Position numbers and translations under genes: made by a program. This document shows positions 1-64,000 of a stretch of DNA of 64,000 nt, one piece after another. The notes beneath the pieces are model-generated. The model did no database searches. It worked only from the letters and a program-made list of their open reading frames with translations, and was not told where the DNA came from. Source of the stretch: Chytriomyces cf. hyalinus JEL632 (Eukaryota; Chytridiomycota; Chytridiomycetes; Chytridiales; Chytriomycetaceae); contig JAIWWG010000029.1 in assembly GCA_025435555.1 (NCBI GenBank), forward strand, positions 273,940 to 337,939. The letters are read 5' to 3'. Within the stretch, counting starts at the first letter, position 1. Every line of letters begins with the position of its first letter.

Positions 1-644
1 GGTTATCCCCGCATGTTCTTGACTTGAGGGACGGAAACAGTGGGATTGGAGCGCATGGTTAGGTTTTATTTTGAATTTGCGCGTCCGATTATCGCACTCA
101 TTCGCATGCTTTTCCAGTTGACCATAAATCCGCTTTTGGAGACGTGATTGCCGGTCTTTGCCTAATCTCGCCCGCCGTCATGCGTTTTCGACATATCGAA
201 GAACCCGCTGCAGTGTTTGATGTGTTGTTACCGCCAGGCTGCATGTACATTCAAACGTTTGTACTTCGTTTTTCAATTGCCCGGTTTCTCCCTATTTTCT
301 CAATTGCATCAAACTGCAGTGGATCCGTGCGGCACATGTTTACGCATGAAATCCCAATATCGCCGCTTGAGCACAGTTTCAATGGAAAAGTAATCGAGCG
401 AAAGCAACGGATATCGATCATGGTTCGGGATGGGCTCGATCCCGCGCAGGCATCTTTCAACACTCGTAAATAAATGCAAGATGCACGATCGGGAATTGCG
501 TATGTCTCTGCAACAATGCAGCATTTTGCGCATCTTGATCTATTTGGCTCGAAATAGTTGCAAGTGGGGACGCATCTTCCCTTATTCGCTTTCGCGTTGC
601 GCTTTATGATCCTGGCTCATTGCGCCGTTAAGGTCAGACACTGT
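1..644. other. No supported gene at the left edge
   Basis: Only short overlapping open frames without an ATG context or recognisable motif are visible. The stretch lies downstream of the minus-strand gene that ends at 645. It may be 3' flank of that gene plus flank of something outside the window. I see nothing else in it. Confidence 0.5.
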
Positions 645-3014
645 TTATTCAAAATACACATTCCCGCGGTTCTGCTTTCTTGTCTTTCTATCTGCAAATG
701 ATGTCACTCTCTCTGGATTGGCCAGAATAACTTGTCTGCCCTCATCCTTGTCACCATCCTTTCTTATCCCCAGTTTCACCCTCACATGCTGCAAATGCGC
801 TTTTACACTTGACGTTCCATGGTCTCGCGACTCAATGTCCTGAATATCCCTCGTCAAACTTCCGCGAAAGTAATGGAGCAGCAGCAGTGGCGTCCCCAGA
901 ATGCTCGCAACTTGGTCAGTCAGTACATCACCACCGCTTGATACATACACCCACCCGACAAGTTGCATTAAATGCACCACGAAACAAACTCCAGTGCTGG
1001 TAAGAAGGACAACATATGCGTTCCAGGGAATTGTGATGTAGCCTCGTCCTTTGGATCCATAATACGCACACTTTTCAACAAATGCGCCGTTCTCACCATA
1101 CTGTCCCAGTATGAAATGACTCAGAGCACCAACAACGCCACTCACGCCTTTCCAAGTTTGATTGATTCCGTATAGGCCTCGCTCTTGTCCCCATCGGAGC
1201 AAGTTTAAGGAATATCCGTCCATTTCAACTGGACCCTGATTCTTGAACATGAGCGCGAGTGTCTGCGCAACATCTGCTGTGATACTAGACCCCAGCGCGT
1301 TCTTTTCAAACGAACCCGTTTCTAATATCTGGTCAAATGATCTTCGAGTTGGATGGGCCTCGATGGACGACAGCACAATATTGGCACCGTCTTTGGACCG
1401 AATCATCACCTCGCTCACAAATGCGTTCATGACGATGAACCACTCATCCGTCTTGTACGCATGCTTCAAGACTTGGTCTCCATCACACGCGATCATATAT
1501 CGTAGTGTGCAAATCTGGAGAAGCGAGCTGTTGGGATAGAGTGTCCAATCATGCGCATTTGCAGGGATCCGCGCCACAAAAGTGGCAAGGATTTGGTTCT
1601 CTTCCACATTCAGCCTTTCCATCGAAATTGCCGCAAACTGGTTACCGCGAGATTCCTTCGCAGCTACCTCAGGGGCACCACACGCAACACTGAACGCGAA
1701 CACTGGGCCTGGCCCGGACATTTCAAACAGCCGCATCGGAGTCTCCAGCGGGACAGCTGCACCCCCACCCACGAGCCCGTCTTGCAACGGGATTCCAAAT
1801 GCTTCCAGCGGCGCAAACCACGACTGTCCATTGAAAAACGTGGGTAGTTTTGAAGAAATGAGCGGGGATGGCGCAACGGGAGCTTCACCGTGGATTGCCG
1901 GGATGCAGTCATAGTACCCGATAAGTGAATCGACGCGTGTCCATTCCATGACGAGAATCACATTCCACATGCACGCTTCCATTACAAGCAAACTGGCGAG
2001 ACATATTTTCCGCAGCCATGAACCCTGGCGCGGAGAAATTTTCAGACTTGGAACGGCAATCTCTGCCAGCGGGAGTCCTTCCTGTGTTTCGATCAAGCTG
2101 CGAGCGGTTGTTTCCTTGGATATAAGGTGGGCGATTCTGATGCCCATCATGAGACACGTCTTGCTGAGCATGCTCAGAATGGCGTGAAGGATGTTGTAAA
2201 ACGCAATTGTGGGGAACTCGGTGTGCTTCGAAATCATGACGATGGCAATGATGGCGCTCAGAAGAAAGTTGTGGGCGACTGAGAGAAAGTAAATGTGCAG
2301 ACTGATGGAGTTGAAAATTCTCATGATGAGGGAGTATAAACGCGTTTGTTTTATCTGTCCTTCGAAGCGATTGTACCGTCTTGCAAGTTTGGAGTACAGG
2401 TCCAGCGATGCACTGGACGAGTGGAGCGACGACTGCGTGATTGAGATCATGGTCCTTTTCAGCGTGCCAGAGCTGACGTGTGGGGGCATAAGTTTTGGAA
2501 CTTCGGGGGCATCCTTCTCAGACACGCCGTTGGCCAGCACGGCGGATTCTCCGGGACTTAAATGAGAACTTGACAAGATGCTCGTGCTGTGGGTCTTGAT
2601 TTCTGAGCTTGCAGCAGATACTTTCAGGTTCGGCGGTGAGGATAGGTTGCGCGTGACTCCAATCGAGACTTTCTTGCGGCAGGATGCTTTCTCGTCGGAA
2701 ACATCTTGCGCTGAGATTTGTGGGGAAGGATCGCCAATCACCCTCGCGTCAAGATGAACAAGCTTATTGGATGAGTTCATCCTCTTTCCAATGTTGAGAC
2801 CAGAGTTATGGCCGGACCCTATCGCGACCTCGTTTGACGAATGGTTTAATAAAATGCTGCGAGGAAGCGACAGGTGCAGGCCCGCAGCAGTTGGATCCGA
2901 CGGATATGATTCCGACAGATCCTTGGCTCCCTTCCCAGTGACTTTCCCATCTGCAGTGATGGTCGCGGGCGGCTCGATCAAGCCGGGAGGCGCGTCCTGT
3001 GAAGAACGCTCCAT
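645..3014 (-). CDS. Multi-pass membrane protein of unknown function
   Basis: A single uninterrupted frame of 789 codons plus stop, counted from the first ATG (complement of 3012-3014); the frame is open further upstream but without another ATG. The first ~230 residues are Ser/Pro/Gly-rich and look disordered. Hydrophobic segments follow at about 240-262, 268-290 and 335-357. Then comes a ~300-residue polar domain with scattered cysteines and N-glycosylation-type sites, a further hydrophobic pair near 660-715, and a basic tail of ~70 residues. The layout suggests a cytosolic N-terminus, a membrane bundle and a large luminal or extracellular loop. I do not recognise the family, and no enzyme motif is visible. 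It is the only intronless gene of this size here besides the homeodomain gene. It is divergent from the gene starting at 3776. Confidence 0.7.
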   Translation of the reverse strand: MERSSQDAPPGLIEPPATITADGKVTGKGAKDLSESYPSDPTAAGLHLSLPRSILLNHSSNEVAIGSGHNSGLNIGKRMNSSNKLVHLDARVIGDPSPQISAQDVSDEKASCRKKVSIGVTRNLSSPPNLKVSAASSEIKTHSTSILSSSHLSPGESAVLANGVSEKDAPEVPKLMPPHVSSGTLKRTMISITQSSLHSSSASLDLYSKLARRYNRFEGQIKQTRLYSLIMRIFNSISLHIYFLSVAHNFLLSAIIAIVMISKHTEFPTIAFYNILHAILSMLSKTCLMMGIRIAHLISKETTARSLIETQEGLPLAEIAVPSLKISPRQGSWLRKICLASLLVMEACMWNVILVMEWTRVDSLIGYYDCIPAIHGEAPVAPSPLISSKLPTFFNGQSWFAPLEAFGIPLQDGLVGGGAAVPLETPMRLFEMSGPGPVFAFSVACGAPEVAAKESRGNQFAAISMERLNVEENQILATFVARIPANAHDWTLYPNSSLLQICTLRYMIACDGDQVLKHAYKTDEWFIVMNAFVSEVMIRSKDGANIVLSSIEAHPTRRSFDQILETGSFEKNALGSSITADVAQTLALMFKNQGPVEMDGYSLNLLRWGQERGLYGINQTWKGVSGVVGALSHFILGQYGENGAFVEKCAYYGSKGRGYITIPWNAYVVLLTSTGVCFVVHLMQLVGWVYVSSGGDVLTDQVASILGTPLLLLHYFRGSLTRDIQDIESRDHGTSSVKAHLQHVRVKLGIRKDGDKDEGRQVILANPERVTSFADRKTRKQNRGNVYFE

Positions 3015-3775
3015 GGACCCAATTTTTCTTGCACTTTTGCAAATCCCGCGAAAATCCTTTCCTTTTTTCTGCCTCAACTGCAGCACAGGATTCACCAAAC
3101 CTTTGTTTCTCGAATGATGGATTTAAACCTTTTGTGTTTAAAACGCGTTTGTGCGCAACCGTTGGTTTGAAAAGCGCGAATTTTGAAAGAGTTGCTGAAG
3201 AGTTGCGCACCATGGCGACAGCGCCAGGAGCTTGTCATTGCGCACGGGAGATGGACCTCTAAATTTTGTAACGAACTGGCGCGAGATGAATCAGGCAATG
3301 CCGGTTGGTGTACCTGTGGGTACAGTTTACCATGGCAAATATCACGATAATATGCTTTTAAGGTACGCAGGAGCATTAAGAGCATTGCTGCCGAATGAAT
3401 AAACTGTATTTAGTGCTGTCGTTTGAGCTGGCTGCGACCATATTCTGACTACACATCACCGGTTGCGTTGCTCACAGCGACAGGTATTTAACCCACCACC
3501 GCCTTCACTCCAGCGGAGTAAGCGCCGATATCCTCTTGGCACGCAGCTGAGAATTCGCCTAACGGGTACCAAAAAATGAGATTGACAACCTGTCTCAAAG
3601 TCTGCCAATCTTGAAAAAAAAAAAAGACCCACCTACGGAAACGCGCATCTTCACGGTTTAAACCGAGCGCAGTATTCCACCAATTTCCAAAAGCCACTCC
3701 GCTTTCATTCCATAGACGACGGAAGGCCACACTGACTGGGCAGCAGTGACAACACGAGCAGAACCACGGCCGCCC
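3015..3775. promoter_or_regulatory. Divergent intergenic region (761 bp)
   Basis: Lies between the ATG of the minus-strand membrane protein and the ATG of the plus-strand gene, so it should contain both promoters. A run of 12 A lies near 3614-3625. I see no convincing TATA box or RNA gene. Confidence 0.4.
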
Positions 3776-5190
3776 ATGCATCAAAGATCTCCACTCCTCG
3801 CAACGACAACGTCCACTGACCACTTTGAGTATCTCGCCGTTCCCAACAGTGCCAAAACAGCCATACCACTCTCACGATCGAAACCGTCCGCGAACGCGTC
3901 CTTCTCACCCCACAAACCCTACAACCCTCACCAAGTCACTCCAACACAACGATCTAAACCAAAAACACCCAGCGCTCTTTCATTGATTGCTCCGCAGCTG
4001 CAGCCTCAGTATATCCACAGCAGCGGAGAGAACCCTCTCAAAAGCTTCCGCTACAACACATCGTCCCCTTCCCTCAAGACTACAAAAATGTTTGAGGCAC
4101 CGTCGCTGGAGCTGCACTCACGCATATATAGCGGCCATTCGAACGCGTTGGCTGCTCTTTTGCGCAAGCAGCAAATGTCGTCATCCCGGCTACACACGAG
4201 CGGGAAACACAGCTCGTCCCTTTCTCTGAACCATCCAGCCGCACTGCAACCTGCTGTTGCAGGTATATCAACGGGAAAATCGAAATCTGGAGAGATCGCG
4301 GTGGAAAGTCAGGGGTCAGTGAGCGAGAACGTTGGGATTTTTGCAGTTCCAACTTATCTTTTTCTTTCCTTTATTTTACTTCTCCACTTCAGACCCCAGC
4401 TCACCGAAGAGAATCTGAAGCAGCACTCCAAGTTAACGCGCAATCAACCCATGTCTTTCGTGGAGCGCATCTCGATTTGGCGACGCAGGTGACAATTTCC
4501 CACCCCAACCCCCCACCAATCGAAACTGACTCCCCCAACAACCCCCAGCCTCCCAGACCACTTTGAAGACGAGCAAATACTTCGAGATTCAATACAACGA
4601 AGCAGTTCTCCTAAAAACGCGGGCACCAAATGGAAAACATCTGCGGCACCAAACTCTCGCGATTCACATCCATCACCCACAGTCGGCGACGTGAAACGGT
4701 CTCTCGCATCGGCGACTGCATGGGTACCAGGCGGAAACAATAACAACACTGCTTCCAGCTCAAAGAGAAAACATGATAGAAAGGCTCTGCGGCCATTACC
4801 CTCGCTGGGGTCGCTTGGAGCCGAGCAGGGCAAGGGTAAGCAATCGAACACACAACTTGCGGCGAAAGGTACGGAAGCTAGTGCTGCAAATGTACCAGAA
4901 GGTGGTAAACCGAGTGCTGCTGGGGCTACCGGTAGCGGGAGGGGGAAGCTTCTTTGCTGCTTGAAGGTGGAAATCAAAACTGGCGTATTTCGAATGTTAC
5001 CAGTTCATGAGGTATGCAACGCAGACTTGCCTGATTTCCCTTTCTAAAACTCGATATATTGACTTGTTTCCAGAATGACGACGCGCATGAACTTTCGCTG
5101 GAGTTTTGCAAGACAAATCATTTGATGAACTCAGTGGAGGCTTTAAAAAATCACGTAACTCTTTCGATGAAGACGTTTAACAAATCCTGA
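3776..5190 (+). CDS. Low-complexity protein with a small conserved-looking C-terminal domain
   Basis: Four exons fit in phase: 3776-4314, 4393-4488, 4549-5011 and 5074-5190, giving 404 residues. The first intron is best placed with donor GTCAGT at 4315; other donors throw the downstream frame into stops. Most of the protein is Ser/Thr/Asn/Lys-rich and probably disordered. The last ~60 residues are different: a KVEIKTG strand, then VHENDDAHELSLEFCK and a helical end. That pattern resembles small C-terminal modules I have seen at the ends of unrelated fungal and animal proteins. I cannot name it and give no function. An AATAAA-like signal lies near 5356. Confidence 0.6.
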
Positions 5191-5519
5191 AGGATAAGCG
5201 AGGTGGTTGGCCACTGTAGGGCTACTGTATGAGGGGGGATGTGAGCGTCGGAGTGGGAATGGGGATGGGGATTAAGATGGGGCGGAGTGGACAAAAGCTT
5301 ACTCAGCGGTTGTGTACAGAACAATTACCCAGTAAAAAGGATCATCTTGATTTCAAATAAAACGCGTGGGGGATTCACCATTCGAAACGCAAGGTTTGGT
5401 TGTGCCAGTCACTTCTCCCCTTTTTGTTTTTTTTTATCCCACAAGAAAAAAAGGTGAGCGCCCAAAAGAACTTGCCACCACCACTTTTGATCTTCTTACC
5501 CGCGATTCCCCCTTCGCAG
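5191..5519. other. Intergenic, no gene seen
   Basis: 329 bp between the stop of the upstream gene and the NMD3 ATG. It holds a G-rich stretch at 5230-5290, a polyadenylation-type AATAAA near 5356 and a T-rich tract at 5417-5440. Confidence 0.4.
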
Positions 5520-7651
5520 ATGTCCCACGACCACGTGGATTTCCACAACCACCACCCAACTCTCACTGAGCAGCGAATGTGAGCATGGCCGCTATTGGTT
5601 CTTGCTCTTCGAAATCTGAACTTTTGAAACCTGCCCTTTAGTCTCTGCGCATCATGTGGAACCGTTATCGCACCGAACCCGGCAAACATGTGCATCAACT
5701 GCATCCGCAGCGATGTTGATATCACCGAAGGTATCCCTAAGCAAGCCACAATACACTACTGCAAGGGTTGTGACCGGTAATGATCCGTTAGAGCTTGATC
5801 TATGCCTTTTGCGACGGGCACCAATTTTATGAAACATTCGAAAACGCAATCCCAGGTATCTTCAACCACCTAACGTGTGGGTGGTGGCGGAACTTGAAAG
5901 TAAGGAGCTCCTCACTTTGTGCTTGAAGAAGCTTCGAGGACTTTCGAAAGTGCGACTCGTGGATGCGGGATTTATATGGACGGAACCTCACTCTAGGAGA
6001 GTCAAAGTGAAGCTGACGATTCAAAAGGAGGTGAGAGAGAGAGTCGCAAAAGAAAATGTTGGCGCTGTCATTGAACGGAACACTCCCAACTACAAACAAA
6101 AAAAAATAGGTCTTTGCCAACACGATTCTTCAGCAAGTGTTTGTTGTTGAGTACATGGTCAGCACGCAGCAGTGTGAGGAATGTACTCGAGTTGCCGCTC
6201 AGCTTACTTGGAAGGCGGTCGTGCAAGTGCGTCAAAAAGTGTCGCACAAGAGAACCTTCTTGTGGTAATTTTACTGTCTCCGCATTTTGAATCTCGGTTG
6301 CCTGCTTGAATTGGAAAATGCTAACGTGCGTTGTTTGGCAGGCTGGAACAAGTTATTCTGAAACACAATGCACACCAAAACACAACCAACATCAAGGAAG
6401 CTAAGGACGGAATCGACTTTTACTACACTTCGCGATCGCACGCCATTCGCATGGTGGAATTCCTGCAGTCTGTGGTGCCCGCCAAATTGAAAACGTCCGA
6501 ACAACTCATTTCTCAAGATATCCACAGCGGAACAGCAAACTACAAGTTTTCTTACTCTTTGGAGATTGTTCCCATCTGCAAGGTTTGTTTTTTCGAAAAC
6601 TATAGCTTGGATGTGCATTCCAGCTAACGGGTGAATACTTTGCCCAAGGACGATTTGTTTGTTCTCCCTACGAAAGTGGCCAAATCCCTTTCGGACATTA
6701 GCCCGCTTGTGATTTGCAGTCGCGTGAGCAATTCATTGTCAGTTCTGGACCCCAACACTTTGAAAAGTAAGCAAAAGTGTCACGCGCAATTCAAATTGAG
6801 CATTGCTGATCTGGCTTTTGTTTTCCTCACAGTTTCCGATATGCGCAATACTGTTTATTGGGACAACCCGTGCATCGCACTCAGCGGTATCACAGATTTG
6901 GTTGAATTCTACGTAATCGACGTCCAGCACGAACGAGTTCACAACGGCCGATTCGGTCTCGCAACGGCCGAGGTTTCCCGTTCAAAAGATTTGAGTCAAA
7001 CGTACCTCGTGCGCACACATCTCGGAAACATTTTGAGACCCGGCGACCACGTTCTCGGCTACGACTTGCGTAACGCAAACTTTAACGATGAGAACTGGGA
7101 CAAATTCATAACAAAAAAGAATGCGGTTCCGGACATTGTGTTGGTGCGTAAAAGTTACCCCAACGCTCGTAAGAAGCTCAAGGGAAGAAGCTGGAAGCTC
7201 AAGACGATTACTGTGGAGGAGGAAGTTGAGGCCATGGGCAAGAGTAAAGCAGAGAAGGCTAAGGCGGACCAAGATTACGAACTCTTCTTGAGAGACATTG
7301 AAGAGGACCCTGAATTGCGAGGAATGATGAACTTGTACAAGCGTGAGTAGTTTTTTCTTTTGTCTCTGAAATTTCTTTGGTGCTGGAACTCTGTTACTAA
7401 CGACAATGATTATCTCGCCAATCCTTTTTTCCGCATTGACAGAACCATCGAAACACAATGCTCATGGCGCGAGCACTGATGCCATGCAGGATGGCGACGA
7501 CTCGGACGAGGAGCCAGAGGAAGACTTCCCCGAAATCAACGAAGACGAGCTCCTTGAGGAGCTGATGGATGGAATGGCGATCGGAGACGGGGTGGATGAA
7601 GAGGCGGATGAAGGAGACGAAGAAGAGGCTGATGAGGAGCAAATGCAGTAG
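5520..7651 (+). CDS. NMD3: 60S ribosomal subunit nuclear export adaptor NMD3
   Basis: Eight exons join in phase: 5520-5578, 5642-5776, 5856-6030, 6110-6264, 6342-6582, 6649-6766, 6833-7342 and 7443-7651. They give 533 residues, close to the ~500-520 usual for the family. NMD3 binds the joining face of the pre-60S subunit and bridges it to Crm1/exportin for nuclear export. The N-terminus carries the diagnostic zinc-binding series (CASCG, CINCIR, YCKGCDRYLQPP, then QQCEEC). The family block ICKDDL..LP and the OB/SH3-like middle region follow. The C-terminus is acidic (EDFPEINEDELLEEL), as expected for the nuclear export tail. The first exon supplies only 19 full codons; its ATG fits because it joins exactly to the first zinc cluster. 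AATAAA follows the stop at ~7671. Confidence 0.96.
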
Positions 7652-7778
7652 TGAAAAAAGTGGGAAACACAATAAAAAAAAAAGCCCTGTTCAACTTGTC
7701 CACTTTTTTTGAACCTGTGTGTGTTGAATTGAACCCTTTTCTCAAGCTGTTGAAACCAGACCCAAAAAAGAAGCTTTT

Positions 7779-8157
7779 ATGAAGTCCGTTGCGCTGCTGC
7801 TCTTTATCGCTGTAGCAGCTGTGCTGTCGTCGCCGCTGCCCGCCCAGCAGCATCAGCCTCGTTCCATTGAGCGGCGCTACAGCTACGCAACGAGCAGCAA
7901 CGCATTCCACTACGCCGGTCCCTTACAGCACAGCTCCGCGCACGGCGCATGCTCTGCACCCGCAGTTCGCAAAGAGTGGCGCACTCTGTCGCCAGACTTG
8001 CAGAGCAACTATCTAGACGCCGTCACGTGTCTCATGCAAACGCCGTCTCTCCTTACAAACGATTCTTCCATTTCACGGTCCGTGTTTGAAGACTTTTCGT
8101 ACATTCATTTCACTGTTGTCGCTCGCGTGCATGGAACGGTACTTGTTGTTGTTGTTG

Positions 8158-8200
<43 letters not shown>

Positions 8201-9137
8201 TTGACCATTCATGACTCACTCCCATTTATTTAATTCAGGCCCAATTTCTGCCATGGCATCGAACTCTGATTCTGCTGTTTGAGTTTGCACTCCAGGACTT
8301 TTGCAGCTACAAGGGAACACTCCCGTGAGTTTTTACTTGACCTCGGCATCCTCCCTTATTTTTTACTTACAAAAGTGTCCAGATACTGGGACTGGACAAA
8401 AGACGCTACCGCAATGCACAACTCTCCCATATTCTCTGAAACGGCATTTGGCGGCAACGGAAACGGCAGCACCCCTTCATGCGTGCAAAACGGCCGGTTT
8501 GCCTCTCAAACTGCCTTCATGGGCCATACGAAGCCACAATGCATTACGCGGAAATTTGATTTTGCCAATGGTATGCAAGGACATCAGTTTACCGGGGATG
8601 TGATCAAGGCGTTGGTGCAAAACGGGGGACGGTGGGAGTTTTTCTATCCACAGGTGTACTTGGGGCCGCATTCTGCTGTGCATAATGGAATCGGTACTGT
8701 TTTGGAACTCTTTCTTTTTTTTTGCAAGTGTTGTACGTTTTTGTGCTAAGTCTTCATTTTGTGCAGGTGGCGATTTTGGTAATCCACCAGCCGCTGGAAA
8801 CGGTAACCGATACTTTCTTCTCAATTGGTCACACATAAAAACCATCTTGTTGACTTTCTTGATTTGGGTGCTTTCAGATCCCCTCTTTTTTATTCATCAC
8901 GCAATGCTGGACAAAGTGTGGAACGATTGGCAGGATGAAAACCCGCAATTTGCAAACTCATACTCTGGAAACTTGGATCCAGATGACTCTAGCGACACGG
9001 ACGCTCAAGTGACGGACTTTTTGGCAGACTTGCCGCGTGACGGGCCGACAAACGGGCGTACGTTAATTCCTGAGATTCGTGTGCAAGAGACGCTGTGGAG
9101 TGATGGTGGAGGGTGGTTTTGTTACGTTTACGAGTAA
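7779..9137 (+). CDS. Secreted tyrosinase / polyphenol oxidase
   Basis: Five exons (7779-8138, 8239-8324, 8383-8693, 8767-8802, 8878-9137) give 350 residues. The first ~17 residues form a clear signal peptide (MKSVALLLFIAVAAVLSS). The copper-A site is spread over exons 1 and 2, with histidines in YIHF, VHGT and FLPWHR. The copper-B site has GPHSAVHNGIGG and then DPLFFIHHAMLDKVW. These are the type-3 copper ligands of tyrosinases, which oxidise phenols and diphenols to quinones. Length and lack of a C-terminal shielding domain match short secreted fungal tyrosinases. Exon 4 is only 36 nt. Intron 1 contains a (GT)n microsatellite. Likely roles are melanin or wall phenolics, which is inference. 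AATAAATAAA follows the stop. Confidence 0.94.
8160..8199 (+). repeat. (TG)n microsatellite inside tyrosinase intron 1
   Basis: About 19 TG units within the intron at 8139-8238, preceded by GTT repeats. The tract does not touch the splice sites, but its length could vary between strains. Confidence 0.9.
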
Positions 9138-9362
9138 AACGGAAATAAATAAAACAGTTTTTTTCATTGGTTACTTTTGGTTGGTCACGATTGCTGAGTC
9201 CGCGCTCATTGTTACGCGCATTTTTTGAGGTGTGTGGGCTTGTCCGGGCAAATTCGTGGAGTTGAAATCTTTGTTTTTCGTGGGATCAAACATCATCTTA
9301 AAAGCGCACAAGTTGCAACGCACACAAACTCCAACACAAAACACAACACAGTTCCTCAAAAA

Positions 9363-10472
9363 ATGACCATTGCCAACACACGCACAGACTCGGAATTCGC
9401 AGCAACATTCTCGACCGTTCAGATCGCCTGTGAAGGTTCCGTAACTCCCAACATCACTGTCGAGTCCCAGCGAGACGGCAAAAGCGCACTCGTCTCGTTG
9501 GAACACGTGTCTGGAGACTTTTCGCGCTTTTCAAAGAGCGAGTTCAAGGCAACAAGTGATGGCGAAACGTTGACGATTTCGTTCAAGACACCGACAACGA
9601 GCGTGCTGGACTTTTTCAAGCTATCCTCGGAAGCTCGTCTTTGCGTCAGTCTGCCAGTGGATGTTAAGAGTTTGTTTATCATTAATCGAACGGGAAGAGT
9701 TACTTTGGATGGGCCGAATGTGTCGGACTGCTTGGATGTCAAGTCGTCGGTCGGCTCCTTCATTGCCAAATCTACGCTTGTTGCAAACAGCATCAGCATT
9801 GAAACGGGGACTGGAAGCATCTCCTTTGAAAGCCCCGTATCCTCCTCATCCTTCATAGACCTGTCCACCCAAACGGGCCGCATCACACTGGCAGCACCCG
9901 TGACCAGCAACTTTGTCTCCCTAAAAACAAACACTGGCCGCATCGACACGCAAGAACGGATCTTTGCACAGCAAGACATTCAAATGGAAACCAGCACTGG
10001 AAGCGTGACGTCGCTCAAGAGTTTAACGAGTGCAAGCATTGGAGTTGTGACGGGGACAGGATCCATTTCAATTCACCATGCAACCACCAGTAAATTCCTT
10101 GCGGAAACAAACACGGGGCGTGTGGAAGCGGATCGTGTGGATGGGTATCATAGTTTGCTGGCAAAGTCTGGGACTGGAATGATCCGGTTGGGGCTTGTAC
10201 CGGGAGTGACGAATGCCAAACATTCCATTGCGAGCAACACGGGAAGTATTACGCTGAATTTGATTGGATGGAGCGGGTTTTTCTTGGGACGGAACAGCAC
10301 GGGATCAATCAAGTGCTCGGGGGTTGGATGCAGTTCTTTTTCGAAGCTTAAATCTCCGGTTGAAATGTGGATTGGGACCGGGTCAAGTCCAGAGAAACAC
10401 GATGCTTCGATTCTCGAGTGTGAAACAAACACGGGCTCCATATCTCTGACAGTGCTGCCGAAAGAGGTGTAG
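9363..10472 (+). CDS. DUF4097-like repetitive beta-helix protein
   Basis: One exon of 369 codons from the ATG at 9363, placed just after an A-rich leader. After a ~130-residue N-terminal part, the protein is built from about a dozen short repeats around T-x-T-G-S/R-I. Examples are TGTGSISF, TQTGRITL, TNTGRIDT, TGTGSISI, TNTGRVEA, SNTGSITL and TNTGSISL, spaced roughly 20-24 residues apart. This is the rung pattern of putative-adhesin (DUF4097/4098-type) domains, predicted to form a right-handed beta-helix. No signal peptide or membrane anchor is visible, so a cytosolic location is as likely as the surface despite the adhesin name. Function is unknown. AATAAAAG follows near 10597. Confidence 0.8.
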   Translation: MTIANTRTDSEFAATFSTVQIACEGSVTPNITVESQRDGKSALVSLEHVSGDFSRFSKSEFKATSDGETLTISFKTPTTSVLDFFKLSSEARLCVSLPVDVKSLFIINRTGRVTLDGPNVSDCLDVKSSVGSFIAKSTLVANSISIETGTGSISFESPVSSSSFIDLSTQTGRITLAAPVTSNFVSLKTNTGRIDTQERIFAQQDIQMETSTGSVTSLKSLTSASIGVVTGTGSISIHHATTSKFLAETNTGRVEADRVDGYHSLLAKSGTGMIRLGLVPGVTNAKHSIASNTGSITLNLIGWSGFFLGRNSTGSIKCSGVGCSSFSKLKSPVEMWIGTGSSPEKHDASILECETNTGSISLTVLPKEV

Positions 10473-11112
10473 TGTGGTCGAGAGAGACGGAATGTTTTGG
10501 TATCCGACGGAAAGACTCGGACCGTTGTCCCTGACGAAGGTGTAAATGACAAAATGTGTCTTCCGATTCTGTGTCGGGGGCAAGGCAAAGAAATTAATAA
10601 AAGAGCGATTTGAAATTTTAAAATTTCATGATTGAGCGCGGTGGAATGTGCAACTTCCTGGACATGGAGCGGCAGTTGCCTGTTGCTGCGTGGAGAGGCA
10701 GTGGGTGTTGCTGGTATCCAGTTGTTGCGAGTGCCGGCGAAGAGGGACAGACAGCGAGGGTGTGCCAACATGTATGTTTGTGGAATTTGCAATGGGGCTT
10801 GCTAGGTAGTGCCAAATAAATTTATGAATTATCGGGTGGCGGAATGAGACGCCCAAGTCAGTGTGTGTGAATGGGTGTGTAAACAAGACGACCGCTGTGT
10901 CGAGTGTGTTGCATGGAAGCGACTGCGCCAACTGCAGCTGCGACTGACTCAGTGACGCTTCCGGTTCCTTCCGCTTCCGGTCACTCCCGAGCATTCAGAC
11001 AGGCATGGATGCAAGCGGCAAAGCAGTTGATTAAATTTATCGTTTTAATCAAGTATCCATATGGGTATATAAGAAGGACCCGTTTGGAACCAAAAAGAAA
11101 AAAAACACAAAA
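10473..11112. other. Intergenic region upstream of the OPT transporter
   Basis: 640 bp holding the polyadenylation signal of the upstream gene, a short perfect inverted repeat around AATTTTAAAATT at ~10615-10627, and the OPT promoter. I see no gene in it. Confidence 0.4.
11066..11072 (+). promoter_or_regulatory. TATA box of the OPT gene
   Basis: TATATAA sits 41 nt upstream of the OPT ATG and is followed by an A-rich leader. Short distances of this kind are plausible for a compact fungal promoter. Confidence 0.45.
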
Positions 11113-13651
11113 ATGGCAGACTATGAAAACAAACCCACTGAGCCAGGGTTCAATTCGGACGAAAAGGTCCAAGCTGTCGAGAGCAACGACGACGACTACA
11201 TTGACGAAATATACGAAATCATGTGAGCTACATACCCACCCCATTCCTGCTCCTTCTGTTCTGATATCCATTCCTACACCCACCCACCCCATCTTCGTAT
11301 CCTCTATAGCTGACACCTATCCCCCCCTTTCAGTGATGCCGTCGTCCCTCGCACGGATGACCCAACTCTCCCGGCAAACACCTTCCGCGCCTGGTTCCTC
11401 GGTCTCTTCTTTGGAGTGCTGATCTGTGCCGCCAACACCATCTTCACCTTCCGTTCCAACTCCTTCTCCATCACTCCCTTCGTGACCGTCCTGCTTGCCT
11501 ACCCCTGCGGTCTCATCATGGCCCAGGTACTTCCTGCCGGCCTGCTAAACCCGGGACGCTTCAACTACAAGGAACACGCACTCATCTATGTCATGACGTC
11601 TTGCATGGCCTCCCCACCTTACGCCCTGTACAACATTATCGGACAAAAGTACCAGCTGTACCAGACCGACTTGTCCCTCATCAGTGGTTTCGGATTTGCC
11701 ATCGTCACTCAATGCTTTGGTTACGGTTTCGCCGGTATGTTTCAACTTGATTGTAGTGCTGCAGTTGCAAATTTGATGCTAACATTTATTCTACTCAGGT
11801 CTCACTCGTCGCTACTTGGTTCGCCCAGCTGCCATGATCTGGCCATCCAACTTGGCCACCATCGCCATGTTGAACTCCCTCCACGGACAAGATGACGGTC
11901 ACGGAACCAGATACCCCATGACCCGTTTCAAGTTCTTCTGGCTCGTCTCCTCTGCCATGTTCTTCTACCAGCTCTTGCCAAGTTACGTCATGCCAATGAT
12001 TGGTGCCCTTTCCGTCATCTGTTGGTTCACCAACAACAAGACCGACAACAAGATGGCTCTTGTCCTTGGAAGCACATCTTACGGTGGTGGTGTTGGTCTG
12101 TTGTCATTCACCCTTGATTGGTCCCTCGTGAACGTCTATGCCCCAATTACCACTCCTCTCTGGGCCATGATGAACCAGTTCTTGGGTCTGTGGCTGTTTA
12201 TGTGGATCGTCACTCCCATCCTGTGGTACACTGAGGCCTTTTACAAGGACCAGTCCATCGGCGCTACTTCCGAGTACGGTTTCACCATCAACAGCCCTTC
12301 CACCTTCAACAAGGACGGAAAGAAAATTCCCAACACCAAGTTTGTCATCCGCAGCCCAGACGACCACAACTCTTTGATTCTCAACCAGACCTTTTACGAT
12401 GAGAACAAGCCTATCCTTATCACCACCTACTTTGCCTTGGAGTACGCCAACTCTTTTATTGTATTTGTTGCTGCCCTTGTTCACGTCGGTCTCTGGTACG
12501 GTAAAGACATTTGGCACCGCTTCCGCGCTACATTGAAGGACTTGGACCGTGACGATATCCACGCCACTCTTATGGATGCATACCCTGAAGTCCCAGACTG
12601 GTGGTTCATGGTTCTCCTCGTTTTGACCACTGTTCTCGGAATTGTTGTTTGCCAGTGGGGTGGATTTGACTTGCCATGGTGGGGTACCATCTTGGCCATG
12701 TTGCTTGCTTTGGTTTCCATCATCCCCATTGGTACGATTCAGGCTATTTCTGGTCAGCAGATTGGTTTGAACGTCATGTCCGAGTTCTTGATTGGCCTCT
12801 TGCTCCCTGGTCGTATCTCTGCAGTCATGGCTTTCAAGACATTCTCCTACATGGCCATGTACCAGGGTCTGTTCTTGGTTGCTGACATGAAGCTCGGACA
12901 CTACTTGAAGGTTCCACCCAGAGCCATGTTCTTTGCCCAATTGGTCTCTACCATTCTGGGATCCATCGTTTCCACCGGATCTGCCGCTCTTATTTACGAG
13001 TCCTTTGGAAAGGTTGACAAGCCAGTCTCCTCCCAGTTCCCAGCCGGATTCCAGTGGCTCATGCAGGTGCAAGGAGACGACCCAGCGTCTGGATGGTCTT
13101 CCAACGGTTACAACACGTTCTTGTCTGCCGGTGCCATTTGGGGAGCCATTGCTCCAGCCCGATTCTTTGGACCTGAATCTCCATACTTCAAGACCCTTCT
13201 CGGATTCGCCGTCGGTGGAGTTCTCCCAGTCATTCCATGGTACCTCCACAAATTACAACCAAACTCGTTCTGGCACTTGGTCAACATCCCTCTCATCTTC
13301 ATCTTCCCCGCTGCCGCCGGTGCTCGTCGCTCCGACTTGATTTCACCCTTGATTATCGCCGTCGTTGTCAACTACTTTGTCAAAAAGTATAGAAACACGT
13401 GGTGGAAAAAGTACGCATACGTCATGTCTGCTGCGTTTGACTCTGGAACTGGAGTCATGCTGTTGATTCTGTTCTTTATGGTCCAGTTTAACGCCAAGTT
13501 CCAGATGCCGTTCCCAGCTTGGTTCATGAACTCTGGAGATGTTGAGCGTTGTTTGCCGGATGCGTCGTTGACTTGCATGGAGCATGCTGTTATGGGAGCT
13601 GCTTACGGAAATGAGTATTTGGCTGAACAGGATCCTGCGTGTAACGCCTAA
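11113..13651 (+). CDS. OPT-family oligopeptide transporter
   Basis: Three exons (11113-11222, 11334-11734, 11799-13651) give 787 residues, typical of the family. OPT proteins are proton-coupled plasma membrane importers of tetra- and pentapeptides and, in some branches, glutathione or metal chelates. Family landmarks in order are NPGRFNYKEH, GYGFAGLTRRYLVRPA with MIWPSNL, KLGHYLKVPPRAMFFAQ and VKKYRNTWWKKYAYVMSAA. Many hydrophobic segments match the 12-16 predicted spans. The first exon encodes a short acidic cytosolic tail (SNDDDYIDEIYEI). Exact substrate cannot be read from the sequence. Codon use is cleaner and more C-ending than in most neighbours, which suggests high expression. Confidence 0.97.
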
Positions 13652-14083
13652 TGATGGATAAAACGAAAGCGCGGTTTTATATGCGCACGTGTGGTTGCTT
13701 TTGAAAACGGTTTGCATGCAATAGCCATGTCCTTTCATAGATTTTACCCAAGAATAAAAATATTGTAAATGCATACATAACAACGTTTTGACTTGTTTTG
13801 CGTCGTTGAAACTTATGACAGCAGCGAGTTTTTGTTGCTGCCAGTCGAGAGGTCCAAGTTCCCAGCATTTAGTGTTGGAGCATTTGAAAGGCAGTAAAAC
13901 GCGGTTGATCGTGACGTTTGCCAGGCCATTTCGATTCAGAGCAGGATTTGTACATTGGCACGTCCAAACTTTGGGCAATTTGGAGTGCGAGATTCTCTGG
14001 TCTGAAACTTCATTCAGTGCTTGCTCATAAAAAAATATTTATGTACGTCAATTTTAAATTCGATTGCGCATTAAAAAAAAAAC
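13652..14083. other. Intergenic, no gene seen
   Basis: 432 bp with the OPT polyadenylation signal (AATAAAAAT near 13753) and an A-run leader immediately before the next ATG. Nothing else recognised. Confidence 0.4.
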
Positions 14084-17000
14084 ATGTCCCAAATCCGCTT
14101 CAACGCCCTTTCCGGCGCCAGGTTCGCAGGGACGCATGCCAGTGACGCGGCGGTTTGTCATGTTCTTCAAATCGATGGTTGTCGAATCATGCTCGATTGC
14201 GGCGCATCTGCCTCGCTGGACCCAGTCGAGCTGCGGTCCCTGGCCGGGTAAAAAAAAACGATACCTTTCGTCTGCTCTGTTTTGAAACTAATAGAAGGTC
14301 GAAAAACGACAGTGCTGCTAAGCATATTGATGCGGTCTTGTTGACACACGCTGATATGGCCCATCTTGGCGCGTGAGTTGGCACATCAGCTTTCAAATCC
14401 GCTCGCTTCTGGTACTTAAAAACATTGGCTGCAACAGATATGTTTACGCATTCGCACGGCTTGGACTACGCTGTCCAGCCTACTCGACATATCCGGTGCA
14501 CGATCTGGGACGTCTATGCTTGCGAGAAGCCCTTGCGAACAGGAACTCGACCGAAAAGTTTGAACTATTCGAATGGGACGACATCAATGCAGCGTTTGCC
14601 AACATTGTTCAGTTGCGATACTCTCAGCCGTTCACGCTTACGGGGAAGGCGAAAGGAATCACTGTGACGGCGTTTCAGGCCGGACACTCTCTAGGTGGAA
14701 CGTTGTGGCGAATCAAGAAAGGGACGGATGACATTCTCTATGCGGTATGCTGTGATGTTTCAGTTTTTAGTTTCGAATTTCTTTGATGGGGTTCTCACTT
14801 TTCGTTTGCTTCAGGTCGATTATAATCATCAGCTTGAACGGTTAGTTCAATGTTCGGTTGAAGCTTTTTTCCACAGCTTTTCTTAGTTCCTGTTCTTCTG
14901 TGTTTTCAGGCACTTGGATCGAACTTTTTTAAACGCCGAGGCACTGGCACGCCCAACTCTACTCATTACTGATTCGTATAATACTCTCGTAACTCAAACG
15001 CGAAGAGCATATCGTGACGCTGGTTTCTTTGGTGGGGTTATAAAAATTGCGCCAGCTGTCTCTCTCTCCCACGGTTCTGACACCAAAAATCGCGGTAAAA
15101 TTTCACAGAGAATATAAAAACGGCACTCCTGTCTGGTGGAAACGTTCTTATACCTGTAACCGCAACTTCGCGATCACTTGAACTCACATTTTTGCTGGAA
15201 GATTTCTGGTCAAAGGACTCTGATTGCTCTCAAAAATTCCCGCAAAATATCTACTTCCTTTCCCCTCAAGGGCCTCGTATCCTGCATGCTGCCAAGCGAA
15301 CATTAGAATGGATGGGTGCTGGAATCACAAAACTTCTTTCTCAATCAGATCTCCACGTTCCGTTTGACTTTAGGTGATTCGCATTTTTGTTTCTTTTGTG
15401 CACACCCTTTGAAAAACCCGCGAAAACCTTACACATTTTCTCCTCCCCTCTAGACACATTAAAGTCATTAACCGTCTATCTGAAATTGATCAAGGCCCAT
15501 CTCCGAAAGTTGTGTTTGCTTCAAGCGCGTCTCTGGAAACTGGGTTTTCCAGGCAGTTGTTTTTTGACTGGTGCAAATCTGAGAAGAATTTGGTCATGTT
15601 GCCGGATCGCGGGGATCCCGGAACTCTGGGCCGCCAGTTGTATGACGAATGGTCGCGTGTCAAAACTGCAGCAGCAGAAGCAGCAGCGAATGATGCTACA
15701 GCAGTGAATGTTCATTTCGGTCTTAACTTGAATGTAAGTGTTGGCATATCCTTTGTGCCGGAATGATTCCCGAAATTAACCATTCCCCGCTTTTGACACC
15801 ATGGATATCACAGGAATCCCGCCGTGTTCCATTGGAAGGGCAAGAACTCGAACAATTTCATGAAGCCGAAAATGCAAGAAAGGATGCCGCTGCTGCTGCT
15901 GCTGAGCTCGCAAAACTTTCCGCCATGGAGGACAATGACAGTGACGAAGAAGAGGAAACTGTGGATCCTGCTGCTGCTGCACGAAAGATTACCACCTCTT
16001 CTGGTGATACGGGATTGGGTGTTTTTGGTAATACGTATGATATTTACGTGAAAGACGCTCACCGGAGTGGTGGATTCTTTAAGCAAAGTCATAACTATCG
16101 AATGTTTCCCGTACATAACCCGAGAGCTTGGGTTGATGATTATGGTGAAGCGGTGGACCCGGCAGTGTTTGTTAATGCCGAAACAGTGGCGATGGAAGAA
16201 ACCGCTGAAGAGGTGCCCGATTCATCGCCAGACTTTTTTGACATTCTGTAACCCCTTCCTGCTCGCAATTAGCTGCCGGCTATTCAAATTGAAGATGCAC
16301 AAGATCCGCATGAGCTTGAACCTTCCAAGTACATCAATGTTCAGATTGATGTGAGGGTCCAATGTAAAGTTGCTTTCATCGACTTGGAAGGCCGATCCGA
16401 TGGAAAGTCTGTAAAGAATATTCTATCTCAAGTTGCTCCAAGGAAAATGGTTTGCACTCTCATCCCCATGCGATAGCTCCGCTTAACTCCTGCTTACCAT
16501 CACCGACTGCCATGTTACAGATTCTTGTTCATGGATCAGAGGAGGCAACATCCGAATTGGAGCGATACTGTCTCGAGCATTCGTCTCTTACGAACGATGT
16601 TTTTGCTCCACACAACAATGAGTGGATCAACGTGTCAGTTGCTTCAGATACCTACGAGGTAAAAGTGTATTTCCTTTAGATAGGAACAATTCGACTCTGA
16701 CTCCATCATACCCAGATCAAAATGACAGACTCTCTTGTCAGTTCCATGATCACATCAAAAGTAGTATTTTTCATTCGGCATAGGTTAGTCATGAAGTGCT
16801 AAACCTCAATCGTCCCCTCTTAACAGGCGAATGAGTATGAGCTCTCATATGTTTCGGGATACATTCGATTCGAAAAACAAGAACCCGGAATGTCATCGAG
16901 CAATGGAGATGCAATGGATGTGGATCCCTCTGAAAATGCCGATTCTGCTTCGGGCGACGCCAGTGTCGATTCTGCGGTGGTTCCTACATTAGATTTGGTT

Positions 17001-17243
17001 CCAACATTGGACCTCGCCAAAAGTCATAAACCAGTGCTTGTGGGAGACGTTAAGCTGTCTGAATTCCGAAAAGTTCTGGTGAGCAAGGGCTTTGAGACAG
17101 AATTTGTTGCGGGTGTGTTGGTGGTGAATCGGTCGATTATGATTCGAAAAAGCCAGCAAGGGAAATTGGTGTTGGAGGGTAGTCTTTCTCCTGATTATTA
17201 CGCTTGCAGAAAGCTGCTCTATGCGGAGCATGTAATTTTGTGA
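14084..17243 (+). CDS. CFT2: Cleavage and polyadenylation specificity factor 100-kDa subunit
   Basis: Twelve exons fit in phase: 14084-14247, 14295-14372, 14438-14744, 14815-14840 (26 nt), 14910-15031, 15109-15373, 15454-15733, 15814-16212, 16273-16449, 16521-16658, 16716-16760 and 16827-17243. Total is 805 residues, against ~780 in animals. CPSF100 is the catalytically inactive partner of the CPSF73 endonuclease in pre-mRNA 3'-end processing. The metallo-beta-lactamase motif is degenerate here (LLTHADMAHLGA instead of HxHxDH), as expected for this subunit. Other family marks are FQAGHSLGGT, VDYNHQLERHLD, FIDLEGRSDGKS, TDSLVSSM and the C-terminal FVAGVLVVN block. The donor of intron 8 is the least certain: GTGCCC at 16213 gives a normal 60-nt intron, while GTAACC at ~16249 would make an implausible one of ~25 nt. 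Confidence 0.95.
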
Positions 17244-17412
17244 GTTCACAATAAAAACACACCGCGAATTGAACGCGAGCATACATTCTAAGTAAGCAGC
17301 TCTTTTATATCCGAGACTGAAGGGGAACGGTGTGAAGAGTGGAGGAGACGGAGAATATCGGACGCTTGCATTTTCATTTTTATGCCGCGCTCGTAAAGTT
17401 ATTCCCTCCAAA

Positions 17413-19876
17413 ATGTCCAAGAAGAACAAAGTGAAGGCAAAAGATTCGCCGGCAGCGACCGAGCCAGCCCGACCACACCCGTACTCATGCGTCGTAACCG
17501 ACATTGAGGTTTGTAAGAAACGCTCGCCCCTTACCTGCTCACCTTGCACCCTAGCAACCCTCGCTGATAACCACCAAAAACGAAACAGGGCACAACAACG
17601 TCCATCTCGTTCGTCCACGAAACTCTCTTCCCGTACGCACGCGACACTGCACTTTCGTTCATCACCTCCCGCGCTGGCTCAGACCCAGCCTTGCGTAAAC
17701 TGCTGCTCGACATCCAACAGCAAGCTAAACTTGACAAAGAAGAAGGAGTCATTGAGGGCGCACAAGAGTTGCCCGATATCCTCGCGAATGAGGTGAATGC
17801 TGCGACCGAGTCTACCCAACCGGCGAAGGGAAAAAAGAACAAAAAGGCCAAAGCCGCTGAGGCGCCTAAATCTCTCGCCCCTGGAGCAGCTGAGGCGTAT
17901 GTCGCTTGGATTCACGCTTCAATTAAAGCAGACAGAAAAATTGGTGCTCTGAAAACCTTCCAGGGCTACATTTGGAAGTTTGCTTATGAAGATGGATCCG
18001 TCAAGGGCCAGTTGAGTTTGCCTTTGATTTTTGTTCTTACAAAGCAAAGCAGCGGTACACGGCCCTGAGCTCGTGTTTTCCTTTCTGTAATACTCTCTGC
18101 ACCGTATTCACAATTGCTGTTCCTGCACCAGTGTATACAAAGACGTTAAGCCCATTCTCTCAAAATGGAACTCGCTCGAGATTCCGGTCTACATTTACAG
18201 CAGCGGCAGTATTGGGGCTCAAAAGTTGCTGTTTGGCTTCAGCGAAGAAGGAGACATGCTTCCTCATTTTGCCGGTCACTTCGACACAACAATTGGCTTG
18301 AAACTTGAAGCTGCAAGCTACACAAAAATTGCAGAGGAAATTTCGACCATTCCTGCCTCGAAAATCTTATTCTTGAGCGATAACGTCAAAGGTTAGCATA
18401 GCGAAAGCGCGGCTATTTGAAAGCCGTACGTTAACCGAAAAAAATCATCTTGGCGGGGTTTTCTTAGAGATCGAGGCTGCCAACCAGTCTGGCTTCCAAA
18501 CGGCAATCCTCTTTCGCCCTGGAAACCCAGCTCTCGATCCACCATGTTCTGAGCCAGGATATTATGTATTCCCAGGCTCAGACTTGCGTGTCCCGGTTGT
18601 TGAAACCTTTGACGAACTTTTTGCACGGCCCGCTGACTTCACGCATGAAGTCACTTCGCAAAAAACTGAAGAAGAGCAACCTGCTGTCGCTGTCGAAGAA
18701 GCTCGAGCAGATGAGAATGCAGAGAATGTCCCTGTTGTTGCAGGCAAAAAGAAGCAAATCTCGGAACCAAAGCAGGGGAGCAGAAAAAGCGAAAGAACAG
18801 CGAATCCACCAAACAACGCGAATAAGAGCAAACCTGTCGACGAAAAATCAGCAGACGCACCTTCAGCGACCGTCGCCAAAAAGAGAAAACGCGCCGCACC
18901 GGCGAAAGAAAATGTTCCAAAAAAGCAGCGTGCAACTGGCGCAACTGAATCCGGTGCCTCCAAAGAGGCTGCGAAATCAACCGTGAAAGCCAGCGTTAAT
19001 TCCTCTCCGAACGGTGCGGCGAAAAGAAAGCGCAGCCGAAGCGTCTCCACATCAAGAAAACCCGCAGATGCCGACACAGCCGCCACCGCGGCCAGTGACC
19101 CAAAACCTCCAGCTGCCAAAAAAACTAAGAAAAGCAAAGGCAAAGCTGGCCAAGCGTCTGTGGTGGTCGAAATAGCGGCGAAGGAACCTTCTTCCGCACG
19201 TGCATCAAAGGGCGCCGACAAAGCGCCAGTTAAGGCTGCTCCTGTTCAGGCGGCGGGAAAAAAGGGAAAGAAAAGTGTTCCAGCAGAGGTCGTTGTTGCC
19301 GTGTCCACCGACGAAGTCCCAACGGATACGAGACGTAGCCGAGCTGCGAAGGCGCAACCCACGAAATCTACCTCTACGGATGCCAAATCCAGTGCAGAGA
19401 AGACAAAATCAAAACCAGTCGCTAAGTCCCCATCTGCAAAGTCCCCAAAGTCCGCATCTGCCAAGTCCGCATCTGCCAAGTCCGCATCTGCCAAGTCCCC
19501 ATCCGCTGCAACTGAGAAGCCAGGCCGCAAGTCGCGCTCCAAAGCGAGAGTGATTGTAGCCACTTCACCTGGACCTGTGAAGAAACCAACCCCAAAGAAA
19601 GCGAAAGCTGCTTTGGCAGAGAAAAAGCAGGAAGCAACGCCATCGGGCAAGGGTGCCGCAGAGGCCAAGAAACAGGAAGTCACACCATCAGGCAAGAAGA
19701 GTCCTGCAACCAAAGTGGGAAGTGCGGGGAAAAAAGAAGGGGCGAAGCCAAGCCCAGCAGTTTTGAAGGCCAGCCCAGCAGTTTCGAAGGCCAGCCCAGC
19801 AGTTGTGGAAAAGGGAGGTAAACGTCGGGGGAATGCTTCAAAAGCAAAAAGTGCAGAACAAAGTGAATCTTCTTAG
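17413..19876 (+). CDS. UTR4: Enolase-phosphatase E1 with a long basic C-terminal tail
   Basis: Four exons (17413-17508, 17589-18010, 18132-18391, 18468-19876) give 728 residues. The first ~290 are a HAD-type enolase-phosphatase: catalytic DIEGTTTSI, YIYSSGSIGAQKLLFG, GHFDTTIGLK, ASYTKIAEEI and LFLSDN. In methionine salvage this enzyme enolises and dephosphorylates diketo-methylthiopentyl phosphate before the acireductone dioxygenase step. A Lys/Ala-rich insert (KGKKNKKAKA) sits in the cap region. The remaining ~430 residues are extremely Lys/Ala/Ser/Pro-rich, with many KKxK clusters and SAKS(A/P) direct repeats, like a histone H1 tail. The usual enzyme is ~230-260 residues. The tail is in the same uninterrupted exon as the end of the enzyme, so it is not an obvious annotation join. 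Confidence 0.93.
19425..19510 (+). repeat. In-frame 15-bp direct repeats encoding SAKS(A/P)
   Basis: Tandem units close to CTGCCAAGTCCGCAT occur within the enolase-phosphatase tail. Similar units of 27-30 bp encoding SPAVxKA follow at 19750-19805. Unit lengths are multiples of three, so copy changes keep the frame. Confidence 0.8.
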
Positions 19877-20326
19877 AGTCTTCTTGGTATGATATGGGGG
19901 ATGTGTAATGAATGCAGTGAGCAGCAATTATTCAAAGTTTATCTGGAACACATCAGTGGAGAGTTGTTCCTCTTCCCTTGTCGAATAGAAAACGATGATG
20001 TCATTACCAACATTCCAAACAAATCGATAGCACTGGCGGTTGGTGCACGACTCTCGGCGAGACCCCTGAAACCCTCCCAGTACACTTCTGAAGTCAGGTC
20101 ACCAGAGACCTCAGAAGTAAGAATATCTGAGAACCACCCTAAGCGCCAATGACGCAGAGCGAATTTTTTCCCTGGTTGGTATTTACCAATAACAATAGGA
20201 ATCATCATAGGAATTGGATGGCCGTGGGCAAGTTTTAAGGTGGTATGCACAATAAATCAAAGGGTACTTCGTTTATTTATAGTTCTTCATTATAACTTGG
20301 TTTCAAGGGGATTGATGATGCACGAC
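19877..20326. other. Convergent intergenic region
   Basis: 450 bp between two converging genes. It contains short repeated words around 20087-20125 (GAAGTCAGGTCACCAG / GAAGTAAGAATATC) and AATAAATC near 20250. No gene supported. Confidence 0.4.
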
Positions 20327-23300
20327 TTATGCAAGGACATTTAAATCTTGCTGTTTAACGAGGGAAGCATAAACCCCATCCTTGATACCCAACAAGTCAT
20401 TGTGGGTTCCAATTTCGGCAATCTTTCCGTCCTTGACGACGGCGATTACATCTGAATTCTGAATGGTACTCAGACGGTGGGCAATCGTAATTGTTGTTCT
20501 TCCACCGAGCCGAATGGCGTTATCAATGGCTTGTTGCACGTGTTTCTCGGATTCGGAGTCCTGATGAAAATCATGAAGTAAATAAATGGATTGTGCTTTT
20601 CATGTCGCGGGCAGAAAAACTTGAAGCTTGGGTGGGACTTACCAGTGCAGAGGTTGCTTCGTCGAGAAGAAGTATCTTTGGGTTGCGGATTAATGCACGT
20701 GCAATGGCGACACGTTGTTTTTGACCTCCCGAAAGCTGAGATCCTTTGTCACCAACGCGAGTGTCTGCAAAAAAAGAAAGGTCAGAAATAGTTACCAGAA
20801 TCCAGCCCGAACACAAGGATGATGTACATACCATACTTGTCTGGCATGTCCATGATGATGTCGTAGATGTTGGCCATCTTTGAAATCTCATCCAGTTCAG
20901 CGTCAGTCACATTCAATCGCTCAGTTCCCGCCATAATGTTTTCACGAATGCTCATGTCAAAGAGAGTTGGTTCCTGGCCAACGAGCGCCATTTGCGATCT
21001 CAAGCCCTTCAACTGGAAGTCCTTGACATTCTTTCCATCCATCATCACAGCTCCACCAGCAACATCGTACCATCTCTGGAGCATACCAATCGCAGACGAC
21101 TTTCCGCATCCAGAGGGTCCAACAAGCGCAATCGTTTTGTTTTCGGATCCAGTCAGACCAAACTCTCCTCCAAAGATGGGAACAGTGGGGCGCGCAGGGT
21201 ATGTGAATGCAACGTTTTTAAACTCGAATCCACCTCGAATACTCGACCCATCATCCAATCCTTCCGTGTCATCTTCCGGGTCAATCAAAGTCGCTCGATC
21301 AATCAATTCAAACGTGTTCAACGCAGCAATCTTTGCTTTCACAAACGTTTCGGCAAACGTGGAACCTCTTCCAAGTCCTTGTGCAGTAAACATGACAGCC
21401 ATCAACACTTTGAAAACGCTTCCAAAGTCAACCTCGCCCGCTTCAACCAACTTGACACCCGCGTAGAAACCAACAGCACTTGCAAATTGACCAAACGCTT
21501 GTCCAACACCGTTTCCGAGAGAAGCTTCACGCGCTTTTTTGAGGGCCAGTTGATGTGGTCGTTCCAGATTGGCGCTAAACTTGTCTTGGAAGTAGCTTTC
21601 ACGGGTTAACGCGGCAACAGTGCGGATCTCTTTAAAGGCCTCGGCGGCAATGGTTCCAGACTCTTCGTACGCTTTCTTTGTTGAATCTTCGAAGCCCATG
21701 CGTACACGTGACTCGTAGTATGAAGCAACGACCATGAATGGGGATACAAGGAGGACAATCAGAGTAAGTTTCCAACTGAACACGAGTCCAATGGTGATAC
21801 CGCAAACGGCAGTGACGACCAGTTGCGTGGCGTCTGCCCACACTTTCGTGATAAGGTCTCCCACTCGGGCCGCGTCAATGGCAAGACGAGATGTCAGGGC
21901 ACCCAAACTGTGGCGCTCATCATCATAGAATCCAACTTCTTGACGAATCATGGATTTGAAAGTCATCAAGCGCAACCGATGGGTCAGTGCCGCTCCAGCC
22001 ATTTCAAAGCCATAGAATTGAAGTGAGAAGAAGATGAAGGCTCCGATTCCAGACAAAACAAAGGCAAATGCGTAAAGGTTGGCTCCTTGGAATGGTCCAG
22101 GGTCGATTTGAGAAGGGACAAGGAGCACCGTGGTGATTGTTGAGAAGATTAAACCAAAGATTGGGAAAATCACACCAGACCCGCAGGCGCCAATGACTCC
22201 GAGGAACACAAGTCCCCATTCCGGTTTCATCAGCATCAAGACCCTGCGAATAGGCGCTTTTTGCAACAAGAGCGCCTGCTCTTGAGCCTTTTTAGCGAGA
22301 CGAGCATTTTCAAGCGCATCCGTATGAGATTCTTCCTCCATAGTCAAACGCGTTTCAATCAGTTTTCCAGTTTTTTCATCCTTCATAGTCTCAACAACAT
22401 GGATTTTCGATGCAGCAACTTCGACCAAATCGTCAGAGATTGTTTCGGCAGAGTCACTCGTCTTCAGGCCTCCCTCTTCATGGCTTCTAATCTTTTGTTT
22501 CTCAACGAGCTGAAAGTAAACTCCGTTCAAGGCAAGAAGCTCATTGTGTGTTCCAGTTTCAACAATGGTTCCTTTATCTAGGACAATGATTCTGTCCGCG
22601 TTCTTGATGGTCGACAACCGATGCGCAATCACGATCGTAGTACGGTTCTGCGATGCCTTGTCCAGTGCATTTTGAACGAGCCTTTCAGACTGCGTGTCAA
22701 GTGCGGAGGTTGCTTCGTCCAGCAGCAAGATTTTGGGGTTTTTGATGAGAGCTCTGGCAATGGCGATACGTTGCTTCTGGCCTCCGGAAAGCATTCCTCC
22801 GTGCTCGCCGACCATGGTGTCATATCCTTGAGGAAGGTCCATGATAAAGTTGTGGCAGTTTGCCATCTTGCATACGGCGTGGAGTTCCGCTTCGGTGAGG
22901 GATTTGCTCGAGTCTTCGATGGCACCCATCATAATGTTTTGCTTTACAGTAGTGTTGAAGAGAACTAATAGCGGAGACATTTAGAATTTGATTGCGATCG
23001 GCCATCATGCAAATAAAAAAACACACCTGGCTCCTGGGAGACGATTCCAATTTGCTGACGAAGCCACTTGACATTGATGTTTGTCAAGTTCACGCCATCC
23101 AAATGGACAGAACCGGCCAAAGGATCATAAAACCGCTGAATCAATTGCACAGTTGTTGATTTACCAGATCCGCTCGGTCCCACAAAGGCAACAGTTTGTC
23201 CCGGCTCAACCTTGATGTTGAAGTTGTCGAAAATCACAGTGTCCGGCCGAGTTGGGTACTTGAATCCAACACCACGAAACTCGATGTTTCCCTTCAAACT

Positions 23301-24788
23301 GCTCAAAACCTCTCCCTCCTTGCTGAGACTGTCAATCACCGGGACGCGGTCAATCGTTGCATAGATCTTGTACGCAGCTCCACGAGCACCACCGACGGCC
23401 GCCAAATTCTGAGGAATCATCATGAGCGCAAAACTTCCCATCATCAAACTCATGAATGAAACGAGAACGTCTTGGCCCTGCATTCTTCCATCGAGTACAA
23501 GTCGACTGCCGTACCAAAATGCGAGACCGTATGTGCAAAACATGACGAGCATGAATGCACCGAACCCGATTCCACGCGTCAATCCACCAGCGCGGTCAGC
23601 AGCCTCTGCCTTTGCAAGCTTTTGGTCGTACTTTACGGCAAAGCGTGCTTGTAAAGAGAATGAGTAAATGGTGCGGATACCCGAAATGACCTGCAAATGT
23701 GAGTGTGAGTGTGAACCTGCAATGTTAGCTCTGGTGAATTTATGAAACAATGGTCGAGACGCACCTGTTCCGCAACGGCTCCTGCTTCAGCATACGCGTC
23801 CTGACCACGGGCAGTCAACTTTGTGAGAACAGTGAACATGACGATACCAACACCTGCCATGACAGGAATGGCAGCCAGCAAAACCAACGCAAGAGTAGGA
23901 CCTGGGTACATTGTCAGAAGACAAAGTTTAAATAACGCGTGCGAGTGCATGTCCTAGATCAGATCCACTCACCCTTCACAAAGGCAATGACGAAACCAGT
24001 AATGAACTGAGCCAAACATTGCACACAAAGTCCGGCCTTTTCACTGATACCATCTTGAATAAGCGCAGTGTCTTGGGCAAGACGAGTCGTCAGGGATCCT
24101 TCCTCAGCCAAATCAAACCTGTCAAAGAAAACAATTTCAAAAAAAATTCTCGGGATAAAACAACCGGACAAAAAAAACCGTACCACGACATGTCTTGACG
24201 CAAGATTGAACGCATGTACAGTTCACGGATCCGACGCGCCTGGTTCTCTCCGGCCAAGACCCACAATGCTTGGGACACATACCCAGCCACCATCATTGCA
24301 ACACCAAAGTAAACAAAGTTGAGGATCATTGGGTAGAAGGAGGATGGGTCGAATGCCGGAATGGGAGCTGCTGTTGCGTTCATACGTCCAGTGGGTGCGC
24401 CCGCCGGCATTGCACCTCCAGGCATTGCGCCGGCAAACATTGCACCGTTACCCAAGACTTGACCGAGGATTAGAATGGCAGATGGAATGAGAGCACCGAT
24501 TCCAACAGAGAAGATGAACCCGACACTGGCACATTCAAATTAGATCAAGCGGACATTGCATTCACACAAGGTGGACTTTACTTACGCAATCATTGCTCTG
24601 TCCTTGCCATCTGCAAATCGAAACAGTTCCAGCAGGGGAACTGCTGGCTCCTTCACTTTCGGCTTTGTGTCTGCGGATCCCTTCTTGAACCGAGCAGCAA
24701 AGCCCTGCCTCTTGGTTGGTGTTGCTGATGGAGTCGTTGAAGGGGAGCCCGTCTCCTGCATAGGGATTGCAGTGTCTTGTCTGGTCAT
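20327..24788 (-). CDS. ABCB-type (P-glycoprotein-like) full ABC exporter
   Basis: Eight exons on the minus strand (24586-24788, 24184-24525, 23973-24118, 23765-23901, 23027-23690, 20832-22964, 20643-20764, 20327-20560) give 1326 residues, the usual size of a full MDR/PDR4-like B-family exporter. The order is TMD1-NBD1-linker-TMD2-NBD2. NBD1 has Walker [11 protein letters not shown] near residue 450, signature [10 protein letters not shown] near 550, and Walker [16 protein letters not shown]2 has [31 protein letters not shown] and a final IAHRLSTI switch region. Such pumps use ATP to export hydrophobic compounds or, in yeasts, lipopeptide pheromones; the substrate here is unknown. A Gly/Ala/Met/Pro-rich insert ([13 protein letters not shown]) lies in the first extracellular loop region. 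The start is the first ATG of the frame; a second in-frame ATG lies 9 codons on. Confidence 0.96.
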
Positions 24789-25656
24789 GGATTTGGGTTT
24801 GGGGCACCTTTGCAAGCAGTCTCTATTTTACTTTATACTGCGTAATCCACGGCATTTGAACAAATTGGGATATTTTGAAATGTCTGATAAATTCACCCTT
24901 TCTGTGTAACCCCTCAGAGAGACTTTTTATGCTGCCCTTCTGCTCCCCTTCTGCTCCCCTTCATCGTGTATGCTGCGACATCGGTACCTGCCTCCAACCA
25001 ACCCATCCCTCCTCAGACCCTCAGACCCTCAGACCCTCCAGACGCTCTGATGGCTCGGATGCGGCAACGCATCTCCTCGCCCGTCCTTTGCTGACGTGGG
25101 TTCGTTTGAAATTGCCACCCTATTTTAATTGGGAATATTTGTAAGCATCTCAAGTGCAACGTTTAATTTTTTCTTGCTTGACCCCTCTTTTCCCGCCATT
25201 CTTTGTTTCTCTCACTTTTATTGCACTTTTGTGTATGTACCGTACACGTGTAGTAGTACGCCTGGCATTGGTCATCTTTGACACCACCTTCACACGCGCG
25301 CATTTGAGGGCGTCTGTCAAAGTGCGCATATGGGTGCAGCTGAGGCTGAGACTGGCTTGGACAGCCAATACCTTTTCTTGTTGGGGTTCGAATTTGCCGT
25401 CACGATCGATCTCAGAATCTGTTGGGCGCCTTCTCAAAACTGTTTTATTCAATTTGAAATTGCTTGTCCTTATTATTTTATGCCGCATCGCCCGCTCCCA
25501 ACCATAAAGTAATTGCTGAACAACGAGGCAAATGCATATGCACATGCAAGACTTATCGCATAGACTTTGTATATTTGCCGCCAGTCATCAACTTCAAACA
25601 AATCAAAAAAGCATCAACAATAACTTGCACAATGCCAACAAAAACTGTTTTGTTTG
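24789..25656. other. Intergenic, no gene seen
   Basis: 868 bp upstream of the ABC exporter. It holds a CAGACCCT triplicate near 25014-25036 and a duplicated CTGCTCCCCTT near 24940-24960. Short open frames here have no family features. Confidence 0.4.
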
Positions 25657-27091
25657 TCAATCCAGCAAAGCCTCTCGTTCCTCCTCCCGACCTTGCACTA
25701 CCGTGGTTTTGTTGTAATGCAGGCATAAAGCCAGAAGCACAAACTGAAGCACGCCTGAAATCAAGAGAGGTGCATACGAAGTAAAGTTTGCACCCGGTGC
25801 CAGCGAAATTGAGAGTGCAAATAGAAAGTTTCCTGGGGTGTGAAACAAACAAAAATAAATCCAACTGAAATTTAGCAACATGGCTGGCTGTTCAATTTAC
25901 CTGGAACTTGCATCACCAGTGTAGGAATACTCAAAGCACCGGCAGACTAAAAACACAGGCAGCAAAAAATCCAAACAATTAGGGGCAAAACAAAACACCA
26001 CAAAAAAAAAAGATAGGAAAATAAATAAATAAAAAGACGAAAAACCGCACCTTTAACTTGACCGTCTCAAAAATCTGCGGCAAAAACAACACCAACGAAC
26101 TCAAAGCACTCAACACTCCAAACACACTGGCAACAAACACGAGCCAAGCCTGACTCAGCGAATAAAGCGTCACTGCTGAAATGAATGCAAATGCCAGCAA
26201 AATCAGAATGCTCAGATTGATCATTTTCAGCGCACGAATGTATGCGGCTCCTGAAGGTGTCGTTGATTCGGTGATTTCAACAGCGTCAGATAGTTGTTGT
26301 TGTTGTTGCTGGGTTGTGGTATCTTCGACGATTTCTGATTCGTCATCCATGCAGTCGTGATGCGGGAAATACGCGATAAACAGAAACACGCTGTTTTTTT
26401 TTTTACAAGAGAATGGCGTATTTTAGAAATGAAGGAGGGGGAGGGAATTTTCGAAAATAGCGTGTCGACATACAAAATCCAGAAACAACCAGCTTGAATA
26501 AAAATTTGCGTGAGACCCAGCGTGTTCTCAAAGCAGACGAACGGAGTCCACTAAAGCGTAATATAGTTCAAAGTTTTACAACAATAAAAAAGAGTTGCGA
26601 AAGTTGGTAATTTGAGACGCGATGTGAATGCAGTCGAGGAAAAGAAACCAAACACAAGAAGTTCTTACATTTGTAAAGCAGCATTTAACCTATCAGAGAA
26701 GCGTGTACATAGTTGTTAAACACTTGCAGATCATGGGGGGGGGGGACATGGGAAACAGCCATACCACCGTTGACTGAAGCAAGACAATATTCGATAAGGA
26801 GGCCCCACCGCCGGCGCATCCAATCAGCAAGAATTCAGCCGAAATGCCGCGTGAAGACTTGAGCCGCACGATTTTGGTGAACTATGCGATTTGGGTTGAA
26901 GGAAGGGGGAGAGGGGTGTTTGGTTGGAAACGCATTTACACACAAGGTTAGTCTCTTGCTTCCTTCGCTCTCACCTGAGGAAGATATGAGACAAAGATGC
27001 CGCAGATGATGAAGAGCCCGAGTCCGGTTCGTGCAGGGTTTACGGATGACTGGTGCTGTGCGTAACACTCTCCCCACTTCATTTCCTCCAT
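25657..27091 (-). CDS. PQ-loop repeat membrane protein
   Basis: Seven exons join in phase: 26975-27091, 26765-26881, 26669-26689 (a 21-nt micro-exon), 26474-26550, 26051-26390, 25901-25946 and 25657-25832, giving 297 residues. The first PQ motif is FVSYLPQ followed by RLKSSRGISAEFLL. The second is LFLPQIFETVKLKSAGALS with LVMQVPGNFLFALS. CFENTLGLTQIFIQ between them is typical of fungal members. About seven membrane spans with a Gln-rich cytosolic loop (QQQQQQ) are visible. PQ-loop proteins include lysosomal or vacuolar amino-acid exporters and uncharacterised fungal proteins; the substrate is unknown. The start is uncertain: the ATG at 27091 is preferred, but the frame is open to an ATG at 27199. 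None of its exons is obvious alone. Confidence 0.85.
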
Positions 27092-27318
27092 TTTATATTT
27101 TGCCAGTGCTTGGGTCTTGCGAAATGCACTGAGTTGAATGACAGAACAAGAATCCAAAAGCATAGCATTCATTTCGATATCAAAATTCTTTGTGATCATT
27201 GTGCTCGATGCAGCACCAGTTCTTTCCCCCCTCCAAATGGCTCCATCGCGAGGCCCCGCGCAAACACAAAAAAATTAAAAAAAAAAAACGACTTGCAAAC
27301 GCATTTTTTTGAAACTTT

Positions 27319-28602
27319 TTAAACAAGGTTTTGCAGTCTCTGGGCAATGGCCAGCTGTGTCCGCGTCAAGTTGGAGAGGTAGAGCACCATCAGCAGATCC
27401 TGTTTTGTATGCAAGAAAGAACATTTGTTTTAGAGCAGGCGGCTTGGAGTGCAAGCATTCGTGTATTCCTGTTATTACCTGCAAGTGGTTGTTGAACATT
27501 TTTTCAAAGTCCCCTGAGTCAATGAGTGGAACGGACGAGACAGTGTCCAAAAGGTACCGGCCGATTCCAGTGTCAGCTGGAATGTCTCCAGACTACAAGA
27601 AAAAAAATCATAACATGTCAGTTCCCAATCCGCAAAGCTCAATAAAAACGCAAGCTACAGCCACATTGCACACACACACACACGCACGCACGCACGCACC
27701 TTCACACCAGCAACCCATTCCTGCAAAGACTCCACCATGCTCTGAATCGCAAGCACCGACCGCTCCAAAGAATCCATATCACTCAAGACACCCGTAACGC
27801 TCGAGTTTCCTTCACCGCCCACAAAATTGTCCAATTCAGAAACAGGTCGGGCTTGTGCAATCAAGTCGAGTCCTGATTTTTCAGCATCGTTCAACTTTAA
27901 ACTGCATGTGACGGGCAAAAACATTGTGCCGGCGAATTCGCTTGACGGAACGCCTGCTTCAGACCTTTTTTTTTGTTTTTTTTTTTTGGGTGGGTTGTTG
28001 TTTTGTTCGTAAATTCGTTTTTTCCGTTTTCGATAGATGCTGCTTTTTTTTCCTCACGTTACAAAGGCTTTGATTCCAAGTCTTCCTTCTTTGAGTTCGG
28101 CATCGACAAGGAGATGGAGAGGGACAATTGGGAACTCGGATGCAAAGTATTCGTGGATGAGGGCACTGTTGGCGTCCACCTTGTCGCCGGTGGAGTACCA
28201 GCCAACCAGGGTATCCTTCGAATTTGCTTGCAGATGCAGATGGAGCATTTGCGCCAAGTGTTCCGAGTCTACTGAAACCTAATATATCGATCGTATAGGA
28301 GATTGATGGGATTCAACGCCAAACAAAAAACTTTTTAACGGACTGCTAATGCAGTCCCACAGTAAACCCCATACCTCTTCATCGTTCTCGGTAATCGCCA
28401 ATGGGAAACAGCCTCGCAGTTCGACTTCGGCGCCATCGTCGCTCACACCGCCAAGAAGGGCTCCCATGACACGGGGCAGTGAGTCGGGACGTCTGACGCT
28501 GTGGGCCAGGATTCCAAGGTACACGACTGGTTCGACGACGGCGCTGCTCACGCTGCCTGCTCCAATGTTCAGCTGAAGGAACTGTGGTTCGACTTCGTCC
28601 AT
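27319..28602 (-). CDS. EIF3F: Translation initiation factor eIF3 subunit f
   Basis: Five exons (28375-28602, 28058-28278, 27700-27964, 27479-27592, 27319-27399) give 302 residues. The MPN domain opens with VVYLGILAHSVRR and RVMGALLG. It continues with LVGWYSTG, ALIHEYFAS and PLHLLVDAELKEGRLGIKAF. The C-terminal MIF4G-like helices end in DLLMVLYLSNLTRTQLAIAQRL. These match eIF3f, an MPN subunit of the eIF3 core that helps recruit the 40S subunit. The metalloprotease JAMM histidines are replaced, as in other eIF3f. The acceptor of exon 3 is placed after the A-run at 27965, because only that choice restores the family sequence (TSEAGVPSSEFAGTMFLPVT). It faces away from the possible remnant at 28696. 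Confidence 0.93.
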
Positions 28603-28695
28603 TTTTTCTTTTCTTTTTTTTTTTTTTTTAAATGCAGTCAATTATTTACCACGCTTGATTGGTGTTAAATATATCCTGGAACCACGAGAGACGAG

Positions 28696-29229
28696 ATGGA
28701 GGACTGCGTGTTTGGTGGAAATCAAAGCGGTGTTTACAAGCTGCCTGAGATTCATCTTCAACTGAGTCAATGTGAACCTTCCGTGTCGTTTCAATTGTTC
28801 CGAGCATCATCACACTTCATGCCCTCCAACAATGTCATGACAGTGTGCGCCAAGGAAGGCCCAGGCGACGCGTGCAAAGGACGGTTTTTACCTGTCCATT
28901 GGTGACGGGTCTCCTCTTAAAAACCAGAATTGACTGTATGTGTGGTTGACTGCCATTCGCTCGAGTGGGTTGAGGGGGATTGGGTGTTGATTGGAGATGA
29001 AGCCAAATCAAAATGCGATGTGAGGTTTGGTCTTCCGGCAGCAAGCACTCCGCATATCTCATCAAACATGGCATGCCTTGCACAATACACATACAACGCG
29101 GTTCCATTCATTCCCGGTCCAGGTTCAGGAGCAATTTTTACAACGGACTTTCACTTTTGTATCACGAGGATTTCACGGTGGGTGCTTCAGCAACAAGATG
29201 TGTGGGGCTCAGGGGGGCAGGGGTGAAAT
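28696..29229 (+). pseudogene. Possible trypsin-like (S1) protease remnant
   Basis: A short frame from the ATG at 28696 to 28905 reads like the C-terminal half of an S1 serine protease: KLPEIHLQL then a Cys, SNNVMTVCAKEGPGDACKG. In active enzymes this is followed at once by GDSGGP. Here the frame breaks, and the nearest equivalent (GDGSPL, near 28893) lies in another frame after ~20 extra bases. The N-terminal half with His and Asp is not found. Further short frames continue to ~29229 without clear homology. I read it as a decayed fragment, but an unusual intron cannot be excluded. Confidence 0.25.
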
Positions 29230-30623
29230 AAAGCGGGGAAAAATACCAGCAGCCACACCGCCGCCGAGCATTCACCATGTATGTGTTGCTGACAGTCTCG
29301 TCGGCCTCAACTGGCAGTGCAGTCCAAATAGGATTGTTTGTGTTGCACAGTTTGGCAAAACGCAAACAGTCAGGATCAAGGGAGTTTGCAGGAAGCGTGT
29401 TTTTTGTTGCATTCCGTAAGACAGACAAAAAGGCATCGATTGGTGGGGCATGTCACACTTTAGTGTCGTGTCCATCATCATACACTCACTGCACACACAC
29501 ACACACAGCGTCTTTGATTTTGTGTACCAAGTAAACATGACGTACATGTCAATGAAAAGACGACGGGACAAGAGAGTGGAAGGGAGCAGTCACTTGTTGG
29601 GAAAGGCACAAGCACAAGCACAAGCACAAGCACAGGCACAGGCAGGCTTGTTGTTGTCGTCCTTGCGCCGCTGCTGCTGCTGTTTCCCCCTTTAATAAAA
29701 TTTTATGACATGAACCCTTCATTAAAAAAAACTTACATAATAGCCAGCCAGCCAGCATTAAGCCAACAAGAAATGGAAAGTATGCAAGCCAAGAGTTTAT
29801 TTTTGAATGCATGCATGTATGTGCTTGTGGTTGTGCTTGTGGTTGTGCTTGGGATTGCGTTAAAGTATGTGTATTTTATGTTGAATACTAGCTTAGAATG
29901 AGGAAGGGGACAGACAAGCCACCCTGTGTCACGATTGGAGGATGGGGTAGGTATGAAGAGCAAGCAAGGGACGTTCAGCAAATCAAATCAAATCAAATCA
30001 AATGGCTGGCTGGCTGGCTGAGTAAGGCAGCATGGCATCTATCTCGGAGTTAAAAAGAAAAAATTGTAGTTGGGGCAAAAGTGGCGCAAGCAAGCCCAAG
30101 TGAGTGGGGTTCTTGTGCAGCAGAGAGAGGGAGGGAGTGAGTGAGTGAGTGAGAGAAAGAGAAAGAGAAAGAGAAAGAGAGTACTCTCATTCCTTCCCCA
30201 ATAGAAAAGAAAAGAAGAAGAAGAACAAGAATGACGCAAGAATCATCCAAATGTCGCAATTTTTTAATCTCCCTTTTTTTGCACCCAGGAGCATGAGACT
30301 CAGTCGGCGGACAATTTCAATTTCCTATTACGTAATGACAAACAGCCACGCAAAAACTATTTAAATATTTCTGACAAAGACTGTAATAAATAAACCCTTT
30401 CCTTCTTCCTTGCTTTGAAAAAAACTTTAAAAAGGAGACAAGCCCCCAATCCAATCCAATCCAATCCAATCCAAAACAAGAACAACAACAACAAATCCCG
30501 AATAATCGGTTTCCAACTAAAAAAAACCTAAGCCTGAATTCACAAAAGAACCTACATCCACCTACAACATCCACATCCACATACAACATCCACATCCACC
30601 TACAACATCCACATCCACACCGA
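29230..30623. repeat. Microsatellite-rich intergenic region
   Basis: A 1.4-kb gap with many short tandem arrays. They include (ACAAGC)n at ~29606-29645, (GCTTGTGGTTGT)2 at 29822-29846, (AATCA)n at ~29978-30002, GGCT repeats at 30004-30020, (GTGA)n at 30135-30153 and GAAAGA repeats to ~30180. (CCAAT)n at ~30449-30473 and ACATCCACATCC-type 12-mers at ~30550-30620 are just before the homeodomain ATG. No gene is supported inside. Confidence 0.7.
30449..30473 (+). promoter_or_regulatory. Tandem CCAAT pentamers upstream of the homeodomain gene
   Basis: Five consecutive CCAAT units begin about 175 bp upstream of the ATG at 30624. CCAAT is the core bound by the Hap2/3/5 (NF-Y) complex. A pentamer array of the motif could be a dense binding platform or simply a microsatellite; the sequence cannot tell these apart. 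Confidence 0.3.
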
Positions 30624-30674
30624 ATGTTCAACATTGACGACTTCCTCGTCCGCAACTCCTTTGCCATCAACAGC

Positions 30675-30748
<74 letters not shown>

Positions 30749-31612
30749 CCAGGACTCCCACAACAACCTGCACTCTTACTCTTACTACCACCACTACCAC
30801 TACCAGGACCCATCCCACCATTTCGACCAGTCTCCCCCCCGCACTCCTCCACATCCCAGCCACCCTAAAAACGCATTCATGGCCCTGGCTGCTGCAACCC
30901 CAGACAGTCTCCATTTCGTCCCAATCACACACGTCCCAGTGAATATCGATCCTCATCTCTCACCCAACAACTCCCATGTAAGGCTCCCTGTATCACCCGC
31001 TGACGGTGGTCTCGGCTGGATGCTTGATATGGAGGCTGAGCCTTCTTCACAGCCTTTCAACTTTCACCAAATCCAGCAACAGCACGTTCAACCCACCCAG
31101 CAACAACAACAACAACAACTAAAGCAACTACAACATCCAAATCCAATGGGCATGATTCTTCATCAGCTGGATGACAGTCACTTGTCAAAACATGCCTATC
31201 TACAGCAGCAACATCACTTTACCCACTGTCCAAACCCATCCTCTCTACAGCAGTACCGCAGCAGCTACCAGTCACCAGCAGCAGTCCAATCCTTCAACAA
31301 CAACTCTCCACCAATCGCCCAATTCGCCGCCGACTTCCGCGACATGCATCATGTTACTTCTTCTTGCCCAACAATTTTTCCCAAAAACTCACAATCTCCG
31401 ATCCCGATCCCGATCCACACAAACACGTTCACCATCAAACACGCCACCACTACCACTCCTCCAGCGACTGCGCACTCAAACTCGGCATCTCCAGAATACC
31501 CCGATGACGATAACTGCGATGACGATCAAGTATGTTCACCATCTTCCTCTCCTGTCGACCATGAATCCATTTTCGCACGATACCTCACTGTCATGAGTGA
31601 AACCAAGACTGG

Positions 31613-31643
<31 letters not shown>

Positions 31644-31985
31644 ACTACTGCTCCACCAGCTTTACACTCGTTCGCGACTACTACTACTACTACCACCACC
31701 ACCACCAACAACAACCATCCTTCCTTCACCACCACACACACTTCTACTGCTACCCTCAAATCAAAACCATACCTCCGCCGTCCCATCCAAAAAGACCAAA
31801 AACACGTCTTGAAACGCATGTTTAAACAAGACCCAAGCCCGTTACCTGCTCAAGTCCGATGGATCGCTGCCGAACTTGGGCTTGAAAAGAACAAGGTGAA
31901 AGTTTGGTTTCAAAATCAGAGAGCCCAGTTGAAGCGGCGGCAGAGTGTCATTGCTTTACGACCAAACAACAACAAGTCGGCATGA
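30624..31985 (+). CDS. Homeodomain transcription factor with poly-Asn tracts
   Basis: One exon of 453 codons. The homeodomain is at the extreme C-terminus, about residues 392-448. It starts RRPIQKDQKHVLKRMF and ends in the recognition helix KVKVWFQNQRAQLKRRQ, with the invariant W-F-x-N-x-R. Spacing is that of a typical 60-residue domain, not an atypical TALE type. The rest is low complexity: a run of about 26 Asn near the N-terminus from (AAC)n, Gln-rich stretches, a second Asn run and a Thr run. These look like disordered activation regions. Targets and role are unknown. The repeats make allele-length variation likely. Confidence 0.93.
30671..30749 (+). repeat. (AAC)n trinucleotide repeat coding poly-Asn
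   Basis: About 26 near-uninterrupted AAC codons inside the homeodomain gene. The reverse strand and other frames read as Val, Cys, Leu or Thr runs, which explains several spurious long open frames here. Confidence 0.95.
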
Positions 31986-32240
31986 ACAGCTGCTCTTTTA
32001 TTTTTCTCTTTTTTCTCCTCCTCCTCTCCCCAGCAAATAGTCTCCCCTCTTTACCACGCAAATGTTGACATGAATGTATAATAAATATCCCATCCGTAAT
32101 CTTGGGTCGCACTTTGAACAGTTGTCATACGAAAATCAAACATTTTGTGGTGGCGCATTTGAACATCGCTACGTTGCCTTTACTGACCAGCGATACAGCA
32201 GACTCACTTTTTCAACCATAAATTACCAGAAAATGACAAC

Positions 32241-32278
<38 letters not shown>

Positions 32279-32335
32279 CCAAGCCAGCGGACTTAAGAAA
32301 TAGGCACACATCAAAACAAAAACAAAAAGTCCAAT
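31986..32335. other. Convergent intergenic region with a 25-A run
   Basis: 350 bp between the converging homeodomain and MCM4 genes. It contains AATAAATATC near 32081 and a homopolymer of 25 A at 32241-32265. No gene seen. Confidence 0.5.
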
Positions 32336-36182
<3,847 letters not shown>

Positions 36183-36966
36183 TTTTCAACTTCAAAATCT
36201 TCTTTTTGTCTTTTCCACTTGTTTGCAAATTACGGACATCATCCCCTGCTTCACCTTCTTGCACTCGATACGAGCGAACCTTTTTTACTTCTTGATTCTT
36301 TCTTGAAATGTCTGACTGACTATGTGATAAGGACTGACATAACATGATCATCTCTCTGTTTTCCTCTGAGAAACAGCGGGTCACGTTTAAATAGCCAGGC
36401 CTGCACTCTTTTGTGGTCCATGCACCTCTGTGAATGCTTCGACGGGTCCTCTGTCGATCCAGATGAATGAACGCGATGGCATAAACGCGGGCACACCATA
36501 CCCTCCAACGAAACAAAGACTCATCACAGTTTATGAACAGAGATTCCATCACAGGCATCGAAGAACCGCCCTTGGCAGCAGTCCATCCGGAAGGAGGCAG
36601 TTGCAACAAGTAGACGTCATAACAACAAAGCAAACTAACGCAAATGCCGACATTCATCCAATCGTTTTCCAGCAATTTTCCACTTTCCGCAGCTCCGACC
36701 AATAAGAAGCCGTCGAGTGGGTCCCGTCCCAAATGCGCATAAATGCGTATAAAATGGACGGCATTGTCGCAATAACATGCGCCGAGACTTGCCTTGAGTC
36801 GCTGTGAGAACCCGTGCCAGTGTTACGGGGCACGTGCTGTCGATCGGAATATATCGGAGTGTCAATTGTGACTCATAGGCCCAGACACGCGATTTATTCC
36901 GATCTCACTTGTTGAAAGGTCGCATTTTATCTTTGTTATCCGACAGTAGAAAAAAAGAAAAAAAAT
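36183..36966. promoter_or_regulatory. Divergent promoter region between MCM4 and cytochrome c
   Basis: 784 bp between two divergent start codons. A CACGTG E-box lies at 36831-36836 next to a short inverted repeat (CGTGCC ... GGCACG at 36812-36835). This is about 130 bp upstream of the cytochrome c ATG. No gene is supported inside. Confidence 0.4.
36831..36836. promoter_or_regulatory. E-box CACGTG upstream of cytochrome c
   Basis: A perfect palindromic CACGTG about 130 bp before the ATG. In yeasts this is the Cbf1-type bHLH site, found at respiratory and methionine genes. Its use here is inference from position only. Confidence 0.3.
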
Positions 36967-37709
36967 ATGGCTGGTTAGTACTGCCAATCCATCCTCCTGC
37001 CCCCCCTACGCCTGTTGGGTCTGTGGATGGCCGCGCAATGTGCTGACAATGCTCGTAGGCGGAACCTGCGCTATGAGGAAGCACCAAACTGGAACATCTT
37101 GTGACAATGGGACAACGTCTCAAGTTTGACATCTTTGGCTGCCTGTTTCTTTCCAACACCAGAGTCGTCTTTCGTCATCAGTCTCTGTCGTATTGCGATC
37201 GTTATCCTCAGCTGTCGTAGCGTGACTCTTGCAGCTCTTGACGTTTTCCTTTTTTCTCCTCCAAAAAACGTCAAACACTGAACCGAAACCAAATATTAAC
37301 CTGCCCTTTCGCAAACAGGTGACGCTGTTAACGGTGCTAAACTCTTCAAGACCCGCTGTGCTCAATGCCACGTCGTTGAGAAGGTTCGTATCGACTCGAA
37401 AGCTGTGAAGATCTGAAGATCTGAAACTGATCGCTTTTCCTCCTTCATCCGAAAATCAATCAGGGTGCCCCACACAAGGTCGGACCCAACTTGAACGGTC
37501 TCTTTGGAAAGAAGTCTGGTTCTACCGCCGGATACTCTTACTCTGACGCCATGAAGAACAAGGTCGTCACCTGGGACGAGGACCAGCTCTTCACCTACCT
37601 CGAGAACCCAAAGAAGTTTGTCCCAGGAACCAAGATGGTGTTCGCTGGTTTCAAGAAGGAAGGTGACCGCAGAGACATTATCGCCTACCTGAAGGACTCC
37701 ACCAAGTAG
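36967..37709 (+). CDS. CYC1: Cytochrome c
   Basis: Three exons (36967-36973, 37319-37383, 37464-37709) give 105 residues, the classical size. It carries electrons from complex III to complex IV in the mitochondrial intermembrane space. The heme attachment site is CAQCH, the axial Met is in GTKMVFAG, and family blocks [14 protein letters not shown] and AYLKDSTK are present. Exon 1 contributes only ATGGCTG; it was chosen because it is the only upstream ATG that joins in phase to [10 protein letters not shown] after a donor GTTAGT. The first intron is 345 nt, the longest assigned among these genes, and may hold regulatory sequence. Codons are strongly biased to C-ending forms, as expected for a highly expressed gene. 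Confidence 0.96.
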
Positions 37710-38176
37710 ACATCTCTACAAGCGGTTTTTTGCACTCTTTCTTTTTCTGTTTTCACGTGTTTGCTTTTGTTTTGAGGGCCGGTGATTAACCCACCATCAC
37801 GGCTTTCTTTTCATGAGCTGCCGTCAGTCATTTTGTTAACTTAATGTAGTGCTGTCAGTTTATTTTTTCGCAAAGAGTAAAGATAATACGTGGTGCTTTC
37901 GTCAAAATTAGCTCTTGCCTTCCTCGACCAGCCAGTTGCAAATACCGATAAAGTGCGTTGTGGACAGGAGTTAATGAGCGCGGCAATGGGGGGAAACAAA
38001 GCCATCAACATGACAATGAAACTGTGTATGTGGACACAAGTTTGAATACGAAAGAGCGTTTCATTTGGTTCGCAAGCAGTGCTTTGCACACATCCATGCT
38101 CAGCCGCCATGCACTTGTTCACTTGCGAAATAAAACAAATAATTTTCAAAAACAACCTCTCATCCCTCATCAACTA
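37710..38176. other. Intergenic, no gene seen
   Basis: 467 bp between cytochrome c and elongin C, both on the plus strand. No gene or RNA recognised; an AATAAAACAAATAA signal-like stretch lies near 38130. Confidence 0.4.
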
Positions 38177-38712
38177 ATGGCAGACGACTGCGTCAAGGTG
38201 AATGAACCAGCAAGACTTTCCGGCGTCCAAACGCACTAGAAATGCCTCGCTCACTTTGCTGCCGACACTCACTGTCGTTAACGCTGTCAAGCAAACAACC
38301 TCTTCTAACGGCAAACAATATTTCAGCTCATCAGCGCCGACGGATTCGAATTCATCATCGATCGAAAGTGCGCCATGGCATCTGGAACCATTAAAAACAT
38401 GCTTTCATCGCCTGGCCAATTCACAGAGGCTGTTCAGAATGAAGTGACTTTCAGAGACATCAAGTTTCGTGTTGCCTGCTTCCCACTTTCATTTCTTGCG
38501 ACATTTGAATTGGGTGTCTCGCTCAGCGCGACAGTTCGTTTTTTGCTGACTGCCCGATTTCTCTCGCTAGGGCAATCGTTCTCGAAAAAGTGTGCAAGTA
38601 CCTATACTATAAAGTTCGCTACTCGAATACAAAGGACGAAATTCCCGAGTTTCCAATCGATGTGGAAGTTGCTCTGGAGCTTCTGATGGCCGCGGATTTT
38701 TTGGATTGCTGA
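38177..38712 (+). CDS. ELC1: Elongin C
   Basis: Three exons (38177-38197, 38327-38463, 38571-38712) give 99 residues, exactly the size of yeast Elc1. The first exon has just seven codons (MADDCVK). The protein reads [36 protein letters not shown], then [19 protein letters not shown] and the hallmark C-terminus [11 protein letters not shown]. Elongin C is a BTB/POZ-fold adaptor. It pairs with elongin B or cullins and binds BC-box proteins in E3 ubiquitin ligases, and it also takes part in Pol II degradation. The three exons lie in different frames, so the gene is easy to miss. It converges on the minus-strand gene that ends at 38781, with only 68 bp between stops. Confidence 0.95.
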
Positions 38713-38780
38713 AAAGGCCGGAGAGAACCAAAAATACAAGCAGCATTTCGAAAAACAAAATATCCATGTTTGGGAAATGA

Positions 38781-39716
38781 TCAGGAAACCATGTTAATGT
38801 CCTCTAACTTCACGTCCAAGTTCAATAGTACGCTGTTTGGGATATCGCAAAGGAGCGAATTCGGCATCAGATACTCTGGAGTTCGTTCCCCGGAATCTCC
38901 ATCCAACGCGTACCCGGTTCCTGTATACTCATACCTTAATACGCAGTCACTCGTTCATCTGCTCTGAATTATTACTGACCTTGAAAGAGGTAATTGCATC
39001 CAATCGAATGATAGAAAAATCCACGGACATCATACAACGTGACCTCTTCCATCGCAAGAAACTTGTCAGCGCTGTAAAAGTCGGGATGCGCAATTTTTTG
39101 CTGAACTGGCATTTCTGCGACTTTCCTGTCATTCCGCGTTACTCAGCAAACCGAAACAACTCTAAACAAACAAACGCTGCGACCTCACCTGAGGCGGCCG
39201 GTAGGATCAATCTCATCAAAATCTGTGCTTTTCAAGGCCGAGACAAATGGCGCGACACGCCCCCACACAGCGTCCCCGTACTTGATCTGAATCAACCGAA
39301 GAATGCTGTCCCAGGTGGCAAGAACGCAATCCGCAGGACTTTGCATGAGCACAAGCCGGTGCCTGGTACCATCTCGCAGCCTGTTGATTAACCAGGTTTT
39401 TGAAAAGCCAAGAGAGAGCATTGCTTGTGCTGCTGAATGTCCAACGATGCGAGGCAGAGTTTCTGGGCCAAACACCTTTGAACATAGATCCAATCGTTAT
39501 GAAACTCGATCAGAATAAGTTTTCGATGAGGATGTAGCTGTTGCGCACCCACGATAGCTTCTTGCCAGGCTCGTCAGAGAGGATCGACAGCGTCTTCTCA
39601 TCCGTTCCTCGCAAGAAACGGCCGTAGACCTCAGGAAGATCTGCATCGTCAGGCAAGCGAGTCCGAGACTCGAAAAAGCGGGCAATTGCATGCACGTCCA
39701 GTTGTTGGCCTGGCAT
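38781..39716 (-). CDS. Conserved-looking protein of unknown function, head-to-head with DRC1
   Basis: Four exons (39549-39716, 39189-39475, 38980-39125, 38781-38920) give 246 residues with consistent phases. All splice sites are GT-AG with introns of 59-73 nt. I do not recognise the family. It has no signal peptide, membrane span or low complexity, and balanced composition suggests a globular cytosolic protein. Notable stretches are LPRIVGHSAAQAMLSLGFSK, TWDSILRLIQIKYGDAVWG and DVRGFFYHSIGCNYLF. The ATG at 39716 is the first in frame. Its start is only 67 bp from the DRC1 start on the other strand. That makes a shared bidirectional promoter likely and hints, by inference only, at a role in the flagellum or zoospore. 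The last exon acceptor (GTATACAG) is one of two choices; the alternative gives a shorter tail. Confidence 0.6.
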
Positions 39717-39783
39717 TCTTCCAGCGTAAATTGAGTTGCCACCTTTTTTTTAACTTAAAATTTGACAATTCCAACCTCATTCA
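39717..39783. promoter_or_regulatory. 67-bp bidirectional promoter
   Basis: The two divergent start codons are 67 bp apart. The gap is A/T-rich with an 8-T run and no TATA box. Both 5' UTRs must be very short or overlap the neighbouring coding region. Confidence 0.45.
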
Positions 39784-42654
<2,871 letters not shown>

Positions 42655-42747
42655 GATCGCTTTTTTATTTAAAAAAAAAACGGTAGAGGAGACCAAGAAT
42701 ATATAGTACATGGCATCTGATAAGTGTGAAGCGATTGAGACTTGCGA

Positions 42748-44260
42748 ATGCACATGTTAAATATATTGGTCGAAGGAGATGGCAAAAAGAAAAAGAAGAA
42801 AATGGGTGAAAAGAAACACAACTTTGGCAACACCGACGACGGCAGCGACTTTGAGCACAGCGGTGATGAAGGCGCAGCCACACAGATTCAAGTGGGACTC
42901 CCAGCGGAGGAGAAGGACGCTTCCGACTGCAGAATGTGAGTGTCACCCGCTTTTTTCAGGCTATTTTATGCTTATTTTGCCTCTCTCGATGCCAGGTACC
43001 AGGAAAAGTACCCAGAAGTGGACGACCTCGTGATGGTGAATGTGCGCCAGATTGCTGAGGTGAACAGTGTTTTATGTGGGTCTCACAGTCACCAACGCTG
43101 ACACCAACACCAATCCCCATTTAAGATGGGTGCATATGTCCACCTTCTTGAATACAACAACACGGAAGGAATGATCCTCCTGTCCGAATTATCCCGACGA
43201 CGTATCCGATCCATCCAGAAGCATATTAGGGTGGGCAAGAACGAGGTGGTTGTTGTGCTGCGAGTGGACCGCGAGAAGGGATACATTGACTTGTCGAAAA
43301 GAAGAGTTTCTCCAGAAGATATTGCAAAGTGTGAGGAGAAGTTCACAAAGAGTCGACAGGTGAATCATTTTTTCTGCACCCTTGTTTTATATCCGATGTT
43401 TCACTGGGAGCCGGATTCGAAGGAAAGATGGATGATGCAAGTTTCGACTTGGCGCGTGAATTATCTGATACTATCGCGAAATGCAATACCTCCGCTGGTT
43501 CTAACCATACGACATACCAAATAGGTTCACTCTATCATGAGGCACGTTTCAGACCGCACTGGAGAACCCCTCGAACAGCTCTACGAAACAATCGCCTGGC
43601 CCATCTACAAACGCTTTGGTCACGCTTACGACGCTTTCAAAATCGCCATCAAGTAAAAGAGATTTGTTTTGCTGAGTTCCAGCTGATTTTACTGATACTC
43701 GAATCATTGCGAATTCACCAGCGAACCTGACAAGGTCTTTGAAGGCCTGACGATTCCACCCAACATTTACCAAGAACTCATCCACAACATCAAACGTCGT
43801 TTAACTCCACAAGCCACAAAAATCCGATCGGACATTGAAGTGACTTGCTTCGGATATGAAGGAATTGACGCTATCAAAGCCGCTTTGACTGCCGGTGAGG
43901 CATGCAGCACCGAGGCTGTTCCCATCAAAATTCAGTTGGTTGCGCCTCCATTGTACGTCATGACCACAAACAGTTTGGACAAAGTCGCCGGCGTAGCAGT
44001 TATGGAGAAGGCGATTCTGAAGATTGAGGAAGTGATGAAGGGATACATGGGAAGTCTGACTGTCAAGATGAAGGTGATACTTGTTTTCATCATTTTGGGT
44101 GTATTGATCCTTATCGATACTCTTTTATTTTTTTCAGCCACGTGCAGTCAGTGAGAATGAGGATATGGAGCTGGAAAAGATGATGGACGAAGCAGACCGC
44201 ATGAACCGCGACATCAGTGGAGACGAAGATGATTCCGAAGGATCAGATGGCGATGATTGA
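42748..44260 (+). CDS. SUI2: Translation initiation factor eIF2 alpha subunit
   Basis: Six exons (42748-42935, 42996-43059, 43126-43359, 43525-43652, 43722-44073, 44138-44260) give 362 residues. The S1/OB domain holds [20 protein letters not shown] and the regulatory loop [17 protein letters not shown]. The Ser in SELSRR is the equivalent of Ser51, phosphorylated by Gcn2-type kinases. [38 protein letters not shown] and [10 protein letters not shown] follow, and the tail is acidic. eIF2 delivers initiator Met-tRNA to the 40S subunit. Usual length is ~300-315. The excess is an N-terminal Lys- then acid-rich extension of up to ~60 residues before [11 protein letters not shown]. The true start could be the ATG at 42748, 42754 or 42802. 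The gene starts only 93 bp after DRC1 ends. Confidence 0.95.
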
Positions 44261-44496
44261 TAACTTCACTGCAAAGGAGTGAGGGGTAATGAATGTGGTG
44301 GTTTGAGTGCTGAATACTTTTTTTTTGTCCCTGGGTCATCCATTAAAACCCACTGATCCTTTCGTTCATGTAATTATGTAAAGCTGTGGGACAGCGTCAT
44401 TGATGTCACTGGCAACTCATCATCCATTTTAACTCCGCAAATGAGGTGCCTTTGCGAAACGTGATAAATTGTTAGGAAAAAGAAACCAAACACAGC

Positions 44497-45006
44497 ATGT
44501 TTACAGTGCAATGTGCACTCAGTAATGGCCCCGAGCTCACCATGAGCCGTGTAAAATTCAAACGCGACGCCACTGTCTTCGACCTCAAGAGCGCTACTCA
44601 TGCGAAGATGGCTAATGACCTGGCAAGGGTTGACGAACACCGACTCACTCTTGTGAGGATTTTCAAGGAGGTGGAGAAGGAAAATGAGGAGACGGAGGTG
44701 GTGGGCGGCCTTAAGAAAGCCGGACTCATGAGCTCCGCTGAGTGTCTCAGCCGCGCAAGCTACGGCAAGCTACCTGAAGATGCAGTCGAGCCGGAGCCTT
44801 CCCATTACGATTCTATTGGCGCCTGCAAGACAATAAACGGATGCTGTTTCAAAGTGCGCCTTTCTTTTTCGATGACTCTTGTACGACCAGGCCTTCTATG
44901 TCATTCATTGCTTGCGACAAAAATCGCATTATTAAGCGACGGCGCGGCGCTTGGAAGTGTAAACGTTGTATTTGTAGCCGAGTTTACAGACTGCAATGCA
45001 GTGTAA
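44497..45006 (+). CDS. Possible crinkler-type (CRN) header ORF
   Basis: An ATG frame of 169 codons; only the first ~119 look like real protein, with a possible donor GTGCGC at 44854. It opens FTVQCALSNGPELTM and has DATVFDLKSATHAKM then DEHRLTLVRIFKEVE. The order of a short beta-type start, a helix and the DxxxLTL strand resembles the ubiquitin-like header of crinkler/RHS-type proteins known from chytrids, Rhizophagus and oomycetes. The match is by layout, not by a decisive motif. A nuclease or kinase-like C-terminal domain that CRN proteins usually carry is not seen downstream. It may be truncated by the broken minus-strand gene at 44901-45175. Confidence 0.3.
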   Translation: MFTVQCALSNGPELTMSRVKFKRDATVFDLKSATHAKMANDLARVDEHRLTLVRIFKEVEKENEETEVVGGLKKAGLMSSAECLSRASYGKLPEDAVEPEPSHYDSIGACKTINGCCFKVRLSFSMTLVRPGLLCHSLLATKIALLSDGAALGSVNVVFVAEFTDCNAV

Positions 45007-45175
45007 TTGCTGTTGGATCCGTAAAATGCGACTTTGGAACCTACGTTGACACCGTTTTTGATGCTATTCCACCAGTAACAGTTAACGAACCAGTGCTTAC
45101 ATTGGTACTAGCAGTTGTATTGAAAATATTGACCGTTCCAGAAGAAAATCCGTAATATTATTTGCCATTTCTTTT
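44901..45175 (-). pseudogene. Broken gene with phage/giant-virus virion-type motifs
   Basis: On the minus strand a possible ATG near 45175 (MANNI) is followed, after frame changes, by STGSLTVTGGIASK and then GSKVAFYGSNSNYTALQS, ATNTTFTLPSAAPSLNNA and a stop at 44901-44903. Motifs of the kind TGSLxVxGGIG and TxTLPSAAP recur in tail-fibre and virion structural proteins of phages and large DNA viruses; this is from general knowledge, not a search. At least two one-base frame breaks are needed to read through, one inside an A run. I treat it as a decayed insertion. It lies next to the accessory region and outside the visible inverted repeat. Confidence 0.4.
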
Positions 45176-45573
45176 TACTTGTGACACTGTAAAAACAATT
45201 TTGTAGTTTATATTTTATTGTTAACAAAGAACGCTTTTTGCGCCGAATTTGGTGACAACGCTGTCACGCAACTGGCTGGTGGCGATGCCGGTAACCCAAT
45301 GGACAACTCCGACCATGCTGCAGCATCTCAAGTTTCCAATGGTCTGGCAATTGACCAAACCTTCTACAAGCACATGTTTTGTCAACGCCAAAGGCAAACC
45401 AAATTCCACTCTGAAGTTCGCACAAAAAGGTGATTTATTATATTCTATTTTCCGGAAACAACAGATGCGGCGAAAGGATGCTTTCATGGGTCGAATGAGC
45501 AGGCGACCCCGTGGTCGCAGTGGTCGCATGGTGGCAGTGGTAGCCGAACAGTTTCCTCGTCCAATTCTTCAAC
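45176..45573. other. Unassigned accessory sequence
   Basis: Several short open frames on both strands (for example 45249-45433 plus) with no recognisable domain and no good start. It links the broken virion-like gene to the inverted repeat. Confidence 0.3.
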
Positions 45574-45649
45574 AAGAAAATGTGTCGTCCGTCTTGTTCA
45601 TGCTAAGATGGAGTATTGGGGAACGGAACGACAGAGTTTTGGGGAACCA

Positions 45650-45704
45650 TGGAGCCGTGGGGGACGATGGAGCCGTGGGGGACGATGGAGCCGTGGGGAG
45701 CTGA
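45650..45704 (+). repeat. 18-bp tandem repeat, three copies
   Basis: Three copies of GGAGCCGTGGGGGACGAT, the last partial, just upstream of the minisatellite. Mirrored in the right arm near 63870-63925. Confidence 0.85.
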
Positions 45705-45809
45705 ACGGTGGATTCTGTTACTTTTAAAATGGCGTTAGAATGAAGTAGGGAATGCGCGGTGGAGGAATGTGGGAGTTGGTTAAGTGCGTTCCGTTGACAG
45801 AACGCTGAT

Positions 45810-46330
45810 TCAGTGGGGGCCTTGCCATCGACACAGCTACCGCACGGAACGCGGAACCAGTGGGGGCCTTGCCATGGACACGGCTACCGCACAGTCCACA
45901 GATACAGTGGGGGCCTTGCCATCAACACGGTTACCGCACAGTCCGCAGATACAGTGGGGGCCTTGCCATGGACACGGCTACCGCACAGTCCGCAGATACA
46001 GTGGGGGCCTTGCCATCAACACGGTTACCGCACAGTCCGCAGATACAGTGGGGGCCTTGCCATGGACACGGCTACCGCACAGTCCGCAGACACAGTGGGG
46101 GCCTTGCCATGGACACGGCTACCGCACAGTCCGCAGATACAGTGGGGGCCTTGCCATGGACACGGTTACCGCACAGTCCGCAGATACAGTGGGGGCCTTG
46201 CCATGGACACGGCTACCGCACAGTCCGCAGATACAGTGGGGGCCTTGCCATGGACACGGCTGACGCACGGAGCGCGGAACCAGTGGGGGCCTTGCCATGG
46301 ACTCGGCTAACGCACAGTCTGCAGATGCAG
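45810..46330 (+). repeat. 47-bp minisatellite, about 11 units
   Basis: Units start CAGTGGGGGCCTTGCCAT and contain ACACGGCTACCGCACAGTCC; spacing between successive starts is 47 bp (for example 45905 to 45952). Variants alternate ATGGACACGG with ATCAACACGG. Because 47 is not a multiple of three and no unit contains a plus-strand stop in any frame, all three forward frames are open for ~500 bp and read the same three peptide phrases in rotation (MGALPWTRLPHSPQI-type). Translation is not supported by any other sign. Confidence 0.95.
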
Positions 46331-48060
46331 CCATGGAAACGCACGGAACTGGCCTTGAGTTTGAAGGGTGGACGGGAGGACTTATCTTGTTGTGAAATAT
46401 TTGCCATCCAAACGGCCACGCGTCTGCAAATATTTTTTATAGTTTTATATTTTATTAAAATCTGTCACGACAAGCAAGGTATCTTGATGACGAGTAAACC
46501 AAATGCAGTGCTGTTGCTGACTTCACATCAAGCATGGAGCAGAAGGCCATGGGAAAAGTTGTCTGAGAATGGTTGTTTTAGAACAAAGACTGCAGTCCGT
46601 CTTTCCGCAACATTATTTTGGCAACCCTTCTGGACAGCAGCACAGAAACTTATTTCAGACGCAAACAAACAGAATGGGTTTGAACAATAAAAAGCATATG
46701 CAGTCAACTGAGTGTCAATACGGATATGGTTCGTGCATTCAAGACTTTTTTAAATTAGGCGGGATTCAGGACGTTGACTGATATTCCACAGAGCGAAAAG
46801 CATACAAATCAAGTCTTTGATGAAATCGAGCTTAAATTTGGGTTTGGTTCCGGCGCCTGGAACACTGTAACAAATGGGATCGCTGCGACAAGTGGAATCA
46901 AACAGACGTTGGGCACTTCAGAACATGAATTGTCTCATGACCCAACCCTGCCAACAGAAGACACAGTTCAACTCATTGTTTGTCAGGATGAGGAAATTAA
47001 GGATGAACTGGGGCACGCAGTTGCATGGATGGACAAGTTCCCACCATTGTGGTTCAAAGCAGCCGAAAAGCACTATTTCGAACGTCAGGAATGTTGCGGA
47101 TCCTGGTCTGTTGAATTCAGTCGTAGGACGTGTAATTCTTTATTTACACATTGCCAATCTTAACTATTTCTTTACGATCACTCATCTTTCTTCTGGATGT
47201 TTTTCAGTCTCTGTCTTTTCATCCAATCATTTTATTCGATAGTTGTTTTACAAACTACCTCTTTGTTCTGTTTTTTCTGATTCACACAATGGGTCACTTG
47301 ACCATTGTTCTTAGTGTTTCGTATTTGACATCTGCTTCTCCCTTGAGAACAGATCTTTATCTTCTACTATTTGCTCTCTGTTGCAGTATTGTTCTTATCG
47401 ACTGCGTATATCCTTAGGTTAGCCAGTTATGATACTTCTTCTTTCTTACGCTAATAGTTGTATGATTCCTTAGTTGATATATTAAAGAGTAGTAACTATC
47501 GATACAAGCTTTAAGAACTTCACGAAGATCGCTATATAGTCGTGTTCCAGCGCCTATATTTCTACATGGTCAAGGTGGACCAGCAGTCTCCTCATGTACT
47601 CAACATAAAGGAAAGCTCAAAATCTCTGGAATACATGAAGATGTGGGAAACAGGTGTTTGAGCACCTGCAGACCCCATACGTAACAAAGATGTGAAATAC
47701 ACATGACTTCATGTAAACATAGACAAGCCACAGGGGCAGTAACACACCATCAATCACACACACAGGTCTCTGGCACATCTGCCAAGTCCTACAAGCACCC
47801 ACGTGCCATCCACAGCTATTTATGGTCACTGGATGAGAAGTTGTGAGGCATATTGCCAAGACCCCAATAAAGCTTTATTTACACAAAGTTGGGACCTTGA
47901 ACGATCCACCACAATAACACACCATGTTTCTTCATCTGATAGATACTCAGAGAACTCCGACACCACATTGTCAGGTATCAGATAGTCTTCAGGATGAACT
48001 TCAGAGAAGTCTGATTCATTGTCAGATAGGAGTTTAATACCCTTAGAAGGTGTATTGACT
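46331..48060. other. Unassigned arm sequence between minisatellite and retroelement
   Basis: A 390-nt plus-strand frame at 46774-47163 opens at a TTG and contains DELGHAVAWMDKFPPLWFK and a Cys-rich end, but has no ATG and no family match I know. The rest (47170-48060) is A/T-rich with short frames only. Mirrored at 61514-63244. Confidence 0.3.
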
Positions 48061-48072
48061 AACAACACCTCA

Positions 48073-48589
48073 TACTTGGATGATCCAAAATGGGGTTCAG
48101 CTATACCACAAGCCTACGCTGATGCAAGCTACGCAGAAGACACAGGCAGGAAGTGCCACAGTCACATGGTTTAGCAAGAAACAGCCAGTAGTTGCTCTCT
48201 CTTCCACAGAGGCAGAATACTATGCCCTAAGTGAAGCTGTCAAAGAAGCACTATGGGTGTGGCACCTGCTAGATGAAGTTGGTGTCAAGCTCAATGACCC
48301 CACAACCATTCACCAAGACAACATGTTGACCATAGCTATAGCTCTAAACCCAATACAGCACCAGCATGTAAAACATATGGATGTAAAGGTACATTTTCTA
48401 CGAGACCACTTAGACAAGCAGGATGTGAAGATGGTCTACTGTCCTACTGAAGACATGGTAGCTGGCATAATGACAAAAAGTCTACCTCCAAGACTACACT
48501 GCAAATTCATGCAGTTGCTCAGTCTTAGATCATTGGCAGCCCTCAAGGGTTTGACCAACCACCCATACACAAATGAATGGAAGTTTTGA
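48073..48589 (+). pseudogene. Copia RNase H fragment
   Basis: Reads YLDDPKWGSAI and YADASYAED in one frame. After a frame change near 48150 it reads GSATVTWFSKKQPVVALSST, EAEYYALSEAVKEALW, HQDNMLTIAIALNPIQHQHV and VYCPTEDMVAGIMTKSLPP. These are the copia RNase H and tail motifs. It ends in TGA at 48587-48589. Confidence 0.85.
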
Positions 48590-48654
48590 TAAACTCCAGG
48601 TGACACAATATGCATCCTCATGTAATTATTGTTTCTCATTTAACACAACTACAA

Positions 48655-49938
48655 ATGTACCCCAAAGAAGCCACCACGTTATCTCTCAAGCCCCTCCCAG
48701 TGTTGGCAAGCGCTGCTACGTTTGCTGAGTTCAAGAGGAACCTCCTCAACAAGTGTGGAAGCACTTACGGTTTCTACAAGGAGATCTATGTCGAGGAATC
48801 TGAAAGAACAGCCACCAAATGCAGTTTCAACCGACTCACTGACTGACCTACCGACAGACAATCACTGACCGACTTCGAGGCGGAGCAACTGGGACGAGTT
48901 GAGGCTGCTGAGGAAGCTGCAAGAGAATGCTGGATAGCCAAACTGGAAGCTGCCACTGCCCTGGAGAATGCATTGACAAACAACAACAGGCCAGACACTC
49001 CAACTGATGCAGGTGCACTCCAGGCTATTTGTGGAGCCTCACAGGCAGCTGCCAACGCGCATGAGTTAGCTAAGTACACCTTGGATGCTCAACGATGCAA
49101 GTTTGATTCTGAAATCAGACTTTACTCCCTTCACCAACAGGCCCTTGACCCTCTGATCAAACGTTTCGAATCAAAGGAGAAGGCTCATGATTGTTGGGTG
49201 GCCCTACTCAGGACCTCCATTGATCTAGTTGACTCATCAGTGACCATTGCCCAGTGTGATCACTTTGGCGCAATGCTAGATGAACTGTATCTCCAGTGCA
49301 ACTCACGCAACAGCATTGACATGCTTGCGGAGTGGGACCAATCCTGGGAAACTATAGTGGGAGAATTTCCCATCAACAGGAAGCTGTGGTATGAGCTCCA
49401 CAGCCGGCACTTCACCATCAATAAAAGCTGCACACCAGAGGTGGACGCTGCGCTGGCTGTGAAGTTCAAACGCCGAATCCTGGAGGTGGTACCCGTGGGT
49501 GACAGGGACTATGCCCCACTGACGCTTGCCATCCAGAATGACAAGCTAAAGTGCACCATGGGGTCAGCTGAGATACTGAAGCAGCTGACAGAATTGGCCC
49601 AACTGCAGTCTTACAACGTTAAGCCAGTGAAAGCCAAGATCATGGGTCAAAAGAGTGGCAAACAAGCTGCTGATGACTTGGATCTGAGAGAGAAGAAGCA
49701 ACCAAAAATGGAGTTCTATTGTTCTCACCACAAGGAGAACAGCTCTCATTCTACAGAGGATTGTCGGTTCTTGGTATCACAACAAAATTGGGGAAAGGCT
49801 CAGGTGCCCAAAGCCAGTCTCAGGAAGAAGACTAGTACCCCCAGTACAAAGCCATCAACCATCCTTAAGAAGGCCAAGACACCAATTTCATCTAGTAGAA
49901 AGGCTTACCAGACTTTGAAGCCAAAGTGGAAGAGCTGA
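48655..49938 (+). pseudogene. Copia gag with one in-frame stop
   Basis: From the ATG at 48655 (MYPKEATTLSLKPLPVLAS) the frame runs to a single TGA at 48844-48846 and continues in the same frame to 49938. The body is helical capsid-like sequence (EIRLYSLHQQALDPLIKRFE). Near the C-terminus a degenerate zinc knuckle (CSHHKENSSHSTEDC) and a Lys/Ser/Thr-rich tail are seen. The same stop is in both arms. Confidence 0.75.
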
Positions 49939-50885
49939 CCACTTGTTTAGCCAAGTCTGAATCCTCTACACCCATATGGATCCTGTCTTCCAAGACCAAT
50001 GGTGAGAAGATCTTCCACCACATGGATACTGTACCCACAAGTGCTTATTCCAATCCACACAAAATCTATCTAGACTCTGGTGCCAATCATCACATTGCGC
50101 CTGTCAAGCTGGACATCAGTAACGTTCAACATGTAGGTTCCACAACCATCGTCACTGACACGACTAACAACCAAAGACACATACAGGTGGAAGGCAACTT
50201 CAACCACTGTGTGGGCAGTAAGAATGTCAAGTTTCGGAAAGTCTTACAGTCTGACAAAGTAACTGACATTCTAATCTCTACTTCTGAATGGCTCAAAGGT
50301 ACATCTGACTGGATCATCATGACTGCTGAAGGTGCCTACTACCAGGAAGATGGATGTGATGTGCTTCATGAAGTGGCCAGGGTTGTCAATGGCATGTACC
50401 ATATGACACCTCTGGTCCAGCTCTCAGTCCAAAAGGCAGGTTCAGCCAACTGGATTGCTGCCTGCAGTAACAAAGCCACACCAGACTGCCCCATCCTGTC
50501 GGCTACCAGACGCTACAGCAAATTCAAGATGATCATGCACCCTGATGACTTGGCGCAAGCCTTGTCAATGGAAGCAGATGCTCTCGATGTCTTGTCAGCC
50601 AACATCTCTGTTGGTGAAGATGCTGACACTGAATCCAGCATGGAAGTAGAGGTAATCTATATATTCTCCATCATAACACCAGATCTGCCACCAACTCAAC
50701 CCAATTACACTCTCAGGACAACATGTAATGTGGAGTCAAGGGTTCTTTTGGAGATGCACAGGGTTTTTGGACATTTTCATTTCAAAAAGATTTTCCAAAC
50801 CTTGCGCACAGGGGAAAATCTCTCAAAGCCCACTCTATGCAACTTCATCCCCCGCTATGCGAAATCTTGGAAGGATACATACTGA
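49926..50885 (+). pseudogene. Copia protease and start of integrase
   Basis: In a different frame from gag, overlapping its last 13 nt. The retropepsin active site is YLDSGANHHI. The GAG-pre-integrase zinc-binding region begins with LLEMHRVFGHFHFKKI near the end. The frame then fails and the integrase continues in another frame. Confidence 0.8.
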
Positions 50886-51663
50886 CTGTGTGCCTCTGCC
50901 CAAGGAAACAATACCCCATCGGCACTTACATGGCACAGTCATAGTTGATGGCTGGTCCAGGTTCACAATCATGGTCACACACAGACTCAAAAGTGAATCT
51001 GAGAACATCCTCAAGTCTACCATTGACACTTGGGAGCAAGCACATGCACCACTGAAAGTCAGTGCAGTGAGGCATGATGGTGGAGAACTGAGAGACTTGT
51101 TCAAACAGTTCTGCAACACACGCACACCTCAAATAGCCAATGAAACATCACCACTGTACAACAAGGAGTACAACGGGATGGTAGAGAGACATTACAGTAT
51201 ACACAAAGGCAATGCTATCATGCTGCTGGCCCAGTCAAATCTACCACTACGTTTCACAAGCTACGCCCTCCAGTACTCAATGCATGTCAAAAACTGCATG
51301 AATCACCCAGAGGAAATACACACATCCCCTTACGAGCTTTGGTATGGAAGAGAACCTGATCTGACAAGGATTCAACCCTTTGGCTGCAAAGTCACAGTCT
51401 GGACTCACCCCCGCCAAAGAAAATCTTTCTACTCAGATAGAGGCTCCACAGGGATCTTTCTCGGTTACAACGGTAATTCCCTCTACTTGGTGTATCAAGA
51501 CAACCGCGTAAAGTCGTGCACCAATTTGGCATTCCACTCTACCTCATTCCCTGGTATGACCATCACAAGAGGAAACTCAGACATGTTATCTGAGTCTGAA
51601 CCAGACATCGAGCATGCTCCGAGATATGAGCTAAGGCCAGTCATTAAAACTCAGTGTCTCTGA
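50728..51663 (+). pseudogene. Copia integrase core
   Basis: Catalytic core with VIVDGWSRFTIMVTH, a second acidic residue in the SAVRHDGGEL region, and YNGMVERHYSIHKGNAIMLL holding the third. LWYGREPDLTRIQPFGCKV is the usual copia post-core block. It ends in TGA at 51661-51663, after which the RT resumes in the same frame with its N-terminal ~100 residues missing. Confidence 0.85.
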
Positions 51664-51666
51664 ATA

Positions 51667-52659
51667 ATGATTGTGGTAGCCATATTCTTGAACTACCTCA
51701 TAGAACAGACTGACATAGATACTGCATACCTAAACTCAGATCTGGACACGGTCAATTACATGTCCATATCCATGAATGATCAAGATGGTAATCCATATAT
51801 ACTACACCTAATGAAGAGCCTCTATGGCCTTCACCAATCAGGTAGACAATGGAACAAACACATTGCCGCATCCCTGATAGAACAAGGATTCAGCAGGGCT
51901 AAAACAGATCCATGCCTCTTTTACAAGAGAGGTCAAAAAGGTGTCATTCTACTCTATGTTGATGACCTGATTATTATGGCTCTAACTCAAGGGGAGATAG
52001 AAACCATAAAATCCAACCTACAGAAGAATTTCTCAATCAAAGAACTTGGCAAAGCCAAACACATACTTGGTATGACAATTGAGAAAGTCCCTGGTGGGAT
52101 CTACCTCGGGCAGTATAACTACGCAGAAGAGATTCTGAGTAGCATGAACATGTCTGACCATGACTCCAAACTTACACCCATGGTGGAAGGTTGGAAGCAT
52201 GACCCCAACAGCCCAAATGTAAGCCCAGAGAAGAACAAGACATACCACTCATGCACAATGAAGGTAGCTTACCTGGCAAACTGTACACAACCAGATATCT
52301 CATTCACTGTCAACACTCTTGCGCAATACCAAAATGACTGCAGAGAACATGACTGGAATGCACTGATAAGAGTACTCAGATACATCAAAGGTACATGGGA
52401 TCATGGTCTGTTCTATACAAAAGAAAACGGCACAAGTGTTGCCACATTACACACAAACAAAGGTTTGAGCCTGGATGGGCGCTATTTGAGAAGTAGGGAT
52501 CACCAGACCCTCTGGAACAGAGGTGATCAGGGATCTGAATACAGTACACAAAGTAAAATGAGAACGCTGCAATGTGCAGACATGGTAGGCAGCACTATTA
52601 GTCAGCATTTGATAGCCAGACATCAGGACTACTGCTGCCAGGTACAGCAGTCACACTAG
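51667..52659 (+). pseudogene. Copia reverse transcriptase, lacking N-terminus and RNase H
   Basis: Begins at the TDIDTAYLNSDLD motif and has LMKSLYGLHQSGRQWNKHI, the catalytic LLYVDDLIIMA, KAKHILGMTIE and LRYIKGTWDHGLFYTKENG. It lacks the finger region. After ~52437 the frame runs into unrelated sequence to a stop at 52659. In this arm the frame is unbroken across 51935-51939. Confidence 0.85.
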
Positions 52660-52910
52660 CAGGTGTTTGTTTGAATTTCTATGAGGCCTTTCTACCAAAC
52701 TTAAACACAGCAACTGTTAGTTGTGTGCACAGCCAGATCAGAGATAACAACTTAAAGAGAAAAACTAAAACAAAAACTCCTTCTTATATCCCTTTTCCAG
52801 GCTGTTCAGCAGCGTGCCCCAGTGCATGCCCTCAAGTCCCACAATTCTCGCTCCTTGTTCACCGTCTCTCTGAGATAACAAGAACATACTGATCTTTTCC
52901 CTATTGAAGG

Positions 52911-53263
52911 TTGTTGGCCACAACAATCTCTAGACAACCTGTTACATGATCTTTATTGTAATACTGTCCACCATCTCATGGTCAGACTGTCCTTCCCACT
53001 TACACTCATTGAGTTGGATGGATGGTTTCTTGATGTGACGCGTTGATTGAGTTTTTGGAATTCCATCTCCATTTTTCATCTCCTCATCTCCATTTTCAGC
53101 CCCCATCACATCACAAATGTCGTGTCATCATTTATAATGACGCGACATCTTAGAAATTGCAAAGTCACAGTAACTGGTATAAAAGTGGATACTGTAGCAG
53201 GACAAATAAAACAAGAATCAGCATTCAGCTCCGGTAGTTGAAAGCTCTTGTCTCCTGACAACT
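52911..53263 (+). repeat. Candidate copia LTR (single copy per arm)
   Basis: Begins TGTTGGCCACAACAATC and could end CTCCTGACA, matching the TG...CA rule. It has a TATA box (TATAAAAG at 53178-53185) and AATAAA near 53206, as expected of an LTR promoter and polyadenylation region. The partner LTR is not visible next to gag. The boundaries are a guess. Confidence 0.35.
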
Positions 53264-54186
53264 CCCAAATTCCCAAAAGTACGCATATTCTAGCGGGATT
53301 TCCAGTGGTAATACTCTGTGTATTACAACAGTTAAGGTTTGCGACCACAGACCCGCAGGTCACTGGTTCAACCCACACTGCCAATTTCATGCAGCTATCT
53401 TCTGATCTTTATAAGGAAATAAGCAGAAGAAGAGGAAATAGAAATCAATTTAGATAAGTATTCTATTACCACTTTTGTATGACTAATCTGTCAAGCCAGT
53501 CAAGCAATTAATCAATAACCTTATCCACTGTGGGATATTGATTATAATTGACAAGCCTTTGCTGTCAGGCCAGTTCTGATTAACTAATTAGCCTGAAAAC
53601 TGATTTGTGAGCAATGACTCACTCACTTTTTCAGCAATTTCAAACTGGAAAATGACAAATGAGTGATTTCACATCCATAATGACTTTTCTGACTGAAAAT
53701 CTCAATTATGACAAATGAAATGGAAAAAAAGGTAGCTGAGAAGTGAAACTGAAGAAAGCCTAATTAGATTTTATGGGAGACAAAAATGTATATAAGGAGA
53801 GCTGTTTTGATGTGTTGTGATTCACCCTTAAGATAATAAATACTTATCAGCCCAAGTTCAAAACCAAACATATTTCAAGGAATGGGGCCAAGTGAACCTT
53901 AAGTGAGTTCTTTATTTCCTTTTTTATGCTTTTAACTACTTGTGCCTTCATTTTTGCAGACCTGTCAGCAAGAAAGAGCTGTTTAACCTTTGTCACGTGC
54001 AGCTTCAAAATGTTGTGGAATGAATCTTTAGGTGTCTGTCAAAATGTTTCCCCATCTTGAAGTTGATGCATCCTTTTTCCCTTGAAATTCAACGCAACCA
54101 TGCAATTGCGTTTCCTATTCTTTTTAATATTATTCGAATGAATTTTGATTCTGATTCTTTTGTGGATGGGGTGGAGGAGGGGAGGA
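53264..54186. other. Unassigned arm sequence with a tRNA-like B box
   Basis: GGTTCAACCC near 53369-53378 follows CAGGTCACT, like the T-arm of a tRNA or a tRNA-derived SINE, but no acceptor stem pairs with it. The rest to 54186 is A/T-rich without frames of note. Mirrored at 55388-56310. Confidence 0.25.
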
Positions 54187-54272
54187 TTTAGATTCAGATT
54201 CAGATTCAGATTCAGATTCAGATTCAGATTCAGATTCAGATTCAGATTCAGATTCAGATTCAGATTCAGATT
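54187..54272 (+). repeat. (GATTCA)n hexamer array
   Basis: About 14 units. One plus frame reads Asp-Ser repeats leading into SEDEEVVDVVEPRTWQDG and ending at a stop near 54380. The minus strand reads Glu-Ser or Asn-Leu runs. Flanking coding potential is weak; it could be the acidic N-terminus of a lost transposase-like gene. Confidence 0.85.
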
Positions 54273-54780
54273 CGGAGGATGAAGAGGTTGTAGATGTGGT
54301 GGAGCCTCGGACATGGCAGGATGGCATTGCAGATGAAATGTGGGTGGACTATCAAGCACATCTTACTTGCGGCGCATAATAAATTGGTGATTGTTCAACT
54401 TTATTGTTCACCTTTTATGTTCACCAACAGAAGTGCTCTTTTCTCAATCTGCATTTCAAATTGCACCCCGATTTTTCAAATACTGCTCAAAATGGTTTTT
54501 CAAGATATCAAAGTGCCAGTATCTCCAGATCATGATTTTATGGACTGGATATTACAATCTGAAAAATCATCAAAAAATCTCTTTCTTGGGCGAACGAGGC
54601 ATCCATGGGAAACTCATCAAGTGAAATGTTGGCATTGCATAAACATAATTTGATTTCATTTTTATACTTTCAGGAAAGAACAATCAATTTAGGCCCCCGT
54701 TTGGCAAGGAAATTTTTCCGTATTTGCCATACACCAAATAAAGAACCAAATCAGTATCTGGACAAAACAGTATTTCTGGC

Positions 54781-54795
54781 AGAACAGTATTTCTT
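54781..54795. repeat. Centre (spacer) of the giant palindrome
   Basis: Left-flanking GGACAAAACAGTATTTCTGG and its complement CAGAAATACTGTTTTGTCC enclose ~15 nt (AGAACAGTATTTCTT), which itself repeats part of the flank. This could fold as a near-perfect hairpin tip. Confidence 0.9.
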
Positions 54796-55300
54796 GTCAG
54801 AAATACTGTTTTGTCCAGATACTGATTTGGTTCTTTATTGGTGTATGGCAAATACGGAAAAATTCCTTGCCAAACGGGGCCTAAATTGATTGTTCTTCCT
54901 GAAAGTATAAAAAATGAAATCAAATTATGTTTATGCAATGCCAACATTTCACTTGATGATTTTCCCATGGGATGCCTCGTTCGCCCAAGAAAGAGATTTT
55001 TGATGATTTTTCAGATTGTAATATCCAGTCCATAAAATCATGATCTGGAGATACTGGCACTTTGATATCTTGAAAAACCATTTTGAGCAGTATATTGAAA
55101 AATCGGGGTGCAATTTGAAATGCAGATTGAGAAAAGAGCACTTCTGTTGGTGAACATAAAAGGTGAACAATAAAGTTGAACAATCACCAATTTATTATGC
55201 GCCGCAAGTAAGATGTGCTTGATAGTCCACCCACATTTCATCTGCAATGCCATCCTGCCATGTCCGAGGCTCCACCACATCTACAACCTCTTCATCCTCC

Positions 55301-55385
55301 GAATCTGAATCTGAATCTGAATCTGAATCTGAATCTGAATCTGAATCTGAATCTGAATCTGAATCTGAATCTGAATCTGAATCTA
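55301..55385 (-). repeat. (GATTCA)n hexamer array, right-arm copy
   Basis: Reverse complement of the array at 54187-54272, with the same approximate number of units. Equal copy number in both arms is notable for a tract expected to vary. Confidence 0.85.
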
Positions 55386-56310
55386 AATCCTCCCCTCCTC
55401 CACCCCATCCACAAAAGAATCAGAATCAAAAATTCATTCGAATAATATTAAAAGAATAGGAAACGCAATTGCATGGTTGCGTTGAATTTCAAGGGAAAAA
55501 GGATGCATCAACTTCAAGATGGGGAAACATTTTGACAGACACCTAAAGATTCATTCCACAACATTTTGAAGCTGCACGTGACAAAGGTTAAACAGCTCTT
55601 TCTTGCTGACAGGTCTGCAAAAATGAAGGCACAAGTAGTTAAAAGCATAAAAAAGGAAATAAAGAACTCACTTAAGGTTCACTTGGCCCCATTCCTTGAA
55701 ATATGTTTGGTTTTGAACTTGGGCTGATAAGTATTTATTATCTTAAGGGTGAATCACAACACATCAAAACAGCTCTCCTTATATACATTTTTGTCTCCCA
55801 TAAAATCTAATTAGGCTTTCTTCAGTTTCACTTCTCAGCTACCTTTTTTTCCATTTCATTTGTCATAATTGAGATTTTCAGTCAGAAAAGTCATTATGGA
55901 TGTGAAATCACTCATTTGTCATTTTCCAGTTTGAAATTGCTGAAAAAGTGAGTGAGTCATTGCTCACAAATCAGTTTTCAGGCTAATTAGTTAATCAGAA
56001 CTGGCCTGACAGCAAAGGCTTGTCAATTATAATCAATATCCCACAGTGGATAAGGTTATTGATTAATTGCTTGACTGGCTTGACAGATTAGTCATACAAA
56101 AGTGGTAATAGAATACTTATCTAAATTGATTTCTATTTCCTCTTCTTCTGCTTATTTCCTTATAAAGATCAGAAGATAGCTGCATGAAATTGGCAGTGTG
56201 GGTTGAACCAGTGACCTGCGGGTCTGTGGTCGCAAACCTTAACTGTTGTAATACACAGAGTATTACCACTGGAAATCCCGCTAGAATATGCGTACTTTTG
56301 GGAATTTGGG

Positions 56311-56663
56311 AGTTGTCAGGAGACAAGAGCTTTCAACTACCGGAGCTGAATGCTGATTCTTGTTTTATTTGTCCTGCTACAGTATCCACTTTTATACCAG
56401 TTACTGTGACTTTGCAATTTCTAAGATGTCGCGTCATTATAAATGATGACACGACATTTGTGATGTGATGGGGGCTGAAAATGGAGATGAGGAGATGAAA
56501 AAATGGAGATGGAATTCCAAAAACTCAATCAACGCGTCACATCAAGAAACCATCCATCCAACTCAATGAGTGTAAGTGGGAAGGACAGTCTGACCATGAG
56601 ATGGTGGACAGTATTACAATAAAGATCATGTAACAGGTTGTCTAGAGATTGTTGTGGCCAACA
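56311..56663 (-). repeat. Candidate copia LTR, right-arm copy
   Basis: Mirror of 52911-53263, with one extra base in an A run at 56498-56503. Confidence 0.35.
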
Positions 56664-56915
56664 ACCTTCAATAGGGAAAAGATCAGTATGTTCTTGTTAT
56701 CTCAGAGAGACGGTGAACAAGGAGCGAGAATTGTGGGACTTGAGGGCATGCACTGGGGCACGCTGCTGAACAGCCTGGAAAAGGGATATAAGAAGGAGTT
56801 TTTGTTTTAGTTTTTCTCTTTAAGTTGTTATCTCTGATCTGGCTGTGCACACAACTAACAGTTGCTGTGTTTAAGTTTGGTAGAAAGGCCTCATAGAAAT
56901 TCAAACAAACACCTG

Positions 56916-59900
56916 CTAGTGTGACTGCTGTACCTGGCAGCAGTAGTCCTGATGTCTGGCTATCAAATGCTGACTAATAGTGCTGCCTACCATGTCTGCA
57001 CATTGCAGCGTTCTCATTTTACTTTGTGTACTGTATTCAGATCCCTGATCACCTCTGTTCCAGAGGGTCTGGTGATCCCTACTTCTCAAATAGCGCCCAT
57101 CCAGGCTCAAACCTTTGTTTGTGTGTAATGTGGCAACACTTGTGCCGTTTTCTTTTGTATAGAACAGACCATGATCCCATGTACCTTTGATGTATCTGAG
57201 TACTCTTATCAGTGCATTCCAGTCATGTTCTCTGCAGTCATTTTGGTATTGCGCAAGAGTGTTGACAGTGAATGAGATATCTGGTTGTGTACAGTTTGCC
57301 AGGTAAGCTACCTTCATTGTGCATGAGTGGTATGTCTTGTTCTTCTCTGGGCTTACATTTGGGCTGTTGGGGTCATGCTTCCAACCTTCCACCATGGGTG
57401 TAAGTTTGGAGTCATGGTCAGACATGTTCATGCTACTCAGAATCTCTTCTGCGTAGTTATACTGCCCGAGGTAGATCCCACCAGGGACTTTCTCAATTGT
57501 CATACCAAGTATGTGTTTGGCTTTGCCAAGTTCTTTGATTGAGAAATTCTTCTGTAGGTTGGATTTTATGGTTTCTATCTCCCCTTGAGTTAGAGCCATA
57601 ATAATCAGGTCATCAACATAGAGTAGAATGACACCTTTTGACCTCTCTTGTAAAAGAGGCATGGATCTGTTTTAGCCCTGCTGAATCCTTGTTCTATCAG
57701 GGATGCGGCAATGTGTTTGTTCCATTGTCTACCTGATTGGTGAAGGCCATAGAGGCTCTTCATTAGGTGTAGTATATATGGATTACCATCTTGATCATTC
57801 ATGGATATGGACATGTAATTGACCGTGTCCAGATCTGAGTTTAGGTATGCAGTATCTATGTCAGTCTGTTCTATGAGGTAGTTCAAGAATATGGCTACCA
57901 CAATCATTATTCAGAGACACTGAGTTTTAATGACTGGCCTTAGCTCATATCTCGGAGCATGCTCGATGTCTGGTTCAGACTCAGATAACATGTCTGAGTT
58001 TCCTCTTGTGATGGTCATACCAGGGAATGAGGTAGAGTGGAATGCCAAATTGGTGCACGACTTTACGCGGTTGTCTTGATACACCAAGTAGAGGGAATTA
58101 CCGTTGTAACCGAGAAAGATCCCTGTGGAGCCTCTATCTGAGTAGAAAGATTTTCTTTGGCGGGGGTGAGTCCAGACTGTGACTTTGCAGCCAAAGGGTT
58201 GAATCCTTGTCAGATCAGGTTCTCTTCCATACCAAAGCTCGTAAGGGGATGTGTGTATTTCCTCTGGGTGATTCATGCAGTTTTTGACATGCATTGAGTA
58301 CTGGAGGGCGTAGCTTGTGAAACGTAGTGGTAGATTTGACTGGGCCAGCAGCATGATAGCATTGCCTTTGTGTATACTGTAATGTCTCTCTACCATCCCG
58401 TTGTACTCCTTGTTGTACAGTGGTGATGTTTCATTGGCTATTTGAGGTGTGCGTGTGTTGCAGAACTGTTTGAACAAGTCTCTCAGTTCTCCACCATCAT
58501 GCCTCACTGCACTGACTTTCAGTGGTGCATGTGCTTGCTCCCAAGTGTCAATGGTAGACTTGAGGATGTTCTCAGATTCACTTTTGAGTCTGTGTGTGAC
58601 CATGATTGTGAACCTGGACCAGCCATCAACTATGACTGTGCCATGTAAGTGCCGATGGGGTATTGTTTCCTTGGGCAGAGGCACACAGTCAGTATGTATC
58701 CTTCCAAGATTTCGCATAGCGGGGGATGAAGTTGCATAGAGTGGGCTTTGAGAGATTTTCCCCTGTGCGCAAGGTTTGGAAAATCTTTTTGAAATGAAAA
58801 TGTCCAAAAACCCTGTGCATCTCCAAAAGAACCCTTGACTCCACATTACATGTTGTCCTGAGAGTGTAATTGGGTTGAGTTGGTGGCAGATCTGGTGTTA
58901 TGATGGAGAATATATAGATTACCTCTACTTCCATGCTGGATTCAGTGTCAGCATCTTCACCAACAGAGATGTTGGCTGACAAGACATCGAGAGCATCTGC
59001 TTCCATTGACAAGGCTTGCGCCAAGTCATCAGGGTGCATGATCATCTTGAATTTGCTGTAGCGTCTGGTAGCCGACAGGATGGGGCAGTCTGGTGTGGCT
59101 TTGTTACTGCAGGCAGCAATCCAGTTGGCTGAACCTGCCTTTTGGACTGAGAGCTGGACCAGAGGTGTCATATGGTACATGCCATTGACAACCCTGGCCA
59201 CTTCATGAAGCACATCACATCCATCTTCCTGGTAGTAGGCACCTTCAGCAGTCATGATGATCCAGTCAGATGTACCTTTGAGCCATTCAGAAGTAGAGAT
59301 TAGAATGTCAGTTACTTTGTCAGACTGTAAGACTTTCCGAAACTTGACATTCTTACTGCCCACACAGTGGTTGAAGTTGCCTTCCACCTGTATGTGTCTT
59401 TGGTTGTTAGTCGTGTCAGTGACGATGGTTGTGGAACCTACATGTTGAACGTTACTGATGTCCAGCTTGACAGGCGCAATGTGATGATTGGCACCAGAGT
59501 CTAGATAGATTTTGTGTGGATTGGAATAAGCACTTGTGGGTACAGTATCCATGTGGTGGAAGATCTTCTCACCATTGGTCTTGGAAGACAGGATCCATAT
59601 GGGTGTAGAGGATTCAGACTTGGCTAAACAAGTGGTCAGCTCTTCCACTTTGGCTTCAAAGTCTGGTAAGCCTTTCTACTAGATGAAATTGGTGTCTTGG
59701 CCTTCTTAAGGATGGTTGATGGCTTTGTACTGGGGGTACTAGTCTTCTTCCTGAGACTGGCTTTGGGCACCTGAGCCTTTCCCCAATTTTGTTGTGATAC
59801 CAAGAACCGACAATCCTCTGTAGAATGAGAGCTGTTCTCCTTGTGGTGAGAACAATAGAACTCCATTTTTGGTTGCTTCTTCTCTCTCAGATCCAAGTCA

Positions 59901-61501
59901 TCAGCAGCTTGTTTGCCACTCTTTTGACCCATGATCTTGGCTTTCACTGGCTTAACGTTGTAAGACTGCAGTTGGGCCAATTCTGTCAGCTGCTTCAGTA
60001 TCTCAGCTGACCCCATGGTGCACTTTAGCTTGTCATTCTGGATGGCAAGCGTCAGTGGGGCATAGTCCCTGTCACCCACGGGTACCACCTCCAGGATTCG
60101 GCGTTTGAACTTCACAGCCAGCGCAGCGTCCACCTCTGGTGTGCAGCTTTTATTGATGGTGAAGTGCCGGCTGTGGAGCTCATACCACAGCTTCCTGTTG
60201 ATGGGAAATTCTCCCACTATAGTTTCCCAGGATTGGTCCCACTCCGCAAGCATGTCAATGCTGTTGCGTGAGTTGCACTGGAGATACAGTTCATCTAGCA
60301 TTGCGCCAAAGTGATCACACTGGGCAATGGTCACTGATGAGTCAACTAGATCAATGGAGGTCCTGAGTAGGGCCACCCAACAATCATGAGCCTTCTCCTT
60401 TGATTCGAAACGTTTGATCAGAGGGTCAAGGGCCTGTTGGTGAAGGGAGTAAAGTCTGATTTCAGAATCAAACTTGCATCGTTGAGCATCCAAGGTGTAC
60501 TTAGCTAACTCATGCGCGTTGGCAGCTGCCTGTGAGGCTCCACAAATAGCCTGGAGTGCACCTGCATCAGTTGGAGTGTCTGGCCTGTTGTTGTTTGTCA
60601 ATGCATTCTCCAGGGCAGTGGCAGCTTCCAGTTTGGCTATCCAGCATTCTCTTGCAGCTTCCTCAGCAGCCTCAACTCGTCCCAGTTGCTCCGCCTCGAA
60701 GTCGGTCAGTGATTGTCTGTCGGTAGGTCAGTCAGTGAGTCGGTTGAAACTGCATTTGGTGGCTGTTCTTTCAGATTCCTCGACATAGATCTCCTTGTAG
60801 AAACCGTAAGTGCTTCCACACTTGTTGAGGAGGTTCCTCTTGAACTCAGCAAACGTAGCAGCGCTTGCCAACACTGGGAGGGGCTTGAGAGATAACGTGG
60901 TGGCTTCTTTGGGGTACATTTGTAGTTGTGTTAAATGAGAAACAATAATTACATGAGGATGCATATTGTGTCACCTGGAGTTTATCAAAACTTCCATTCA
61001 TTTGTGTATGGGTGGTTGGTCAAACCCTTGAGGGCTGCCAATGATCTAAGACTGAGCAACTGCATGAATTTGCAGTGTAGTCTTGGAGGTAGACTTTTTG
61101 TCATTATGCCAGCTACCATGTCTTCAGTAGGACAGTAGACCATCTTCACATCCTGCTTGTCTAAGTGGTCTCGTAGAAAATGTACCTTTACATCCATATG
61201 TTTTACATGCTGGTGCTGTATTGGGTTTAGAGCTATAGCTATGGTCAACATGTTGTCTTGGTGAATGGTTGTGGGGTCATTGAGCTTGACACCAACTTCA
61301 TCTAGCAGGTGCCACACCCATAGTGCTTCTTTGACAGCTTCACTTAGGGCATAGTATTCTGCCTCTGTGGAAGAGAGAGCAACTACTGGCTGTTTCTTGC
61401 TAAACCATGTGACTGTGGCACTTCCTGCCTGTGTCTTCTGCGTAGCTTGCATCAGCGTAGGCTTGTGGTATAGCTGAACCCCATTTTGGATCATCCAAGT
61501 A
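56916..61501 (-). mobile_element. Decayed Ty1/copia retroelement in permuted order, right arm
   Basis: Minus-strand mirror of 48073-52659: RNase H fragment at 60985-61501, gag at 59636-60919, protease at 58689-59648, integrase at 57911-58846, and reverse transcriptase in two pieces at 57605-57907 and 56916-57662. The same in-frame stops and internal deletion are present. The only change I found within it is the shorter T run at 57636-57639, which splits the RT just before its YVDD motif. Confidence 0.85.
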
Positions 61502-63244
61502 TGAGGTGTTGTTAGTCAATACACCTTCTAAGGGTATTAAACTCCTATCTGACAATGAATCAGACTTCTCTGAAGTTCATCCTGAAGACTATCTGATACC
61601 TGACAATGTGGTGTCGGAGTTCTCTGAGTATCTATCAGATGAAGAAACATGGTGTGTTATTGTGGTGGATCGTTCAAGGTCCCAACTTTGTGTAAATAAA
61701 GCTTTATTGGGGTCTTGGCAATATGCCTCACAACTTCTCATCCAGTGACCATAAATAGCTGTGGATGGCACGTGGGTGCTTGTAGGACTTGGCAGATGTG
61801 CCAGAGACCTGTGTGTGTGATTGATGGTGTGTTACTGCCCCTGTGGCTTGTCTATGTTTACATGAAGTCATGTGTATTTCACATCTTTGTTACGTATGGG
61901 GTCTGCAGGTGCTCAAACACCTGTTTCCCACATCTTCATGTATTCCAGAGATTTTGAGCTTTCCTTTATGTTGAGTACATGAGGAGACTGCTGGTCCACC
62001 TTGACCATGTAGAAATATAGGCGCTGGAACACGACTATATAGCGATCTTCGTGAAGTTCTTAAAGCTTGTATCGATAGTTACTACTCTTTAATATATCAA
62101 CTAAGGAATCATACAACTATTAGCGTAAGAAAGAAGAAGTATCATAACTGGCTAACCTAAGGATATACGCAGTCGATAAGAACAATACTGCAACAGAGAG
62201 CAAATAGTAGAAGATAAAGATCTGTTCTCAAGGGAGAAGCAGATGTCAAATACGAAACACTAAGAACAATGGTCAAGTGAACCCATTGTGTGAATCAGAA
62301 AAAACAGAACAAAGAGGTAGTTTGTAAAACAACTATCGAATAAAATGATTGGATGAAAAGACAGAGACTGAAAAACATCCAGAAGAAAGATGAGTGATCG
62401 TAAAGAAATAGTTAAGATTGGCAATGTGTAAATAAAGAATTACACGTCCTACGACTGAATTCAACAGACCAGGATCCGCAACATTCCTGACGTTCGAAAT
62501 AGTGCTTTTCGGCTGCTTTGAACCACAATGGTGGGAACTTGTCCATCCATGCAACTGCGTGCCCCAGTTCATCCTTAATTTCCTCATCCTGACAAACAAT
62601 GAGTTGAACTGTGTCTTCTGTTGGCAGGGTTGGGTCATGAGACAATTCATGTTCTGAAGTGCCCAACGTCTGTTTGATTCCACTTGTCGCAGCGATCCCA
62701 TTTGTTACAGTGTTCCAGGCGCCGGAACCAAACCCAAATTTAAGCTCGATTTCATCAAAGACTTGATTTGTATGCTTTTCGCTCTGTGGAATATCAGTCA
62801 ACGTCCTGAATCCCGCCTAATTTAAAAAAGTCTTGAATGCACGAACCATATCCGTATTGACACTCAGTTGACTGCATATGCTTTTTATTGTTCAAACCCA
62901 TTCTGTTTGTTTGCGTCTGAAATAAGTTTCTGTGCTGCTGTCCAGAAGGGTTGCCAAAATAATGTTGCGGAAAGACGGACTGCAGTCTTTGTTCTAAAAC
63001 AACCATTCTCAGACAACTTTTCCCATGGCCTTCTGCTCCATGCTTGATGTGAAGTCAGCAACAGCACTGCATTTGGTTTACTCGTCATCAAGATACCTTG
63101 CTTGTCGTGACAGATTTTAATAAAATATAAAACTATAAAAAATATTTGCAGACGCGTGGCCGTTTGGATGGCAAATATTTCACAACAAGATAAGTCCTCC
63201 CGTCCACCCTTCAAACTCAAGGCCAGTTCCGTGCGTTTCCATGG

Positions 63245-63765
63245 CTGCATCTGCAGACTGTGCGTTAGCCGAGTCCATGGCAAGGCCCCCACTGGTTCCG
63301 CGCTCCGTGCGTCAGCCGTGTCCATGGCAAGGCCCCCACTGTATCTGCGGACTGTGCGGTAGCCGTGTCCATGGCAAGGCCCCCACTGTATCTGCGGACT
63401 GTGCGGTAACCGTGTCCATGGCAAGGCCCCCACTGTATCTGCGGACTGTGCGGTAGCCGTGTCCATGGCAAGGCCCCCACTGTGTCTGCGGACTGTGCGG
63501 TAGCCGTGTCCATGGCAAGGCCCCCACTGTATCTGCGGACTGTGCGGTAACCGTGTTGATGGCAAGGCCCCCACTGTATCTGCGGACTGTGCGGTAGCCG
63601 TGTCCATGGCAAGGCCCCCACTGTATCTGCGGACTGTGCGGTAACCGTGTTGATGGCAAGGCCCCCACTGTATCTGTGGACTGTGCGGTAGCCGTGTCCA
63701 TGGCAAGGCCCCCACTGGTTCCGCGTTCCGTGCGGTAGCTGTGTCGATGGCAAGGCCCCCACTGA
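63245..63765 (-). repeat. 47-bp minisatellite, right-arm copy
   Basis: Reverse complement of 45810-46330 with the same order of variant units, which argues that the two arms did not diverge by unequal exchange. Confidence 0.95.
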
Positions 63766-64000
63766 ATCAGCGTTCTGTCAACGGAACGCACTTAACCAAC
63801 TCCCACATTCCTCCACCGCGCATTCCCTACTTCATTCTAACGCCATTTTAAAGTAACAGAATCCACCGTTCAGCTCCCCACGGCTCCATCGTCCCCCACG
63901 GCTCCATCGTCCCCCACGGCTCCATGGTTCCCCAAAACTCTGTCGTTCCGTTCCCCAATACTCCATCTTAGCATGAACAAGACGGACGACACATTTTCTT

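Follow-up and report, generated by a model that had tools for sequence, protein, structure and literature searches.

Does the giant mirror at the end of this contig belong to the genome of Chytriomyces cf. hyalinus JEL632, or was it created while the DNA was being read and assembled? The window, by which we mean the whole stretch of 64,000 nucleotides that was analysed, corresponds to C165:273940-337939, in an assembly of 37,782,357 bases and 242 contigs. C165 is 337,939 bp long, and position 64000 of the window is its final base. Comparison of the window with itself by BLASTN gave a single minus-strand match, which spans 45574-64000. The left arm of this match (45574-54778, plus strand, 9205 bases) is the reverse complement of the right arm (54798-64000, minus strand, 9203 bases) at more than 99% identity. 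The longest mismatch-free arms at the centre were located by exact search: they are the innermost 42 bp on each side, 54737-54778 and 54798-54839, and a turn spacer of 19 nt lies between them at 54779-54797. A mirror of 9.2 kb at this level of identity needs no chance model. The earlier note had described a giant near-perfect palindrome with arms of at least 9.2 kb, and the self-comparison and the alignment of the arms, which differ at 15 places, both agree with it. The mirror that it placed from 45574 to 54780 also stands, but its spacer of about 15 nt does not: we measured 19 nt, and the arm ends at 54778.

The surroundings of the mirror were examined in the assembly as a whole. A probe covering 45400-46400 matched C165 alone, on both strands, and unique sequence adjoins the left arm on its left side. 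On the right, C165 never exits the mirror, and the end of the contig falls within the right arm. The earlier note had proposed checking whether the contig ends just beyond 64000, and C165 stops exactly at that position. A mirror that lies at a contig end and has no exit is what a fold-back artefact predicts.

The arms were then compared base by base. Global alignment resolved the 15 differences into 14 one-nucleotide indels and one substitution, with the indels leaving the right arm with eight bases missing and six extra relative to the left. The same 15 differences were found by MAFFT outside the minisatellite described below. As a reference for ordinary divergence, the left arm was aligned with diverged genomic relatives at 27 chosen loci, requiring at least 93% identity over at least 150 bases. 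These 32 alignments (17,424 columns) contained 518 mismatches and 27 one-nucleotide gaps. The ratio of substitutions to indels is about 19:1 against the relatives and is reversed to 1:14 between the arms (p about 2e-16 by Fisher's test, a value that is overstated because the 32 alignments are mutually dependent). Uncorrected long reads leave single-base indels, and the differences between the arms look like sequencing errors. Differences of this sort are expected of a fold-back artefact, and the indel-to-substitution ratio is 14:1 here as against 27:518 for genomic copies. A real duplication would be expected to show mutations in both arms and a substitution-rich spectrum, which is not the pattern found.

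The next comparison asked which arm carries the odd states. For every difference, 60 bases on each side were taken from both arms and compared with loci from other contigs. Ten of the 15 differences were comparable with other genomic copies, and the left arm agrees with those copies at nine, the right, contig-terminal arm at one. Under an equal chance of change in either arm this gives a two-sided p of 0.02, a modest result by itself, and three of the ten polarised sites depend on a single copy (L052) or a single C180 locus. A first set of loci provided seven comparable sites (47293, 51935, 53071, 54121, 54142, 54479 and 54572), each with one to six copies and with agreement judged on the length at issue; the left arm agrees at 7/7. 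At 51935, the farthest copy (L070, 84%) aligns ambiguously, and another (L063) differs by a substitution within the run, which keeps its length. The remaining three sites were each read from one copy on contig C180 (overlapping loci L076 and L078). This copy agrees with the left arm and disagrees with the right at 54710 and 54736, while at 54694, where further termini on C180 and C176 are also comparable, the copies side with the right arm and place the odd base in the left arm, near the turn. A fold-back artefact should have its odd states mostly in the terminal arm, and nine of the ten are found there, with one in the left arm. We judge the left arm to be the true locus and the right arm to be artefactual. 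One coding frame is intact in the left arm only. The list of open reading frames contains a Ty1/copia-type reverse transcriptase frame of 330 aa, open at 51667-52659 on the plus strand (Pfam RVT_2, E 5.3e-34), whereas the same stretch of the right arm (56916-57907, minus strand) is split into frames of 100 aa and 248 aa.

The differences are also unevenly placed. Eleven of the 15 lie in the 695 bp of the left arm nearest the fold (54086-54780), and the remaining 8512 bp hold four. Of the arm's homopolymer runs of at least three bases, this inner stretch contains 46 of 447 (binomial p about 1e-8), and of those of at least four bases it contains 18 of 136 (p about 2e-7). Both p-values are generous in that the boundary of the stretch was set after viewing the data. 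In our reading, the outer mirror would have been polished by ordinary reads of the locus, and the sequence of the turn would be poorly supported. Such a cluster is easier to reconcile with a turn carried by one molecule or a few than with a turn shared by all genomes, for which crossing reads would abound.

What lies at the fold may indicate how the mirror was nucleated. At 54695-54775 (plus strand), the left arm carries the end of a transposon-like repeat that is dispersed and has inverted-repeat ends; 81 ungapped bases here are 85% identical to a copy on C180 (L076:1502-1582). Homology to this copy ends three bases short of the point where the mirror starts. The fold thus lies approximately 80 bp inside the repeat, and the C180 copy runs on unmirrored. 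Approximately 670 bp further on, C180 carries a second terminus in the opposite orientation, an arrangement like that of an element bounded by terminal inverted repeats. The sequence between the facing termini does not mirror the first part, although it contains several short inverted repeats. At the point that matches the fold, the C180 copy forms a weak hairpin in a stretch picked for folding by the analyst (z -2.9, with 2/200 shuffles as good). The hairpin at the fold of C165 itself is strong (z -16.3), which is a trivial consequence of the palindrome. The repeat is a plausible snap-back nucleus, and a hairpin-prone repeat at the fold favours fold-back nucleation, in the tube or in the cell alike.

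The arms are rich in repeats, with pieces of dispersed repeats that have at least 43 and at least 40 matches elsewhere, counts that are lower bounds since scoring covered 40 candidates out of 138 and 40 out of 126. Between 51040 and 53880, matches to other copies break at shared points (about 51639, 52460, 52667, 52853 and 53870), which suggests that several repeat families are nested within each other. Two tandem arrays are mirrored as well. A 47-bp minisatellite of 11.2 copies at 45803-46330 (plus strand) recurs at 63245-63772, and a hexamer array of 14.8 copies at 54185-54273 (plus strand) recurs at 55301-55389. The MAFFT alignment at first sight placed a rearrangement of the minisatellite between the arms; it consisted of compensating gaps only, and since direct comparison showed 528/528 bases to be identical, it was dismissed as an alignment artefact. 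The earlier note had reported a like order of minisatellite variants and a like size of the hexamer array in both arms, and both observations hold, the latter array having 14.8 copies in each arm. Identical arrays are predicted by an artefact and by a natural origin alike.

Our analyses argue that the right arm is very probably a fold-back read artefact built into the end of C165 and not a real biological feature. We favour this explanation because the contig ends in the mirror, the spectrum of differences is rich in indels, their polarity is lopsided and they cluster at the fold. A strand of this locus would have folded back on itself at the hairpin-prone spot inside the transposon-like repeat. 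The cause may have lain in amplification or end repair, through snap-back copying, or in the reading of a template and its complement as one molecule. The assembler would then have extended C165 along the fold-back read, producing the 9.2-kb mirror at the contig end; ordinary locus reads would have polished most of this mirror, and raw-read indels would have persisted around the turn. The fold-back read, its cause and the history of polishing are what we infer. The earlier note had set natural and artefactual origins side by side. Its artefact branch, a fold-back read or a contig end mirrored by the assembler, gains from the position of the end of C165, the error-like differences, the 9/10 polarity and the cluster at the fold, while its natural branches find no positive support beyond the repeat at the fold.

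Comparable reads have been described. In the part of the Pacasus paper considered here, artificial palindromic long reads are documented after whole-genome amplification and are attributed to strand extension along a previously synthesised product (PMC6218980). The inverted chimeric reads of that paper and C165 each present a perfect-turn inverted copy of one locus, and the same part of the paper describes palindromic reads as hindering de novo assembly (PMC6218980). Those reads came from whole-genome-amplified DNA (PMC6218980). The mirror of C165 survives at one contig end and is without a counterpart at six other ends. Nanopore reads have a raised base-calling error at inverted-duplication junctions, according to the excerpt of PMC7229812 used here, and such junctions share with the fold of C165 a concentration of errors beside the turn. 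The junctions in that excerpt come from yeast and human samples that carry genuine inverted duplications (PMC7229812).

Six contig ends of 8.9-10 kb each, among the 242 contigs, were surveyed for similar mirrors: the left ends of C165 and C52 and the right ends of C207, C193, C111 and C62. None contained an inverted match at E 1e-8 (0/6). Mirrors at further contig ends would have supported a fold-back artefact, which does not require them. In this small sample of six ends, a general mirroring fault in the assembly is not shown.

Could the palindrome nevertheless exist in the cell? A real and very recent inverted duplication would arise if a break near the hairpin-prone repeat were resected and the strand folded back to prime its own repair synthesis, which then copied the arm outwards, in which case the palindrome would be longer than 9.2 kb and the assembly unable to follow it. 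We consider this origin unlikely. Foldback priming at breaks has been proposed as a cellular route in the portion of PMC10622511 considered here, and the foldback inversions described in that portion resemble C165 in their mirror arms, short spacer and hairpin-prone turn (PMC10622511). The fold does sit at a repeat with hairpin potential, and the C180 copy, which folds weakly, provides the hairpin-capable sequence that such a duplication would need at its turn. Reads collapsed onto the left arm could also leave the right arm less polished. However, the second arm of a collapsed palindrome should be best polished near the turn, not worst, and a turn present in every genome should have ample crossing reads, whereas errors are densest there. 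Mostly substitutions would be expected, in both arms, yet 14/15 differences are indels and 9/10 of the testable ones fall in the terminal arm; in addition, C165 does not leave the mirror. Judged against the foldback duplications in that portion of PMC10622511, a real one ought to have changes in each arm, most of them substitutions, and a well-supported turn, and C165 tends the opposite way. A related possibility is that a giant palindrome truly exists at the end of a chromosome or close to it, that it arose by a very recent snap-back at the hairpin-prone end of a transposon, and that its terminal arm was left under-polished when reads collapsed onto the left arm. This, too, has only a small chance of being correct.

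The mirror might also represent the end of a linear chromosome or element that is covalently closed into a hairpin, around which reads pass into the other strand, an explanation that we regard as extremely improbable. Such an end would likewise yield reads that enter by the left arm and leave along the mirror, and C165 does terminate within the mirror. A specialised terminal sequence would be expected at the turn, but the turn lies in a dispersed repeat that is also found inside C180. TTAGGG arrays are present on four other contigs, with those of C94 and C193 within 0.7 kb of the contig end. As for telomere repeats at the fold, exact three-unit TTAGGG and TTTAGGG patterns had no match on C165. 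A turn in every molecule should, moreover, be well supported, and the error cluster contradicts this. Very improbable as well is a purely computational mirror, in which no read turned and the repeat at the tip let the assembler link the contig with its own reverse complement. The tip is indeed repetitive, and over their outer 8.5 kb the arms disagree at four places only, as if they had been built from the same reads. A join in the graph would not easily pack 11 differences beside the turn, however, which points to at least one molecule having been read.

The telomeric repeats of this assembly have features of their own. Exact three-unit TTAGGG matches number 35, all on the plus strand and on four contigs. 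On C94 (L005, C94:20736-22864) and C193 (L033, 246901-249066; L057, 239067-249066), terminal TTAGGG arrays abut a T-run and the same element. C94 ends again in TTAGGG after that element, and C193 has a 97% direct repeat approximately 5.2 kb upstream. One frame of L057 matches Pfam RVT_1 (E 7.5e-14). The shared element looks like a telomere-associated non-LTR retrotransposon and recalls the MoTeRs and FoTeRs (PMC7367193, PMC12857005). On C111 (C111:986975-987100; L014-L032, L059), a TTAGGG array lies approximately 5.8 kb inside the right contig end and is followed by non-telomeric sequence.

Several features were also recorded in the window to the left of the mirror. A frame of 169 aa at 44497-45006 scores 22.7 bits against the Pfam Crinkler N-terminal domain (E 1.8e-4), a weak match that falls below the cut-off of 24.6. 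The frame at 41017-42120 has what we take to be the look of a flagellar coiled coil, and it had no Pfam match. At 30001-32000, the GC skew is strong (-0.37) and several short tandem arrays are present, including (CAA)27 at 30668-30749. An Rfam scan of the window gave nothing at gathering scores.

A real palindrome would illustrate how a transposon hairpin can prime palindrome formation in nature. The approach taken here offers a read-free test for mirrored contig ends, in which differences between the arms are polarised against genomic copies and their spectrum and distance from the fold are checked. If the right arm is an artefact, as we think very probable, the last 9.2 kb of C165 would be a false duplicate, and the genes and repeats of this chytrid that lie there would be counted twice.
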